NCBI GenBank assembly: GCA_013368795.1
Contig: JABFXX010000408.1
Location: forward strand, 1-64,000
DNA length: 64,000 bases
DNA from: Kofleriaceae bacterium
Lineage (GTDB): Bacteria; Myxococcota_A; Polyangia; Haliangiales; Haliangiaceae
Direction of reading: 5' to 3'
Shown: positions 1 through 64,000 of the stretch, in pieces
Layout: each line of letters starts with the position of its first letter
How positions within the stretch are numbered: position 1 is the first letter of the stretch
Made by a program: the position numbers and the translations under genes
Notes under the pieces: model-generated
Seen by the model: the letters and a program-made list of their open reading frames with translations, nothing else
The model's database searches: none
What the model was told of the DNA's origin: nothing

Positions 1-144
1 GGCGTCGTGGGGCTCGCTGCCGGTGGCACGTTCGTCGCGATCGGTGCGCTGTGGTACGCGACGCGCGAGCCGTCATCGTCGCCGGCGGTGACCGGATGGC
101 TCGCGCCGACCGGCGGTGGCATCGCGGTGAGCGGCGGCTTCTGA
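1..144 (+). CDS. C-terminal fragment of a truncated protein with a transmembrane helix and short tail (GVVGLAAGGTFVAIGALWYATREPSSSP...GGF*)
   Basis: Open frame 1 from window start to TGA at 142-144; hydrophobic segment followed by a Gly-rich C-terminus. Confidence 0.6.
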   Translation, partial: GVVGLAAGGTFVAIGALWYATREPSSSPAVTGWLAPTGGGIAVSGGF

Positions 145-285
145 CGCAGCGTAGGGCTCGTTTCGACGACCGCGCAGCGGACCATTCACCGACGAGAACG
201 CCCGCGGACGCCGTGTGTCACGAGCGCACGCGAGCGGGACCGCACAGAATCTTCTCGACCCGAGTTTTGATACTTTGACCTCAAA

Positions 286-753
286 ATGACGAAGCGAGGG
301 ACGGGCCCCAAGCGGCCGTCGAAGTTAGCTCGACCGTCTGCCACGTCGACGATCGGCGCGCGTGCTGCCGAGGCGTGGCTCGAGGAGCGCGAGCTCGTGT
401 ATCCCAAGGACTGGCACGTCGAGATCTTCCTCGACGTCGTGAAGCGACCCGCGCGAGAGAAGCACGACGGCGACGCGTCGCGCCTTCACATCAGCGTGTA
501 TCCCGACGAGTGGGGCGTGTACTTCGCGCACGGCGGCAAGGCGTCGTGGGTTCGCGTGACCGACGTGGCGTTCGTTCACGGCCGCGACGACTTCAAGCTG
601 CTGGCGGCGAAGCCCTCGCTCGCGAAGATCGGCGCGCTCGTGCGGCGGCTCGAGAAGAAGCATCGGATCCAGTTCCAGCGCAAGCACGCGCTCGTGCGCA
701 CGAACCTGCCGCGCAGTCGCGCTGCGATCGGTCGCTGGCTCGAAACGCTCTGA
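286..753 (+). CDS. Hypothetical protein (155 aa)
   Basis: ORF in track; 3' part duplicated downstream (see repeat 616-944). Confidence 0.65.
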   Translation: MTKRGTGPKRPSKLARPSATSTIGARAAEAWLEERELVYPKDWHVEIFLDVVKRPAREKHDGDASRLHISVYPDEWGVYFAHGGKASWVRVTDVAFVHGRDDFKLLAAKPSLAKIGALVRRLEKKHRIQFQRKHALVRTNLPRSRAAIGRWLETL

Positions 754-944
754 CGATCAGCCGATTTCTTCGGCGTACCCATCGCTCGCGAAGATCGGCG
801 CGCTCGTGCGGCGGCTCGAGAAGAAGCATCGGATCCAGTTCCAGCGCAAGCACGCGCTCGTGCGCACGAACCTGCCGCGCAGTCGCGCTGCGATCGGTCG
901 CTGGCTCGAGACGCTCTGACGATCAGCCGATTTCTTCGGCGTAC
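616..944 (+). repeat. Tandem direct duplication: unit 616-778 and unit 782-944 (163 bp each, one visible mismatch)
   Basis: Direct alignment by eye; units offset by 166 bp; only difference seen is ctcgaAacg vs ctcgaGacg. Confidence 0.95.
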
Positions 945-1603
945 GTCATCACGAGGTACATCACCGCTTCGGTCTTGCCCGGATTGCGATAGGCGTGCGG
1001 CGTGTCGGCCTCGAACAGGATCGAGTCGCCGGTGTCGAGGCGATGGGTGTCGCCCGCGACATCGATCTCGATCGTGCCGGCGGTGACGACGAGGTTCTCG
1101 GTCGTGCCCGGCGGGTGCGCGTCGGCATCCTCGACGCTGCCACCGGCGAGGCGGAGCTCGTAGAACTCGACCCGGCGGGGCTCGTCGAACGGGAACAGCG
1201 CGCGCGACGAGAACGAGCGGTCCTTGCTCGTGAGGATCTTGGACTCGGCGGAGCGCAGGACGAGCGCGCCCGACTGGGTACGCGCGCTGATGAGCGCCGA
1301 GAACGTCACCTCGAGCGCGCGCGCGATCTTCCACAGGACGTTGATCGTCGGCGCGGACTGGCCGAGCTCGATCTGGCCGAGCATCGCGCGGGAGACGCCG
1401 GAGATCTGGGCGAGGCGCTCGAGCGAGAGGCCGCGGCGCGTACGGAGCCGGCGAAGGTTTGCACCGACGACCGGTGCGAGATCGGTCGACTCTCCGGCCG
1501 CAGCCGGCTGAGCCGCGGCCGGCGGAGCGGCCTCTTCTGGACGCGAAGCCTTCTCCACCCGTTGGCTAGCCACGTTTGTACCTGACGCTTTCTTCTTCTT
1601 CAC
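923..1603 (-). CDS. XRE-family transcriptional regulator with C-terminal cupin domain
   Basis: HTH LRRLRTRRGLSLERLAQISGVSRAMLGQIELGQSAPT and cupin-like C-terminus; GTG start at 1603 preferred over 1633 because it forms a GTGA overlap with the upstream micro-ORF. Confidence 0.85.
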   Translation of the reverse strand: MKKKKASGTNVASQRVEKASRPEEAAPPAAAQPAAAGESTDLAPVVGANLRRLRTRRGLSLERLAQISGVSRAMLGQIELGQSAPTINVLWKIARALEVTFSALISARTQSGALVLRSAESKILTSKDRSFSSRALFPFDEPRRVEFYELRLAGGSVEDADAHPPGTTENLVVTAGTIEIDVAGDTHRLDTGDSILFEADTPHAYRNPGKTEAVMYLVMTYAEEIG

Positions 1604-1758
1604 CAGACCCAAACCGGGACCCAGTATACCCACACGGCAGGCGCCGCCGGGGTCATGGGAACCGGGTTCGGGCGCGGCGCCATCGTCTGCCGAGCACCGC
1701 GCGAACGACGGTACTCGTCGAGGTCCACGATGTTCGAGGCAACAGCGCTGCGGCTCAT
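1600..1758 (-). CDS. Micro-ORF (52 aa) MSRSAVASNIVDLDEYRRSRGARQ...VWVW
   Basis: In-frame in track ORF 1600..1794; stop TGA overlaps GTG of the XRE gene; promoter-like sequence immediately upstream. Confidence 0.5.
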   Translation of the reverse strand: MSRSAVASNIVDLDEYRRSRGARQTMAPRPNPVPMTPAAPAVWVYWVPVWVW

Positions 1759-1765
1759 GATTAGA

Positions 1766-1794
1766 TTTGTATCCGCTACAGCGGACACGGTCAA
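1766..1794 (-). promoter_or_regulatory. Sigma70-like promoter TTGACC-N17-TACAAA with dyad TCCGCT-GT-AGCGGA filling the spacer
   Basis: Reverse strand reads TTGACCGTGTCCGCTGTAGCGGATACAAATCTAATCATG. Confidence 0.6.
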
Positions 1795-1868
1795 TCTGTT
1801 TTCACGGATGAACCGTCAACCTGTTGATATAGTACGGGTATTCGACTGGGAGAACGACCGTACGAAGT

Positions 1869-3086
1869 TCAGGCTCCGTGGGCGACGCTGCCCGGACTGC
1901 CGTAGGCCGACTCGCCGTGGAGCACGCCATCGAGGCCGTCGTGCTCCGCCTCCTGGTCGACCCGCAGGCCAACCGTGAGGTCGATGAGCTTGAGCAGGAC
2001 GAACGTGACGACCGCGGCCCACGCACCGGCCGCCGCGATGCCGATCGCTTGCTTGCCCAGGAGCGAGAGGCCGCCGCCGTTGCCGCCGTTGAGCGCGGCG
2101 CGGGCGAACACGCCGGTCAGGAGCGCGCCGGTCGCGCCGCCGACACCGTGGACGCCGAACGCGTCGAGCGCGTCGTCGTAGCCGAGCTTGGCCTTCGCGA
2201 GCACCGCGCCGTAACAGATGGCGCCCGCGGCGCAGCCGATGCCGATGGCGGCCATCGGCGATACGAAGCCGGCGGCCGGCGTGATCGCGACGAGGCCTGC
2301 GACGAGACCGGACGCGAAGCCGAGCATCGTGCACTTCTTGATGCGCGAGCCCTCGACGATGCACCACGTGAGCGCGGCGGCGCCCGCGGCGAGGTGCGTG
2401 TTGACGAGCGCGAGCGCGGCGGTGCCGTTGGCGCCCGCGCCGCCGGCGTTGAAGCCGAACCAGCCGAACCACAAGAGGCCCGCGCCGATCGTCGTCATCG
2501 TGAGGTCGTGCGGCGGATGGCGCACCGACGGATAGCCGCGGCGCTTGCCGAGCACGATCGCGACGACGAGCGCCGAGATGCCCGACGAGAGATGGACGAC
2601 GGTGCCGCCCGCGTAGTCGATCGCGCCGAGCTTCATCAGCCAGCCGCCCGGTGCCCACGACCAGTGCGCGATCGGGTCGTACACGAGCGTCGTCCAGCCG
2701 AGCGAGAACAGCACGTAGGCGGAGAACTTGAGCCGCTCGGCGTACGCGCCGGAGATGAGCGCGGGCGCGATGACCGCGAACATGCATTGGTACGCGAAGA
2801 ACGCGAGCTCGGGGACGCTGCCGTGCATCGACGTCTGCGACAGGCCGTCGAGCGCGAACAGGTTGAAGCCGCCGATGATCCCGTTCCAGCTATCGCCGAA
2901 CGCCAGCGTGTAGCCGACGACCGCGAACTGGATCGTGACCAGACCCAGCGAGAAGAAGCTGTGCATGAACGTAGAGAGGACGTTCTTGCCCTGCACCATG
3001 CCGCCGTAGAACAGCGCGAGTGCCGGCGTCATCAGCATGACGAGCGCGGCTGAGATCAGGAGCCATACGGTGTCGCCATCGGCCAT
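1869..3086 (-). CDS. amt: Ammonium transporter (Amt family)
   Basis: Amt signature MTPALALFYGGMVQGKNVLSTFMHSF and conserved TM segments. Confidence 0.96.
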   Translation of the reverse strand: MADGDTVWLLISAALVMLMTPALALFYGGMVQGKNVLSTFMHSFFSLGLVTIQFAVVGYTLAFGDSWNGIIGGFNLFALDGLSQTSMHGSVPELAFFAYQCMFAVIAPALISGAYAERLKFSAYVLFSLGWTTLVYDPIAHWSWAPGGWLMKLGAIDYAGGTVVHLSSGISALVVAIVLGKRRGYPSVRHPPHDLTMTTIGAGLLWFGWFGFNAGGAGANGTAALALVNTHLAAGAAALTWCIVEGSRIKKCTMLGFASGLVAGLVAITPAAGFVSPMAAIGIGCAAGAICYGAVLAKAKLGYDDALDAFGVHGVGGATGALLTGVFARAALNGGNGGGLSLLGKQAIGIAAAGAWAAVVTFVLLKLIDLTVGLRVDQEAEHDGLDGVLHGESAYGSPGSVAHGA

Positions 3087-3138
3087 GAGACGACTTTGAC
3101 CGGGAGCATGTTTCCGGCCGGTAACCGGCTCGCAAAAC

Positions 3139-3777
3139 CTATTTGGTGCCGAACAGGCGATCGCCCGCGTCGCCGAGGCCCGGGACGATGTAGCTCTTCT
3201 CGTTGAGCGCGTCGTCGACCGCGGCCGTATAGATCGGCACGTCGGGGTGGGTCGCGTGGAATACGCGGATGCCCTCGGGGCAGGTGAGCAGACAGACGAA
3301 CTTGATCGAGCGAGGGCCGCTCTCCTTCAGGCGATCGATCGCGGCGACGGCAGAGTTGCCGGTCGCGAGCATCGGGTCGACGACGATCGCGTCGCGGTCA
3401 CCCATGTTGTCGGGGACCTTGTAGTAGTACTCGACGGCGACGAGCGTCTTGGGGTCGCGGTAGAGGCCGATGTGGCCGACGCGCGCCGACGGCAAGATGT
3501 CGAGCATGCCGTCGAGGATTCCGTTGCCGGCGCGCAGGATCGAGATGAGGACGGTCTTCTTGCCGTCGAGCACCGGCGCGTAGGTCGTCGCGATCGGCGT
3601 ATCGATCTTGATCTTCGTCGTCGGCAGGTCCCGGCACACCTCGTAGGCCAGGAGCATGCTGATCTCGCGGAGCAGATTTCTGAACGTGCTGGTGCTGGTC
3701 TCCTTCGAGCGCATCAGCGTCAGCTTGTGTTGGACCAGCGGATGATCGATGACGTGAACCTTGCCGGGCATCTGCAC
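3139..3777 (-). CDS. upp: Uracil phosphoribosyltransferase
   Basis: [46 protein letters not shown] and the PRPP motif [12 protein letters not shown]. Confidence 0.96.
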
Positions 3778-3791
3778 CGGCTACGGTAGCA

Positions 3792-3947
3792 CTAGCGCTG
3801 CGCGACCTGCGCCGACGCGACGTGCGACGCGGTCGAGACGGTCACGACCGAGACCGTGGCGGCGAGCGCGACGCACGCGGCGAAGAAGGCGTCACGGACG
3901 CGGTTCTTGCTCTGGCGGGTGGCGATCGTGTCGAGGCGAGTGTTCAT
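3792..3947 (-). CDS. 51-aa microprotein, paralogue 1: MNTRLDTIATRQSKNRVRDAFFAACVALAATVSVVTVSTASHVASAQVAQR
   Basis: Hand translation; SD-like GAAAGGA upstream of ATG; homologous to the next feature. Missing from the supplied track because it is short. Confidence 0.8.
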   Translation of the reverse strand: MNTRLDTIATRQSKNRVRDAFFAACVALAATVSVVTVSTASHVASAQVAQR

Positions 3948-3975
3948 GGCTAGTGTCCTTTCGAGAGGCCGTTAT

Positions 3976-3991
3976 TGCGAGCGGGATGCCA
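3976..3991 (-). promoter_or_regulatory. Sigma54-like -24/-12 box TGGCATCCCGCTCGCA
   Basis: Matches TGGCA-N6-T-N-GCA; GG and GC spaced as in the sigma54 consensus; 28 nt upstream of the microprotein ATG. Confidence 0.4.
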
Positions 3992-4085
3992 CGGCCTTCA
4001 TGTGAGATTTCGATGGGTTGCGGTGCGGTGAACGTCTCTTGTCCTGTCGCACCCGGTGTCGCGGTCCCGGACGCAGTCGCAGGCG

Positions 4086-4241
4086 TTAGCGATGGGCGAG
4101 CTGCGCGTGCGACGCGTGCACGGCGGCGTGAACCGTCGTGACCGAGAGGGCACCCGCGAGCACGACCAACGCGGCGAACGCGAGGTCACGAACGCGAGAC
4201 TTGCGCTGGCGAGAAACGATCGTGTCGAGGCGGGTGTTCAT
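4086..4241 (-). CDS. 51-aa microprotein, paralogue 2: MNTRLDTIVSRQRKSRVRDLAFAALVVLAGALSVTTVHAAVHASHAQLAHR
   Basis: Hand translation; SD AAGGAG upstream of ATG; about 60% identical to paralogue 1 by manual alignment. Confidence 0.8.
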   Translation of the reverse strand: MNTRLDTIVSRQRKSRVRDLAFAALVVLAGALSVTTVHAAVHASHAQLAHR

Positions 4242-4276
4242 CGTGGGCTCCTTGGCTGCGGACGGGAGAGCCCTTC

Positions 4277-4292
4277 TTCAACTGCGATGCCA
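4277..4292 (-). promoter_or_regulatory. Sigma54-like -24/-12 box TGGCATCGCAGTTGAA
   Basis: Same TGGCATC block as upstream of paralogue 1, with TTG at the -12 position (C of GC replaced by A). Confidence 0.35.
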
Positions 4293-4387
4293 CCTCGACG
4301 ATGAATCGCTGCGCGCAGTTAGCGATGATCGCGAGCAGCCGCGACTGTCGCACGCGCTGTCGCAGGACGCGTCGCCCCGCCGGATCG

Positions 4388-5662
4388 CTAGAACACGGTT
4401 CCGTCGGACGCGATCTGGATCGGCGGTCCGCCGGTCGGGCGCAGCCGTGCAGCGACGGCGCGTCCCGCGGCCCACGTCCCACCCTCGAGGATGTTCGCGA
4501 GCGGCAGCTGAGTCGGCGTCTTGCCGAGCCGTTCGCGCACGCGCTCGGCGACGCGATCGAGCAGCGCGACGGTGAGCGCGCGCCACTCGACGATCACCTC
4601 GTCGCCGGGAGAGTGAACCTCGCCGCGAACCGCGTCGTGCTTCGGCACGAGCACGCCGAGATCGATGAGCAGGCCGCCGTTGCGATACTCGGGCAAGCCG
4701 GTGAGCGCGCCGGGCTGCGCGATCGTGTGACCCGCGCGCTGGAGCGGCTCGAACAGCGAGTACGAGAGCCACTGCGAGAGCTTGTGAAACGGCACGAGGC
4801 CGGCCGACGATCCGGTGCCGCCGGCGTACGGATGGCGCCAGACGTCGCCCATGTTGACGCCGGCGAGCTCGATGCGACCCGGCCAGATCGGCCCCAGACC
4901 GTCGAGCAGCGCGTGCAGGATCGCGGGCGCCTCGATCGGCGTCGAGATGCCGTGGAAGCTGTACGACGCGCCAGGCGCCTTCTTCTCGGCGGCGATCCAC
5001 AGCAGGTGATCGAGCAGCGAGCCGGGCCGCTCCTGCGGGAAGATCATCGGCGCGTTGATCATCGCGTCGCCGAGCGAGCGCACGAGGTTGATGCGGCCGT
5101 CGACGCCGACGAGCGGGTTCGCGTCGCTGACCTGGAATGCGTCGGCGAGCGCGCGCGGCTCGAGCGTCTTCAGCGCCGACGCATCGACGCGCAGCGGCTG
5201 CGACGGATCGGCCGAGAACAGACCGGCCTCGAACGCGTGGTAGCTCGCGACCGCGAGTCCCTCGGAGCGGCCGATCGAGAGTCCGGTGCCCGGCTCGCGG
5301 AACCGCCACGCGTCGCCGGCGCCCGCGTCGAGCAGCACCGAGACCATGACGAGGTCGATCCACGCGCGCGATTGCTCGTCGGCGGGAAGGCTCGCGAGCT
5401 TGGCGTCGAGCTGGGCGACGCGATCGACGCCGCCGGCGCGGAAGTGGTTGATGCGGCCGTGAACCGGGATGTCGAGCGTCGGGTAGTGCGCGCGCGTCAC
5501 CGCGATGACTTCGTCGACGACACCGGACAGCGCGCCGAGGTCGACCGCGAAGTGCGAGAGCTGCCCGCGCAGGCCCGCGTCGAGGATGTTCTCGCAGCGA
5601 GCGCGAATGGCGAGCGGCGAGCGGAGGTACGCGACCGCAGTCTCGGCTTCGCTCGACGACAT
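4388..5662 (-). CDS. DUF1688 / URC4-Urg3 family uracil catabolism protein
   Basis: AVAYLRSPLAIRARCENIL, WRFREPGTG, GRSEGLAVASYHAF and WIAAEKKAPGASYSFHGISTPIEAPAI resemble the DUF1688 family. Confidence 0.85.
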   Translation of the reverse strand: MSSSEAETAVAYLRSPLAIRARCENILDAGLRGQLSHFAVDLGALSGVVDEVIAVTRAHYPTLDIPVHGRINHFRAGGVDRVAQLDAKLASLPADEQSRAWIDLVMVSVLLDAGAGDAWRFREPGTGLSIGRSEGLAVASYHAFEAGLFSADPSQPLRVDASALKTLEPRALADAFQVSDANPLVGVDGRINLVRSLGDAMINAPMIFPQERPGSLLDHLLWIAAEKKAPGASYSFHGISTPIEAPAILHALLDGLGPIWPGRIELAGVNMGDVWRHPYAGGTGSSAGLVPFHKLSQWLSYSLFEPLQRAGHTIAQPGALTGLPEYRNGGLLIDLGVLVPKHDAVRGEVHSPGDEVIVEWRALTVALLDRVAERVRERLGKTPTQLPLANILEGGTWAAGRAVAARLRPTGGPPIQIASDGTVF

Positions 5663-5760
5663 CAAGGCACACAGGCTACCGGACGTGCCGGGCGACCGCC
5701 AAGGGTCACATGACGTTCGTGACGAAACGCTGGCGCCGGAACCGGGTTTACGAGAACCGA

Positions 5761-7020
<1,260 letters not shown>

Positions 7021-7116
7021 CGCGGGAAGTAGTTGAGACTAGACCCGAAGGACCGTGCCGTCCACTGCCGTGCTTTTGCCGTCCCGAGGACCTACGCCTC
7101 GCGTGTCCTGAGAATC

Positions 7117-7920
7117 ATGAGCAAACTCGCCGTCCTCGTCGTCCTCACTGCAACCTCCAGTGCTTGCACGACCCTCGGGCCGATGCCGGCCACCACGGGC
7201 GTCTCGGCGGTACCGATCGGTCGCCCTGGCGTGCAGGGTCAGGTGGGTGCGGTGCCGGGCTTTTATGCGAGCAGCGCGGCGCAGAACAAGGCAGAAGGCG
7301 CGCCGATCCAGCACCTGTCGGCACTCCTCGATCTCGATCGCTGGCTCGCCGTGAAGGGCTTCATCGTCGGCGGTCGCATCTTCGGCCAGAGCGGCGACAC
7401 GCCCGGCGAGCCGTACGTCGGCTATCGCAAGAACCTCGGCACGGTGTCGCTCGCGGGGGTCGGCTTCGCCTCGAGCAAGCGCAGCGAGCAGAAGCTCGCC
7501 TCGTATCACGGGTTCCGGATCGGCGGCGAAGGCATCGCGGACGCGACGCTGTATCAGCCGGTGTCGTGGATCGGGCTCCACGCGCAGCTGGCCGCGTCGC
7601 TCACGCGGATCACCGCGAGCGGCTCGTACTGCGTCGACGACATGGGCATCGCGGCCGACTGCGACGTCGAGAATCCGTCGACGAACGTCATGATCTCGGG
7701 CAAGGACACCGGCGTCTATCCGGCGGCGACGGGCACGCTCGCGCTCGATATCGGGCCTCACCACGGCACGTTCGACTCGGCGAGGCTCGCGGTGCTCGGC
7801 GGCGTCGGCACGATGCCGCTGATCGTCGACGGCGAGAAGCAGGACACGCGCGCGTACTTCACGCTCGGCCTGACGCTGTCGGTCGGCCTTGGCTTCGACG
7901 AGCCCGCGCCCGCGCAGTAA
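7117..7920 (+). CDS. Lipoprotein, outer-membrane-like hypothetical protein
   Basis: Start MSKLAVLVVLTATSSACTT (lipobox-like) inside track ORF 7033..7920. Confidence 0.65.
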   Translation: MSKLAVLVVLTATSSACTTLGPMPATTGVSAVPIGRPGVQGQVGAVPGFYASSAAQNKAEGAPIQHLSALLDLDRWLAVKGFIVGGRIFGQSGDTPGEPYVGYRKNLGTVSLAGVGFASSKRSEQKLASYHGFRIGGEGIADATLYQPVSWIGLHAQLAASLTRITASGSYCVDDMGIAADCDVENPSTNVMISGKDTGVYPAATGTLALDIGPHHGTFDSARLAVLGGVGTMPLIVDGEKQDTRAYFTLGLTLSVGLGFDEPAPAQ

Positions 7921-7938
7921 CCGAGGTAGGCTGCGGCC

Positions 7939-9318
7939 GTGAGTCTCGCGGACCGCCGAGGGCTACGGCTGTTCACCCTGTGTGCGCTCTACGTCGCGCA
8001 GGGCATCCCGTGGGGCTTCATGGCGACGACGCTGCCCGGCTATCTCACGCAGCGCGGCGTCGACGCCGGGATCGTCGGCGCGATGCTGTCGTTCACGACG
8101 CTGCCGTACTCGTTCAAGTGGATCTGGGGACCGATCATCGACTCGTTCACGATCCACCGGTTCGGCAAGCGGCGGCCGTGGATCGTGTTCGCGCAGGCGA
8201 TGATGGCCGCGACGATGATCGTGCTGGTCACCTTCGACCTCGGCACGGACATCAAGTTGCTGACGTGGACGATCCTGATCCACACCGTCTTCAACTCGCT
8301 GCAAGACGTCTCCGTCGACGCGATGGCGACCGACCTGCTCGAGGACAGCGAGCGCGGTCTCGCCAACGGCCTCATGTACGGGTCGAAGTACCTCGGCGGC
8401 GGCATCGGCGGGTACGGGGTCGCGAAGCTGATGAGCGAGACGAGCCTCGACACGGCGCTGATCGCGCAGACGATCGTCCTCGTCGCGATCATGCTCGTCC
8501 CGATCTTCGTCCGCGAGCGGAACGAGCCGGCGGCGGAGGCAGTGCTGCCGGAAGCGCGCACGCGCGAGCCGGCCTGGCAGCGCGTCGTCGGTCCGTTGCG
8601 CGAGACGCTCTCGGCGATGGGCCAGGCGTTCTCGCTGAGGTCGACGATCGTCGCGTCGCTGCTGATGCTATCCGCGAACTTTGCGATCGGCGTGATCGCC
8701 GCGAACGGCTATCCGCTATTCATCACGAAGCTCGGCTGGACCTATGACGAGCTCGCGGTCATCACCGGCGGCTGGGGGCTCGTCGTCGGCGGCACGTGCG
8801 CCGCTGCGACGGGCTTTCTCGTCGACAAGTTTGGCCGCCGTCGCGTCGCCGCGATCGCGCTGTGCGCGATGGCCACCGGCTGGACGACGTTCTCGCTGCT
8901 CGAGTCGTACTGGCACGTGCGCACGCTCGTCTACGTCTCCGGGTTCTACGAGGCCGCGTGTCAGTCGGTGATGTCGGTGGCGCTCATCGCGCTGTGCATG
9001 GATCTGACGTGGCCCAAGATCGCGGGCTCGATGTTCGCCGCGTTCATGGCGCTGTCGAACTTCTCGACGACGCTGGGCTACCAGTTCGCCGCGAAGATCA
9101 GCTCGCTGCTGGGGTTCAGCGGCACCTACCTCGCATGCGCGGGGATGCAGCTCGTCGTCGCGCTGCTGCTCATTCCCATCGACCGGCTCGAGGTCCGCAC
9201 GAAGCTGCCATTGCCTGCCGGGACGAAGCCCAATCGCGTCGGGCTGACGGCATTTCTGGTCCTGGTGGCATTTCTGATCGCGATGACGATCAAGCAGACG
9301 CTCAAGTACGTCGGCTGA
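7939..9318 (+). CDS. MFS transporter, AmpG/PAT family-like
   Basis: CALYVAQGIPWGFMATTLPGYLTQRG, SFKWIWGPIIDSF, multiple TM helices. Confidence 0.85.
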   Translation: MSLADRRGLRLFTLCALYVAQGIPWGFMATTLPGYLTQRGVDAGIVGAMLSFTTLPYSFKWIWGPIIDSFTIHRFGKRRPWIVFAQAMMAATMIVLVTFDLGTDIKLLTWTILIHTVFNSLQDVSVDAMATDLLEDSERGLANGLMYGSKYLGGGIGGYGVAKLMSETSLDTALIAQTIVLVAIMLVPIFVRERNEPAAEAVLPEARTREPAWQRVVGPLRETLSAMGQAFSLRSTIVASLLMLSANFAIGVIAANGYPLFITKLGWTYDELAVITGGWGLVVGGTCAAATGFLVDKFGRRRVAAIALCAMATGWTTFSLLESYWHVRTLVYVSGFYEAACQSVMSVALIALCMDLTWPKIAGSMFAAFMALSNFSTTLGYQFAAKISSLLGFSGTYLACAGMQLVVALLLIPIDRLEVRTKLPLPAGTKPNRVGLTAFLVLVAFLIAMTIKQTLKYVG

Positions 9319-9333
9319 GCTAGACTGTCGGCG

Positions 9334-9585
9334 ATGCGCTTCGCGTTCGTCCTGCTTGTCCTCGCCGCGTGCACCCAGCCGCGCAGCAAGACCTGCACGG
9401 ACATCTGCACGCGCGAGAGCGACTGCGTGACCTCGACGAACAGCACGATCCCGTTCGACGAGAAGGAGTGCGTCGCCGCGTGCGAGGTGCTGCGCAACGA
9501 TCAGCAGAACCTCGCGAAGGTCGAGCAGCACAAGGAGTGCGTGCTCGGCAAGGCGTCGTGTACCGACGTCCTCGAGTGCCCTTAG
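9334..9585 (+). CDS. Small Cys-rich lipoprotein (83 aa)
   Basis: Lipobox LAAC near the N-terminus; CTDICTRESDC...C...C. Confidence 0.65.
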   Translation: MRFAFVLLVLAACTQPRSKTCTDICTRESDCVTSTNSTIPFDEKECVAACEVLRNDQQNLAKVEQHKECVLGKASCTDVLECP

Positions 9586-9872
9586 TCGAGATCTTCGGCC
9601 GACTTCAGGATCTCGGGGATGAAGTGCATGCGGACGCGGACGAGGCTCGCCGCCTTCGCGAACTCGACGATGCCGATCGCCGAGCCGCCGGCCGTCGGCG
9701 TCTGAGCCTCGATGCTCTCGCCTTCGCCCATGTTGATCACGCACGGCTTGCCCGCCTTGCGAGCCCGTGCGCAGTCGTCGGTGATCATCTTCGAGACATC
9801 CGGCGTGCGGGTATCGTCGGCAGATGCGAGGGCAGGTGCGAGGAGGAGAGCCGTGACGATGAAGAAGCGCAT
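9582..9872 (-). CDS. Secreted hypothetical protein (96 aa)
   Basis: Signal peptide MRFFIVTALLLAPALASA. Confidence 0.6.
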   Translation of the reverse strand: MRFFIVTALLLAPALASADDTRTPDVSKMITDDCARARKAGKPCVINMGEGESIEAQTPTAGGSAIGIVEFAKAASLVRVRMHFIPEILKSAEDLD

Positions 9873-9908
9873 GCCGGCAAGACACGCGCGGCGCGCACGG
9901 GTTGCAGG

Positions 9909-10343
9909 CTAGTCCTCGCGCCGCTCGGCGAGCTTCTTCCGCTCGGTCCGCCAGCGCTCGAAGTGGCGCTCGATGACCTCGCGTTCGGCGTGGGCTCTCG
10001 TGAGCGAGCTGCGCGCTGCATCGACGTGGCCGAGGCGAGCGTCGTGCGCGTCCTCGGCGCGAGCCTCCTCGGCGAGTGCGTCGGCGAGGTCGCGGCGGCG
10101 GCGCGCGACGAAGCGCTCGGCCATGACGAGGCGATCGGGAGTCCCTGACAGCAGTGAATCGCGTGTGGCGACGGCGCCGGCAAGTGCGGTACGCGCGGCA
10201 ACAGTTCGCGCACGAGCCGCTTCGAGACGGCCTTGCGTTTCGCGCGCATCACCGATGGCAGCTGCGAGATCTCCGCGCCTGACACGTTCGTCGCGAGCGC
10301 GGGCTTCTCGCACGGGTGACAGCCGGTAGCGATCGTCGGCCAC
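9909..10343 (-). CDS. Coiled-coil protein, possibly FliJ/YscO-like
   Basis: Highly charged Ala/Arg/Glu helical sequence, N-term YRLSPVREARARDERVRRGDL, C-term ERHFERWRTERKKLAERRED. Confidence 0.45.
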   Translation of the reverse strand: MADDRYRLSPVREARARDERVRRGDLAAAIGDARETQGRLEAARARTVAARTALAGAVATRDSLLSGTPDRLVMAERFVARRRRDLADALAEEARAEDAHDARLGHVDAARSSLTRAHAEREVIERHFERWRTERKKLAERRED

Positions 10344-10368
10344 AGCGGAATGTTACACTGCCGGTCGC

Positions 10369-12144
10369 ATGCTCCAGGCGGGGGACGCGCCGATCGACCG
10401 GTATGTCGTGCTCGAGCACCTCTCCGAGGGTGGCATGGGCGCGATCTACGTCGGTAAGAAGATGGGCGCGGGCGGCTTCGAGATGGAGGTCGTCCTGAAG
10501 CAGCTCCTGCCGGAGTTCACGCAGCAGGAGGAGTTCATCGACCTGTTCCTGCGCGAGGCGAAGCTCTCGGCGACGCTCGATCACGCGAACATCGTCCACA
10601 CGATCGATCTCGTCACCGCGGGCGGCGAGTACTTCATCGTGATGGAGTACCTGCCGGGCGGCGACCTGCGCACGCTGCTCAAGAAGGCGAAGCGCCGCGG
10701 CAAGCGGTTCTCGCCGGCCGCGGCGATCTACATCTCGCGCGAGGTGCTGTCGGCGCTGGCCTACGCGCACAGCAAGCGCGACTTCGACGGCAACCCGCTC
10801 AAGCTGATCCATCGCGACGTCTCGCCGTCGAACATCCTGCTGTCGTACTCGGGCGAGGTGAAGCTGACCGACTTCGGCATCGCGAAGGCGGCGACGCACA
10901 CGTCGCTGTTCTACAAGGTGAAGGGCAAGGTCGGCTACATGTCGCCCGAGCAGGCGAAGAGCGAGGCGATGGATCATCGCTCGGACCTCTACTCGCTCGC
11001 GGTCTGCATGTACGAGATCCTGACGGGCGAGCGACTGTTCGTGCACGCGGGCCTGACGACGAGCGCCGACGAGATCTACTCGCAGCAGGTGCCGCAGATC
11101 TCGCGCAAGGTGCCGGGACTGCCCGCCGACATGGACGCGATCATGGCGAAGGCGCTCTCGCTGTCGCCCGACAAGCGGTTCCAGACGGCGGGCGAGTTCC
11201 AGGAGGCGTTGATGCGCTGCGCGCACCGCAACGGTCTCCTCATGAGCGCGCCCGAGCTCGCGAACGAGCTACGCGATGCGTGCGGGCCTCCCGATCAGTG
11301 GCGCGGCGACGACGATGACGACGAGCTCGAGCTCGGCGCGCCGCGCGCGGGCACCGAGGTCTACGATCCGGCGGCTGACGACGACGACGAGGATTACGAC
11401 GACGCGATGCTCTCCGGCCCGCTGTCGATCCACAGCATCGCGGCGCGCGCGAAGTCGCCGTCGGCGAGCGGCAAGCTGATGCCGCCGAAGCTGCCGCTGC
11501 CCGCAGAGGCGAAGTCGCCGCCGCTCGGCGTGAAGTCGATGGTGCCGGCGAAGCTGCCGCGGCCGAAGACGGAGGTCGATCGCTTTCACGGCGTCGAGCT
11601 GACGTCGATCATCAACATGATGGATCTCGACGAGCAGGGCGCGCAGCCGCTCGTCGATCTCAGCATGGCGCCGTCGCTCGACTCGGGGCCACGTCTGCTC
11701 GATTCGGGGCCGCGCTCGCTGTCGGATGACTCGGGGCCGCAATCGTTCCCGACGGCGAATCCGCGCAGCCGCATCGACTCGGATCCGGCGCTCAATTCGC
11801 TCGTGTCGTCGCTGCCGCCCGCCGGCGCGATGCTGCCGCGGCCGATCGCGCAGCCTCGTGCCACGGGCACGATGGCAAAGCCGAGATCGACGGCCAGTGC
11901 TCCCGCGCCCGCGGCGCCGAGTGCGCTCGTCGATCCGTCGGACATCATGCCGACGCTGCCGCGACGCACGTTCGATCAGGTGCAGGCGCCTCAGATCCAG
12001 AAGACATCGCAGAAGCGCGCGCAGACGCCAGGATCACGCAGCGTGATTCGCCCGTGGATGGTGATCGCAGTGGTCGTACTCGTCGCGCTCATCGTCACGT
12101 TGATCGTCGCTTTCTCGGGCCCTGACGTGGCGGCTGGAAAGTAG
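10369..12144 (+). CDS. Ser/Thr protein kinase with C-terminal TM helix
   Basis: YVVLEHLSEGGMGAIYVGKK, HRDVSPSNILLS, DFGIAKAATHTS. Confidence 0.93.
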   Translation: MLQAGDAPIDRYVVLEHLSEGGMGAIYVGKKMGAGGFEMEVVLKQLLPEFTQQEEFIDLFLREAKLSATLDHANIVHTIDLVTAGGEYFIVMEYLPGGDLRTLLKKAKRRGKRFSPAAAIYISREVLSALAYAHSKRDFDGNPLKLIHRDVSPSNILLSYSGEVKLTDFGIAKAATHTSLFYKVKGKVGYMSPEQAKSEAMDHRSDLYSLAVCMYEILTGERLFVHAGLTTSADEIYSQQVPQISRKVPGLPADMDAIMAKALSLSPDKRFQTAGEFQEALMRCAHRNGLLMSAPELANELRDACGPPDQWRGDDDDDELELGAPRAGTEVYDPAADDDDEDYDDAMLSGPLSIHSIAARAKSPSASGKLMPPKLPLPAEAKSPPLGVKSMVPAKLPRPKTEVDRFHGVELTSIINMMDLDEQGAQPLVDLSMAPSLDSGPRLLDSGPRSLSDDSGPQSFPTANPRSRIDSDPALNSLVSSLPPAGAMLPRPIAQPRATGTMAKPRSTASAPAPAAPSALVDPSDIMPTLPRRTFDQVQAPQIQKTSQKRAQTPGSRSVIRPWMVIAVVVLVALIVTLIVAFSGPDVAAGK

Positions 12145-12207
12145 CGAAGATCGTTCGGGGATCTAGAGGGGTGGGGGTATAGACACCACGTCCCGCGTGG
12201 GACTACC

Positions 12208-13593
12208 ATGATGATGGCTGACCGGATGTCTCGCGATCGATCCAATGTCACCGCGCTCCTGGACGACGCCCCGTCCTATTCGCGGCAAAACGCGGGCGGG
12301 ATCTTCGTCGTCATCAAGGGACCCGATCGCGGCGAAGCGGTTCGGCTGACGAACGAGCCCGTCTCGTTCGGCTCGGGCCCGCAGTGCAGCCTCGTGCTCA
12401 CCGACAAGACGGTGTCGCGCAAGCACCTCGAGGCGTCGCTCGTCGGCGACGAGGTCGTGATGAGCGACTGCGGCTCGACGAACGGCACGTTCATCCAGGG
12501 CTCGCGCTTCGAGAAGATCTCGATCGGCTTTGGCGCCGAGGTGAAGCTCGGCCGCACCGTCATCAAGTTCCTGCCCGACGAGGAGATCGTCGAGCCGGAG
12601 CCGAGCGCGCAGGCCGCGTTCGGGTCGATCGTCGGCGGCGACACGAAGATGCGCCAGATGTTCACGCTCCTCGAGGACGTCGCCGCGACGAACGCGACGG
12701 TACTCATCGAGGGCGAGACCGGCACCGGCAAGGAGCTGATCGCCGAGGAGATCCACAATCACTCGCCGCGCAAGGACGGTCCGTTCGTCGTGTTCGACTG
12801 CGGCAGTGTCCCGCGCGAGCTGATCGAATCGATGCTGTTCGGCCACGTGAAGGGCAGCTTCACCGGCGCGATCACGGATCGCCGCGGCGCGTTCGCCGAG
12901 GCCCACGGCGGCACGATCTTCCTCGACGAGATCGGCGAGATGGCGCTCGATCTCCAGCCGTCGCTGCTGCGCGTCCTCGACAAGCGCGCGGTGCGCAAGG
13001 TCGGCTCGAACACGTACGAGAAGATCGACGTCCGCGTCGTCGCGGCGACGAACCGCGACCTGCGCGCCGAAGTCGCGAAGAAGGCGTTCCGCGAGGACCT
13101 CTACTATCGCCTCGCCGTCATCCGCGTCTCGGTGCCGCCGCTGCGCGAGCGCGGCAGCGACATCCCGCTGCTCATCCAGCACTTCGTCAACAACTTCGGC
13201 CAGGGCCTCTCGGTCACGCCGGACGACATGGCGCGCCTCGTTCGCCACAGCTGGCCGGGCAACGTCCGCGAGCTGCGCAACGTGATCGAGCGTGCGTGTC
13301 TGCTCGCGCGCGGCTCGTCGATCAATCTCGAGGACGCGCTCGTCAGCGAGGCAGCTCCGAGCCTCGGCATCCGCACCGACCTGCCGTTCAAGGAAGCGAA
13401 GGGCCAGCTCGTCGAGCGGTTCGAGCAGGAGTACATCGAGGATCTGATGCGCCGGCACAAGATGAACTTGTCGGCGGCGGCGCGCGAAGCGCAGATCGAT
13501 CGCAAGCACCTGCGCGAGCTGATCCGCAAGTACGGTCTCGATCCTCGCCACCAGGGCAGCGAGGGCGCGAGCACCGAAGACGATCTGGACTAG
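12208..13593 (+). CDS. Sigma54-dependent transcriptional activator with N-terminal FHA domain
   Basis: FHA: VSRKHLEASLVGDEVVMSDCGSTNGTFI; AAA+: GETGTGKELIAEEIHNHSPR, GAFTGA equivalent GSFTGA; C-terminal Fis-type HTH. Confidence 0.95.
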   Translation: MMMADRMSRDRSNVTALLDDAPSYSRQNAGGIFVVIKGPDRGEAVRLTNEPVSFGSGPQCSLVLTDKTVSRKHLEASLVGDEVVMSDCGSTNGTFIQGSRFEKISIGFGAEVKLGRTVIKFLPDEEIVEPEPSAQAAFGSIVGGDTKMRQMFTLLEDVAATNATVLIEGETGTGKELIAEEIHNHSPRKDGPFVVFDCGSVPRELIESMLFGHVKGSFTGAITDRRGAFAEAHGGTIFLDEIGEMALDLQPSLLRVLDKRAVRKVGSNTYEKIDVRVVAATNRDLRAEVAKKAFREDLYYRLAVIRVSVPPLRERGSDIPLLIQHFVNNFGQGLSVTPDDMARLVRHSWPGNVRELRNVIERACLLARGSSINLEDALVSEAAPSLGIRTDLPFKEAKGQLVERFEQEYIEDLMRRHKMNLSAAAREAQIDRKHLRELIRKYGLDPRHQGSEGASTEDDLD

Positions 13594-13601
13594 CCCACGC
13601 A

Positions 13602-13652
13602 GCGCAGGCGTCTACCGAATCGTCAGGCTCGTGACGATCAGACCGCCTGCGC
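13602..13652. terminator. Nested-hairpin putative bidirectional terminator between convergent genes
   Basis: Outer stem GCGCAGGCG (13602-13610)/CGCCTGCGC (13644-13652); inner stem ATCGTCA (13619-13625)/TGACGAT (13632-13638). Confidence 0.6.
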
Positions 13653-13671
13653 GACACGCGGATGCGTGCGC

Positions 13672-16410
13672 TCAGGGATCGATGCGAACGCGGAAGGACA
13701 GGCGATCGTCCTTCACGTTGACGTCGTACTTGGTCCGCGCCTCGGTCGCGATGTCATAGACCTCGACGAGGTGAGGACCGATGTTCGTGTGGATGCGCTC
13801 GGTCGGGCACGTCATGCCGCTCGGCTGGCCGTCGACGTAGACGTAGTAGCGCTCCTTCGCCTTGCAGCGGATCACCATGATGCGCGCGTTGCCCGTCGAC
13901 GGCGTGATCGGCTTGAGCTTGATGTCGAACACGCCGTGGCCGTCGACCTCGGCGAGGTAGAGATCGTGGCCGGGCAGGAGCAGCGCCATCGTGTGGCGAT
14001 CCGCGGTGCCGGGTAGCTTCACCGGCGTGATGCCCTGATCGGCGCCGTCGATGAACACGCGCGCGCCCGACGGCGTCGACGACACGACGAGCTGATCGGA
14101 GGCCGCGCTCGGCGACGTGACGTCCGGCGTCGATGGATCGCCGGCCGCGCCCGCGTCGGGCGTCGTCGTCGCGACCTTCGTGCCGGCATCGGGCGTCGTC
14201 GTCGCGACCTTCGTACCGGCATCGGGCGTCGTCGCGACCGCAGCGGCTGCTGCGTCGGATTTCGTCGCCGCGACCTGCGTGCCGGCGTCGATCTTCGCCG
14301 TCGCGATCGGCGTGCCGGCGCCGTTGCCCGAACCGTCGACGTTCGACGACTCGGACTTCTTCTCGTTCATCGTCATGTACGCGTAGTAGCCGCCTGCGGT
14401 GACGCCACCGACGAGCAACATCGTCAGCGCGATCATCGGCGCACGGCTCTTCTTCTTCGCGACCGGCTTCGCGTCGGCGAGCGACGGGATCGATGACGAC
14501 GAGACCGGCTGACTCGACGCGCGGACCGGCGGTGGCGGCGCGAGGCTCGGCATCGTCGCCGATGGGCTGTCGACCGGCGGAGGCGTGAACTCCTCGGTGA
14601 CCACGCGCGCGGCCGGCTCGTACGTCGGCACCACCTGCGACTCGCCGCGCGCGGGCGCAGGAAGCGGCAGCTCGGATGCGACCTCGCTCGGCTCGTCGGG
14701 GAACCCGGCGAGCGGATCGGACTGGACGATGATCTCCGGGCTCGTCGGCGGCCGCTCCACCGGCGCGAGCTCGGCCGTCGGCGTCGACGCCCTGCGGTTG
14801 AGATCGTCGAGCATCGACGTCGACATCTCGCCGGTCTCGGAGTCGAAGCTCTGGCCGGGCGTCGGCTTGGGCACGCGCTGGATCGGCGTGGTCTGGAGGC
14901 TGTCGCGGTCGCGCGGCTCGTGGCCGGCGGGCATCGTCGCGATCTCGTCGTCGTTCGTCGGTGCCCGAGGCGGCAGCTTGATCGGTCCCGAGTCATCGAC
15001 CTCGAGCAGACCGCTCGGCTCGAGCAGACCGCTCGGCTCCTCGACGACGTCGGGAACCTGCGGCGCGGGCGGAGCGACCGGCGCGGGCGGACGCGCGGTG
15101 ATCGACGGGATCTGCGGCTTCGTCGGCGGAACCGAGGGCGGCGCGTTCGGGCGCTTGATCGGCGGCACCGACGGGATCTGCGGCTTTCCGATCGCGGGCA
15201 CGCCGAGGATCGTCTTCGCGGGCGCACCGGCGGGCTCGCGCAGCGACGGCGGCGTGGTCGCGATGCCCGGCGGGACGGGGATCGGCGGCGGCGCGATGCC
15301 CGGCACCGTCGAGAACGGGGACACTGCCTTGAGATCGGGGATCGTCGTGGCCGGCGACACCGTCTGCACCGCGCTCGGCTCGGTGCGCGCCTCGGGACGC
15401 GTGCCCGGTCGCGCGTAGCCGATCTCGATCGACTCCGCTGACTCCTGACCGAGCGAGGGCGCCTGGCCGAGGTTCAGCGCGACCATGCCGGAGAGGTTGC
15501 CCTCGTTGAGCGTCGCGTAACGATCGAGCGTCTGCTTGATCATCGCGCCGATGTCCTTGCGCGTGCCCGGCACCGGCGCGACGCGAAGCGCGGCATCGAG
15601 TGCATCGGCGAGCGCACGCGCGTCTGGGAAGCGCTCGAACGGCGAGCGCGCGAGGCAGCGCTGCAGCACGCGGACGATCGGCCGCGGCAGCGGCGGCTCG
15701 GCGGGCGGGCCGGCGAGGATCGCCTGCGCGATCTGCGCGGGCGCTTCGCCGCGATACGCGCGCTGACCGGTGACGAGCTCGTACGCGATCACGCCGAGCA
15801 CGAACACGTCGGTCGCTGCCGACGTCGCCTCGCCGGCCAGCTGCTCGGGCGCGAGATACGGGATGCGATGCGCCAGGCGCGGCGAGTCGACCGGCCGCGG
15901 CGGCATCGTCGCGGCGAGGATGCCGAAGTCGGTGACCTTCACGTCGCCGTCGGCGGTGACGATCACGTTCGTCGGCGACAGACCGAGATGCGAGAGGCCG
16001 CGACCGTGCGCGTAGCCGACGGCGCGCGCTGCCTGCGAGACGAGCGCGAGTGCCCCGCCCGCAGCGATCGCTGCACCGGCGAGCCGCGTCTCCTGCATGA
16101 GACGAAAGGCGTCGAGACCGGCGACGAGCTCGACGGCCGTGAACGTCTGCCCCTGCGCCACGCCGAACTCGCTCATGCGCGCGATGCGCGGATGTTCGAG
16201 GCTGCCGTAGCTGCGTGCAGCGGCAGACAATGCCTGCGCGGCGCTGCCGACCGTGAGCTCGGCCAGGAACCGCTTGACGGCGAACTGGCGCTCGAAGCCG
16301 GCGACGCCGAATACTTTCGCGCGCGAAACCATCCCGTTGGGGCCGCCGCCGATTGGCTCCAACAGCTGGTAGCGCCCGACGCGCTCCGTCGCGGTGGACG
16401 AGTCCTTCAC
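13672..16410 (-). CDS. Ser/Thr protein kinase with Pro-rich linker, TM helix and C-terminal PEGA-like domain
   Basis: YQLLEPIGGGPNGMVSRAK, HLGLSPTNVIVTADGDVKVTDFGI; PEGA-like VVSSTPSGARVFIDGADQGITPVKLPG. Confidence 0.9.
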   Translation of the reverse strand: MKDSSTATERVGRYQLLEPIGGGPNGMVSRAKVFGVAGFERQFAVKRFLAELTVGSAAQALSAAARSYGSLEHPRIARMSEFGVAQGQTFTAVELVAGLDAFRLMQETRLAGAAIAAGGALALVSQAARAVGYAHGRGLSHLGLSPTNVIVTADGDVKVTDFGILAATMPPRPVDSPRLAHRIPYLAPEQLAGEATSAATDVFVLGVIAYELVTGQRAYRGEAPAQIAQAILAGPPAEPPLPRPIVRVLQRCLARSPFERFPDARALADALDAALRVAPVPGTRKDIGAMIKQTLDRYATLNEGNLSGMVALNLGQAPSLGQESAESIEIGYARPGTRPEARTEPSAVQTVSPATTIPDLKAVSPFSTVPGIAPPPIPVPPGIATTPPSLREPAGAPAKTILGVPAIGKPQIPSVPPIKRPNAPPSVPPTKPQIPSITARPPAPVAPPAPQVPDVVEEPSGLLEPSGLLEVDDSGPIKLPPRAPTNDDEIATMPAGHEPRDRDSLQTTPIQRVPKPTPGQSFDSETGEMSTSMLDDLNRRASTPTAELAPVERPPTSPEIIVQSDPLAGFPDEPSEVASELPLPAPARGESQVVPTYEPAARVVTEEFTPPPVDSPSATMPSLAPPPPVRASSQPVSSSSIPSLADAKPVAKKKSRAPMIALTMLLVGGVTAGGYYAYMTMNEKKSESSNVDGSGNGAGTPIATAKIDAGTQVAATKSDAAAAAVATTPDAGTKVATTTPDAGTKVATTTPDAGAAGDPSTPDVTSPSAASDQLVVSSTPSGARVFIDGADQGITPVKLPGTADRHTMALLLPGHDLYLAEVDGHGVFDIKLKPITPSTGNARIMVIRCKAKERYYVYVDGQPSGMTCPTERIHTNIGPHLVEVYDIATEARTKYDVNVKDDRLSFRVRIDP

Positions 16411-16622
16411 CCGGAGTTCACTCTACCTGATGATCTCCCGATGACGCGACGCGTTGGCGGCGTGATCGACCAACGTGCCGCGAAGTTGCCCGCACGAGCG
16501 AACGCTGGCACCCACAAAGGATGGGCAGGACTCCGGAACGATCGAAGTTGGTTCGAGGGACCACCGCGGCGTTTTCGCGCAAGCAGCGCCAAGTGGGTGA
16601 TGAGATCGCGGTAAAGGAAGAC

Positions 16623-17297
16623 GTGGCCGAGAAGAAGCCTGACGCCAAGACCGAGGCCAAGGCGGAGGCGAAAGCCGAAGCGAAGCCAACCGCGGACGCG
16701 AAGACCGACCGGAAGTCGGCGCCCCAGGCCGAGGCAAAGTCCGAAGCCAAGGCGGCAGATCCGAAGGCCGAGGCAAAGTCCGAAGCCAAGGCCGATCTGA
16801 AGGACGTGCCGGCGATCCAGACCCCAGCGCCGACGGCCGAGCCCTGGCCCGACGCGACGCCGACGCCGATGAATCCCGTCGAGCCCGGCGACGCCGTGCG
16901 CCAGGCGCGGACCCAGACCGTCACGATTCCCGCCGAGGCTGACCTCGGGCGTCCGCCCGATATGCCGAAGACGAGTGCGCCGCCACCGCTCGCGCTCGGC
17001 GCCGTCGAGGACCCGACGCACATGCCCGGGCCCAAGGACGTGCCGAACGGCAACCCCGGCGACCCTGCGCCGCCGCCAGGCCGGGTGCCGCCGGGCGATT
17101 CTCGCTCGCTCCGTCGAGCCAACGAGTTCGCGCTCGTCTACCGCGTCGGCACGTGCGTGATCACGCGGACCGGTAGCGTCGGGACGCGCGGCCAGTGGCG
17201 TGTCGTCGAATACCCTACAACCTCGTTCGCCTCCAACTCGTACGCGAAGGAGTGCTCGCGGTTCGTCTCGGAGGGGTTCTCGGATTATCGTGAGTGA
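16623..17297 (+). CDS. Low-complexity Ala/Lys/Glu-rich hypothetical protein
   Basis: EAKAEAKAEAKPT...AEAKSEAKA repeats; GTG at 16623 has SD AAAGGAAG (alternative start 16521). Confidence 0.6.
   Translation: MAEKKPDAKTEAKAEAKAEAKPTADAKTDRKSAPQAEAKSEAKAADPKAEAKSEAKADLKDVPAIQTPAPTAEPWPDATPTPMNPVEPGDAVRQARTQTVTIPAEADLGRPPDMPKTSAPPPLALGAVEDPTHMPGPKDVPNGNPGDPAPPPGRVPPGDSRSLRRANEFALVYRVGTCVITRTGSVGTRGQWRVVEYPTTSFASNSYAKECSRFVSEGFSDYRE
16726..16792 (+). repeat. In-frame 39-bp-period repeat (28-bp identical blocks at 16726-16753 and 16765-16792)
   Basis: aggccgaggcaaagtccgaagccaaggc appears twice. Confidence 0.9.
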
Positions 17298-18141
17298 GGT
17301 GTCCGAACAGTCGAAGTCGCGCAAGGCGCTCGCGCTCAGGTCCTCGTGGCTCGTGCGCTGGGCCCTCGAAGCGCCGACGCGCTGGCTCGGTCGGCGAAGC
17401 ACGATCGGCCAGGATGTCGCCGGCGGCGCCGACGGCCTGTCGTATCTGCGCCACCTCGCGCGCGGCAATCGGCTTCGTCGGCGCGACGCGTTCTCGGAGC
17501 TGTCGCCCGAGTCGCCGCCGGTGCTCATCATCCACGGCTTCCTCGGCACGCGCGGCTCGATGTACATCCTCGAGCGACGGCTCGTCGCCGACGGGTTCGT
17601 GTGCGTGTCGTTCAACCTCGGCACGCTGAACGTCCGCGACATCCGGCGCTCGGCGTTCCTCATTCACCGCAAGATCGAGCGCATCCTCGCCCAGACCCCG
17701 TCGCAGAAGATCGACATCATCGGTCACTCGATGGGCGGCCTCATCGGCCTCTATTACGTGAAGAAGCTCGGCGGCCACGCGCGGGTCCGCAAGCTCATCA
17801 TGCTGGGCACCCCGGTCCGCGGGACCTGGGCGGCGCTCGCCGGTGTCATGACGCTCGGCCTGTGGTCGACCTCGTCGTGGCAGCTACTCCCGCGGAGCCG
17901 GTTCCTCGACGAGCTGGCCCAGGGCCCCATCCCGGACGGGGTCGAGGTCTCGACCATCGCGGCGGCCCGCGACTGGGTCGTCCCGCTCCAGACCACGCGA
18001 ATGACCGGGGCGACGGCCATGACCGTCCCTCTGGGGCATTCGAGCCTGGTTGTCTCCGAGGAGGTCTACCGGCGTGTCGTCAACACGCTGCGGCCTCCGC
18101 ACGAGGACCAACTGATCGACGAGCCGGTGGCCACGGACTGA
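17290..18141 (+). CDS. Alpha/beta hydrolase (lipase/esterase-like)
   Basis: VLIIHGFLGTRG and nucleophile elbow GHSMGG; GTG start overlaps the end of the upstream gene. Confidence 0.85.
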   Translation: MSEVSEQSKSRKALALRSSWLVRWALEAPTRWLGRRSTIGQDVAGGADGLSYLRHLARGNRLRRRDAFSELSPESPPVLIIHGFLGTRGSMYILERRLVADGFVCVSFNLGTLNVRDIRRSAFLIHRKIERILAQTPSQKIDIIGHSMGGLIGLYYVKKLGGHARVRKLIMLGTPVRGTWAALAGVMTLGLWSTSSWQLLPRSRFLDELAQGPIPDGVEVSTIAAARDWVVPLQTTRMTGATAMTVPLGHSSLVVSEEVYRRVVNTLRPPHEDQLIDEPVATD

Positions 18142-18196
18142 AATCAGGTGGTTTGCTTGCGCTACTCCGTCGGTCGGCACTAGAATTTTCGAGTCC

Positions 18197-19150
18197 TTGG
18201 CCGCTCCCTCGACGTCCATGAACGACCGTCCTCGCTTTGCACTGCGCTTCATCTCGGGCAAGTACCAGGGAGGCGAGTTCCCGCTTCGTATGAACCGGGA
18301 AATCATCATCGGTCGATCCAGTGATCTCGACATGGTTCTCGTCGAGGACATGGTCTCGCGCCGTCACGCGAAGATCAGCTCGACCGACGCCGAGGTCTAC
18401 ATCCAGGACATGGGCTCGACGAACGGTACGTTCGTCAACGGCGAGAAGATCGCGGGCCGCGCGCTGCTCCACGAGGGTGACCGCATCCTGGTCGGCACGT
18501 CGATCATCAAGGTCGTCGCGGTCGAGGGCATCGTCGCGCAGCAGAGCGAGGCCGAGGCGCGCCGCCGCCTCGAGGCCGGTGCGCAGCAGCGCCAGGCGAC
18601 CCAGGGACGTCCGATGTCGGGCGTCATCGAAGAGATTCCGCTCCCCGACCTGCTGCAGCTCCTCTCGTCGAGCCGCAAGTCGGGTGTGCTGACGATCAAC
18701 ATCGGCGTCAGCATCGGCAAGATCTTCCTCCGTAAGGGCCAGATCTACTTCTCGACGATCAACGAGGACTTCTCGGTCAGCCCGCAGAAGGCGATCTACC
18801 GCATGCTCACCTGGGAGACGGGCACGTTCGAGCTCGAGCCCGGCGGTGAGATGCAGGTGATGAACGAAGTGCAGGACTCGACCGAAGGCCTCCTCATGGA
18901 AGGCGTTCGTCAGCTCGACGAGTTCCGTAACCTGCAGAAAAATCTCCCGCCGCTCGGTTCGCCGCTCGCCGTGCCAACCCCGCTCGCCGGCAAGCTCCGC
19001 GACCTCACGCCGTCGGAGCTCGACACGTTCCAGCTTGTCCTCGATCACGGCCAGCTGCAGAAAGTGCTCGATAACTTCCCGGGTACGGACCTCGACGCAG
19101 CGCAGAACATCATCAGCTTGATGAAGCGCGAGTTTGTCGTCGTCCCGTGA
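18197..19150 (+). CDS. FHA domain + DUF4388 (PATAN-like) protein
   Basis: VSRRHAKISSTDAEVYIQDMGSTNGTFVNGEKI; C-term EEIPLPDLLQLLSSSRKSGVLTIN. Confidence 0.88.
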   Translation: MAAPSTSMNDRPRFALRFISGKYQGGEFPLRMNREIIIGRSSDLDMVLVEDMVSRRHAKISSTDAEVYIQDMGSTNGTFVNGEKIAGRALLHEGDRILVGTSIIKVVAVEGIVAQQSEAEARRRLEAGAQQRQATQGRPMSGVIEEIPLPDLLQLLSSSRKSGVLTINIGVSIGKIFLRKGQIYFSTINEDFSVSPQKAIYRMLTWETGTFELEPGGEMQVMNEVQDSTEGLLMEGVRQLDEFRNLQKNLPPLGSPLAVPTPLAGKLRDLTPSELDTFQLVLDHGQLQKVLDNFPGTDLDAAQNIISLMKREFVVVP

Positions 19151-19191
19151 GACGACCGGGCGCGGCTCGACTCGGATGGTAAGCTGGAGAT

Positions 19192-19605
19192 GTGCCTCCG
19201 GCATGTGTCCGCATCGAGACGATCGATAGCGACGCCCTGCGAAGCCCATATCGCGGGATCGCCACCGGACGACGAACGCTTCGGCTGACCGTGTCGATCG
19301 CGCCTCGCGGCATGTTGCCCTGCGAGGTGACGATCGACGTCGACGATACGTCCGTCGAGATCTGCGACCACCGCGGATGTTTCGCGGTCACGCAGATCGA
19401 TCAGCTGTTCGTGGTCGAGCGGCAGCCACCTGCGTGGCGGTTCCTCACCTGGTTCGGCGTGTTCGCGCGCCGGCGCGGCTGTCCGGATCGCCTGCTGCTC
19501 GAAACTCCCGACGGTCACGTCGCACGGTTCGTCGAGCGCGCGATCGAGGAGAGACTTGGACTTCGCGACGAGCCCGTGCGCGGTGAGCTGAGAGTCGCCG
19601 AGTAG
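19192..19605 (+). CDS. Hypothetical protein (137 aa)
   Basis: ORF in track, co-directional and tightly spaced. Confidence 0.5.
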   Translation: MPPACVRIETIDSDALRSPYRGIATGRRTLRLTVSIAPRGMLPCEVTIDVDDTSVEICDHRGCFAVTQIDQLFVVERQPPAWRFLTWFGVFARRRGCPDRLLLETPDGHVARFVERAIEERLGLRDEPVRGELRVAE

Positions 19606-19643
19606 TCACTCGACGCTCGACGAATCGTGCTACGACCGATCGC

Positions 19644-20429
19644 GTGATTCGCGAGGCCGCGTCGATCATCCTGCTGCGGAGGAAGGGCGAAGCGTTCGAA
19701 GTCTTCTTCGTCCGCCGCCATCGCGGCTCGAGCTTCATGGCGTCGGCGTACGTGTTCCCCGGCGGCGCCGCCGAACCCGGCGAGGACGCGCGCACCGCGG
19801 CGGCGCGCGAGCTGTTCGAGGAGGCCGGCGTCCTGCTCGCGAAGCAGGCCGAACGCCGCGACTCCGACACGCTCGTTCGCTCGAGCCAGGCCGAGCTGCG
19901 CAAGCGCATCCTCGGCGGCGTGCCCGCTGTCGATGCGCTCGAGCTCGCGGGCCTCGAGTGGTCGACCGACGCGCTCGTGCCGTGGTCGCACTGGATCACG
20001 CCGTCCGTCGAGCCGAAGCGGTTCTCGGCGAGGTTCTTCGTCGTCGAGCTGCCGCCGGGACAGGATCCTCAGTTCGACGAGACCGAGACGGTCGACCAGA
20101 CGTGGGTCACGCCGCAGGACGGACTCGCGCGCTCCGCCGAGCTACAGCTGCCGCCGCCGCAGGTCCGCACGCTGTGGGAGCTATCGCAACACGCGACGAT
20201 CCGCGACGTGCTCGCCGCCGGTCGCGCGCGCAGCGAGGAGCCGCATCCGATCATGCCGCGCCTCGCGCCGGGCGCGTCGCCGTGTCTGCTCTTGCCGTGG
20301 GATCCCGAGTACGGCACGCGCGGGACCGGTGAAGGCACGCCGCTCACGTACGTGCCGCGCTGGGCGACCGGACCGAGCCGGTTCGTGCTCGACGGCAAGG
20401 CGTGGCGGCACGTCGAAGCGCCCAGGTGA
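19644..20429 (+). CDS. NUDIX hydrolase
   Basis: Nudix box variant GGAAEPGEDARTAAARELFEEAGV. Confidence 0.88.
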   Translation: MIREAASIILLRRKGEAFEVFFVRRHRGSSFMASAYVFPGGAAEPGEDARTAAARELFEEAGVLLAKQAERRDSDTLVRSSQAELRKRILGGVPAVDALELAGLEWSTDALVPWSHWITPSVEPKRFSARFFVVELPPGQDPQFDETETVDQTWVTPQDGLARSAELQLPPPQVRTLWELSQHATIRDVLAAGRARSEEPHPIMPRLAPGASPCLLLPWDPEYGTRGTGEGTPLTYVPRWATGPSRFVLDGKAWRHVEAPR

Positions 20430-20435
20430 GATCGC

Positions 20436-22370
20436 GTGGAGAGACGTCGTCGTACCTGGTTCGACGCGCGCGGCCTGTCCGTCGAGAGCGCGACGGGCGA
20501 AAGGCCGCTCCCCTTCTATGCGGGCGCGATGCACTACTGGCGCGTGCCGCCGGCGCAGTGGACCGGGTGCCTGCGCACGATGCACTCGCTCGGGCTCACG
20601 ATCGTCGACACGTACGTGCCGTGGCGCATCCACGAGCCCGAATCCGGCACACGCGCGTGGGGTGACGAGCGCGATCTGTCGCGTTTCCTCGACGCGGCGC
20701 GCGCCGCCGGCCTCGCCGTCGTGCTCAGGCCGGGTCCGCACGTCAACGCGGAGCTGACGAGCTTCGGCATTCCGGACTGGGTGCTCGCCGATCCCGAGTG
20801 TCAGGCGCGCACCGTCCACGGCACACCGGCGTGGTTCCCGGTGCCGCCTCGCGCGTTCCCGATCCCGTCGTACGCGAGCACCGCATTTCGTGCGCGCGTG
20901 AAGGCCTGGTACGAGACCGTCGCCGACGTCGTGCGCCCGCACCTCGCGCCCGACGGTCCGGTCGTCGCGATCGGTGTCGACAACGAGGCGCAGCTGTTCT
21001 TCCGCACCGGCGCGTTCGACCTCGACTATCACCCCGACGCGATCGAGTGGTGGCGCGAGGCCAGCGGGCTCGACGAGCCGCCGCGCGCATGGTCGCCCGA
21101 CGACGCCGCGCGCTGCGCGCTCTGGCTCAAGTTCAAGGACGAGTACATCGCGCGCTCGCTCGGTGCGTTCGCGAAGCTGCTCGACGAGGTCGGGCTCGGC
21201 GAGGTCGCACGCTTTCACAACCTGCCGCCCGGTCACTTCGGGCTCTACGACGTGCGCCAGATCCAGCACGCGATCGCCGGCCCCGCGGGCATCGACGCGT
21301 ACACGCCGCGCACGCTGTTCCCCGAGCTGCGCCGCCGCGCGACGTCGCTTGCCGGCAACGCGTCGCCGCTGCCGCTCGCGACCGAGGTCGGCGTCGGCTT
21401 CTTCCCCTGGCTCCCGCCGCTCGACGACAACGACGACGATCCGATGCGCGAGCGCGATCACCTGTTGTCGCTGCTCGCCGCCGGCATCCGCGGGTTCAAC
21501 GTCTACATGGCTGTCGAGCGCGATCGCTACTACGGTGCGGCGATCGCCCAGAACGGCCAGCTCGAGCCACACGCGAAGTGGATCCAGCCGCTCGTCGCGG
21601 CGCTCGCCGAGGTCGGCTGGCCGTCGCTGCGGCGTCACGCGCCGATCGCGCTCGTCGACACGCGCGCCGACGCCAGGTTCGGTCTCGCGACGAACCTGAT
21701 CGATCCGGTGACGCCCGTGCTCGCCGAGGTGCTGTCGCTCGGGCCCGGCGGCGCCGCCGAGCTCGGCACCGATAAGGCCGCGATCCTCGCGCGGCGCTGG
21801 CAGTCCGCGATCATCCGCGCGCTCGAGCTCGCGCAGGTTCCCTACGCGATCGTCGACGAGGCGACGCCCGAGGACGAGCTCGCGCGCTATCGCGCGGTGA
21901 TCGCGCCGACGTTCGATCGCATCGACCGCGGCCTGTTCCAGCGCTTGCGCGGCCTCACCGATCACAAGCGCGCTGTCGTCGTGATCGGCCCGGGCACCCC
22001 GACGAAGGACGAGCTCGACCAGCCGCTCGGCGAGCCCGCACCCAAGCGCGTCGGCAAGCTCAAGGAAGGCTCGCTCGACGACATCGCCGGCCTCGCCGAG
22101 GACCTCGCGGGCCTCGCCGGCGAACCAGCCGACGCCTGGCTCGTCGAGCGTCCCGACGATATCCGCACGATGGCGTACGCCGACGACGCGGGCACGACGC
22201 GCGTCGTGTTCGTCGTCAGCGATGCGCCGCGCAACACGACCGCGGTCGTCCTCGCCGGCGACGGCGCGACCTCGCTGCGCGATGTGTACGGCGACAGGTT
22301 CCGCGCCGACGCGGGCCGGTTCACGATCCCGATGCCCGCGCGGGGCGTGCGGATGCTGATCGTCGACTGA
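20436..22370 (+). CDS. Glycoside hydrolase, GH35/beta-galactosidase-like
   Basis: FYAGAMHYWRVPPAQWTGCLRTMHSLGLTIVDTYVPWRIHEP; VVAIGVDNEAQLFF. Confidence 0.8.
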   Translation: MERRRRTWFDARGLSVESATGERPLPFYAGAMHYWRVPPAQWTGCLRTMHSLGLTIVDTYVPWRIHEPESGTRAWGDERDLSRFLDAARAAGLAVVLRPGPHVNAELTSFGIPDWVLADPECQARTVHGTPAWFPVPPRAFPIPSYASTAFRARVKAWYETVADVVRPHLAPDGPVVAIGVDNEAQLFFRTGAFDLDYHPDAIEWWREASGLDEPPRAWSPDDAARCALWLKFKDEYIARSLGAFAKLLDEVGLGEVARFHNLPPGHFGLYDVRQIQHAIAGPAGIDAYTPRTLFPELRRRATSLAGNASPLPLATEVGVGFFPWLPPLDDNDDDPMRERDHLLSLLAAGIRGFNVYMAVERDRYYGAAIAQNGQLEPHAKWIQPLVAALAEVGWPSLRRHAPIALVDTRADARFGLATNLIDPVTPVLAEVLSLGPGGAAELGTDKAAILARRWQSAIIRALELAQVPYAIVDEATPEDELARYRAVIAPTFDRIDRGLFQRLRGLTDHKRAVVVIGPGTPTKDELDQPLGEPAPKRVGKLKEGSLDDIAGLAEDLAGLAGEPADAWLVERPDDIRTMAYADDAGTTRVVFVVSDAPRNTTAVVLAGDGATSLRDVYGDRFRADAGRFTIPMPARGVRMLIVD

Positions 22371-22400
22371 TCAGATGCGAGTGTGATCGTCGCCCGATGA

Positions 22401-22562
22401 CCGGACGACGGTTATCCATTCGGGCCAAAACCGGGTGTCACCCAACCGATAGCCGGACGACGGTTATCCGTTCGGGCCCAAACCGGGTGTCACCCAACCG
22501 ATAGCCGGACGATGGTTATCCGTTCGGGCCCAAACCGGGTGTCACCCAACCGATAGCCGGAC
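22401..22562. repeat. Three tandem copies of a 52-bp unit plus a 6-nt partial copy
   Basis: Units 22401-22452, 22453-22504, 22505-22556 (ccggacgacggttatccgttcgggcccaaaccgggtgtcacccaaccgatag); partial ccggac 22557-22562. Confidence 0.95.
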
Positions 22563-22660
22563 ATTCGGCGAGGGACGCTTCGTACACGGCGTCGGCCACG
22601 ATCACGTTTGCGGTCCCGTTCACGTGCACGGCCACGATCACGGGATCGATCACGATCACG

Positions 22661-23236
22661 TCAGTCGGCCACGCCTCGGTCGGGCAGGGCCAGCGCGCCC
22701 ATGCCGGCGAGCGCGGCGAGGAGGCCCGCGGCGAGTAGTGCGTGGAGGCCGAGGCCCATCACGGCCTTCGCGGTCGTGCCGTACGCCGCCGATTTGGTCG
22801 CGAGCTCGCGGCTGACCTGATCGAACACGAGCCACACGAGCGCGTTGCCCGCGCCGAACGCGATCGCGAAGAGACCCGCGAGCCGCCCCATCTTACGGCG
22901 CAGTCCGGCGAGCGCACCGAGGAGCGCGAGCAAGAGTGCGGGCACGTAGAACGCGATCATCAGGCCGCGGTACTGCGCGAGCTGGGCATTGAAGCCGGCG
23001 ACCACGAGCTGGATCTCCGGCTGGGCCTGGCGCGTGAGCGGTCGCGTGCTTTCGATGAGGCCGTGCAGATCGTCGATGCCGCGCACGACCTGGTAGCCGC
23101 TGATCGCGATCGGCTTCAGCTTCACGGTGTCGCCGGAGATCTGCGTCTGCGCGTTGTGAAACTCGACGAACGGCAGGAAGAATCCGGCGATCCCGATGAT
23201 GCCGCCGATCAGGACGAGATACTTCCACGCGCGCAC
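22661..23236 (-). CDS. Integral membrane protein (about 4 TM)
   Basis: Hydrophobic segments KYLVLIGGIIGIAGFFLPFV, LMIAFYVPALLLALLGALAGL and others. Confidence 0.7.
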   Translation of the reverse strand: MRAWKYLVLIGGIIGIAGFFLPFVEFHNAQTQISGDTVKLKPIAISGYQVVRGIDDLHGLIESTRPLTRQAQPEIQLVVAGFNAQLAQYRGLMIAFYVPALLLALLGALAGLRRKMGRLAGLFAIAFGAGNALVWLVFDQVSRELATKSAAYGTTAKAVMGLGLHALLAAGLLAALAGMGALALPDRGVAD

Positions 23237-23252
23237 GCGTGGAGCCTAGCAG

Positions 23253-23723
23253 CTAGCCGAACTGGCGCGCGGGACCGGTTGGCTCTTCGTCCATCGCGAA
23301 GTCGTTCAGCTCGCTCATGTCGTTCATGTCGGTCGGCACGCTGGTGTCGTCGATCACACGCGTCGGGCGGACGTCACCGGCGATGCGCGTGACGGCCGCC
23401 ACGACCTCGCTCGGCTCGCACGGCTTGGGGATGAACGCGGCGGCACCGACGCGCGCGGAGATCTCCGGCGCATGCGGCGACGCGGAGACGAGCAGCACGG
23501 GCGGCGCATCGGGCAGCGTGTTCATGCTGCGCGATAGCTCGACCATGCCGACGCGCGGGTCGTACGCGTCGACGACCACGACGTCTATGCCGCCCTCACT
23601 GATGCGAAGGAATGCTTCGCGAACATTGAGCGCGGTCAGAACCTCATGCCCTGCCTCCCGCATCGCCGACCCCAGTTGGTCGCGCGTGTCTTGGTCGGAC
23701 TCGACCAGGAGGATACTTCCCAC
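23253..23723 (-). CDS. Response regulator receiver-domain protein
   Basis: ILLVESDQDTRDQL...VVVVDAYDPRVGMVEL...PVLLVSASPHA...AAFIPKP. Confidence 0.82.
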   Translation of the reverse strand: MGSILLVESDQDTRDQLGSAMREAGHEVLTALNVREAFLRISEGGIDVVVVDAYDPRVGMVELSRSMNTLPDAPPVLLVSASPHAPEISARVGAAAFIPKPCEPSEVVAAVTRIAGDVRPTRVIDDTSVPTDMNDMSELNDFAMDEEPTGPARQFG

Positions 23724-23808
23724 GTTGAGAGCGTAACCCGGATCGCCGTCCAGGTGGGCCCATGTGCGGGCGTTCGACGTCGTCGGCGAAAGTGAGGACG
23801 ATACGCCG

Positions 23809-26800
23809 TTACGGTTTGACGTCGGGAGGCGGATTGGACTTGCGCTTCGCGCGCTCGTGCCCTTCGGTCCAGCCGATTTCCTTCGTCAGCTGCATCGCGT
23901 CCTGGAGCCGGTTGGGCATCACGACGGCGCCACGCGAAGGCGTGTCCGTGAGGAGCAGCTCGGCAGTCGCGCGACGATCGCCGAGGTTGCGCATCTCGGT
24001 GATCGCAGCCTGGCGATACCGTTCGGCTTTGCCGCCGAGACCCGCCTTGTCGCAGAGCGAGGCGAGCAGCTGCTGGACGCGAGCGGCGCCGAGGCGAGAG
24101 CGGACGCGCTGGGCGTGGAACAGCGCCGCCTCGGCGAGGCGAAGTGCGCGATACGAATCGCCGGCGGCGTCGACCATCTGCGCCTGCGCGCGGAGCACGC
24201 GCCAGAACGATTCGGGACCGTCGGTGGCGGTGAAGCCTTCGCCGAGCGTTGCGAGATCGACGCACTCGACGAGCTCGCGGTTCGCCGTATCCGGATCGCC
24301 CGCGCGCTGCAGTGCCATCGCGAGATCCAGGTAGAGCTCGCAGACGAGGTTCATGTCGCCGGAGCCGATCGCGCGGCCGACGCCGCGGCGAAGTGCTGCG
24401 ATCGCGCCGTCGATATCGCCCTCGGAGAGCGCGAGCGCGGCACTCGCGCGATCGATCATCGACACGAGCAGCGGCGCGCTCGACCAGTCGCGCGCCTCGG
24501 CGAGGATGCCGCGGGCGAGTGCGGTCTCGCCGCGCGAGCGCAGGACGTCGGCGAGACGAACGGAGAGCGAGACGAACTGGTGCTCGGCGCCGTCCTCGAT
24601 GTCGCCCGACTGCACGGCCTGGCGAACCGCGACGAGCGCGCGATAGAAGAACTGGCCGGCGCCGGTCTCGTCGAGCTGTTCGGCGGCGAGGTCACCCGCG
24701 GTGCGGAGCAGCTCGTTCGCTTCGCGCGAGTGACCGGCGAGATCGTGGTGGTGACCGAGCAGACCGATGTCGCTCGTCATCGCCTGCACCGCCGCGGCGG
24801 CGCTCGCGTGGAGCGAACGGCGAACGTCGGCGGGCGTCGCGTCGTAGACGATCTCGCGGACGAGGCGCGACGTGAACACGAGCTCGCCCGACGGATCCTT
24901 GCCGAGCAGGCCGTGCAGCTCTGCATCGGCGAGTGCGCGCTCGAGCGCCTCGGTCGGCATCATCGAGCGGAGCAGATCGATGTGCGGCTCGATGCCGAGG
25001 ACCGCGGCGGCCTGCAGCGCGTCGCGCGTCGACTGCGCCAACATCGACAGGCGCGCGGCGACGAGGTCGGGCAGCGAGACCTTCGTGTCCTCGGCCTTAC
25101 CGCCTTCGATCAGGTAGCGCACGACGTGCTCGACGTGACCGGGATACGCGCGCGTCGTCTCGAACAGCTGCTGGACGGGCGGCAGGCCCTTCACGCCGGC
25201 CTTGTGGAGATCGCGCACGACGGTCTCGAGATCGCCGGACTCGAGCGCGCCGATCTCGAGGCGCTTCACCGACAGCGGCCACTGCTCGCCGAACGCGAGC
25301 GACGACGTCATGACGATCGGCGGCAGCGCGAGATCGTTGCTCTCGGTCGCGCGGCGCAGGATCTCGAGGCTCGGGTGATCGAAGCGATCGACGTCCTCGC
25401 AGACGATCGTCACCTGGTTGTGCACGCCCGCGCGCTCGATCGCGCGCAGCGTCGACCACACCATCTCGCGGCGGCGCACCGGCGGCTCGAGCTCGAGCAG
25501 CGTCGTCGGGTGACCGAACAGCTGAGCGATGCCCGGGATGTCGCGCTCGTTGAGACCGATCGCGAGCACCGCGTCGCGCAGCTCGACCTCGCTCGACACC
25601 GGCGGCAGCTGGAGGACGGCCGCGAGCAGCGAGCGCATCGGATAGAACGGCGCCGCGAGGCCGCTCGGATCGGGACCGATCTGATAGATGACGCGGCCGT
25701 CGGCGGCGAGATGACCGTACGCCTGGCGGAGCAGCGTCGTGCGGCCCGAGCCCTCGTTGCCGATCACGAGCAGGCCGCCGTTCGAGCCGGGCTGGCGGCG
25801 CATGTGGTGGAGGATCACCTCGAGCTCCGGCGCGCGGCCGGTGAACGGCAGCGGGAACACGTCGGGCGTCGCGGGCGCCGTCGGAATCTCGAACGTCTTC
25901 GACACGCGCGAGCGCGGCGTGCCGCACTCGGGGCAGAACTTGAACGACGGCGCGACCGACGTGCCACACGACACGCACTTGTCCGTCGTCGGCACCTGGC
26001 GCATCCGCGACCGGATGCCGAGCAGCGCCTCGCGCATCTCGGCCGCCGACGCGTAGCGATCCGACGGATGCTTCGCGAGCGCCTTCGCGATCACCGCGTC
26101 GAGCTCGCGCGGCACGTTCTCGCGGCGCTGCGTCAGGTTCGTCGGCGTCGCCTTGAGGTGGTTCGTGAGGATCTCGGTCGTCGTGCCGGCGAAGAACGGC
26201 GTCTTCTCGGCGAGCAGCTCGTAGAGGATGATGCCGACCGCGTAGATGTCCGACGCGAACGACGGCGGCGCGCCGCTGATCACCTCGGGCGCCATGTACT
26301 CGGGCGTGCCGGAGATCGAGCGGTCCTCGGCCTCGCGCACGCCGGTGACGAGGCGCGCGATTCCGAAGTCGACGATCTTCACCGCGTCGACGTTCGCGCG
26401 GCGCTGATCGACGATGATGTTGTCGGCCTTGAGGTCGGCGTGGACGACGCCGGCGAGGTGCGCTTCCTCGATGCCGGCGAGCGCCTGGCAGACGAGGTCG
26501 ATCACGCGCTCGACGCCGAGCGGGTTCTCGTTGACGAGGAGCTGCGTGAGGGTCGGACCCTTCACGTACTCCATCGCCAGGTACAGGAGGCCGTCCGGAG
26601 CCTGGCCGTAATCGATGATCGAGACGCAGTTGGGATGGTTCAGGCGCGAGGCGCTCATCGCCTCGCCGCGGAACCTCGTGATCATCCGAGGATCTGCGCA
26701 CAGCTCCTCGTTGAGGATCTTTACCGCGACGGTGCGGCCGAGCGCCATCTGGTCGGCCTTGTAGACCGCACCGCTACCGCCAATGCCGATGCAGGCAGTC

Positions 26801-26871
26801 AGCTTGAACTTGTCGCCGAGGACCCGGCCCACAAGCTTCAAGGACTTCTGTACTTGGTCCTGCACCGTCAC
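23809..26871 (-). CDS. Ser/Thr protein kinase fused to zinc ribbon and AAA ATPase/TPR-like region
   Basis: Kinase HADLKADNIIVDQRR, DFGIARLV; CVSCGTSVAPSFKFCPECG; P-loop GNEGSGRTTLL. Confidence 0.92.
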   Translation of the reverse strand: MTVQDQVQKSLKLVGRVLGDKFKLTACIGIGGSGAVYKADQMALGRTVAVKILNEELCADPRMITRFRGEAMSASRLNHPNCVSIIDYGQAPDGLLYLAMEYVKGPTLTQLLVNENPLGVERVIDLVCQALAGIEEAHLAGVVHADLKADNIIVDQRRANVDAVKIVDFGIARLVTGVREAEDRSISGTPEYMAPEVISGAPPSFASDIYAVGIILYELLAEKTPFFAGTTTEILTNHLKATPTNLTQRRENVPRELDAVIAKALAKHPSDRYASAAEMREALLGIRSRMRQVPTTDKCVSCGTSVAPSFKFCPECGTPRSRVSKTFEIPTAPATPDVFPLPFTGRAPELEVILHHMRRQPGSNGGLLVIGNEGSGRTTLLRQAYGHLAADGRVIYQIGPDPSGLAAPFYPMRSLLAAVLQLPPVSSEVELRDAVLAIGLNERDIPGIAQLFGHPTTLLELEPPVRRREMVWSTLRAIERAGVHNQVTIVCEDVDRFDHPSLEILRRATESNDLALPPIVMTSSLAFGEQWPLSVKRLEIGALESGDLETVVRDLHKAGVKGLPPVQQLFETTRAYPGHVEHVVRYLIEGGKAEDTKVSLPDLVAARLSMLAQSTRDALQAAAVLGIEPHIDLLRSMMPTEALERALADAELHGLLGKDPSGELVFTSRLVREIVYDATPADVRRSLHASAAAAVQAMTSDIGLLGHHHDLAGHSREANELLRTAGDLAAEQLDETGAGQFFYRALVAVRQAVQSGDIEDGAEHQFVSLSVRLADVLRSRGETALARGILAEARDWSSAPLLVSMIDRASAALALSEGDIDGAIAALRRGVGRAIGSGDMNLVCELYLDLAMALQRAGDPDTANRELVECVDLATLGEGFTATDGPESFWRVLRAQAQMVDAAGDSYRALRLAEAALFHAQRVRSRLGAARVQQLLASLCDKAGLGGKAERYRQAAITEMRNLGDRRATAELLLTDTPSRGAVVMPNRLQDAMQLTKEIGWTEGHERAKRKSNPPPDVKP

Positions 26872-26904
26872 GTGATTACGCCCTAAGTCCTTCGCCGGAG
26901 CATC

Positions 26905-28119
<1,215 letters not shown>

Positions 28120-28175
28120 GCGCGCACCATAGCCGAAAACTGGCGTTGCCGACGGCCGGTCCCTACCGTCGGCGC

Positions 28176-28568
28176 ATGATCCACGACTTCACCACGTTGG
28201 CCGAGCACGACGTGAGCTGGCTGGCGATCCGTCAGCCGGCGGTGATGCGCATGCTCGAGGCCGAGCTCGCATCGCCCGACGGGGATGCGTTCGCGGCCGG
28301 GCTCGAGCTGGCGTGCCGCGTCCTCGGGGGACGGACGCCGCTCGGCGAGCTTCGCCTCGATCATGCCTCGCTCGCCGCGGGCATGCAGGCCGTTCGCGGA
28401 GGCCGCTGCGACCGCGCGATGGTGCGTTCGATCCGCGACCAGATCGAGGAGCTTCCGATCGTGCTGACTCAGCTCGAGCAGGATGCGGTCGCGACCGTTG
28501 TCGCCTCGATCATCTGGGCCGTGCTCGATGCGAGCGTGCGCGACCTAGACGATTCGCTCGTTGCCTGA
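28176..28568 (+). CDS. Hypothetical protein (130 aa)
   Basis: ATG at 28176 within track ORF 28146..28568. Confidence 0.5.
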   Translation: MIHDFTTLAEHDVSWLAIRQPAVMRMLEAELASPDGDAFAAGLELACRVLGGRTPLGELRLDHASLAAGMQAVRGGRCDRAMVRSIRDQIEELPIVLTQLEQDAVATVVASIIWAVLDASVRDLDDSLVA

Positions 28569-28600
28569 CGTTTGACGTCCGCGTGGACGTTGACGTTGAC

Positions 28601-28762
28601 GGCGACGTGGACATGGTCGAGACCCGTTGACGCGAGCTGGCGCCCTCCCAATGCAAGCGGGAACATGGGTGGCACTTCTGACCGGGCACATGGGTGGCAC
28701 TGGATCCGAAGTGTCAGCGATGTCCTGTCCTGGTCCACGGTGGCGACCAGGTCCACGTCGCC
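28601..28762. repeat. Short element bounded by imperfect inverted repeats (21/24), containing two 19-bp direct repeats (28658-28676, 28683-28701)
   Basis: ggcgacgtggacatggtcgagacc (28601-28624) vs reverse complement ggcgacgtggacctggtcgccacc of 28739-28762; internal cggg[a/c]acatgggtggcact x2. Confidence 0.6.
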
Positions 28763-28795
28763 GTCGCCGTCAAGGTTCACGACCAGCGACCACGA

Positions 28796-29452
28796 TCACG
28801 ACTCGGGCCCTTTGCCTAGCTCGGTTCGCGCGGCCGCGATGGCGGAGGCCATGTCCTCGGCGATCGGGCAGGTCTGCGAGAGCGTCGTGCCGTCCGGGTG
28901 GGGAACGGACAGCGACGTGCAGTGGAGCGCGAGCCGGTGCAGCGCGAACTTCTCGCGCCACAGCCGGTTGTGCTCGCCCTTGCCGTAGCGCACGTCGCCG
29001 ATCAGCGGACACGAGATGTGCTTCATGTGTCGGCGAATCTGGTGGAGCCGGCCCGTGTGCGGGCGCGCCTCGACGACGGCGTAGCGGCCGAACGTGTCCG
29101 TGCGCCAGACCTCGGTGACTGCGGGGACGCGCTCCTCTCCCGGCGCCTTGGGGATCGCGTGATCGATCACGAGATGCTCGGGCGGATGACCGCGCGTGAT
29201 CGCGACGTAGCGCTTGTCGGCGAGAGGCCACGCATCGGAGAACGCGCGCGCGGCCTCCTTGTCGAGCGCGAACAGGACGAGGCCGGATGCGCCGCGATCG
29301 AGGCGGTGGATCGGGTAGACCCAGAGGCCGACGGCGTCGCGCACGAGCTGGAGCAGCGCGTCGTCATCGTCGGCCCAGCCGCGGTGCGTGGCGACGCCGG
29401 ATGGTTTGTCGACGACGACGCAGCGCTCGTCTCGATGGACGATGCGGATCAC
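28796..29452 (-). CDS. RluA-family/TruC-like RNA pseudouridine synthase
   Basis: VYPIHRLDRGASGLVLFALDKEAA (HRLDR motif); ARPHTGRLHQIRRHM. Confidence 0.9.
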   Translation of the reverse strand: MIRIVHRDERCVVVDKPSGVATHRGWADDDDALLQLVRDAVGLWVYPIHRLDRGASGLVLFALDKEAARAFSDAWPLADKRYVAITRGHPPEHLVIDHAIPKAPGEERVPAVTEVWRTDTFGRYAVVEARPHTGRLHQIRRHMKHISCPLIGDVRYGKGEHNRLWREKFALHRLALHCTSLSVPHPDGTTLSQTCPIAEDMASAIAAARTELGKGPES

Positions 29453-31659
29453 TTCAGGTGCTGCTGGAAGAACTCGACCTGAACCTGTTCCTTGGCGAAC
29501 GCGAGCTTCGGATCGGGGACCATGTGCGTCGACGACAGCGTGATCACCTCGGCGCGCTTGCCCGCGACGTACATCGCCTCGATCAGCGCGAGCGTGTGCG
29601 CGAAGTGGACGTTGTCGTCGGTGATGCCATGCATGATGAGGAGCGGGCGCGACAGCTTCGCGGCGTGCGTGAGCGCGCTCGTCGAGTCGTAGCCGGCCTC
29701 GTTGTTGCGAGGCTCGCGCATGTAGCGCTCGGTGTAGCAAGTGTCGTAGAGGCGCCAGTCGGTGACCGGCGCGCCCGCGACGGCGGCGTGGAACACGTCG
29801 GGGCGCAGCAGCACGGCGAGCGCGGAGAAGTAGCCGCCGAACGACCAGCCGCTGACACCGACGCGTGACATGTCCATCTCGGGGTGCGCCTTGCCCATCG
29901 CCTGCAGCGCGGCGACCTGATCGGCGAGCGGGATCGTGATGAGGTCCTTCAGGATCGCGCGCTCCCACGCCCGGCCACGATACGGCGTGCCGCGACCGTC
30001 GCTGCGCACGACGATGAAGCCGGCGTCGGCGTACCATTGGTCGTTGAGATACGTGTCGCGCGCGGCGTCGACGGTCTGCGCGTGCGGACCGCCGTAGACC
30101 TTGAGCAGGACGGGATAGCGGCGGCTCTTGTCGAACGCGCGCGGCCGCGTGATCGCGACGTGGTGCGTGCGGCCGTCGAGCTTGACGGTCTCGAGCACGG
30201 TCGTCGGCACGATCGATGGGGTCGCGGCGACCGACGGGATCGGGTGCGGTGTGCCCGACGAGCCGATCGCGATGTCGTGGGTGCCGCCCGCGGTGAGGCG
30301 CGTGGTCACGACGAGCACGCCGTTCTCGAAGCTACCGGTCGACACGCCGTCCTCGCTGTCGACGCGCGACGGCTTGCCGCCGTCCAGGGGGACGCGCCAG
30401 ACCTGCGAGCGGACCGGATCGGTCGACGCCTCGACGATCGCGCTGTTGCCGTCGACGCCGACGAGCAGGCGCATGCCGAACGAGGCCTCGACGAGGCGCC
30501 TGGCGACCGTGCCGTCGGGCTTGCGCAGCTCGAGCGTCCAGTCGTCGTCGTGCGACTCGGTCGCCCACAGAAAGCCCGAGCCGTCGGGCAGCCACAGCGG
30601 CGCGCCCGGGCCGTAGCCCATGACCGCGCGGGTGTCGGGGACGTTGAGCCACGCGTCGTCGTGCTCGCGCACGATCGTCCTGGCGCCACCCTTGGCGTCG
30701 AACGCGATCACCTCGAGGTCGGTCTGCTCGCGCGTCAGGACGACGATCGTGAGCGGGCCATGCGCGGTCCAGTCGACGCGTGCGAGGTACGGGAACTTGG
30801 TGCCATCCCATGCGAGCCAGCGCGGCTCGCCGCCGGAGATGCCGATGATGCCGAGGTCAACCGATGCGTTCGGCCGGCCGGCGCGCGGGTACTTGAACGG
30901 CACCGGCTGCTTCTCGGGATGGCGCGCGTCGGCGACGTAGATCGTGTCCATCGCCTTCGTGTTGGTCCGCTGGAACACGATCTCCGTCGAGGACGGCGAC
31001 CACCAGAAGCCGCGGCCACGGCCGAGCTCCTCCTGCGCGGCGAAGTCGGCGACGCCGTACTCGACGTCCTCGCCGTGGTGCGTGAGCCGCTTCGCGGGCG
31101 CCTGCGCGACCGCCGACGTGATCCAGAGGTCGCCGTCGCGGACGAACGCGATGTGCTTGCCGTCGGGCGACAGGCGCGGGTCGTAGGCATCGCCCTGCGG
31201 ATCGATCGCGCGGCGCGCGCCGGTCGCGCGGTCGACGAGGAAGATGCGCTCGCCGAGCGGGACCATGACAGTCTTGCCGTCGTCGCTGACGCCGATGTCG
31301 ACGACGCCGCGGGTCGCGGTGCGGCTGCGCTCGCGGCGCGCCTTCTCGGCATCGGACAGGTTCTCGTCGGCGGCGCCGAGCGCGTCCTTCGCGGCGAGCA
31401 GCGTCTTCACCGCGCCGGTCTTCGTGTCGAGCTCGTAGAGGTCGGCGGCGAAGTCGCGAGGACCGGTGCGCCGGAACAGCAGGGCGCCATCGGGCGTCGC
31501 GGCCAGCGGGGTCGGCCGGCCGAGCCTGAAGTTGTACGTCTCGGCGGATTCGGTGAGGAGCGTCGCGTCGAGGGTGGGCCAGGAGGAGGTCATGGGCGTC
31601 TTTGCGCTGGGGTGCGCGCATCCCGCGGCAAGCAGGAGCGCTGCGATCGGGGCACGCAT
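29449..31659 (-). CDS. Prolyl oligopeptidase family serine peptidase (DPP IV/S9-like), lipoprotein
   Basis: GVSGWSFGGYFSALAVL (GWSFGG), HGITDDNVHFAHT; N-term MRAPIAALLLAAGCAH. Confidence 0.93.
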   Translation of the reverse strand: MRAPIAALLLAAGCAHPSAKTPMTSSWPTLDATLLTESAETYNFRLGRPTPLAATPDGALLFRRTGPRDFAADLYELDTKTGAVKTLLAAKDALGAADENLSDAEKARRERSRTATRGVVDIGVSDDGKTVMVPLGERIFLVDRATGARRAIDPQGDAYDPRLSPDGKHIAFVRDGDLWITSAVAQAPAKRLTHHGEDVEYGVADFAAQEELGRGRGFWWSPSSTEIVFQRTNTKAMDTIYVADARHPEKQPVPFKYPRAGRPNASVDLGIIGISGGEPRWLAWDGTKFPYLARVDWTAHGPLTIVVLTREQTDLEVIAFDAKGGARTIVREHDDAWLNVPDTRAVMGYGPGAPLWLPDGSGFLWATESHDDDWTLELRKPDGTVARRLVEASFGMRLLVGVDGNSAIVEASTDPVRSQVWRVPLDGGKPSRVDSEDGVSTGSFENGVLVVTTRLTAGGTHDIAIGSSGTPHPIPSVAATPSIVPTTVLETVKLDGRTHHVAITRPRAFDKSRRYPVLLKVYGGPHAQTVDAARDTYLNDQWYADAGFIVVRSDGRGTPYRGRAWERAILKDLITIPLADQVAALQAMGKAHPEMDMSRVGVSGWSFGGYFSALAVLLRPDVFHAAVAGAPVTDWRLYDTCYTERYMREPRNNEAGYDSTSALTHAAKLSRPLLIMHGITDDNVHFAHTLALIEAMYVAGKRAEVITLSSTHMVPDPKLAFAKEQVQVEFFQQHLK

Positions 31660-31686
31660 CGGCCGGGAGTATGCCGGTTTTTTGCC

Positions 31687-31701
31687 CACCCGGACCGGGT
31701 G
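31687..31701. promoter_or_regulatory. Perfect 7+1+7 dyad CACCCGG-A-CCGGGTG between divergent genes
   Basis: Read directly; lies between start codons at 31659 (-) and 31717 (+). Confidence 0.5.
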
Positions 31702-31716
31702 CGGGACGATTGCAAC

Positions 31717-32091
31717 ATGCGCAAGGAACGTCGGCGCCGCCGCGCCGAAACTCAGACTCTCGCGATGAGGTACCAGCTCGACGATTGCTGCCGCGATGGC
31801 GCGATCCAGGCCATGGTGATCGCCGACAGCGAAGGCCTGCCGCTCGCGTCTGCGGGAGATTCGTACGCGTGCGACGAGGTCGCGGCGCGGATGGTCCACG
31901 TCGGCGCCCGCATCAAGGAGTTCAACGGCACGCTGCTCGGCGGCGGCACGCGGTGGGACGTGCAGATGACGAAGGTCAGCGTCGACGGCAGTGAGCTGCT
32001 CGTCTGCGCGGTCGGCGGTACGCCCGAGCAGCGCAAGCGCCAGATCGCGCGCGGCGCAGCGGGTGCGCTGCGGATCCTGCACGCGGCGTGA
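31717..32091 (+). CDS. Roadblock/LC7-like domain protein
   Basis: AIQAMVIADSEGLPLASAGDSY; C-terminal part of track ORF 29884..32091. Confidence 0.6.
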   Translation: MRKERRRRRAETQTLAMRYQLDDCCRDGAIQAMVIADSEGLPLASAGDSYACDEVAARMVHVGARIKEFNGTLLGGGTRWDVQMTKVSVDGSELLVCAVGGTPEQRKRQIARGAAGALRILHAA

Positions 32092-32127
32092 CGGCGCTCG
32101 CTTCGAGGCATCTGCTAGCCTTGGAGC

Positions 32128-32586
32128 ATGCGCACCGCGATTCTTCTGACGGTCGTCCTCGCCGCGTGTAGCTCGCCGAAGTCCAAGTCGGACGTGGGCA
32201 CCGATGAGGCCGCGAAGCTCTTGCTCGATCGCAACTGGATCGATCGCATGCCCCAGACGGAGCGCGACAAGCTGCACGTCTATCGCTTCGTGCCGTCGAT
32301 GGGCGGCGGTGTGTTCCAGGACCGCACGATCTTCAAGGGCACGTTCGAGCTGTTCATGTTCAAGGTCGAGGGCGACCACATCCGGTTTGTCCTGCCCGAG
32401 ACCAAGCAGGACGTGCGCAGCCAGTTCAAGATCGAGAACGTGTCGGGACCCGAGCCGTTCGATCTGAAGCTGACGGTGTTCTCGGATCCGCGCGGTCCGC
32501 ACGAGTACTACGGCATGCGCAGCGAGACCGACCGGAACGGTCAGCAGCTCGAGCAGCGGCTACACGCGCTGCCCGCTGCGAAGTGA
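32128..32586 (+). CDS. Hypothetical lipoprotein (152 aa)
   Basis: Lipobox VLAACSS. Confidence 0.65.
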   Translation: MRTAILLTVVLAACSSPKSKSDVGTDEAAKLLLDRNWIDRMPQTERDKLHVYRFVPSMGGGVFQDRTIFKGTFELFMFKVEGDHIRFVLPETKQDVRSQFKIENVSGPEPFDLKLTVFSDPRGPHEYYGMRSETDRNGQQLEQRLHALPAAK

Positions 32587-33831
32587 TCTGCGGCTGATCT
32601 GGACGAGCCGCTCCGCCGGCAGATCCGCGTGCGGATCCGGTGCGTCGAGCGGCTCGACGACGAGCTCGAACAGGCCGCAATCGAACGGCGTGCCCGGCGC
32701 GGGCGTCGCCGGGACGATGCGCTCGCGCAGGCCCTGCTTCGCCAGCGTGCGCGCGCGGTAGTGGCAGTACGGGTTATTGCCCGGCCTGCCGAGCACGCTG
32801 TGCGCGGTGAAGCTGCAGCCTCCCATGCACGTGGCGGCGAACGGGCAGGTCCGGCAGAACCCCCACAGATCGTCGACGGTGCGGTGCCGCGTGAACGCGA
32901 GCTGCGGCGCGTGGTCCCAGATCTCGGCGAGCGGGCGTGCGCGGACGTTGCCGCCGACGTACGGCGCGCTCTGCAGCGACGGGCAGCCCTTCACGCCGCC
33001 GTCGGCCTCGATGCCCATCACGAAGCGTCCGGCCTGGCAGCCCTGCCAGTGATCGCGGTCGGTCTCGGCGACCGAGCGCAGCAGTGTCTCCTCGGGACCG
33101 AAGTAGCCGAGGTTGTTGCCGGGCGTGATCACGATGCCGTCCGTGCGAGCGCGCTGCTTGAGCGCGGCGATACGTGGCACGACATCGGTCAGCTCCCATG
33201 GCTGGAGCAGTAGCTCGGGGCGATCGGCGGCGCGGCCGAGCGGCGCGGTCAGCTGGATCTGCCACGAGCCGATGCCCCTGGCGCGGAGCAGCTCGTAGAG
33301 CGGCTCGAGGTCGCGATGGTTCAGGCGATTGAGGTTGATGTTCGACGACGTCGGCACGCCCGCGGCGCGCAGCCGATCGAGTGCGGTCATCGCCGCGCCC
33401 CAGCTGCCGCGCAGGTTGCGCATGCGATCGTGCGTGGCCGGCAGGCCGTCGATCGAGACGCCGGCGTGCGTGAGCCCGGCGCTCGCGAGCTCGCGCGCCA
33501 GCTCGTCGGTGATCCCGCGCCCGCCGGTGACGAGCGCGGCGCCGATGCCGCGTGCGGTGAGCGCGCGGACGATCGCGAGGAACCCGTCGTGGAGGTACGC
33601 CTCGCCGCCGATCAGCGCGACCTCACGCGCGCCCAGCGCGGCGAGCTGGTCGACGACACCGAGCGCCTCGTCGGTGGACAGCTCGCCATCGCGCGCGACG
33701 CCGGCGCGCGAGCCGCAGTGGGTGCACGCGTGATCGCAGCGCAGCGTCAGCTCCCACACGACGTACGCCGGGAACGGCCGCTCGCGCACGACGTTCAGCC
33801 GCCTCCGATCGCGGCTGTCGCGCTCGGTCAC
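32560..33831 (-). CDS. Radical SAM protein with SPASM domain
   Basis: CDHACTHC (CxxxCxxC) and SPASM pattern CQAGRFVMGIEADGGVKGC...CRTCPFAATCMGGC...C. Confidence 0.93.
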   Translation of the reverse strand: MTERDSRDRRRLNVVRERPFPAYVVWELTLRCDHACTHCGSRAGVARDGELSTDEALGVVDQLAALGAREVALIGGEAYLHDGFLAIVRALTARGIGAALVTGGRGITDELARELASAGLTHAGVSIDGLPATHDRMRNLRGSWGAAMTALDRLRAAGVPTSSNINLNRLNHRDLEPLYELLRARGIGSWQIQLTAPLGRAADRPELLLQPWELTDVVPRIAALKQRARTDGIVITPGNNLGYFGPEETLLRSVAETDRDHWQGCQAGRFVMGIEADGGVKGCPSLQSAPYVGGNVRARPLAEIWDHAPQLAFTRHRTVDDLWGFCRTCPFAATCMGGCSFTAHSVLGRPGNNPYCHYRARTLAKQGLRERIVPATPAPGTPFDCGLFELVVEPLDAPDPHADLPAERLVQISRRSLRSGQRV

Positions 33832-34223
33832 TCGGCTGCCTTCGGCTCGCTCGGCGGCTCGGCGACCTTCATCGACGTGTCGCGCCAACCGTCGACGCCG
33901 TCGCAGTTCTGGTCGACGCCGTCGCCGAACACGTCGGCGGCGCCGGGGTAGCGATTGCGATTGTTGTCGTCGCAATCGATCTCGTTGCTCGCGCCGTCGC
34001 CGTCGACGTCTGCCGGTCCACCGGATTGCGGCCCCGGGCGATAGCGGCCGGCCGGGCCGTAGCACGCGGCGAGCAGCACCGCGCCGGTCGCACCGACGAG
34101 CGCGCGCAGGATCTTGCCGCTCTTTGCGAGCAGCGTCGGCGCAGGCAGCGGCGCGTCGCAGTGCAGGCAGGCGAGCGCGGCACCGCGCGGGGTCAGGCCA
34201 TTACAGCGAGGGCAGGTGTGCAT
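33828..34223 (-). CDS. Zinc-ribbon + TM + MopE-like metal-binding-motif protein (131 aa)
   Basis: CPRCNG...CLHC; ILRALVGATGAVLLAAC; DVDGDGASNEIDCDDNNRNRYPGAADVFGDGVDQNCDGVDG. Confidence 0.8.
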   Translation of the reverse strand: MHTCPRCNGLTPRGAALACLHCDAPLPAPTLLAKSGKILRALVGATGAVLLAACYGPAGRYRPGPQSGGPADVDGDGASNEIDCDDNNRNRYPGAADVFGDGVDQNCDGVDGWRDTSMKVAEPPSEPKAAE

Positions 34224-34257
34224 CGATACCGGATCAACGCACCCGGCTGAGGCCAGC

Positions 34258-36924
34258 TTACAGCGGGCGCCGGCGTCGCCCCGCGATCGCGATCACGCCG
34301 AGCGTGAGGAGGATCGAGCCTTCGCCGCCACTTGCCGAGCAGCAGCCGCCACCGCCGGACTCGATCATGTCGACGCATTCGCGCGTGCAACCATCGTCGT
34401 CGAGCAGGTTACCGTCGTCGCACTGCTCGCCGACGTCGAGGTAGCCGTCGCCGCAGCGCGCGATCTTCGTCAGCGCGACGATGCACACGTCGTCGAGGTT
34501 CCAGCCGCCGAGCTGCTTGCTGCCGTCGGTCTGCAGCGACCACTTGATCTGCAGCATGCCGTCGCGCACGTACGGCGTGACGTCGATGTCGTGCAACCGC
34601 CACTCGCGATCGACGTGATCGAGCCCGCCGTTTTGCGCCTGCTTGTTGCGCCACACCTCGGTGTCGTTCGCGCTGATCGATGCCTGGTCGTACGTCGCGT
34701 CCTCGACGGTGAGCCAGCGCCGATACTGCAGGTGCACCTGATCGAAGCTGCCGACGTCGATCAGCGGGCTGTACGCCGCCGACACGAGGTTCGCGCGGTA
34801 GCGGCCATCGCTGCTGACATCGGTCCCGAACACGCCGCCGCCGGAGTACGCGCTCGCCGGATCGCCCCCGGGGCCGGACGCCTGCGGCATGCCCCACTGC
34901 CACTCGAAGCCGACGTTGCTCGACTGCTCCCAGTTCGGATCGGCGTCGAACGACTCGCACCACACGCGCTTCGGCTCGCCGAGCATGAGCTGATAGAGCG
35001 GATCGGCCGCGTTCGTCGGGAACGCCTGCGTCGTGCCGTCGTCGTACTCGACCTCGACGGAATACGACACGACGGTGCCATCGGGCAGCGCGGGCAGCTC
35101 GCCCGTCCAGGTCGAGCCTTCGGCGACGAGCTCGAATACGCTCGGCACGCCATCGCCGACCTGCCACGCGACGGAGATCCGCGTGACGGTCATCGCCGGG
35201 CAGGCGGTATCGGTCGGCGTGTCGACGGTCAGCGTGAGCTTGCGTCCGTCGACGGCGGGCGTCGACACGGTCGTGCCGCGATAGCCGTCGACGAGGCCGT
35301 GGCGGCCGAACGCGCGCTCGATCGCGCAGTAGTTCGGCGTGCCGTTGTCGAGGTCGGCATCGTCGTCGTCGGCGATGAGCGCGGCCTCGAACGTCTTCGG
35401 GAGGTCGCTCGAGCGCGCCATCACGCCGGTGAAGATCCTGTCGATCTGCTGGCGCCCCTGTGCGGCCCCGAGCCCGGCGACGAGCAGCTTGCGCAGGTCC
35501 CACAGCGTGCCCGAGATGATGAGCCCGGTGATGTGCGGGTCGAAGTCGACGTCGATCGGATAGACGCGCTCGTAGCCGCTCGGATCGATGTGCCGCAGCG
35601 GCGAGTCGTCGTAGTACATGCCGCGGCCGACCGCAGGATCGTCGGTGATGTTTGCCGCGAAGAAATCCGCGAGGCCCTCGCCGAGATGGCCGTCGGAGTC
35701 GCCGCCGGCGCCGGGGATCACGGTGTGCGAGTGCACCGAGTGTCCGAACTCGTGAAACACGATGTCGCCGACGCGGCCCGTGTTCTGGCACGTCGTGCTC
35801 GACCGAAAGAAGTGGACGTCGTTGCCCGTCGAGTACGCGTTGCACTCGCCGCTCTCGTTGACGAAGAAGTCGAGCTGCTGGTCGAGCCAAGGCGCGAGCG
35901 CCGGGTTGACGATGCGCGCCTGCGCCTTCGCGACGGTGGCGTATATGAACGTCGAGAGCTGCGCGTCGGAGAGCTCGTCGCTCGAGAGATTCCACACCGC
36001 CGATTGCCCGGGCTGGACCGGCAGCGAACCGGTCGCGAGCGCGCCCGCCTGGTTGATGATCCGCACATCCGGTCCCGACAGACCGGGCGTGACCGTCGCC
36101 GCCGAGCTGCCGGTCCACGAGAACGAGCCGTTCGCTGCGGTCGTCGTCGCGAGCGAGTTGACCGTGATCGCGGCGTTGCCAACCGCGAGGTCGTCGCGTG
36201 CGCCGTTCGCGTGGCGCAGGCCGGCGTTGTACTTCAGCGTGCCGGTCGCGAACATGATCTTGCTGTCGCGCGCGAGCGGCGTGCCGTCGGCGGCGACGTA
36301 GACATCCCAGCGATCCGGCGAGGTCGTCGACGCGACATCGAGCACGTCGGCGACGCGGTAGCCACCGCTCGTCTCGACGACGACGCGCTCGCCCGTTGGC
36401 GTCGCCGCGGTCGTCAGCGCCGTGTCGGCGAGCATCCACGCCTCGACGCGGCCGCGCATCGCCGAGTACGCGGCGCGCGTCGTCGGCACCGCGGGTGTCA
36501 CGTTCGGCTTCGCGCCGTCGAGCACCGCGAACAGCCGGTCGCCGCGCGGGCCGCGGCCGAACACGACCGCGAGCTGAGCGCCGACGACGCGCATGCCGCG
36601 ATACGTCTGGCGAAACCCGACGGTGCGCAGCTCGCCGTCGCGCGAGTTGCCGATGACGATGAAGTCCGCGGCGGTCGCGCCCGGCGCGAGCTGGGCGATC
36701 CGCGCGGCGAGGAACGCGCGCGCCTCTCGCTCGGCGATCGCACCGTCGTCGACGGCGCCGGGCGCATCGATCGGTCCGCCGGCGATCCGCGTGATCTTGC
36801 CGGCGGTCTGGGTCGCGGGCTTGCCTGCAGCGGACCCGAGCTTGCGCGGCGCGAACGCGTACCCCGGAGCGCTCGCGAGGAGCACGGCGAGGGCGAGGAC
36901 TGCGCGCACGCCCAACCATGGCAC
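34258..36924 (-). CDS. M36 (fungalysin-like) metallopeptidase with MYXO-CTERM-like tail
   Basis: HEFGHSVHSH zinc motif; signal peptide MPWLGVRAVLALAVLLASAPGYA; C-term GGGGCCSASGGEGSILLTLGVIAIAGRRRRPL. Confidence 0.9.
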   Translation of the reverse strand: MPWLGVRAVLALAVLLASAPGYAFAPRKLGSAAGKPATQTAGKITRIAGGPIDAPGAVDDGAIAEREARAFLAARIAQLAPGATAADFIVIGNSRDGELRTVGFRQTYRGMRVVGAQLAVVFGRGPRGDRLFAVLDGAKPNVTPAVPTTRAAYSAMRGRVEAWMLADTALTTAATPTGERVVVETSGGYRVADVLDVASTTSPDRWDVYVAADGTPLARDSKIMFATGTLKYNAGLRHANGARDDLAVGNAAITVNSLATTTAANGSFSWTGSSAATVTPGLSGPDVRIINQAGALATGSLPVQPGQSAVWNLSSDELSDAQLSTFIYATVAKAQARIVNPALAPWLDQQLDFFVNESGECNAYSTGNDVHFFRSSTTCQNTGRVGDIVFHEFGHSVHSHTVIPGAGGDSDGHLGEGLADFFAANITDDPAVGRGMYYDDSPLRHIDPSGYERVYPIDVDFDPHITGLIISGTLWDLRKLLVAGLGAAQGRQQIDRIFTGVMARSSDLPKTFEAALIADDDDADLDNGTPNYCAIERAFGRHGLVDGYRGTTVSTPAVDGRKLTLTVDTPTDTACPAMTVTRISVAWQVGDGVPSVFELVAEGSTWTGELPALPDGTVVSYSVEVEYDDGTTQAFPTNAADPLYQLMLGEPKRVWCESFDADPNWEQSSNVGFEWQWGMPQASGPGGDPASAYSGGGVFGTDVSSDGRYRANLVSAAYSPLIDVGSFDQVHLQYRRWLTVEDATYDQASISANDTEVWRNKQAQNGGLDHVDREWRLHDIDVTPYVRDGMLQIKWSLQTDGSKQLGGWNLDDVCIVALTKIARCGDGYLDVGEQCDDGNLLDDDGCTRECVDMIESGGGGCCSASGGEGSILLTLGVIAIAGRRRRPL

Positions 36925-36999
36925 GAGTCTCGACCCGGGGGCGAACCGAGGAGGAGTCGGCCCGAACCGACCGTGATCGCGGTCATCCGCGGCCGGGAG

Positions 37000-37335
37000 C
37001 TACTGCTCGCAGGCGGCGTACTCGAGGCAGTTCGTCGCCTTCGAGGTGCACTCGGCCTGCTTGCGCATGCCGGCCTTCGTCCCGTCGTCGAGCGACTGGT
37101 ACAGCTCGCGCGCGTTCGACATGAGCTGCGCGGTCTCACCGGTGAACACGGCGCGACACAGGCCGCGCCAGCGATCGATCGTCAGCTCGTGCGAAAGAGC
37201 CGCATCCGAGCCGGAGCCATCGAGCTGTTCGCAGCGCTCGAACATCGCTGCGGCCTTGCTGCACAGCTCGGCCTCCTTGCTCACGCCGCCCGGCTTGCAA
37301 GCCGCGAGCAGCAGGAGCAAGGAGACGGCGCGCAT
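37000..37335 (-). CDS. Small Cys-containing lipoprotein (111 aa)
   Basis: MRAVSLLLLLAACKPGG lipobox. Confidence 0.65.
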   Translation of the reverse strand: MRAVSLLLLLAACKPGGVSKEAELCSKAAAMFERCEQLDGSGSDAALSHELTIDRWRGLCRAVFTGETAQLMSNARELYQSLDDGTKAGMRKQAECTSKATNCLEYAACEQ

Positions 37336-37336
37336 G

Positions 37337-38593
37337 TCAGGCCCGCGCCACCGACGAGGACTTGGTCTTGCCGGCCGGCTTCTTCGAGGCGGCGGCCTTG
37401 CCGTTGCCGTTCGTGACGGCGTGACCGTTGCCGGCCTTCGCGTGGTCCTTGAGCTTGTCGACGAGCGGCGTCGCTTCCCACGTGAAGTCCGGGATCTCGC
37501 GGCCGAAGTGACCGTACGCCGCCGTCTGGCGGAAGATCGGGCGGCGGAGCTTGAGCTCCTGGATCAGCATGCCGGGGCGCGCGTCGAACACCGCGGAGAC
37601 CGCCTTCGTCAGCTTCTCGTCGGAGACGACGCCGGTGCCGAACGTGTCGACGAGCATCGACACCGGCTCGGCGACGCCGATCGCGTACGCGAACTGGACC
37701 TCGCAGCGCTTCGCGAGACCCGCCGCGACGACGTGCTTCGCGATGAAGCGCGCGTAGTACGCGGCCGAGCGATCGACCTTGCTCGGATCCTTGCCCGAGA
37801 ACGCGCCGCCGCCGTGGCGCGCGTAGCCGCCGTACGTGTCGACGATGATCTTGCGGCCGGTGAGGCCGGCGTCGCCGTGCGGGCCACCGATGACGAAGCG
37901 GCCGGTCGGGTTGATGTGGATCTTCGTCTTGTTGGTGACGAGCTTCGCCGGGACGATCGGCTTGATGACGTACTCGCGGATCGCCTCCTCGATCGTCTTC
38001 TGCTTCACCTTGTCGTCGTGCTGCGTCGAGACGACGATCGCCTCGATGCCGGTGATCTGGCCGTCCTCGTAGCGCACCGAGACCTGCGTCTTGCCGTCGG
38101 GGCGCAGCCAGTCGATGCCCTTCGTCTTCTTCTTGCGAACCTCGGCGAGCTTGTGGGCCAGCTGATGCGCGAGCTGGATCGGCATCGGCATCAGCTCCTT
38201 CGTCTCGTCGCACGCGTAGCCGAACATGAGGCCCTGGTCGCCTGCGCCCTGCTTCGACGGGTCGCCGCGATCGACGCCCTGCGCGATATCGGGAGACTGC
38301 TGAGCGACCGCCACCATCACGGCGCACGAGTCCGCGTCGAAGCCCATATCGGAGCTGGTGAACCCGATCTCCTTCACCGTCTGACGAACGATCTTCGGAT
38401 AGTCGAGCACGGCCTTCGTCGTGATCTCACCGGCGAGCAGCACGAAACCCGTCTTCGTGACCGACTCGCACGCGACGCGGCTGTTCGGATCCTGAGCGAG
38501 GCAAGCGTCGAGGACGGCGTCCGAGACGGCGTCGCACAGCTTATCCGGGTGACCTTCGGTGACGGATTCAGACGAGAACAGGTGACTAGCCAT
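37337..38593 (-). CDS. metK: S-adenosylmethionine synthase
   Basis: [56 protein letters not shown]. Confidence 0.97.
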
Positions 38594-38604
38594 GTGTTGG
38601 CGGG

Positions 38605-38633
38605 ACTATTCAGGTTCAGGCGTCCGCTGTCAA
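38605..38633 (-). promoter_or_regulatory. Sigma70-like promoter TTGACA-N17-AATAGT upstream of metK
   Basis: Reverse strand TTGACAGCGGACGCCTGAACCTGAATAGT. Confidence 0.5.
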
Positions 38634-38659
38634 CGGAGGAACGAGGTACCATAGCGGAG

Positions 38660-39307
38660 ATGCGACTGTGGCTAATCGCATGTCTGGTGGCCCTCGTAGC
38701 GTGCGGTGGCAAACCTCCGATTCCCAAGCGAGGCGTCGTCGAGGGAGATCTCGGAGCGTGGAAGTTCCGTCGGTTCCAATCGGTGCTCGACGTCGAGGTC
38801 TGGGTCGATAACAACAGCGCCGTCGCATACACGGCGAGCTACGTCCCCGAAGACATCGAGAAGCGCGGCCATCCCGAGGACAAGGACGTCGTGAACGTCT
38901 TTGTTACACGTTACGAGAAGGACGACGGCGTGCTGCGCCAGACCGTGAAGTTCGTCCGCAGGCTCGGCGCTGAAGGCGGCTATCAGGTCGACGAGCACAA
39001 GATTGGCGGCGCGCGCGTACTGACGATCAACGGCCACGGCGAGACCTGGGTCATGTGGGCTGCGAAGAATCACGTCGTGAAGGTCGGCGGCCGCGGCCGC
39101 GAGTCGGTGCCCGATTCCGTCGTCGAGAGCTACGCGGATCGCTATCCGTCGGTGATCGCGGGCGGCGTGCTCGAAGGACCGCTCCCGGTGGGCCCCGACA
39201 ATGCCGTCGAGCAAGAGGACAAGCCGGAGTACGACGCGAATAACCCTCGGCCCGATCTCGAGAAGTACGACCCGAAGAAGACCAAGATCCCCGACAAGAA
39301 GAAGTAG
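38660..39307 (+). CDS. Hypothetical lipoprotein (215 aa)
   Basis: MRLWLIACLVALVACGGKPP lipobox. Confidence 0.7.
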   Translation: MRLWLIACLVALVACGGKPPIPKRGVVEGDLGAWKFRRFQSVLDVEVWVDNNSAVAYTASYVPEDIEKRGHPEDKDVVNVFVTRYEKDDGVLRQTVKFVRRLGAEGGYQVDEHKIGGARVLTINGHGETWVMWAAKNHVVKVGGRGRESVPDSVVESYADRYPSVIAGGVLEGPLPVGPDNAVEQEDKPEYDANNPRPDLEKYDPKKTKIPDKKK

Positions 39308-39316
39308 TCTTCGCTC

Positions 39317-40576
39317 ATGTTGCTAAGGCAGATCCGGGGCGGTTCGCCGGAAGCCGAGAAGCTGCTCGATCGATCGACGCGCTTCGAGGACGGCGTCGAC
39401 GATGCGGTCGCCGCGATCCTGCAGGACGTCCGGTTCCGCGGCGACGAAGCGGTCGCCGAGTACACGCGCAAGTTCGATCGCCGCGAGCCGCCGTACGAGG
39501 TGACGCGCGAGCGCTGGGATCAGCTCGCGGGGACGGTCGGCAAGCGCGTCCACGATGCGCTCGATCTCGCGGCGACGCGGATCCGATCGTTCCACGAGCG
39601 CCAGCGCGAGCCCGACGTCGACGTCACGCTCGATGGCGTTCGGCTCGAGCTGCGCGTCACGCCGCTCCACCGCGTCGGCCTCTACGTGCCCGGCGGAACC
39701 GCGCGCTCTCCGTCGAGCGTCCTCATGCCCGCGATCCCCGCGAAGGTCGCGGGCGTCGCCGAGGTGATCATGGTGACGCCGGGCGCGTCGCCCGAGGCGA
39801 TGCTCGCCGCGCGGCTCGCCGGCGTCGATCGCGTGTTCGAGCTCGGCGGCGCGCAAGCCGTCGGCGCGCTCGCGTACGGCACCGCGACCGTTCCGCGCGT
39901 CGACAAGATCGTCGGTCCCGGCAACGCGTGGGTCGCGTCGGCCAAGCGCCAGGTCTACGGCGAGGTCGACATCGACTCGGTGGCCGGCCCGTCCGAGGTC
40001 CTGATCATCGCCGACGACTCCGCGCTCCCCGCGTGGGTCGCCGCCGACCTGCTCGCCCAGGCCGAGCACGACCGCGAGGCGCGCGCGATCCTCGTGACGC
40101 CGTCGACCGCGCTCGCGTCGGCGGTCTCCGCCGAGCTCGAGACGCAGCTCGCCACGCTGCCACGCAAGCACATCGCCGAGCAGTCGATCGCGGAGCACGG
40201 CGCGTGCGTGATCGTCGGCTCGATCGACGACGCGATCGCGTTCGCGAACCGGTTCGCGCCGGAGCACCTCGAGCTCGATGTCGCCGACGCGCGCACGGTT
40301 GCCACGCGTTGCACGACCGCGGGCGCGATCTTCGTCGGCAAGTGGTCGTCGGAGGCCGCGGGCGACTACGTCGCGGGCGCGAATCACGTGCTGCCGACCG
40401 GCGGAGCCGCGCGCTACGCGTCGCCGCTCGGCGTCCACGACTTCCGCAAGCGGACCTCGATCGTCGAGTACAGCGAGGCCGCCGCGATCGCCCACGCCGA
40501 CGACATCGCGGAGCTCGCCGCGTGCGAGGGCCTCGACGCGCACGGCCGCTCCGCGCTGCGAAGGAAGCAGAAATGA
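39317..40576 (+). CDS. hisD: Histidinol dehydrogenase
   Basis: [59 protein letters not shown]. Confidence 0.97.
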
Positions 40577-40674
40577 TGGGGACGGTCTTCACTTGCTTAA
40601 CTTGTGGCGCGCAAGCCTGCGAAATCCGCGGACCGTGTACCGGTAAGTTTTACTTGTACGAGGACACGCCGTGA
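40573..40674 (+). CDS. 33-aa four-Cys micro-[36 protein letters not shown]
   Basis: ATGA overlap with hisD stop and GTGA overlap with hisC start; codons less GC-rich than neighbours. Confidence 0.65.
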
Positions 40675-41798
40675 GTGCCGACGACGGTCTCGGTCCTCTC
40701 GCGGCGCGCGTGCCCGAGGTGCTGCGCGGCTCTGCCGCCTACCACGTGCCGCAGCCGCCGAACGTGCGCGCGAAGCTCGACGCCAACGAGCTGCCGTTCG
40801 CGATGCCGCTCGAGCTGCGCCAGCGACTCGGCGCCGCGCTCGCCGAGGTCGCGCTCGAGCGATACCCGGATCCGAATGCGCGAGAGCTGCGCGCGCTCGT
40901 CGCGAGTCAGCTCGGCGTCGGTCCCGATCAGCTCGTGTTCGGCAACGGCTCGGACGAGTCGATCGCGATGCTCGTCGACGTGTTCGCCGCACCTCGCACG
41001 GCGCACGTGCACGGCGGCGGTGGCGAGCGACCGGCGGCGATCCTCTACCCGACGCCGACGTTCGTGTACTACCGGCTCGCCGCGACCGCCCGCGGCGTCG
41101 AGCCGATCGAGGTCCCGCTCGACGCACGGTTCGAGCTCGACGAGACCGCGATCGAGCGCGCGATCGAGCAGCACAAGCCGAGCGTCGTCTTCCTCGCGCT
41201 GCCGAACAACCCGACGGGCACGCTGTGGCGCACCGACTTCGCCGTCGAGCTCGCCGCGCGTCATCGCGATATCGCGATCGTCTCCGACGAGGCGTACTTC
41301 GCGTACAGCGGTCGCACGAACCTCCCGCATCTCGCGGCGCACCCGAACCTGATCGTCATGCGCACGCTGTCGAAGGTGGGCATGGCGGGCATCCGCGTCG
41401 GCTTCACGATCTCGTCGCCGGCGATCGCGCAGCTGCTCGAGAAGGTGCGGCCGCCGTACAACGTCAGCTCGCTCGATCAGCGCGCGGCCGTGTTCCTGCT
41501 CACCGAGGCGCGCGGGTGGTGCGCGGCGCGCGCGGCCGAGGTCGTCGCCGAGCGGCCGAAGCTCGCCGCGGCACTCGCGGCGCTGCCCGGCGTCACCGCG
41601 TTCGTGACCGAGGCGAACCTCGTGCTCGCGAAGTTCGGTGCGGGCCGCGCGACGAAGATCTGGCAGGGGCTCGCCGATCGCGGCCTGCTCGTGCGCACGT
41701 TCGATCGGCCAGGCCCGCTCGAGGGCTGCCTGCGGATCACGGTCGGCACGCCCGAAGAGAACGCGGCGCTGATCGAAGCACTGACGGCGCTGTGCTGA
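40671..41798 (+). CDS. hisC: Histidinol-phosphate aminotransferase
   Basis: LDANELPF, NGSDESIAMLVDVF, LPNNPTGTLW, RTLSKVGMAGIRVG. Confidence 0.94.
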   Translation: MSADDGLGPLAARVPEVLRGSAAYHVPQPPNVRAKLDANELPFAMPLELRQRLGAALAEVALERYPDPNARELRALVASQLGVGPDQLVFGNGSDESIAMLVDVFAAPRTAHVHGGGGERPAAILYPTPTFVYYRLAATARGVEPIEVPLDARFELDETAIERAIEQHKPSVVFLALPNNPTGTLWRTDFAVELAARHRDIAIVSDEAYFAYSGRTNLPHLAAHPNLIVMRTLSKVGMAGIRVGFTISSPAIAQLLEKVRPPYNVSSLDQRAAVFLLTEARGWCAARAAEVVAERPKLAAALAALPGVTAFVTEANLVLAKFGAGRATKIWQGLADRGLLVRTFDRPGPLEGCLRITVGTPEENAALIEALTALC

Positions 41799-43489
41799 TC
41801 GCTCGCGTCGCGTGCCTGTTGATCGTCGCGGCGATCGCGGCATGCGATGGCGAGCCACGCGGACAGGGCATCGACGTCGATCGCGCGATGACGGTCGTCC
41901 AGGCGCTCGCGGGCGAGCAGGGCGGACCTCGCTTCTACAACCAGGGCGATGGCAAGACGCCGCTCTGGATCGAGCACGAGCTCGCGGTGCTCGGCGTGCC
42001 GTTCGAGCGTGCCGAGGTCGGGCGTGTTCGCTTGCCGGCGATCGAGGTCCTCGGCACGCGCTATCGCCCGGCGCACGAGGTCTCGTGCGTCGACTGGAAC
42101 GTGCTCGCCCGCTTCGGTCCACCCGACGGCAAGGCGCTGCTGATCATGGCGCACTACGACACCGTCGCCGGCAGTCCCGGCGCCGTCGACAATGCAGCCT
42201 CCGTCGGCCTCTTGCTCGCGCTCGCGAAGGAGCTGCGCTGGGAGCCTCCCGCGCAGCCGGTGATCCTCGCGTTCACCGCGGCCGAAGAGGTCGGCCTCGT
42301 CGGCGCCGAGGCGCTCGCGGCCCAGCTCGGCGACGAGGTCGCGTTCGCGATCGCGCTCGACATGGTCGGCGGCGACGGTCCGCTCGTCGTCAACGGCGCG
42401 AGCACGCTGATCGGTCGCGCCGAGCTGGCGTGGCTGCAGACCGCGGCGGACGCGACCGGCGTCGAGCTCTCCGTCCCGATCCCGCATCGCGTCGTCAGCC
42501 GGTTCTGGCCGCAGGCGGAGCGCGCGGATCACGGCGCGTTCACCCGCCGTGGCGTCCGCGCGATTCACTTTTACAACCGCGGCAACGACGGCGAGTGGAT
42601 CGATCGCGCGTATCACAGCGACCGCGATGTCCCGTCGCGCGTGCATCGCGAGTCGGTCGCCGACGTCGGACGCCTGCTGCGCGCGCTGATCGCGATGCCG
42701 GTCCCCGCGCACGACGGCGACGGCTTCGACATCCCGCTCGCGCACGTCGTCGTGCCGCGCTGGGCGCTCGTCGCATTCGACCTCGCGCTCGCGCTCGCCG
42801 CGCTCGCCGCGCTGTTTCGCAAGGTGCAGCGCGATCGCCGGCGCGGCCTCGGCCTCGTCGCGGGCCTTGTCTGCTTCGCGCTCGCCGCGCTCGCCGCGTA
42901 CGTCGCCGAGCTCGCGACGTTGCCATTCGACGGCGCATGGACGCTGTCACCGCTCGCGAAGACGATCGCATCGACGCTCGTCCTCGCCGGCGCGTTCGGC
43001 CTCGTCACGCGCGCGGCCGCTCGCCTCTCGCCGTGGATCGGCGCGCATCGGTATCGCGTGGTCGCCGCCGCGGTCCCGCTCGCGATCGGCGTCGCGCTCC
43101 TCGCGCTCGGTGCCGCCGAGCTCGCGTGGGTCTGGCTCGTTCCGGCCGCGGCGATCGCCGTCCTGCCCGCGCCGATCGGCGTCCTGGCCTCGCTGCTCCC
43201 GGCGCTGCTCGTCCTCTCTCCGCTGCAGCTCCGCGAGGGCGTCTGGAACGGCTTCATCCCGCCGTCACTCCCGCTCTCGCTTCTGGTCGCGGTGATCGAA
43301 GTTCCGTTCATCGCGTCCGTCGCCTGGATGCTCCGCCGCCGGGCCTACACCGGACCGCTGGGGACGTTCGTCCTGGGGGTGGGGTGTGGACTGGCCGTGA
43401 TCGCCGGACTCTCGTTTGCGGCTCTCGCCGAACCTGCATGTAGGCCTAGGGAATTCAGCACATTTGGGCTCGCCTGCGAGCGCGTCTAG
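41792..43489 (+). CDS. M28-like peptidase with C-terminal multi-TM domain, lipoprotein-type N-terminus
   Basis: LLIMAHYDTVAGSPGAVDNAASVGLLLALA, FTAAEEVGLVGAEALA; about 8 hydrophobic segments at C-term. Confidence 0.85.
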   Translation: MLIARVACLLIVAAIAACDGEPRGQGIDVDRAMTVVQALAGEQGGPRFYNQGDGKTPLWIEHELAVLGVPFERAEVGRVRLPAIEVLGTRYRPAHEVSCVDWNVLARFGPPDGKALLIMAHYDTVAGSPGAVDNAASVGLLLALAKELRWEPPAQPVILAFTAAEEVGLVGAEALAAQLGDEVAFAIALDMVGGDGPLVVNGASTLIGRAELAWLQTAADATGVELSVPIPHRVVSRFWPQAERADHGAFTRRGVRAIHFYNRGNDGEWIDRAYHSDRDVPSRVHRESVADVGRLLRALIAMPVPAHDGDGFDIPLAHVVVPRWALVAFDLALALAALAALFRKVQRDRRRGLGLVAGLVCFALAALAAYVAELATLPFDGAWTLSPLAKTIASTLVLAGAFGLVTRAAARLSPWIGAHRYRVVAAAVPLAIGVALLALGAAELAWVWLVPAAAIAVLPAPIGVLASLLPALLVLSPLQLREGVWNGFIPPSLPLSLLVAVIEVPFIASVAWMLRRRAYTGPLGTFVLGVGCGLAVIAGLSFAALAEPACRPREFSTFGLACERV

Positions 43490-43536
43490 CTATTGCATTA
43501 CCGCTCCTTTACATCGGAATCTTTGACTGGGGAGCC

Positions 43537-44106
43537 ATGACTCGAACTGTCGTCATCCTTTCTGTACTTCTGGCCGCGTGCGATGTCGGCTCGATCCAGC
43601 AGCCCGGCACGGGCACTGATGGTGGCGGGAGTGGCTCGGGCAGCGGCAGCAACTGCGAGACCCTCAACGCCGCCAACGCACCGGACGGTCACCACACCGA
43701 TCAGACCGCGGTCACGCAGGCGACGGCGATGCAGGGCTGCATGTCCAACGCCGGCTGTCACAACGAGGCGAAGGGCCTCGGCACCGGAGCGCCGGCCTAT
43801 ACGTACGCGGGCACGCTGTTCAAGGACACGGCGGGCACCCAGCCGCTCGCCGGCGCGACGATCTTCGTGAAGCTCGGTGCCACCGAGAAGAAGGTCGTCA
43901 CCGCGAACAACGGCAACTTCTGGTTCGTCGGCGGCGTCGCCGGCATCGATGCGCCGACGAACGCGATGACCGCGACGACCCGGGCGAGCGCGTGCCCGCC
44001 GCCCGACGCGCCGATGGCCGGCATGCTCGTTCAGGGCAACGGCGACTGCAACTCGTGCCACAGGACGCCCGGCGGCTCGACGCTGCCCATGTACATCATG
44101 CGGTAG
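43537..44106 (+). CDS. Lipoprotein with CXXCH (CNSCH) heme-binding-like motif
   Basis: MTRTVVILSVLLAACDVG; GDCNSCHRTPGG; CMSNAGCH. Confidence 0.65.
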   Translation: MTRTVVILSVLLAACDVGSIQQPGTGTDGGGSGSGSGSNCETLNAANAPDGHHTDQTAVTQATAMQGCMSNAGCHNEAKGLGTGAPAYTYAGTLFKDTAGTQPLAGATIFVKLGATEKKVVTANNGNFWFVGGVAGIDAPTNAMTATTRASACPPPDAPMAGMLVQGNGDCNSCHRTPGGSTLPMYIMR

Positions 44107-44126
44107 CTGCGGCTACGTGCAGGCCA

Positions 44127-44158
44127 AGCGATCGCGCGAGCGGTCGCTATTTTTTTTT
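44127..44158 (+). terminator. Rho-independent terminator
   Basis: 9-bp stem AGCGATCGC/GCGGTCGCT (one G-T), GCGA loop, then A and T9 run 44150-44158; 20 nt after stop at 44106. Confidence 0.9.
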
Positions 44159-45412
44159 CTTCTGCACGGCGATCAGGCGCGCGTACGCCTCGGCCGCCAT
44201 CAGGCAGACCTGCCGCAGATCGTCGATCTGCTGCGGCACGAGCTCGCGGCCGTGGCCGTAGAGCACGTTGACGATGCGCTTGCCGATCGTCACGACGCCC
44301 GCGGTCGCATGGCGCGGCTCCGCGCAGCCGAGCACCTTGTACAGGTACGTGTTCACCGTCGACGGTGTGACCGGTCCGTGCGCGAGCCCGTTCTCGGCGA
44401 CAGTCGCGGCCTGCACGACCGACGGATGCTCGAGCGGGATGAGCAGGTGCTCGACGAACGTGCGCCCGGAGACCTCGCCGAACGCCTTCCAGCCGAACGC
44501 CATGTTGTCGCGCACCGCGAACAGGACGGCGACGTCGAAGATCAGCGCGGCGTGGCCGAGCAGCACCTCGACGATGCGATTGCGATCGGTCAACGTCGCG
44601 AGCTCGGTCAGCGCGGCCTCGGCGCTGATCGCACCGGGCCGAGCGGTGTCAGGCGCCTGGAACATCGGCGGCGGCGTCGTCGTGCGCGACGGCCGGACCA
44701 GCGATGCGGCCTCGGCAGGCGCGGCATCGTCGGCATCGAGCGTCTCGATCAGATCCTCGGCCTCGAGCTCGAGCGCCGACTCGTCGAAGCTCGTACTGCC
44801 GAACGCATCGGCCGCGACCCGGGGCGCCGCCGACTTCACCGACCGCAGCTGGGGGCGAGGTCCGGGCGCTGCGACCGGTGCGGCGGGAACGGGAGGGAGG
44901 CCCGGCAGCGGCGGCGCGGGCAGGCCCGGATCGCTGACGTGGTCGCTGCCTCGCGGCGAGTCGCCGAACTTCATGAAGCGCGCGGGTCGGGCAACGCCGT
45001 AGTAGCGCTCGATGTAGTAGTAGACCCGGACCTCGGGAGCGACGCGCGGCAGCACGCGATAGCCGGTCAGCTGGGTGAGCGCCTCGAGCGTCGCGAAGTC
45101 GTGCGGGTCCTCGATCGCGGCGATCAGCTGGCGATCCTGGACGACGAGCGGCACGCACTTGTGCTTGAACGCCTGCGTCGGCTGGAGCAGGCGGACCGCG
45201 GCGCGCTTCGCTCGCTCGAGCATCGCGCCGGTCGCGATCGGGATGCCGAGCTCGAGGCCGAGATAGACGGTGAGCGCCTCGAGATCGACGAGGCCGTGCT
45301 CCACCAGGATCGTTCCGATCCGCCCGCCATCTCTGGATTGAGCCGCGAGTGCGCCGCTGAGCTGGGCTTCGGTCAACCGACCGTCGCGCACGAGCATCTC
45401 GCCGAGCCGCAT
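44147..45412 (-). CDS. GspE/MshE N-terminal-domain-like protein
   Basis: MRLGEMLVRDGRLTEAQLSGALAAQSRDGGRIGTILVEHGLVDLEALTVYLGLELGIP; no Walker A motif seen; ends VQKKKK. Confidence 0.75.
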   Translation of the reverse strand: MRLGEMLVRDGRLTEAQLSGALAAQSRDGGRIGTILVEHGLVDLEALTVYLGLELGIPIATGAMLERAKRAAVRLLQPTQAFKHKCVPLVVQDRQLIAAIEDPHDFATLEALTQLTGYRVLPRVAPEVRVYYYIERYYGVARPARFMKFGDSPRGSDHVSDPGLPAPPLPGLPPVPAAPVAAPGPRPQLRSVKSAAPRVAADAFGSTSFDESALELEAEDLIETLDADDAAPAEAASLVRPSRTTTPPPMFQAPDTARPGAISAEAALTELATLTDRNRIVEVLLGHAALIFDVAVLFAVRDNMAFGWKAFGEVSGRTFVEHLLIPLEHPSVVQAATVAENGLAHGPVTPSTVNTYLYKVLGCAEPRHATAGVVTIGKRIVNVLYGHGRELVPQQIDDLRQVCLMAAEAYARLIAVQKKKK

Positions 45413-45491
45413 CCGCAGGCGACGGTAGCATGGGTCATTGTGCGGCCTGGAGTTTCGGGCGTCCGCCCGTTGCCGTGCTATTGCTGTTTGC

Positions 45492-46979
45492 GTGAGGACG
45501 CTCGGGCGCATCGGGTGCTGCGCTCTCCTGGCCGCTTGCGGATCGAAGGCCGACAAGCCGGCTCCGGCACCCACTCAGGAGACGACGCCAACCCAGCCCG
45601 CGCCGGCCGAGCCGGTCCAGGTCGTGACGCCTGACTTTCCCGAGGGGACGCTGTCGCTCGAGCTTCAAAGGACGGTCCCGGTCCGGCTCGAGCCCGGCGA
45701 CGCCGCCAAGCGCATCGGTACGGTCGCGATCGACACGCGCGTCGGCTGGACCCGGACCGCAACCGGCAAAGGTTGCGCGAAGCCGTGGGTCGAGATCCGA
45801 CCGCGCGGCTGGGTCTGCGGCGAGAACCTCCGGCCGAGCACGAAGCTGCCGTTCGGCCGTGAGGTACCTCTGCTCGATCGTGGGGCGGTCGTGCCCGGCA
45901 TCTACGGTCGCGTGACCGGCCAGAACGGCAACGTGACGTACACGCTTCAGAAGCCCGAGCCACCGAAGAAGGCAAAGCCGGTGAAGGGCGCGAAGAAGAA
46001 GACCGGCCCGGTCACGTCGCCGAGCCAGGTCGCCGAGACGGCCAAGCCGACCGAGGCCAAGATTGTCGAGGACAAGCCGATCCTCGGCACGCTGACCGTG
46101 CGCCAGTACGAGGAGCTGACCGTCGGCGGCAAGACCTACTGGCGGATCAGCCAGAAGGGCAACGAGTACGTCCTCAAGTCGACGGTGAACATGATGAAGC
46201 CGTCCGACTTCATGGGGACGCGCCTCGGCGATGACACCGGGTGGAAGCTGCCGGTCGCGTTCGTGTGGCCGCGCAACAGCTGGCAGCAGGCGTGGACCTA
46301 TCGCAAGCCGAACGCGATCGCGAATCGCCAGGTCGCGGCGCGCACGGCGATCCCGATCCTCGAGGTCGCCGCCGGCAAGGACGGCAAGCCGAGCGCGTAT
46401 CGCATCGACAACGAGGAGTGGATCAATGCGCTCGACGTGCGCGTGTTCCAGCCGACCGAGCCGCCGCCGCTGATGCAGCCGAACGAGCGCTGGATCGACA
46501 TCGATCTCGATCTGCAGATCCTCGTCGCGTTCGAGGGCTCGATTCCGGTCTACTCGACGATGATCTCGTCGGGCGCCAAAGACACGCCGACGACGACCGG
46601 TCTCTACCGCATGTGGCTCAAGGAGTCCGAGGCCGACATGAAGAACCTCAAGGCCGAGGATCCGTACTCGGTCGCGACGGTGCCGTGGACGCAGTTCTTC
46701 TTCCCCGACGAGGACCTCGCGCTCCACACCGCGTACTGGCACGACGGCTTCGGCAAGCCACGTAGCCACGGCTGCGTGAACCTCGCGCCGCGCGATGCGC
46801 GCTGGCTCTACTACTGGAGCGAGCCGCAGGTTCCTCCGGGCTGGACGATGGCGACGGGCGTCGTCGAGGCGCCTGGCTCGGTCGTTCGCGTCCGCTCGGT
46901 CGCCGATCCGACGCCGGAGTGGAAGGGCTACGCGAAGAAGGTCGCCGAGGCACGCCAGGCGAACCGGCCGGCGAACTAG
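45492..46979 (+). CDS. L,D-transpeptidase (YkuD/ErfK family), lipoprotein
   Basis: HDGFGKPRSHGCVNLAPRDARWLY catalytic motif; lipobox LLAACGSK. Confidence 0.9.
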   Translation: MRTLGRIGCCALLAACGSKADKPAPAPTQETTPTQPAPAEPVQVVTPDFPEGTLSLELQRTVPVRLEPGDAAKRIGTVAIDTRVGWTRTATGKGCAKPWVEIRPRGWVCGENLRPSTKLPFGREVPLLDRGAVVPGIYGRVTGQNGNVTYTLQKPEPPKKAKPVKGAKKKTGPVTSPSQVAETAKPTEAKIVEDKPILGTLTVRQYEELTVGGKTYWRISQKGNEYVLKSTVNMMKPSDFMGTRLGDDTGWKLPVAFVWPRNSWQQAWTYRKPNAIANRQVAARTAIPILEVAAGKDGKPSAYRIDNEEWINALDVRVFQPTEPPPLMQPNERWIDIDLDLQILVAFEGSIPVYSTMISSGAKDTPTTTGLYRMWLKESEADMKNLKAEDPYSVATVPWTQFFFPDEDLALHTAYWHDGFGKPRSHGCVNLAPRDARWLYYWSEPQVPPGWTMATGVVEAPGSVVRVRSVADPTPEWKGYAKKVAEARQANRPAN

Positions 46980-47617
46980 ACGACCTTCAGACGGACCGGC
47001 TGCTCGGCGAGGATCTTCGCCTCGGCGGCATCCATCGCACGGACGAGATCCTCGCCGAAGATGTCGGCGAGCGCCTCGCGTGCGACGCGATAGAGCGTCG
47101 GGGCATCGTCCTGGAATGCGCACGAGTAGTCGACATAGTCGTCGGCGACGAAGATCGCGCCCTCGCCGTAGGTGACGGGGAACAGGCGGCAGATCGCCGG
47201 CTTCACGCCGCGGAAGTCCCAGCCCTGCTCGAGCGCCGCGCGATGGATCGCGCAGCCGCGCTTGTCGTGCGAGAGGAACAGGCAGCCGCCATCGAGGACC
47301 GCGGTACGCACGACGGTGCCCGACGGATAGTCGGGATCCTGCTCGGGCGCGCTCTCGTCGAACCAGGGCAGATCGCGCGCCTTCTCCGAGAGGATCGGGC
47401 GGATCGACTCGGCGCGGGCGAGGATCGCGTCGCGCTCCATGAGATCGACGTCGCTGCCGTACTGGCAGCACGCGTCGAACCGAAACTTGTTGCCGTCGAG
47501 CTGCACGCAGTTGTGGGTCATGCAGTCGGCGACCACTCGCCGAGTGAACACACCGATCTCGGCGCGCGTGAACGTGGGGTGATCGAGCGGTACCGTGGCA
47601 TCGAGCTCGTAACGCAT
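46976..47617 (-). CDS. YkgJ-like/DUF3109-like Cys-cluster protein
   Basis: Cys-rich: CMTHNC, DACCQYG, GGCLFLSHDKRGCAIH, VKPAICRLFP. Confidence 0.65.
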   Translation of the reverse strand: MRYELDATVPLDHPTFTRAEIGVFTRRVVADCMTHNCVQLDGNKFRFDACCQYGSDVDLMERDAILARAESIRPILSEKARDLPWFDESAPEQDPDYPSGTVVRTAVLDGGCLFLSHDKRGCAIHRAALEQGWDFRGVKPAICRLFPVTYGEGAIFVADDYVDYSCAFQDDAPTLYRVAREALADIFGEDLVRAMDAAEAKILAEQPVRLKVV

Positions 47618-47629
47618 CGGCGGCGGAAT

Positions 47630-48133
47630 CTAGCAGTCTGCGAGCAGCGCTGCGAGATCGATGCGCGTCCCATCGCCACCGGCATCGCGATCGACCGCGA
47701 GGGTCATGGCCGACAGCGTCGCCTGATCGATGATGCAGTCCGGGTCCGCGGCGGCCGGGCCGTGCGCGGTGAAATTGTCGGGACACGAGGTAACGACCGG
47801 AAGCGAGCGGCCATCGCGGAGCCGGACCGGTGCGCCGTGCGAGCGGCAGACGATCGGCCGGACCGCATAGATCTGACAGCGGCCGCTGGGGTCGAGAGCT
47901 GCGCAACGATCGGACGGCGCGGCGGCGACCGTGTTTCGAAGTGTGTAACGGCGCTCCTCGGTCCACCCTCTGATCTCGTTGCGGATAGCCTCGGCCTCGA
48001 CTCCCGTGATCGAGAGCCGAACGTGACAGCAATGCGAGCACCCGGTATCGCAGCGCAGCTCGGAGGCATGGCGCGCCTGGACACGCGAGAAGAACGCGTC
48101 AACCTTCGCGGCCAGCTCCGGGTAGCGAGACAC
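47630..48133 (-). CDS. YkgJ-family cysteine cluster protein
   Basis: CDTGCSHCCHVRLSIT...CAALDPSGRCQIYAVRPIVCRSHG. Confidence 0.82.
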   Translation of the reverse strand: MSRYPELAAKVDAFFSRVQARHASELRCDTGCSHCCHVRLSITGVEAEAIRNEIRGWTEERRYTLRNTVAAAPSDRCAALDPSGRCQIYAVRPIVCRSHGAPVRLRDGRSLPVVTSCPDNFTAHGPAAADPDCIIDQATLSAMTLAVDRDAGGDGTRIDLAALLADC

Positions 48134-48169
48134 TCGGACCGAGTGTAGAACCGGAGTCCGGGGTAGGCC

Positions 48170-49075
48170 ATGGACCTCAACGACATCGTAGTCTTCACCA
48201 AGGTCGTCGAGACCAAGAGCTTTACCGGTGCGGCCGACGCCCTGGGGCTCCCAAAATCGACGGTCAGCCGCAAGCTGGCCCAGCTCGAGGAGCGCCTCGG
48301 CGTTCGCCTGGTCCAGCGAACCACCCGCAAGCTCGCGCTCACCGAGATCGGCGAGGCGTACTACGAGCGGTGCGCTCGCATCGTCGCCGACGTCGCGGCG
48401 GCCGAGCAGCTCGTCACCGACATGCAGGCGACGCCTCGCGGCCGGCTTCGCGTCACCGCGCCGGTCGACTTCTCGGCGCGCTTCCTCGGCGAGATCGTCG
48501 CCGAGTTTCTCGCGCAGCATCCCGACATCAACGTCGAGCTCGAGGCGACCAACCGCGTCGTCGACATGATCGACGAGGGCTTCGACCTCGCGCTGCGGTT
48601 CGGCCAGATGCCGGAGTCGACGCTGATCGCGCGCAAGCTGTGCAGCCTGTACCTGATCCTCGTCGCATCGCCGGCGTATCTCGCGAAGCGTGGCGCCCCG
48701 AAGTCGATCGAGGAGCTCGACGATCACGACCACGTGCTGTTCACGCCGGCGTCGCGCAATCAGACCTGGACGCTGGTGCACGACAACGGGAGCGACCATA
48801 CGTACGAGTTCGGTCGTCCCGCGCGGCTCGCCAGCAACAACTACGGCCCGGTCGTCGACGTCGCGAAGCAAGGCGGCGGCATCACGCTGATCTCGGACTT
48901 CATGGTGACCGATGACATCAAGGCCGGAAAGCTCGTCCAGGTGCTGCCCGAGTGGCACACGCGGCCGACCGACGTGCACGCGGTGTATCCGGCGCGGCAG
49001 AATATTCCGCCGCGATTGACGCTGTTCCTCGACCATCTCGCGAAGGCGCTAAACCCGCCGCCGTGGCAGCGGTGA
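48170..49075 (+). CDS. LysR family transcriptional regulator
   Basis: MDLNDIVVFTKVVETKSFTGAADALGLPKSTVSRKLAQLEERLGVRLVQRTTR. Confidence 0.95.
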   Translation: MDLNDIVVFTKVVETKSFTGAADALGLPKSTVSRKLAQLEERLGVRLVQRTTRKLALTEIGEAYYERCARIVADVAAAEQLVTDMQATPRGRLRVTAPVDFSARFLGEIVAEFLAQHPDINVELEATNRVVDMIDEGFDLALRFGQMPESTLIARKLCSLYLILVASPAYLAKRGAPKSIEELDDHDHVLFTPASRNQTWTLVHDNGSDHTYEFGRPARLASNNYGPVVDVAKQGGGITLISDFMVTDDIKAGKLVQVLPEWHTRPTDVHAVYPARQNIPPRLTLFLDHLAKALNPPPWQR

Positions 49076-49104
49076 CGCCGAGGTCCGTGCGCTAAACCTG
49101 GCGC

Positions 49105-49911
49105 ATGGATCTCACCCTCGACGACGTACGAGCGTTCGCGGAGGCGCACTTGATCCCGCTCGGGTTCAAGCTGCTCGTCGCGCTCGTCATCTTCATCACG
49201 GGACGCCAGGTCGCGAAGCTCGTGCTCCGCACGATCGATCGCTTCATGGAGCGAGGTCGGATGGACGTGTCGCTGCGGAAGTTCCTCGGCGACGTCGTCT
49301 ACGCGATCATGCTCGTCGCCGTCATCATCGCGGCGCTCGATGCAGTCGGCGTGAAGACCACGGCCGTCATCGCGGTCCTTGGTGCCGCGGGCCTCGCGAT
49401 CGGCCTCGCACTGCAGGGCTCGTTGTCGAACTTCGCGGCGGGCGTGATGCTGATCGTGCTGCGCCCGTACAAGGTCGGGGACCTCGTCACCGTCGGCAAG
49501 TACCTCGGCCACGTCGACGCGATCCGCGTGTTCCAGACGATCCTCGTCACCGCCGATCACCGCGAGGTCACGATCCCCAACGGCCAGATCATCGCGCAGC
49601 CGATCGAGAACCTCACCGCGCTCGGCCGCAGGCGCGTCGATCTCGTCGTCAGCGTCGCGCAGGCGACCGACCTCGGCCGCGTGCGTCACCTGCTCGAGAC
49701 CGTCGTCAACGCCGACTCCCGGATCGAGCAGACCCCGCCGCCGCAGATCGACATCGCCGAGATCACAGACGCGAGCGTCAAGCTGTACCTCCGGCCCTGG
49801 ACCTCGTGCGAGGACTATACGAACGTCGCGACTGCCACGATGGAGCGAATCAAACAGACGATGGAAGCCGCCGAGCTCAAGTACTCGGTGTCGCTACAGG
49901 CGGTGGCGTGA
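49105..49911 (+). CDS. Small-conductance mechanosensitive channel (MscS family)
   Basis: GAAGLAIGLALQGSLSNFAAGVMLIVLRPYKVGD; VTIPNGQI. Confidence 0.93.
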   Translation: MDLTLDDVRAFAEAHLIPLGFKLLVALVIFITGRQVAKLVLRTIDRFMERGRMDVSLRKFLGDVVYAIMLVAVIIAALDAVGVKTTAVIAVLGAAGLAIGLALQGSLSNFAAGVMLIVLRPYKVGDLVTVGKYLGHVDAIRVFQTILVTADHREVTIPNGQIIAQPIENLTALGRRRVDLVVSVAQATDLGRVRHLLETVVNADSRIEQTPPPQIDIAEITDASVKLYLRPWTSCEDYTNVATATMERIKQTMEAAELKYSVSLQAVA

Positions 49912-50279
49912 TGCAGAAGTCACTCCTCGCCGCCGGCGCGATCAACGCCGCACTCGCCGTCGCCGCGGGCGCGTTCGCCGCACACGGCCTGCGCGAACGC
50001 CTCGCCACGCGCGCTCTCGAGATCTTCGAGACCGGCGCGCGCTATCACATGTATCACGCGCTCGGCATGCTCCTGTGCGCGGCGCTCGTCGCGAGCGTGC
50101 CCGGCGCGAAGACCGCCGGCTGGCTCCTGCAGGGCGGCATCGTCGTGTTCTCGGGCAGCCTCTACGCGCTCGCGCTGACCGACGTGAAGATCCTCGGCGC
50201 GATCACGCCGCTCGGCGGCCTCGCGTTCCTCGCCGGCTGGGTGTGGCTCGCGATCAGCGCGCTGCGCCTCAAGAGCTAG
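49911..50279 (+). CDS. DUF423 family membrane protein
   Basis: AGAFAAHGLRERL, ETGARYHMYHALGMLL; TGATG overlap with upstream mscS. Confidence 0.88.
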   Translation: MQKSLLAAGAINAALAVAAGAFAAHGLRERLATRALEIFETGARYHMYHALGMLLCAALVASVPGAKTAGWLLQGGIVVFSGSLYALALTDVKILGAITPLGGLAFLAGWVWLAISALRLKS

Positions 50280-51292
50280 CCAACGATCACGTCGGCGACC
50301 ATCCCGGTCGTCTCGACGCGGATCGGCACGTCGAGGAACTCGCGGATCGTGTCGATGTTCGTCGTCGCGTGCTGCGACAGCGGCGCGAGCGTGCGGAACT
50401 TGCCGCCGCCGGCGATCGCCATCGGCAGCAGCAGCTGATCGGCCAGGTGCTCGCCGACCGGCACGCCCGCCTCGAGGTAGTCCTCGAGATCGTCGAGGGC
50501 GTCGTCGGCGACGTCCTCGGCCGGATAGCCCTTGCGGCCGTGCGACGTCACGAGCTCGCGCGCGCCGCTCTCGAGCTCGACCTCGACCATGAACAGGTTG
50601 TGCGGACCGTCCTTCGGGAACTCGAGCAGCTCGCACGTCGGATTATCGAGGCGCTCCTGTGCCACCGCGAGCTCGCGGTCGCCGATATGCCTCGGCAGGC
50701 TCGCGCACATCGCGGTCGCCCGGCGCGCGACGATCTTGCCCGCCTGCACGAGCTCGATCGGCTTCAGCTTCGAGGGCCTCGTCTCGACGACCACGCGGCC
50801 GCCGCCATTCGGCAGGAACCCGTGCTTCTCGAGCGTCACCGTCACGTCCGCGCCCATCGCGCGCAGCGGCGGCAGGAACACGCGCTCGAGGAAGTCGAAC
50901 GGTGGACACAGCGGATTGTGCGTGCCGCCGGTGATCGTCACGCGCACCGGATGCGGCGCCGCGAGCGCGGGCACGAGCACCGTCTGAACGACGAGCGTCG
51001 TCGAGCCCGCGGTGCCGATGTCGACCGAGAACGCGGGCGCCCACGCCGTCCCCGGCGTGAACACGAGCTCGCTCGCGCCGACCTCGAGCGGAGTCGTCTG
51101 CGCGCAGCACAGCTTCGCCGCCGCCTCGACGCACGCGAGGTGCTGGCGCTGCAGGCCGGGCCGCTTGCGACCCGCGCGGATCTTGCGCATGCGCAGCTTG
51201 CGGCCGGTCACGATCGCGAGCGACAGCGACGTCCGCAGAATCTGCCCGCCGCCTTCGCCGCGCGAGCCATCGATGTCGACGGGCAACCTCAC
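50276..51292 (-). CDS. rtcA: RNA 3'-terminal phosphate cyclase
   Basis: DIDGSRGEGGGQILRTSLSLA; GADVTVTLEKHGFLPNGGGRV. Confidence 0.94.
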   Translation of the reverse strand: MRLPVDIDGSRGEGGGQILRTSLSLAIVTGRKLRMRKIRAGRKRPGLQRQHLACVEAAAKLCCAQTTPLEVGASELVFTPGTAWAPAFSVDIGTAGSTTLVVQTVLVPALAAPHPVRVTITGGTHNPLCPPFDFLERVFLPPLRAMGADVTVTLEKHGFLPNGGGRVVVETRPSKLKPIELVQAGKIVARRATAMCASLPRHIGDRELAVAQERLDNPTCELLEFPKDGPHNLFMVEVELESGARELVTSHGRKGYPAEDVADDALDDLEDYLEAGVPVGEHLADQLLLPMAIAGGGKFRTLAPLSQHATTNIDTIREFLDVPIRVETTGMVADVIVG

Positions 51293-51302
51293 GGGCGCGA
51301 GC

Positions 51303-52517
<1,215 letters not shown>

Positions 52518-52543
52518 GACACTGCCGTTGGCTGGCTCTACCA

Positions 52544-52556
52544 GCTTGCCGCAAGC
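52544..52556. promoter_or_regulatory. 13-nt dyad GCTTGC-C-GCAAGC upstream of rtcB
   Basis: Read directly, 27 nt upstream of the rtcB start. Confidence 0.35.
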
Positions 52557-52623
52557 AAAGCCGATCGGCTCGCGACGAGGTCGCAACTACTACGCGAATC
52601 AACCAGGCAATGCAACGCCAACC

Positions 52624-53619
52624 TCAGAACTGCACGAAATCGCCCGAGCTGCACGTACGAAGGAAGACACCGGCAGACACGGCGACATGCTCGTGCTCGG
52701 CCATGGTCACGCAGTAGAGGGTTGTTGGCTCCGAGGTCGGCCGGACCCCGACGACAAGATGATTGTAGCCGTGTCGATACTTTCTGTGGTTGTGCAGTCC
52801 GATGTAGCTCCGCACTTCCTCGCCGCAGAGCTCGCATCGATGCATCCTGCTCGCCATCTCGCGGCTCTTGGCGCGGCCACGGTCACTCGAGTTGTAGTTC
52901 GCGAGTACAGGTGCACCACGTGCGCCGTTTCCTGCGACCGACGCACGGAAGTGCTCGGGCCGCTCCTCCATGTACTTCACGATGTTCTTGCGTCCTCGCT
53001 CCGCGAAGTAAGCGTGACCCTCGGGCGTCTTCGCTTTTTCTCCGAGCGCTTCGATGCGTCGTGCCTCGAACTCCGGCGATTGCCAGTACTCATTGCGCTC
53101 GACGAGAGATCGATGGAACACCGAGTGGTCGTTGGCCCCCATGAACTCCAGGTTCTCCGGGCGGTTGTCGGCCTCGTCGAAGTTTCGGTGGTGAATGATC
53201 GTCCGCTGTCCCTCGAATCGAGGAATCGGACCGAGAAGGCCACTGCGAGCTACGATCCAGTGTGCCTTCTGCCAGCGTCCGGAGTAGTTCTGCTGAACGA
53301 GGACGTAGCCATCCTTGTCTCGCTTCGTGTACAGCGGCATGACCGAGGCAGACACGTGCAGGTCGCCAGCGGCGACATCGGTACCGTCTCGGCCAAGGAA
53401 CTGCTGCGTACTGGCACAGCCGATCGAGGCACCATTGTCCAGCTCGACGAGCACTCCTTCCGTCGCGGTCTCTGACTTTGAAACCTGACAGTACGCCGTG
53501 ACGACGCGCCCCGTTCTCGTGCAAGCGTAGACAACGGTGCGCTCACCGGTTGCGAGCGCCTCGAGCGACTCGTCCTTCCCGCTGAGGAGCGGAATCCTCG
53601 TCCCACCGACCAAACACAT
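52624..53619 (-). CDS. Free-standing intein-like protein: Hint domain + HNH endonuclease + C2H2 finger
   Basis: CLVGGTRIPLLSG (block A), LDNGASIGCASTQQFLGRDG (block B position), HHRNFDEADNRPENLEFMGANDHSVFH (HNH), CELCGEEVRSYIGLHNHRKYRH, YCVTMAEHEHVAVSAGVFLRTC (C-terminal blocks). Confidence 0.85.
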   Translation of the reverse strand: MCLVGGTRIPLLSGKDESLEALATGERTVVYACTRTGRVVTAYCQVSKSETATEGVLVELDNGASIGCASTQQFLGRDGTDVAAGDLHVSASVMPLYTKRDKDGYVLVQQNYSGRWQKAHWIVARSGLLGPIPRFEGQRTIIHHRNFDEADNRPENLEFMGANDHSVFHRSLVERNEYWQSPEFEARRIEALGEKAKTPEGHAYFAERGRKNIVKYMEERPEHFRASVAGNGARGAPVLANYNSSDRGRAKSREMASRMHRCELCGEEVRSYIGLHNHRKYRHGYNHLVVGVRPTSEPTTLYCVTMAEHEHVAVSAGVFLRTCSSGDFVQF

Positions 53620-53698
53620 CGAAGAAGTATCGGCCCGAGGTCTGACGAATTAGAGACGGAGCGATCTCGCAGAGCTGAAGTGACGAATGGCAAGTAGC

Positions 53699-54802
53699 TC
53701 AGCGCTGCTGTTCGTCGCCGATCGAGACGAACGTGCTCGTCGCGAGGTTCGCGTGCTCGGCCTTGATCCAGTCGGCGCTGAGCGTGCCGGTCGAGATGCG
53801 CACCTCGTCGAGCGAGCCGCGGAACGGCGCTTGATCGACGACGCCGAGGATCAGCGGCTGCGCGGAGCTGAGGCTGCCGACACCGATCGTCGGCTCCACG
53901 GTCGCGAACGCGCCGTCGCGGTAGGCGAGGAATTGCTGTGCGCTGCGATCGAGCACGGCCGCGACGTGGACCCACTCGCCGAGCGTCTCGAGACCGATGA
54001 CCGGATCGCGATAGGTCGAGCCGTCGTGGATCTTGATGTGCCACGGCCCGCTGCCGAACAGCATGCAGTAGCCCGGGTCGCCGCTCGTCGAGCCGCCCTT
54101 CGCGATCGGCGCGTCGAACATGCCCTGGCTCTGCGGGACCTTGGCCCAGAGCGAGATGCTGAACGAGCCGGTGCCGAAGTCGAGGCTGCCATCGGCCGGG
54201 TCGGCGATCACGAGCGTGTCGTCATTGCCGTCGTAGTCACGCGCGCTGCCGGCAATGCCGTCGACCAGGCTCGGCGTCTTACCGGGCGTCGGTCCCAGCG
54301 CGGGATGATCGTGCGACGTGCTGTCGGTCGTCGCGGCGCCGAGGTGCCAGACGCCGGCGAACTTCGATGGCCACGTCGCGGCACCTGCGGGTGCGCGCTC
54401 GGGACCCGCGTAGTAGAGGTAGATCGTTGTCGGTGCCGGCGCGAGCGAGGGGATGCGGACCCACGCCTCGACGGCGCCGCTCGCTCCTCCGTAGCGCACG
54501 AGCTCGTGGTCGAGGATCGTCGTGCCGTCGGCGGCGGTGAACACGAGGTCGTGACCGTCGCCGCGTGCGGCCTGGCCGAGCTGCGTGTCGGCGGCCTCGA
54601 TGATGGCGACGGGGAAGTCGGTCAGCGTCGACGAGATCGGCGCGGTGATCGTGATCGGCTTGCGCCGCATGTAGCCCGCGAGCCACGGCCCGTTCGGCAC
54701 ATCGCCCGTCTGTGCATCGCTCGTCGTGCTGTCGGTCTGCGTAGCACCGTGGTCGAAACTGCAGGCGCACGACACGAACGCGACCGCGACCGGCCACTTC
54801 AT
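53699..54802 (-). CDS. DUF2341 + LamG/concanavalin A-like lipoprotein
   Basis: MRRKPITITAPISSTLTDFPVAI, IYLYYAGPE, GTGSFSISLWAKV. Confidence 0.82.
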   Translation of the reverse strand: MKWPVAVAFVSCACSFDHGATQTDSTTSDAQTGDVPNGPWLAGYMRRKPITITAPISSTLTDFPVAIIEAADTQLGQAARGDGHDLVFTAADGTTILDHELVRYGGASGAVEAWVRIPSLAPAPTTIYLYYAGPERAPAGAATWPSKFAGVWHLGAATTDSTSHDHPALGPTPGKTPSLVDGIAGSARDYDGNDDTLVIADPADGSLDFGTGSFSISLWAKVPQSQGMFDAPIAKGGSTSGDPGYCMLFGSGPWHIKIHDGSTYRDPVIGLETLGEWVHVAAVLDRSAQQFLAYRDGAFATVEPTIGVGSLSSAQPLILGVVDQAPFRGSLDEVRISTGTLSADWIKAEHANLATSTFVSIGDEQQR

Positions 54803-54939
54803 GCGCTCACGTTAACGGAATCACGGGTCGTCGCGCGCGAGGTTGCTGTCGACGACAGGTGAGATCCAGCCGACGTACGACGTCCGTCGTAGGGCAGGTC
54901 ACACGAATTGGCGAGCGTGTGATCGGAGCGCTCGATCCG

Positions 54940-55293
54940 TCAGCGGCAGACGCGGCCGGGACCGTCGGCGATCGTGGCGCACTTGCGGCCCGACGGGCAG
55001 GCGCTGTCGTCCTCGCACTTGACCTCGCAGGTCTTGAACTCGGGACCGCGTGCGCCGGCGATGCCGTAGTACTTCACGCACGTCGCCGGCGGAGCGCAGG
55101 AGTCGCCCTCGCCGCACGTCTCGCCGATACCGGGCGCGGCGGCGGCCTGCGTCGTCGGCGGCTCGGTGTTCGACGGCGTGGCCGAGCCTTCGGCGGGCGG
55201 CGGCGCGGGCTGCGTCGACGGCGTGGGCGACTTCGAGCTGCAGCCGCACGCGGAACCGAGGACGACGATCAGGGCGATGGCGAAGCGCTTCAT
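54940..55293 (-). CDS. Cys-rich lipoprotein (117 aa)
   Basis: GSACGCSSKSP lipobox; ETCGEGDSCAPPATC...C...C...C. Confidence 0.65.
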   Translation of the reverse strand: MKRFAIALIVVLGSACGCSSKSPTPSTQPAPPPAEGSATPSNTEPPTTQAAAAPGIGETCGEGDSCAPPATCVKYYGIAGARGPEFKTCEVKCEDDSACPSGRKCATIADGPGRVCR

Positions 55294-55346
55294 GGGCGCG
55301 GACGATAGCCGCGGGCGCGGCGGGGCGATAGGGCCGCGCGCGGGGC

Positions 55347-57308
55347 CTAGCGGTAGCCTTGCGCCTGCAGGTTGAACAGCGTCGCGTAGCGGCCGCCTTG
55401 CGCGAGGAGCTCGTCGTGCGAACCGCGTTCGATGATCTTGCCGTGATCGAGCACGATGATCTGGTCGGCCATGCGCACCGTCGAGAATCGGTGCGAGATC
55501 ACGATCGCGATCTTGTCATCGGTCAGCTCGCGGAAGCGCTCGAAGATCTTCACCTCGGCCTCGGCATCCATCGATGCGGTCGGCTCGTCGAGCACGAGGA
55601 TGTCGGCATCGCGGCGCATGAACGCGCGAGCGAGCGCGACCTTCTGCCACTGGCCGAGCGATAGCTCGCGGCCCGAGCGGAACCACTTGCCGAGCTGCGT
55701 GTCGTACTGGTCGGGGAAGCCGGAGATGAACGGCTTCGCGAGGCCGCGCTCGGCGGCATCGTCCCAGCGACCGCGGTCCTCGTAGGCGCGATCGTCGCCG
55801 GCGCCGATGTTCTCGCCGACGGTGAGCTGGTAGCGCACGAAGTCCTGGAAGATGACGCCGATGCGGCGGTGCAGTGCGGCGGGCGCCCACTCGCGGAGGT
55901 CGCGGCCGTCGATCGTGATGCGGCCGCTCGTCGGTTCGTAGAGGCGCGTGAGCAGCTTGATCAGCGTCGTCTTGCCCGAGCCGTTCTCGCCGACGATCGC
56001 GAGCTTGCTGCCCGGAGGGATGTGGAGATCGACGTCGGTCAGCGCGATGTCGTGCGCGCCGGGATAGACGAACGACACGTGATCGAAGCGAACGCCGTCC
56101 TTCGGATCGGGGCCCTCGGTCGCGGTGCCACCGGGCGTCATCGTCGGCGTGTCGAGGAACTCGTAGAGGTTCGACAGGTACAGGTTGTCCTCGTACATGC
56201 CGCCGATGTCGCCGAGCGCGCTCGACAGCGCCGACTGCGCTTGCTTGAAGACGAGCACGTACATCGTCATCGCGCCGAGCGAGATCGACTTGTCGATCGT
56301 CGCGTACGCGATCCACAGGTACATGCCGTAGAACGCGGCCTGGCCGATCGTGCCGAGGATCAGCGCCCACACGCCGCGACGGATCGTGATCGCGCGATCG
56401 CCGGCGTAGAGCTTCTCGAAGATGTCCTTGTAGCGCTGGAGGAAGCGCGGCCCGAGGCCGAACAGCATGACCTCCTTCGCGTGGTCCTCGCGTGCGAGCA
56501 CGGTCTCGACGTACATCTGCTCGCGCGTCTCGGGCGTGCGCCAGCGCGACAGGCGGAACGCGTCGCCGGAGAACTTGAGCTCGGCGATGAACGGCGGGAT
56601 CGCCGCGGCGATCAGCACGGCCAGCGCGATCGGCGAGAACGCGGCGAGCAGGCCGCCGAGGCCGACGAGCGTGATCATGCTCTGCGCGAGCTCGAATGTC
56701 TGCGAGACGAGCGAGAGCGGTCGCGATGACGCCTCGCGCCGGGCGCGCGTCATCTTGTCGTAGATCTCGGAGTCCTCGAACTGCGTGAGCTCGAGCGTCA
56801 GCGCCTTCTCGAGGATCTCGACGTTGATGCGCTGGCCGAGCTGCTGGCGGAGCAGCGAGCGGAAGATGCCGAGCGTGCGCTGGACGAGCGCGAGCAGCAC
56901 GACGAGGCCGAGCTCGGCGCCGACCCACATCATCGCGTCGTCGCGGCCCATGTCGGTCGCGCGCGCGTGGACGATCGAGTCGACCAGGCGCTTGCCGACG
57001 TACGCGACTCCCGCAGGCAAGACACCGCCGATCACGCTGCCGAGCGCGAGCCCGATCGTGAGCATCTTGTTCGTCGACCAGACGAGCTGGAGGGCGCGTC
57101 GGCTGTAGCGGAACACGCCGAGGTAGCCGCGGAGATCGAGCTTGTCGTCCTTCGGCGGCTTCTGATTGCCGGCCTTGTGCGGGTTCTGCACGCCCGCCTT
57201 GCCGCCACTGCCACCACCGCCACCGCCACCACCGCCGCCGCCACCGCCACCACCGCCGCCACCTCCGCCTCCGTACGCGGCGATCGATCCTGCGGTGGTT
57301 ACGGCCAT
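55347..57308 (-). CDS. ABC transporter ATP-binding/permease protein with N-terminal poly-Gly tract
   Basis: Walker A GENGSGKTT, signature LSLGQWQ, Walker B ILVLDEPT; fused TM domain. Confidence 0.94.
   Translation of the reverse strand: MAVTTAGSIAAYGGGGGGGGGGGGGGGGGGGGGSGGKAGVQNPHKAGNQKPPKDDKLDLRGYLGVFRYSRRALQLVWSTNKMLTIGLALGSVIGGVLPAGVAYVGKRLVDSIVHARATDMGRDDAMMWVGAELGLVVLLALVQRTLGIFRSLLRQQLGQRINVEILEKALTLELTQFEDSEIYDKMTRARREASSRPLSLVSQTFELAQSMITLVGLGGLLAAFSPIALAVLIAAAIPPFIAELKFSGDAFRLSRWRTPETREQMYVETVLAREDHAKEVMLFGLGPRFLQRYKDIFEKLYAGDRAITIRRGVWALILGTIGQAAFYGMYLWIAYATIDKSISLGAMTMYVLVFKQAQSALSSALGDIGGMYEDNLYLSNLYEFLDTPTMTPGGTATEGPDPKDGVRFDHVSFVYPGAHDIALTDVDLHIPPGSKLAIVGENGSGKTTLIKLLTRLYEPTSGRITIDGRDLREWAPAALHRRIGVIFQDFVRYQLTVGENIGAGDDRAYEDRGRWDDAAERGLAKPFISGFPDQYDTQLGKWFRSGRELSLGQWQKVALARAFMRRDADILVLDEPTASMDAEAEVKIFERFRELTDDKIAIVISHRFSTVRMADQIIVLDHGKIIERGSHDELLAQGGRYATLFNLQAQGYR
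57210..57272 (-). repeat. GGN trinucleotide tract encoding 21 consecutive Gly
   Basis: 63 nt of gcc/acc/tcc codons on + strand. Confidence 0.95.
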
Positions 57309-57378
57309 GCTGCGAATGTAACTGGTCGCGTCGCCGGCGACACCGCGAGCCGTACCCGGAATTTCGGGGAGGAAGCGC

Positions 57379-57600
57379 TCAGGGTTCGGAGCGCTGCGAG
57401 GCTTTCCGGCGCGTCGAGGTGCGAGCCGTCCTCGTCGAGCGTTGGCCCGTTCGGCGCTGCTGCTCGCGATCGTGCTGCATCTCGGCCTGCGGCGGGGGCT
57501 TGCCGCGCTGATGTTGCGTCTGTCCCTCCCGAACGATCTCGTGCTGAGTGCCCGAGCTGCGCTTCTTCGCTCCCTGATCGTGGCCTCGACGACGTGGCAT
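57379..57600 (-). CDS. Small basic Arg/Gln-rich disordered protein (73 aa)
   Basis: Strong SD AGGAGG before ATG; MPRRRGHDQGAKKRSSGTQHEIVREGQTQHQRGKPPPQ... Confidence 0.6.
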   Translation of the reverse strand: MPRRRGHDQGAKKRSSGTQHEIVREGQTQHQRGKPPPQAEMQHDREQQRRTGQRSTRTARTSTRRKASQRSEP

Positions 57601-57608
57601 ACGAACCT

Positions 57609-57630
57609 CCTGCACGGGCTGTGGTGCAGG
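57609..57630 (-). promoter_or_regulatory. Hairpin CCTGCAC/GTGCAGG overlapping the SD of the small basic ORF
   Basis: 7-bp stem 57609-57615/57624-57630, 8-nt loop; overlaps AGGAGG (57606-57611). Confidence 0.5.
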
Positions 57631-57643
57631 CGGTATGCCCGAC

Positions 57644-59911
57644 CTAGCGGCGGCGCTTCACGATCGCCTGGACCTTGCGGCGGCGCAGGCGCGTCGCCTC
57701 CTTCAGGCGGCGATCGGTGCGCTCGATCATCTGCTGCTGGCTGTGCTTGGCGCCGAGGCCCGTGCGCTGCGCATAGCTGCCGTCGGGCAGCATGTCCCAC
57801 GCGCCGCGCTGATCCGAGAGCTGCGTGTCGAGGATGTAGCGCAGCTCGGACTGCAGGCGCGGATCCTCGATCGGGCACAGCACCTCGACGCGCTTCTCGA
57901 GGTTGCGCTGCATCGCGTCCGCCGAGCCGATGTAGTACTCGGCGCGGCCGCCGTTGTGGAAGTAGTAGATGCGGCCGTGCTCGAGGAAGCGACCGAGGAC
58001 GCTGACGACCTTGATCGAGCTCGACACGCCGTCGAGGCCGGGGCGCAGGCGACACGTGTCGCGCACGATCAGATCGATCGTCACCCCGCGCTGCGATGCG
58101 CGGTACAGCGCGCGGACGATATCGACGTCCTCGAGCGCGTTGAGCTTCCACTGGATGTGGCCGCGCTCGCCTTGGCCGACGAGCGCGATCTCGCGCTCGA
58201 TCTTCTCGAGCAGCGCGGCCTTCAGCTGCTTCGGTGCGACGAGGAGCTTCGTGTACTTGCGGCGCGGCTTGTAGCCGGTCGTCAGGTAGTTGAACAGCTC
58301 GGTGAGATCGCGGCCGATGCCCTCGTCGCACGTGAACAGGCCGATGTCGGTGTAGAGCCGCGCGGTGCCGGAGTGATAGTTGCCGGTCGCGACGTGCGCG
58401 TAGCGGCGAAGCCCGTCGTAATCGTGGCGGACGACGAGCGTGATCTTCGTGTGCGTCTTGAGACCGACGACGCCGTACGTGACGTGGATGCCCGCGCGCT
58501 CCATGCGCGACGCCCACTTGATGTTCGCTTCCTCGTCGAATCGCGCCTTGAGCTCGAGGACGACGGCGACCTGCTTGCCGTTCTGCGCGGCGCGGACGAG
58601 GTGCTTGATGACGCCGCTGTCCTTGGACGTGCGGTAGAGCGTCGTCTTGATCGCGCGGACCTTCGGGTCGTCGGCAGCCTCGCGGAGAAATCGCTCGACC
58701 GACTGCTGGAACGACTCGTACGGGTGCTGTACGAGCATGTTCTTCTGATCGCGCAGCGCGTGGAAGATGCTGCCGTCGGTGAGGAAGTCGACCGGCTGCG
58801 CCGGCGCGTGCGGCGCGTCGCGCAGCTCGGGGATGTCGAGCATCGCGATCTCCATGAGGTCGCGCTGGCCGAGCATGCCGACGGCCTCGAACACGTCCTG
58901 GCCCTCGTCGAGGCCGAGCTCGGCGGCGATGCGGCCGCGCAGCTGCGGGACCATCTCGCGATCGACCTGGAGGCGCACGACCGGCGCGAACTTGCGCTTG
59001 CGCAGCTCGATCTCGATGAGCTCGAGAAGATCGTCGGCCTCTTCTTCGTCCTGCTCGGTGATCGCGTTGCGCGTGACGCGGAACATCGCGCACGCCTCGA
59101 TCTCCATGCCGGGGAACAACAGGTCGAGGTTGTTCGCCATCACGTCGGCGAGATCGACGAACGTGCGAGACGTGCCGAGGCGAACCCAGCGCGACATCCC
59201 GCCGCCGACGGGAATCTTCACGCGCGCGAGCAGCGGCTCGCCGTCGTGCTCGTAGCGCAGCGACACGAGCAGGTTCAGCGACAGATTCGAGACGAACGGG
59301 AACGGGTGCGCCGGGTCCATCGCCTGCGGCGTGACCAGCGGGAAGATGTTGCGCAGGTAGTGCTCGCGGACCCACGCGCGCTGTTGCGCGTCGAGCTCCT
59401 TGAACGGCGCGAGCCACACGCCGACGGCCTTGAGCTCGGCCTTCACCTTCTCGAGGATCTGGGCCTTGCGGCGCTCGAGCTTCGTGATCAGCTCGAGGCA
59501 GTCCGCGATCTGCTGCTGCGGCGTGCGGCCGTCGGGCGTCACCGAGTGCAGCTGAGCGCCGACCTGCTGCTTGAGGCCGCCGATGCGCTTCTGGAAGAAC
59601 TCGTCGATGTTCGAGCTGACGATCGCGAGGAACTTCACGCGCTCGAGCAGCGGGAGTCGGTCGTCTTCTGCCTCGTGCAGGACGCGCCAGCAGAAGTTCA
59701 GGTACGTCAGCTCTCGGTTGAGGTAGAGCTCGGGAGCGCCGAGGTCCGTCGGCACGATCTCGCCGATGCCGGGAGCCGGCGGCGTGCGGCCGGGGATGTC
59801 GAACGTCTTCAGCGACGCTCGCTCGCGCGGCATCTCTTCCGGCACGAGCTCCAACCGATGGATTCCAGAGGTCTGGGCGTCCGGCGCAACGATAGGTCGT
59901 TCCGCAGCCAT
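57644..59911 (-). CDS. ppk1: Polyphosphate kinase 1
   Basis: YLNRELTYLNFCWRVLHEA, HPYESFQQSVERFL, IKTTLYRTSKDSGVIKHLVRAAQNGKQVAVVLELKARFDEEANIKW. Confidence 0.96.
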   Translation of the reverse strand: MAAERPIVAPDAQTSGIHRLELVPEEMPRERASLKTFDIPGRTPPAPGIGEIVPTDLGAPELYLNRELTYLNFCWRVLHEAEDDRLPLLERVKFLAIVSSNIDEFFQKRIGGLKQQVGAQLHSVTPDGRTPQQQIADCLELITKLERRKAQILEKVKAELKAVGVWLAPFKELDAQQRAWVREHYLRNIFPLVTPQAMDPAHPFPFVSNLSLNLLVSLRYEHDGEPLLARVKIPVGGGMSRWVRLGTSRTFVDLADVMANNLDLLFPGMEIEACAMFRVTRNAITEQDEEEADDLLELIEIELRKRKFAPVVRLQVDREMVPQLRGRIAAELGLDEGQDVFEAVGMLGQRDLMEIAMLDIPELRDAPHAPAQPVDFLTDGSIFHALRDQKNMLVQHPYESFQQSVERFLREAADDPKVRAIKTTLYRTSKDSGVIKHLVRAAQNGKQVAVVLELKARFDEEANIKWASRMERAGIHVTYGVVGLKTHTKITLVVRHDYDGLRRYAHVATGNYHSGTARLYTDIGLFTCDEGIGRDLTELFNYLTTGYKPRRKYTKLLVAPKQLKAALLEKIEREIALVGQGERGHIQWKLNALEDVDIVRALYRASQRGVTIDLIVRDTCRLRPGLDGVSSSIKVVSVLGRFLEHGRIYYFHNGGRAEYYIGSADAMQRNLEKRVEVLCPIEDPRLQSELRYILDTQLSDQRGAWDMLPDGSYAQRTGLGAKHSQQQMIERTDRRLKEATRLRRRKVQAIVKRRR

Positions 59912-59979
59912 TCAGCCGAGACTATACCGCTCGAGTGACGGGACCGTTACAAAGGTCTCGCCAAGAAGCCCGGGAGTTT

Positions 59980-59993
59980 CGCTTAATTAAGCG
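59980..59993. other. 14-bp perfect palindrome CGCTTAATTAAGCG containing TTAATTAA
   Basis: Read directly; overlaps stop codon of the 59983..60645 gene. Confidence 0.9.
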
Positions 59994-60645
59994 GCCGAAT
60001 ATCGCGATGTTCCGTGCCTGTCGCACGATCGAGCAGGCGCCGTTTATCGCCTTGCTGAAGCCAGATTCCGTGCTCGTCGACGCCGCCCGCGGTGATCGGA
60101 TCGGGACCTAGGTCGACCTTCCAGACGCCCTTGCCGGTGTGCAGATCGATCGCGATGATCTGGTTCCAGTCGCGGCCGCCGACGATCTCGTAGCTGCGCG
60201 CGTAGTCGGTCAGCGTGATCGGCCCCTGTGGCTGTGTCGTGATCGGCTCGTGCTCGGGCGCGAGACGAAGGGCGCCGAGCTTGGAGGCGTTGCTGCGCAG
60301 GAACGAGAACACCTCGGCGCGCGTGTCGCGCTCGACGCGCACGGTGACCGCGAGGTCACTCCACGCGACGCCGGGGCGGCCCGGCCTGCCCGCATAATGA
60401 GGGATCAGGGCCTGCCACTTCACCGTGTCTCCCTCGCGCAGCTCGAGGAACGAACGATCGCCGCCTTCCTCGGCGCGCACGACGACCGAGTGCTGCGGAT
60501 CGATCGCGAACGTGTCGATCACCGCACCCGCGCGCGGCCGCACGTGCTGCATGTACCAGATCGCGATCGCTGCCACCGCGGCTCCCACGATCACGATCGC
60601 GGGACCGAGATAGCCGAGCCAGCGCGGCGCGCGCGACGTGGCCAT
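59983..60645 (-). CDS. Membrane-anchored protein with PQQ-like C-terminus
   Basis: N-terminal TM LGPAIVIVGAAVAAIAIWYM; IIAIDLHTGKGVWKVDLG. Confidence 0.65.
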   Translation of the reverse strand: MATSRAPRWLGYLGPAIVIVGAAVAAIAIWYMQHVRPRAGAVIDTFAIDPQHSVVVRAEEGGDRSFLELREGDTVKWQALIPHYAGRPGRPGVAWSDLAVTVRVERDTRAEVFSFLRSNASKLGALRLAPEHEPITTQPQGPITLTDYARSYEIVGGRDWNQIIAIDLHTGKGVWKVDLGPDPITAGGVDEHGIWLQQGDKRRLLDRATGTEHRDIRPLN

Positions 60646-61163
60646 CAGCTCTCGCTGACCGGTTTACCGCCGGCCGTGTTCGAGTGATCGAACGGCTTGG
60701 GCCGCTCGAGCTTCTGGGCGGGCGCGCCGCTCTCCTTGCTCTGGACGAGCACGCGGCGGCCGCTCGCGAAGAACACGGTGACCTTGCCCGGCTCGGATAC
60801 TTCGACGACGCCCTGGCCAAAGCTCACGTGCTCGATGCGCTCACCGACCTCGAACTTGAGGCTCGCCGCGTACTGGCGGGTCGGCTTGGTGAGATCCGCG
60901 GCGACGGCAGGCTTCTCGAAGCGCTCGACGGGCGCCTTCTCGCCCGACGTCATGCCGGAGTTGCGGGGAGGCTTCGGCGCGAACGCCGACGGCATCCTCT
61001 TCTCCTTCGGTTGACCGTGCGGCGACTTGAAGCGGTGGTAGCCGCCACACTGCTTGCACTGCACCTTGACGATTTGCTCGCCTACTTTTGCGACGACAAC
61101 ATGCCAGACGTCTCCGCACTTGGAGCACAGGGCTTCGACATCAGCTCCAACAGCGGCGCTCAT
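60645..61163 (-). CDS. Zinc-ribbon protein with C-terminal CarD/UvrD-like VxxGxxVxHxxFGxGxV motif
   Basis: CSKCGDVWHV...VQCKQCGGYHRFK; FEVGERIEHVSFGQGVVEVSEPGKVTVFF; TGATG overlap with next gene. Confidence 0.75.
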   Translation of the reverse strand: MSAAVGADVEALCSKCGDVWHVVVAKVGEQIVKVQCKQCGGYHRFKSPHGQPKEKRMPSAFAPKPPRNSGMTSGEKAPVERFEKPAVAADLTKPTRQYAASLKFEVGERIEHVSFGQGVVEVSEPGKVTVFFASGRRVLVQSKESGAPAQKLERPKPFDHSNTAGGKPVSES

Positions 61164-61208
61164 GCGCGGTGTTATAGCAGAACCAACTCGTGCTAAAGCC
61201 CCGATGGC

Positions 61209-62132
61209 ATGAGTCAGGCCGCCGCAGATCAGCTCGTGAGCGAGGGGAACGATTTGTTCCGCGCCGAGCAGTTCGCCGAGGCCATCACCCGCTTCGAACG
61301 CGCGGTGAACGTATTTCCGCACCACGCCCTTGGCTGGCGTGGGCTCGGACACGCTCTGCTCTGCCTCGGCAGGCCTCACGAGGCGGCGCGCGCCTTCGAT
61401 CAGGCGATCGGCCTCGCACCGACCAGCGCGACGGCGCTGTGGGGCGGCGCGCTCGCCCATGCCGAGGTCGGCAACAAGGTCATCGCGAAGGATTATCTGA
61501 AGCGCACCCTCGTGCTCCAGCCCACCTGGCTGACGATGGCGCTCGGCGTGCCGGCGCTTGCGAGCTTCCTGCAGGTGTCGTCGCGCGCGTCCGAGATGCT
61601 CCACAAGATCTTTGGCCCGTTCTCTTGCAAACGCTTCCAGCACGCGCTCGACGACACGCGCGCGATGGAGGTCGGCCGGCTCGCGAACGTGCCGACCAAG
61701 GATCAGTTCACGTTCGTCAGCGTCGGCCTGTCCAACGCCGAGTGGGCCGAGGCCGAGCGGCCGCGCGTCGAGCTGGTCATGACGTCGGCGGTCGACCACG
61801 AGGCCTGTCCACAGATCCTCGCGAACCTCGCGTTCCACCTCGCCGAGACCAAGTTCTTCCCCGAGCCGGGCACGATGGTGCGCGACACGGTCGCCGCGCT
61901 GCGCGCCGGCGAGCTCTCGGAGCGGCTGCCGCACGTCTACATCCAGTCGCCGCGCTACCTCGGCATCGATCTGCCGATCGACGAAGGTCCGCCGGCGATC
62001 ACGCTCGCGCAGGTCGTGCCGATCAGCGAGTCCGAGTATCAGCTGTGGCGCGAGGTCGGCCCGGCGGCGTTCGAGCACTCGCTCGTCCAGCGCCGCATCG
62101 ACATCACCGACCTGCGGCGCACCGGGATCTAA
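61209..62132 (+). CDS. TPR-repeat protein
   Basis: GNDLFRAEQFAEAITRFERAVNVFPHHALGWRGLGHALLCLGRPHEAARAFDQAIGLAP. Confidence 0.8.
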   Translation: MSQAAADQLVSEGNDLFRAEQFAEAITRFERAVNVFPHHALGWRGLGHALLCLGRPHEAARAFDQAIGLAPTSATALWGGALAHAEVGNKVIAKDYLKRTLVLQPTWLTMALGVPALASFLQVSSRASEMLHKIFGPFSCKRFQHALDDTRAMEVGRLANVPTKDQFTFVSVGLSNAEWAEAERPRVELVMTSAVDHEACPQILANLAFHLAETKFFPEPGTMVRDTVAALRAGELSERLPHVYIQSPRYLGIDLPIDEGPPAITLAQVVPISESEYQLWREVGPAAFEHSLVQRRIDITDLRRTGI

Positions 62133-62731
62133 GGAGTGAACGTCGCGGTCAAGGTCGCGGTGCCGAGGTTCGCCGCGGTCGCGGTCGTCACGACCTGATC
62201 CTTCGTCGTGGTCATCGTCGCGCCGTTCAGTGTCGCGGTGCCGAGCGCGTAGACCTTGAACTGGTACATGTGCGCGTTCGGCGGGCACGGTCCGGCGTAG
62301 CCGCGCTGACCGGAGTAGTTGTTCGTCTGGTGCGCGCCGGGCACGTCGGTCGGCGCGTAGACCTTGTCGACGTCGGCGGGCAGGCCGGTCGCCGTGCCCG
62401 GGATGTCATAGATCGACGAGTGGACGAGGCCGTTCGTCAGATCCGTCAGCACGACCGCGAAGCTCATCGTTCCCGTCGGCACGTTCGCGAACGCGAGCTC
62501 GGGCGACTGGTTCATGCCGCCGCGGTTCGTGCACACGTGCGTCAGCGGGATCGCGCCGCCCTCGGTGATCGTCGGGCTCGTCAGCGTGAACGTGCCGGTC
62601 GACGGCGGCGCATCCATCTGCACCGCGGCGTCAGAGCCGGAGCCCGAGCCGGCGGCATCGATCATGGCGTTGCCGCCGCCGTCGTCACCGCCACAGCCTG
62701 CGAGGAGCGCGATCGCGAGGAGTGTCCGCAT
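62129..62731 (-). CDS. YbhB/YbcL-family (PEBP-like) lipoprotein
   Basis: FTLTSPTITEGGAIPLTHVCTNRGGMNQSPELAFANVPTGTMSFAVVLTD; lipobox LLAGCGG. Confidence 0.85.
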   Translation of the reverse strand: MRTLLAIALLAGCGGDDGGGNAMIDAAGSGSGSDAAVQMDAPPSTGTFTLTSPTITEGGAIPLTHVCTNRGGMNQSPELAFANVPTGTMSFAVVLTDLTNGLVHSSIYDIPGTATGLPADVDKVYAPTDVPGAHQTNNYSGQRGYAGPCPPNAHMYQFKVYALGTATLNGATMTTTKDQVVTTATAANLGTATLTATFTP

Positions 62732-62794
62732 GCGCGGACGATACGACAGCACCGCAAGCAGCGACGGGTTTCGCCGCTGCGAGCCGCTAACAGG

Positions 62795-64000
62795 CTAGCG
62801 CCACTCGGCGTCGAGGCTCACGCCCTGGTCCGTCACCGACGAGTCGGAGACGAAGCGCAGGTAGTGATACTGGCCGGGCCACTCGTCGGCGAGCGCGGGA
62901 CCCGACGAGCCGGTGTACGTCTTCACCTTGACCCACGCGCCGTTCTTCCACGACCACACCTCGAGCTTGTCGTAGTTGTTCTCCGTCTTGAACCGCACGC
63001 TGCGGAGGCGAAGCGCCTGCGCCTCGGCCGGCAAGTAGAGCTCCTTCCACACGCTCATGTTGTTCGTGTACGGGCTCGTCGTCTCGAAGTGGCCGTCCGC
63101 GACGGCGCGCCACTGCGAGCCCGCCTGCCACGCGCACGCGTTCGCGTTGCACGCCCACGCGCCGACCACCGCAGGGTGCGCGAGGCCGTTGCAGTCGGCC
63201 GGCGCGTCGCAGTAGTTCGCGGCGACGCACGTGCCGCCCGCGTCGGGATGCGGATACATGAACGTCGACACGCCGAAGCGGCACTTGTAGTCATCGCCGC
63301 ACGCGAGGCCCGCGAAGCCACCGCACGCGTCGCCGGTGATGCCGCACGCGTCGTCGTGCGCGACCGGCACGTTCGCGCAGGCCGCCTCGCAGCCGTTGCC
63401 GTAGGTGTGGCCGTTCGTGCCGCAGACCGGATCGTAGAGCGCGGGGCACACGCAGCCCTCGTCGACGATGCACTCGTTGTTGTCGCCGCAGGTGAAGCCG
63501 TTGCCGCAGGTCAGGCCGCCACCCGCGCCGCACGCGAACAGCGCCTCGAAGTCATCGATCAGCGACTGCACGGCGGCATCGTGCGCGCCCTGCGTCGCCG
63601 CGAACGTCACGGTGTACGAGCCCGCCTTGATCGTGAGCGAGTCGAGGAACGCAGTCGGTGCGACCGAGCGCGAGTAGCCCGCGCCCTGGAGCAAACCCTG
63701 CTGTGCCGCGCGGCGTACGAGCGCGGCGAGACGGACCGTATCGATCGAGCCGATGTCGTCGGTGACCGCAGCGTCGGTGAGGCCGGGATGCGTGTACGAC
63801 GCGGCCGCGCCGTGCGCGAGCTTCGTCGTGCGGTTGCGGCCGTTCGCGAGGTGATGCGAGACCTCGACGTCGCCGAGCGGCGCGCACACCGGCTGCTGCG
63901 GGCACTGGCAGGTGTCGGGCGCCTTCGCGATGTCGACGGTGCCATCGCCGCACGCGGGCCACGCGATCGCCGGGCAGATCGGCGCGCCGTTCCACTCGAT
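62795..64000 (-). CDS. Cys-rich secreted protein with Kazal-like domain and CUB-like C-terminus (5' end beyond window)
   Basis: CVCPALYDPVCGTNGHTYGNGCEAACANVPVAHDDACG; frame open to window end. Confidence 0.8.
   Translation of the reverse strand: MEWNGAPICPAIAWPACGDGTVDIAKAPDTCQCPQQPVCAPLGDVEVSHHLANGRNRTTKLAHGAAASYTHPGLTDAAVTDDIGSIDTVRLAALVRRAAQQGLLQGAGYSRSVAPTAFLDSLTIKAGSYTVTFAATQGAHDAAVQSLIDDFEALFACGAGGGLTCGNGFTCGDNNECIVDEGCVCPALYDPVCGTNGHTYGNGCEAACANVPVAHDDACGITGDACGGFAGLACGDDYKCRFGVSTFMYPHPDAGGTCVAANYCDAPADCNGLAHPAVVGAWACNANACAWQAGSQWRAVADGHFETTSPYTNNMSVWKELYLPAEAQALRLRSVRFKTENNYDKLEVWSWKNGAWVKVKTYTGSSGPALADEWPGQYHYLRFVSDSSVTDQGVSLDAEWR

Follow-up and report, generated by a model that had tools for sequence, protein, structure and literature searches.

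A multicopy family of predicted single-helix membrane microproteins carrying a sigma-54-like promoter module in uncultured myxobacteria

Two short open reading frames, twin 1 and twin 2, lie between the uracil phosphoribosyltransferase gene and a DUF1688 gene in contig JABFXX010000408.1 of a Kofleriaceae bacterium. The whole stretch of 64,000 nucleotides that was analysed is called the window. The features of the locus, all on the minus strand, are the following.

1869..3086 (-): amt, ammonium transporter (PF00909, E 2.5e-119)
3139..3771 (-): upp, uracil phosphoribosyltransferase (PF14681, E 1.6e-76), beginning 20 bp past the stop of twin 1
3792..3947 (-): twin 1, upp-proximal copy, predicted single-pass membrane microprotein of 51 aa, ORF with a Shine-Dalgarno (SD) site
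3976..3991 (-): sigma-54-like element of twin 1, TGGCATCCCGCTCGCA, GG-N10-GC, a pattern match with TGGC at 3988-3991
4045..4081 (-): repeats of twin 1, TGCGACT (4075-4081), CGCGACA (4057-4063) and TGCGACA (4045-4051)
4086..4241 (-): twin 2, upstream copy, predicted single-pass membrane microprotein of 51 aa, ORF with an SD site
4277..4292 (-): sigma-54-like element of twin 2, TGGCATCGCAGTTGAA, GG-N10-GA
4346..4364 (-): repeats of twin 2, TGCGACA at 4358-4364 and at 4346-4352
4388..5662 (-): DUF1688 (URC4-like) gene (PF07958, E 4.6e-148)
5761..7020 (-): GTP cyclohydrolase II-like, RibA-like (URC1-like) gene (PF12471 and PF00925)

An earlier, sequence-only reading of this DNA had described two paralogous 51-aa ORFs, each with an SD site and a single hydrophobic helix behind a basic N-terminus, inside a URC-type cluster, and this description holds. 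Both ORFs are present at equal length on the minus strand, begin with ATG and share 31 of 51 residues (61%); the SD sites are AAAGGA and AAGGAG, the N-termini carry a net charge of +3/+4 ahead of a single hydrophobic stretch, and the cluster is represented by the RibA-like protein, DUF1688 and Upp. Both twins score as coding (log-odds of about 21 and 15) under a codon-usage model built from the neighbouring genes, and a family profile search of their own genome recovers twin 1 at E 9e-18 and twin 2 at E 1.2e-19. The twin ORFs are real genes. In a protein tree, whose sequences are too short to settle most of the forks, twin 2 groups with weak support with the upstream copy of another genome (G007). 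Elsewhere in the window, at 601-940, the 3' end of an ORF at 286-753 is tandemly duplicated at 752-916, with 89% identity at the protein level.

Among 30 genomes from the window's GTDB family, protein and then profile searches detected homologues in 22 at E<1e-5 and in 25 at E<0.01. These homologues span several genera with their frames preserved, frequently occur as tandem pairs and reach profile E-values down to 1e-21. The absence of frame-preserved homologues had been named as the outcome that would speak against the pair, and such homologues are present in most genomes of the GTDB family. Samples of the class (318 genomes) and of the phylum (378 genomes) yielded no further genome with a match at the cut-off; these searches scored fewer candidates per genome than the family-level search, so highly divergent relatives could escape them. 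A narrower alignment against a wider contig collection returned six loci, in uncultured MAGs labelled Myxococcales or Deltaproteobacteria. The family had been called unrecognised, and indeed none in Pfam, NCBIfam, PADLOC or PDB matches the microproteins (at the curated cut-off, or at E below 0.001), while PHROG gives sub-threshold matches only. The closest orthologue pairs diverge chiefly at synonymous sites, with dN/dS of about 0.2-0.5 (dN 0.12 and dS 0.57 for the G003/G005 orthologues, dN 0.10 and dS 0.38 for the second copies of G027/G029), and purifying selection acts on the microproteins at the protein level. Judged by these searches, the microproteins are a real, previously unnamed, multicopy family that appears confined to one family of uncultured myxobacteria.

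The members share the consensus MxxRLDxIAxRQRxxRxRDxxFA, followed by a hydrophobic stretch and a tail, and R18, D19 and F22 are near-invariant. Every copy has one hydrophobic stretch, with a Kyte-Doolittle maximum of about 2 over 19 residues in the twins. AlphaFold2 returns a single helix over residues 3-50 (mean pLDDT 83), a model to be expected for almost any comparable sequence. This anatomy suggests single-helix inner-membrane microproteins with the N-terminus inside.

Twelve genomes of the window's genus, g1, each carry a single copy of a diverged third member of 60-65 aa (MSxLxEIAxRHGRDRxKDAxFI...), and the window's own genome is one of the twelve (G000:C485); this member lies at L102:7066-7251 and also at L089-L098, L103 and L104. 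Profile-profile comparison links it to the main group with a probability of 96.6. It follows smc and a further conserved gene, and mostly converges with a gene that adjoins a MoxR-type ATPase gene; on the smc and MoxR sides, two identities were assigned from sequence by eye. Its upstream region holds a different conserved element, which by eye alone has a sigma-70 look.

The upstream regions of the main group, aligned by reading, contain in most copies a common module of one to three TGCGACA repeats followed by TGGC-N9-GA/GC. The repeats sit 90, 72 and 60 bp ahead of the -24 element in twin 1 and 72 and 60 bp ahead of it in twin 2, and throughout genus g1 these distances cluster at 60/61, 72/73 and 89/90 bp. 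Exact TGCGACA occurs 43 times in 43 upstream regions (1.2 expected from Markov shuffles), and a strong sigma-54-like element is found in 33 of the 43 (3.8 expected). Both marks together are present in 24 of the 43 microprotein copies and in none of 373 further genes from those loci, 372 of which lack TGCGACA sites at the fixed distance. A pattern search across the genus finds the module at the microproteins; elsewhere, among the matches listed, it is no commoner than a reversed-pattern control. The dinucleotide at -12, in the 32 copies with the -24 element and the spacing, is GA in 22, GC in 6, GT in 3 and GG in 1; since most copies have GA and not the consensus GC, sigma-54 dependence is uncertain and the element is referred to as sigma-54-like.

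Those upp genes that have no microprotein show no exact TGCGACA repeats, and TGGC-N9-G turns up before them sporadically, at varying positions and never with repeats. The promoter tracks the microprotein, not upp. Long intervals, usually of 100-500 bp, separate the microproteins from the gene upstream, and the same applies to many tandem copies. The module is missing from the second tandem copies of genus g5 (L048, L049, L050, L051 and L057) and from some others. Several of these g5 second copies share another conserved upstream stretch, which in three of them is GGAATTGTTGGGG.

The same assembly encodes rpoN (PF04552, E 7e-65), and no activator gene consistently adjoins the microprotein copies. 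A gene for a GAF-domain enhancer-binding protein (EBP) lies near copies in G019 and G022; it is at most a doubtful candidate for the cognate activator, as it occurs in nearly all genomes of the family, including those that lack the microprotein, and it was not detected at the cut-off in the window's assembly. The window itself holds, at 10369-13590, a Ser/Thr kinase gene followed by a gene for an FHA-domain sigma-54 activator. A generic sigma-70 scan of positions 3700-4450 found no site, and an Rfam scan of 1500-8000 found no match. A leader hairpin is visible in several copies; it is not claimed here, because the folding z-scores are not significant (median -0.6).

In ten genomes of genus g1 a microprotein gene immediately precedes upp in the same orientation, and its stop is 18-47 bp from upp in nearly all ten loci. 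DUF1688 is present at three of these ten loci and in five of 16 genus g1 genomes, whereas most of these genomes have the microprotein. Genera g4 and g5 possess DUF1688-upp clusters without a microprotein, and the microproteins of g4, g5, g6 and G012 are found downstream of mutS2. Further copies adjoin an OmpA-domain gene (G009, G020), an ABC1 kinase gene or an EBP gene. Because of this distribution of DUF1688, upp clusters and mutS2 copies, the microprotein does not track uracil catabolism, and the tie to that pathway that had been proposed falls away. Two outcomes of a homologue search had been envisaged, peptides that follow the URC genes or a larger multicopy family, and it is the second that was found. 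The microproteins as URC components were likewise rejected, as they are not co-distributed with DUF1688 and the RibA-like gene. The suggested link to ammonium uptake is weak as well, with amt missing at the G001 locus and at the loci without upp.

Several neighbours deserve mention in their own right. In two genera a microprotein pair is immediately followed by a gene for an OmpA-domain protein, and the two proteins are related (L046:9986-12244 and L053:10730-12958). Genes related to a GIDE-domain protein (PF12483, mostly weak matches) adjoin upp-linked copies in six genomes; the GIDE-related loci are L034, L035, L036, L037, L042, L045 and L105, with a duplicated GIDE-microprotein unit in L034, and in L105 (G002), a locus that lacks the microprotein, genes of similar size lie on either side of DUF1688. 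A 1071-aa metallophosphoesterase reading downstream of the mutS2-linked copies was dismissed: the neighbour there runs towards the microprotein gene, and its coding signal is on the opposite strand.

The reading that we favour, with somewhat better than even confidence, is that of lineage-restricted inner-membrane microproteins which are switched on together by an enhancer-binding protein through a sigma-54-type promoter and modulate a membrane partner. In most copies the self-contained expression unit would comprise an ORF of 48-83 aa with its SD site, preceded by a sigma-54-type promoter and, further upstream, one to three TGCGACA activator sites. Binding of the EBP to the TGCGACA repeats would activate all module-bearing copies at once; the microprotein would then span the membrane as a single long helix whose basic N-terminus faces the cytoplasm. 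Through its conserved juxtamembrane motif, RLDxIAxRQRxxRxRDxxFA, it would dock onto and modulate a membrane partner that these bacteria share. Because the unit immediately precedes upp in genus g1, read-through from the twin promoters probably extends into upp, and this gene would then respond incidentally to that signal as well. Since most copies carry their own promoter with TGCGACA sites, the module-bearing copies appear for the most part to form a set of genes with a switch of its own rather than components of the adjoining uracil-breakdown cluster. A bolder version, to which we would give about one chance in three, sees a regulon of its own, in which an autonomous cassette of gene and promoter has been duplicated genome-wide under one dedicated sigma-54 activator, serves as an effector of membrane stress or development, and captures neighbours such as upp.

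The main rival is that the microproteins are precursors of secreted short peptides, with a Sec signal helix cut at A-x-A and a C-terminal peptide that acts as a signal or an antimicrobial. Small residues do close the hydrophobic stretch, and an A-x-A site is present near its end, although equivocal as a cleavage site. The tails, too, are conserved: nearly all copies in genus g1 have Arg at or near the C-terminus (VAQR-type), and in g4, g5 and g6 the last residue of nearly all copies is Cys, preceded by another Cys at a distance of five to seven residues. Mean identity, however, is higher on the cytoplasmic side than in the tail (0.54 vs 0.44), an n-region of about 19 residues with a near-invariant Asp bordering the helix is unusual for a signal peptide, and no peptide exporter or receptor is found among the neighbours. 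Secretion is thus rated at roughly one chance in five, and the same holds for its corollary that the released peptide would be VAQR-type in genus g1 and end in a Cys pair in the others.

Direct regulation of the adjoining genes for uracil salvage or ammonium uptake, or of their proteins, would account for the same-strand position just upstream of upp in the ten genus g1 genomes. Homologues at unrelated loci, such as those at mutS2 and the OmpA-domain gene, do not fit it, nor do the upp loci of other genera that have no microprotein, the presence of DUF1688 at few of the loci and the locus without amt. With such a distribution, direct regulation of uracil or ammonium uptake is improbable, and we would put it at about one in ten. 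It is more doubtful still that the ORFs are translated leaders whose sole role is to couple transcription or translation of the next gene. The short and constant distance to upp would suit such a role, but the protein is under purifying selection, and at mutS2 and other loci the next genes are convergent, so that there is no downstream gene to lead. Type I toxin-like hydrophobic peptides maintained as tandem copies would likewise be small, membrane-spanning and intergenic; the charged cytosolic segment, which is long and conserved, the sigma-54-like promoter and its activator sites, and the lack of a PADLOC match make this a marginal candidate, slightly behind the leader ORF. For antisense RNA, the coverage was the Rfam scan, which came back empty. 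Spurious ORFs within intergenic DNA, suggested by small size alone, are refuted computationally by frames conserved in more than 20 genomes, dN well below dS, the SD sites and the profile E-values.

Protein families this small are mostly unannotated. Here the microprotein and its promoter are recognisable jointly, which offers a route to further members, to the activator and to the purpose of the switch, and the case illustrates that conserved adjacency to upp need not imply participation in uracil metabolism. The surprise lies in a dedicated promoter of fixed geometry, a module that the sequence-only reading had not reported; most members carry an inducible-looking promoter of their own.

Small bitopic inner-membrane proteins of the MgrB, KdpF, CydX and AcrZ type regulate or stabilise a larger membrane partner. 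The microproteins resemble them in size and in their one transmembrane helix, but differ in being multicopy, in carrying mostly their own sigma-54-like promoter and in matching no library profile. The URC cluster (URC1, URC4/DUF1688 and UPRTase) adjoins the twins in the window, yet is not co-distributed with the family. The closest parallel for the promoter comes from Myxococcus xanthus, whose sigma-54 consensus is TGGCACG-N4-TTGC(T/A) and whose EBPs bind short direct repeats, in the case of Nla28 8-bp direct repeats with the half-site CT(C/G)CG(C/G)AG (PMC9765219). The microprotein promoters share with the sigma-54 promoters of the Nla28 regulon the TGGC at -24, the GG-N10 spacing and direct repeats 60-90 bp upstream; unlike these, they mostly have GA rather than GC at -12, and their repeat is TGCGACA, not the Nla28 half-site. 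The module in genus g1 is, among the matches listed, confined to the microprotein family, unlike the Nla28 regulon.

Follow-up and report, generated by a model that had tools for sequence, protein, structure and literature searches.

In the 64-kb stretch of Kofleriaceae DNA analyzed here (hereafter, the window), a radical SAM/SPASM enzyme is encoded in overlap with a 131-aa partner carrying an N-terminal zinc ribbon, a lipobox-like sequence and a Cys-Tyr-Gly (CYG) motif, and comparison of related loci indicates that this pairing recurs across Myxococcota families. Given the kinship of the enzyme and the constant elements of its partners, it is likely that the two form a splicease-type system in which the enzyme edits the ribbon-docked partner at CYG before the partner is exported as a lipoprotein. 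The partners appear to be a large family of bacterial lipoproteins, so far little known, that undergo chemical editing.

The enzyme and its partner are encoded by overlapping genes

An earlier note on this DNA had described an overlap between the two genes, and our coordinates bear this out, with the sequence GTGA common to the stop of the partner gene and the start of the enzyme gene (Table 1). Both genes were kept by a codon-usage gene call and are read as coding. A mechanically derived ORF of 501 aa for the enzyme was rejected as an over-extension. The partner is the sole reading frame across the window that combines a ribbon with Tyr-Gly (YG). The gene pair is confirmed as real, and the pairing as exceeding chance.

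Table 1. Features of the gene pair, in coordinates of the window
Feature	Position	Strand	Evidence and remarks
Radical SAM/SPASM enzyme, 423 aa; GTG start at 33831, stop ends 32560	32560..33831	-	Splicease-like; PF04055, PF13186; TIGR04103/TIGR03913; AlphaFold
CX3CX2C motif of enzyme (C32, C36, C39), SAM-binding [4Fe-4S] cluster	33715..33738	-	Invariant in alignments of 16 and 22 relatives
SPASM cysteines of enzyme (C265, C283, C326, C329, C335, C339, C356; CX17C ... CX2CX5CX3C ... C)	32764..33039	-	All seven invariant in alignments of 16 and 22 relatives
Partner, 131 aa; ATG at 34223, stop ends 33828; ribbon, hydrophobic helix/lipobox, CYG, MopE motif	33828..34223	-	Predicted substrate
Zinc ribbon of partner, CPRC...CLHC, residues 4-22 (C4, C7, C19, C22)	34158..34214	-	Predicted docking/leader module; four Cys invariant
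Hydrophobic helix of partner, residues 32-55, overlapping lipobox-like LLAAC (residues 50-54)	34059..34130	-	Structure prediction; conservation
CYG of partner, residues 54-56	34056..34064	-	Predicted tyramine-splicing site (X-Tyr-Gly); invariant in 40 partners
MopE-type metal-binding motif of partner, DCDDNN...NCDG, residues 83-109	33897..33977	-	PF11617; passenger, not constant part

The CxxC...CxxC ribbon, hydrophobic helix and MopE-type motif that had been ascribed to the partner were all recovered. In the predicted structure, the ribbon (residues 1-30) is confident (pLDDT ~88) and is followed by the helix, with little regular structure beyond, and PF11617 (Cu-binding_MopE) matches residues 83-110 with an E-value of 3e-9 and 37.4 bits against a gathering score of 27. 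MopE of Methylococcus binds copper through a modified Trp. While the partner resembles MopE and PF11617 repeats to the extent of passing this score, it differs in that the motif is a single passenger present in only part of the partner family and is probably not the target of the enzyme.

The partner carries the sequence ...AVLLAAC54, in which L51-A52-A53-C54 fits the lipobox pattern [LVI][ASTVI][GAS]C, though most relatives have LMAC and the n-region, here occupied by the zinc ribbon, is unusually long. Among 40 related partners (class A, below), L51 is nearly invariant and A53 and C54 are invariant. CYG had gone unmentioned in the earlier note; the window partner contains three Tyr, of which only Tyr55 is in a YG. 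Neither a Nif11 nor an NHLP leader was found on the partner with Pfam or NCBIfam, and none of the NCBIfam models names the partners tested.

The enzyme is related to PlpX-type spliceases

Pfam identified Radical_SAM (PF04055, 1.7e-23) and SPASM (PF13186, 1.2e-7) domains in the enzyme. The best NCBIfam match was TIGR04103 (nif11-class peptide maturase 3; 460.6 bits, 3.8e-138), which we take to be the same family as IPR026482, followed by TIGR03913 (GDL-motif peptide maturase; 423.5 bits, 8e-127); the third-best family scored ~138 bits, and nothing beyond the first two exceeded 139. Since 460.6 bits misses the curated cut-off of 725 for TIGR04103 and 423.5 bits that of 591.75 for TIGR03913, filing the enzyme as a member of either family was rejected. 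The AlphaFold model (pLDDT 88, pTM 0.88) has as its nearest solved folds PqqE, SkfB and SuiB, with 15-24% identity in structural alignments; these SPASM peptide maturases have the closest solved folds, but their substrates and chemistry are different.

In a tree of 106 enzymes built by a quick method, midpoint-rooted and with 34 inner branches open, the window enzyme falls inside a clade of 47 rows (SH-aLRT 100) that are nearly all Myxococcota by record title. The neighbouring clade of 41 rows holds enzymes from Nostoc (Nif11-type) and Lyngbya, DUF1843/GDL enzymes (Azospirillum, Aureibacter and locus L181) and other Myxococcota paralogs. Judged by score and tree, the enzyme groups with PlpX-type spliceases (TIGR04103, TIGR03913) but belongs to a separate, strongly supported clade of Myxococcota. 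The proposal of the earlier note that the pair modifies a peptide or protein is in keeping with this placement, as the enzyme groups with peptide-modifying SPASM enzymes and not with families that act on other substrates.

PlpX excises tyramine from X-Tyr-Gly and has been placed in IPR026482 (PMC11002830), and the tag context taken from a natural PlpX substrate is IRPLYGLPI (PMC10533398). A Nostoc plasmid enzyme (L101) that is 48% identical to the window enzyme exceeds the TIGR04103 cut-off (853 vs 725 bits). Its gene is flanked on one side by a Nif11 precursor ending GSIALYGLPPELF and on the other by a 71-aa gene at the PlpY position, with an NHLP precursor nearby. This arrangement matches the published anatomy of the plp cluster and thus provides independent support for splicease kinship. 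The window system resembles the PlpX/PlpY spliceases (TIGR04103; Pleurocapsa plp cluster) in having a SPASM enzyme of the same branch, an adjoining precursor with X-Tyr-Gly and a similar sequence past the site (YGLP or YG-x-P). In contrast, its enzyme scores under the TIGR04103 cut-off, its predicted substrate is a zinc-ribbon, lipobox-bearing protein in which X is the lipobox Cys, and the locus lacks both PlpY and a Nif11/NHLP leader; none of the genes called near the enzyme, in the window or at orthologous loci, was PlpY-like.

A third paralogous enzyme is encoded in the genome of the window (L077, G000:C430), and a ribbon scan of that locus returned no partner with a ribbon and YG or YA. 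At its closest relative, L076, there is a ribbon protein with PIYAAAP instead of YG.

The pairing recurs across Myxococcota

Among 56 related genomes, with orthologs defined as enzymes of at least 60% identity and partners as ribbon-MopE proteins, 12 carry both genes, none the enzyme only, one the partner only and 43 neither (p = 2e-11, an optimistic value given that the genomes are related). The sole partner-only genome (G029) is 86% complete. The partner of G024 is on a separate contig, with no room beside the enzyme, and that of G031 is ~4 kb from the enzyme on the same contig. Several genomes also contain extra partner copies away from the enzyme (L096-L099), so that their modification would have to occur in trans.

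A scan of species-representative genomes confirmed at least 526 relatives of the enzyme, from which 79 loci were kept, most rows being MAG contigs. In 63 of these 79 loci, a reading frame that combines an N-terminal CxxC...CxxC with a hydrophobic segment and a YG was found within 2.5 kb of the enzyme. At two others (L120 and L122) a ribbon frame lies 3.6 kb away, and at L162 a ribbon lipoprotein with a YG is present though the automatic filter missed it. When enzymes were located by tblastn, 81 ribbon frames were counted in 359 kb near the enzyme vs 5 in 409 kb far from it, and all but one of the 81 ribbon ORFs within 2.5 kb contained a YG, vs about a third expected from shuffling. These comparisons indicate that the pairing is kept at almost every orthologous locus in the family and recurs across Myxococcota families, an outcome on which the earlier note had made its proposal depend.

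Could the lipoprotein and enzyme genes be mere neighbours, with CYG only a lipobox followed by fixed +2 and +3 residues? A samS gene and a metallopeptidase gene are likewise syntenic with the pair in several genomes, and the order samS, peptidase, partner, enzyme is retained in L062, L064, L065, L067 and L068, which belong to the family of the window. However, the pairing outlasts this synteny (L061, where the peptidase gene is gone, as well as L069, L071 and L110-L150), the YG sites of class B partners (below) lie away from the lipobox, and the co-occurrence of the two genes is difficult to reconcile with simple proximity. We therefore regard the absence of a functional link as very improbable. 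The metallopeptidase and samS were themselves considered as fixed parts of the system and rejected, since the peptidase gene is absent from L061 and neither gene adjoins the enzyme in L069 or L071.

The metallopeptidase gene (34258-36909, minus strand) is located 34 bp upstream of the pair. It encodes a secreted, fungalysin/thermolysin-like protein (HEFGH) with a weak match to an FTP propeptide, a myxobacterial Cys-rich repeat and a C-terminal tail of the Gly-Cys/hydrophobic/Arg-rich type. On the other side of the pair, a small protein (31765-32091, plus strand) has a sub-threshold Roadblock/LC7 match, and several relatives have a similar small gene close to the pair.

Two partner classes share Tyr-Gly

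The partners fall into two classes. Class A (49 proteins, from the clade of the window and a small separate group) has the ribbon, a hydrophobic stretch and L-[MAS]-A-C with YG immediately after, and X is Cys at 47 of the 49 sites. The only invariant columns in an alignment of 40 class A partners are the four ribbon Cys and A-C-Y-G, an invariance that is partly selected because the search itself asked for CxxC, YG and a Cys a short way ahead of YG, whereas the near and far counts above are unselected. The 34 proteins of class B, most of them encoded next to sister enzymes, have the ribbon followed by between one and five [X]YG[AVL]P sites, which lie in linkers or close to the C-terminus; a lipobox-like stretch is present in 26 of the 34, and the MopE motif in none. 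Class B sites are mostly YG-x-P and are located away from the lipobox, and X is Leu, Asp, Arg, Glu, Ala, Pro or Met. After removal of one YG per protein, 48 of the 58 remaining class B Tyr (83%) precede Gly, compared with a Gly frequency of 0.165 (p = 2e-28), whereas the remaining class A Tyr show no such bias (5/73). What the two classes share is therefore YG, of which each class A protein has a single site.

These data bear directly on the modification site proposed in the earlier note, the DCDD or NRNRY segment of the MopE region. The window partner has the motif, as do all 16 proteins in the closest set of partners, but PF11617 matches only 24 of the 40 class A partners, the other 16 having Thr/Glu-, Asp- or Cys-rich tails, and class B tails differ again, while C-Y-G after the lipobox-like stretch is constant. 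Moreover, NRNRY is unconserved even in the close set: within the group of the window, its Tyr gives way to His, Val, Asn, Phe or Arg. The MopE segment was therefore rejected as the site; the earlier proposal is probably wrong, and we consider that reading barely credible.

It is also conceivable that the enzyme acts on the ribbon lipoprotein at CYG but carries out another reaction, such as crosslinking of Cys to Tyr or centred on Tyr, formation of a thioether, or epimerisation. SPASM enzymes catalyse many reactions, with SkfB, SuiB and PqqE among the nearest solved structures here; the enzyme is under both splicease-related cut-offs; and Cys prevails as X in class A. However, the range of X in class B implies that Tyr-Gly is what the sites have in common and that Cys is unneeded, the spliceases are the closest characterised relatives, and LYGLPP in Nostoc matches the YGxP of the partners. 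On balance, a reaction other than splicing appears unlikely, and splicing at Tyr-Gly is the reading we favour.

The genome of the window contains a second system (L080, G000:C372, 2179-3921), in which a paralogous enzyme accompanies three ribbon lipoproteins encoded in tandem. In Lyngbya confervoides (L173, 7483-8070), a protein encoded downstream of the enzyme has a double zinc ribbon, VYGAP and IYGSP, and then an apparent FHA domain, and in an Eremiobacterota MAG (L176, 5581-5958) a protein encoded upstream of the enzyme has a lipobox and no ribbon, with VYGGP, VYGAP and VHGAP.

The ribbon as a probable docking module

An HMM of class B ribbons was searched against 1,233 neighbourhood proteins. 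Apart from the partners, it matched the C-terminal ribbons of the Azospirillum enzymes (1.4e-9 and 2.4e-9), an N-terminal ribbon in the Tropicibacter enzyme (1.7e-5), a C-terminal one in the Aureibacter enzyme (5e-4) and, immediately following the enzyme in L181, a stand-alone ribbon of 74 aa (6.9e-10); among these 1,233 proteins, all other non-partners scored 0.09 or worse, bar one 5'-truncated call of the L076 partner. The ribbon can thus be carried by the substrate, by the enzyme or separately, as one would expect if it served for docking. It looks like a docking or leader module that is not part of the product, and its distribution suggests that it takes over from PlpY or from the Nif11 leader.

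The enzymes with fused ribbons provide a second point of comparison. The GDL-motif maturases (TIGR03913) with DUF1843 peptides (Azospirillum, and similarly Aureibacter) are close to the window enzyme by score and tree, their peptides carry LYG, PYG, MYA or LYA near the N-terminus, and they have a related zinc ribbon. Unlike in the window system, this ribbon is on the enzyme and not on the substrate, and the substrates are small peptides without a lipobox. DUF1843-type peptides were absent from the gene calls around the window locus and its orthologs.

Ribbons outside the substrate also raise the possibility that the ribbon protein is a recognition helper that substitutes for PlpY, the real substrates being other YG proteins elsewhere in the genome. 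The stand-alone ribbon adjoining the enzyme in L181 and the enzyme-fused ribbons in L102, L103, L104 and L215 fit such a role. Against it, ribbon proteins of both classes themselves carry YG almost without exception, and the three tandem class B partners of L080 differ in their middles but have in common the ribbon and a C-terminal PYGAPPAR[RS]RVV. A role solely as helper is accordingly improbable, and we retain the ribbon protein as the predicted substrate.

The L181 locus (4950-7017) encodes a DUF1843-like protein with two sites (PMYGIF... and AMYGVVF...), the enzyme and the 74-aa ribbon in an apparent single operon. Ribbon-CYG-MopE proteins encoded far from any enzyme gene (L096-L100), with an enzyme elsewhere in the genome, are possible trans substrates.

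A proposed model for splicing of an exported lipoprotein

What the sequences show is the pairing, the kinship of the enzyme, the constant ribbon and YG, and the links of the ribbon to the enzyme. From these we infer that the 131-aa partner is the substrate of the enzyme and that its N-terminal zinc ribbon docks on the enzyme, performing the job of the Nif11-type leader and PlpY in cyanobacteria. The docked ribbon would present Cys54-Tyr55-Gly56 to the enzyme, and tyramine (-135 Da) would be excised from CYG in the cytoplasm. The spliced partner would then be exported as a lipoprotein, given the lipobox-like LLAAC/CYG junction, and cleavage there would discard the ribbon leader to give a membrane-anchored protein. 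An electrophilic ketoamide would thereby be left beside the lipid, followed by a variable passenger, in this case the MopE-type motif. Because X is the lipobox Cys, the conserved CYG of class A could also reflect lipoprotein processing or sorting alone.

Spliceotide ketoamides have been reported to inhibit proteases (PMC11117315, PMC10373908), and an anchored protease inhibitor or reactive anchor is therefore no more than a reasonable guess for the function. More tentatively, backbone-edited lipoproteins may occur Myxococcota-wide, with a removable docking leader, the ribbon, on the substrate, on the enzyme or alone. Editing of the residue at lipobox Cys+1 would then expose an alpha-ketoamide on the surface of the membrane, where it might act as an anchored trap that binds proteases covalently. 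Since the edited residue in the clade of the window would be lipobox Cys+1, splicing and lipidation would, on that reading, meet at one residue.

In the open literature that we searched, we found no description of zinc-ribbon-led, lipobox-bearing splicease substrates or of splicing with Cys as X; the main survey of splicease diversity, that of Scott et al. 2022 in Chem, has the word 'proteins' in its title and may overlap with these findings. The splicing chemistry, if right, is already known, and part of the findings on the partners may already have been published. If the model is true, many members of an enzyme group with more than 500 confirmed loci would edit the backbone of lipoproteins and not of small secreted peptides, by means of a movable zinc-ribbon recognition logic that is simple enough for reuse in protein engineering. 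The identity of X with the lipobox Cys raises the testable question of whether one residue can be both spliced and lipidated. Such loci are present in the named isolates Corallococcus praedator, Polyangium, Paraliomyxa miuraensis and Nannocystis exedens, which makes the idea directly testable.
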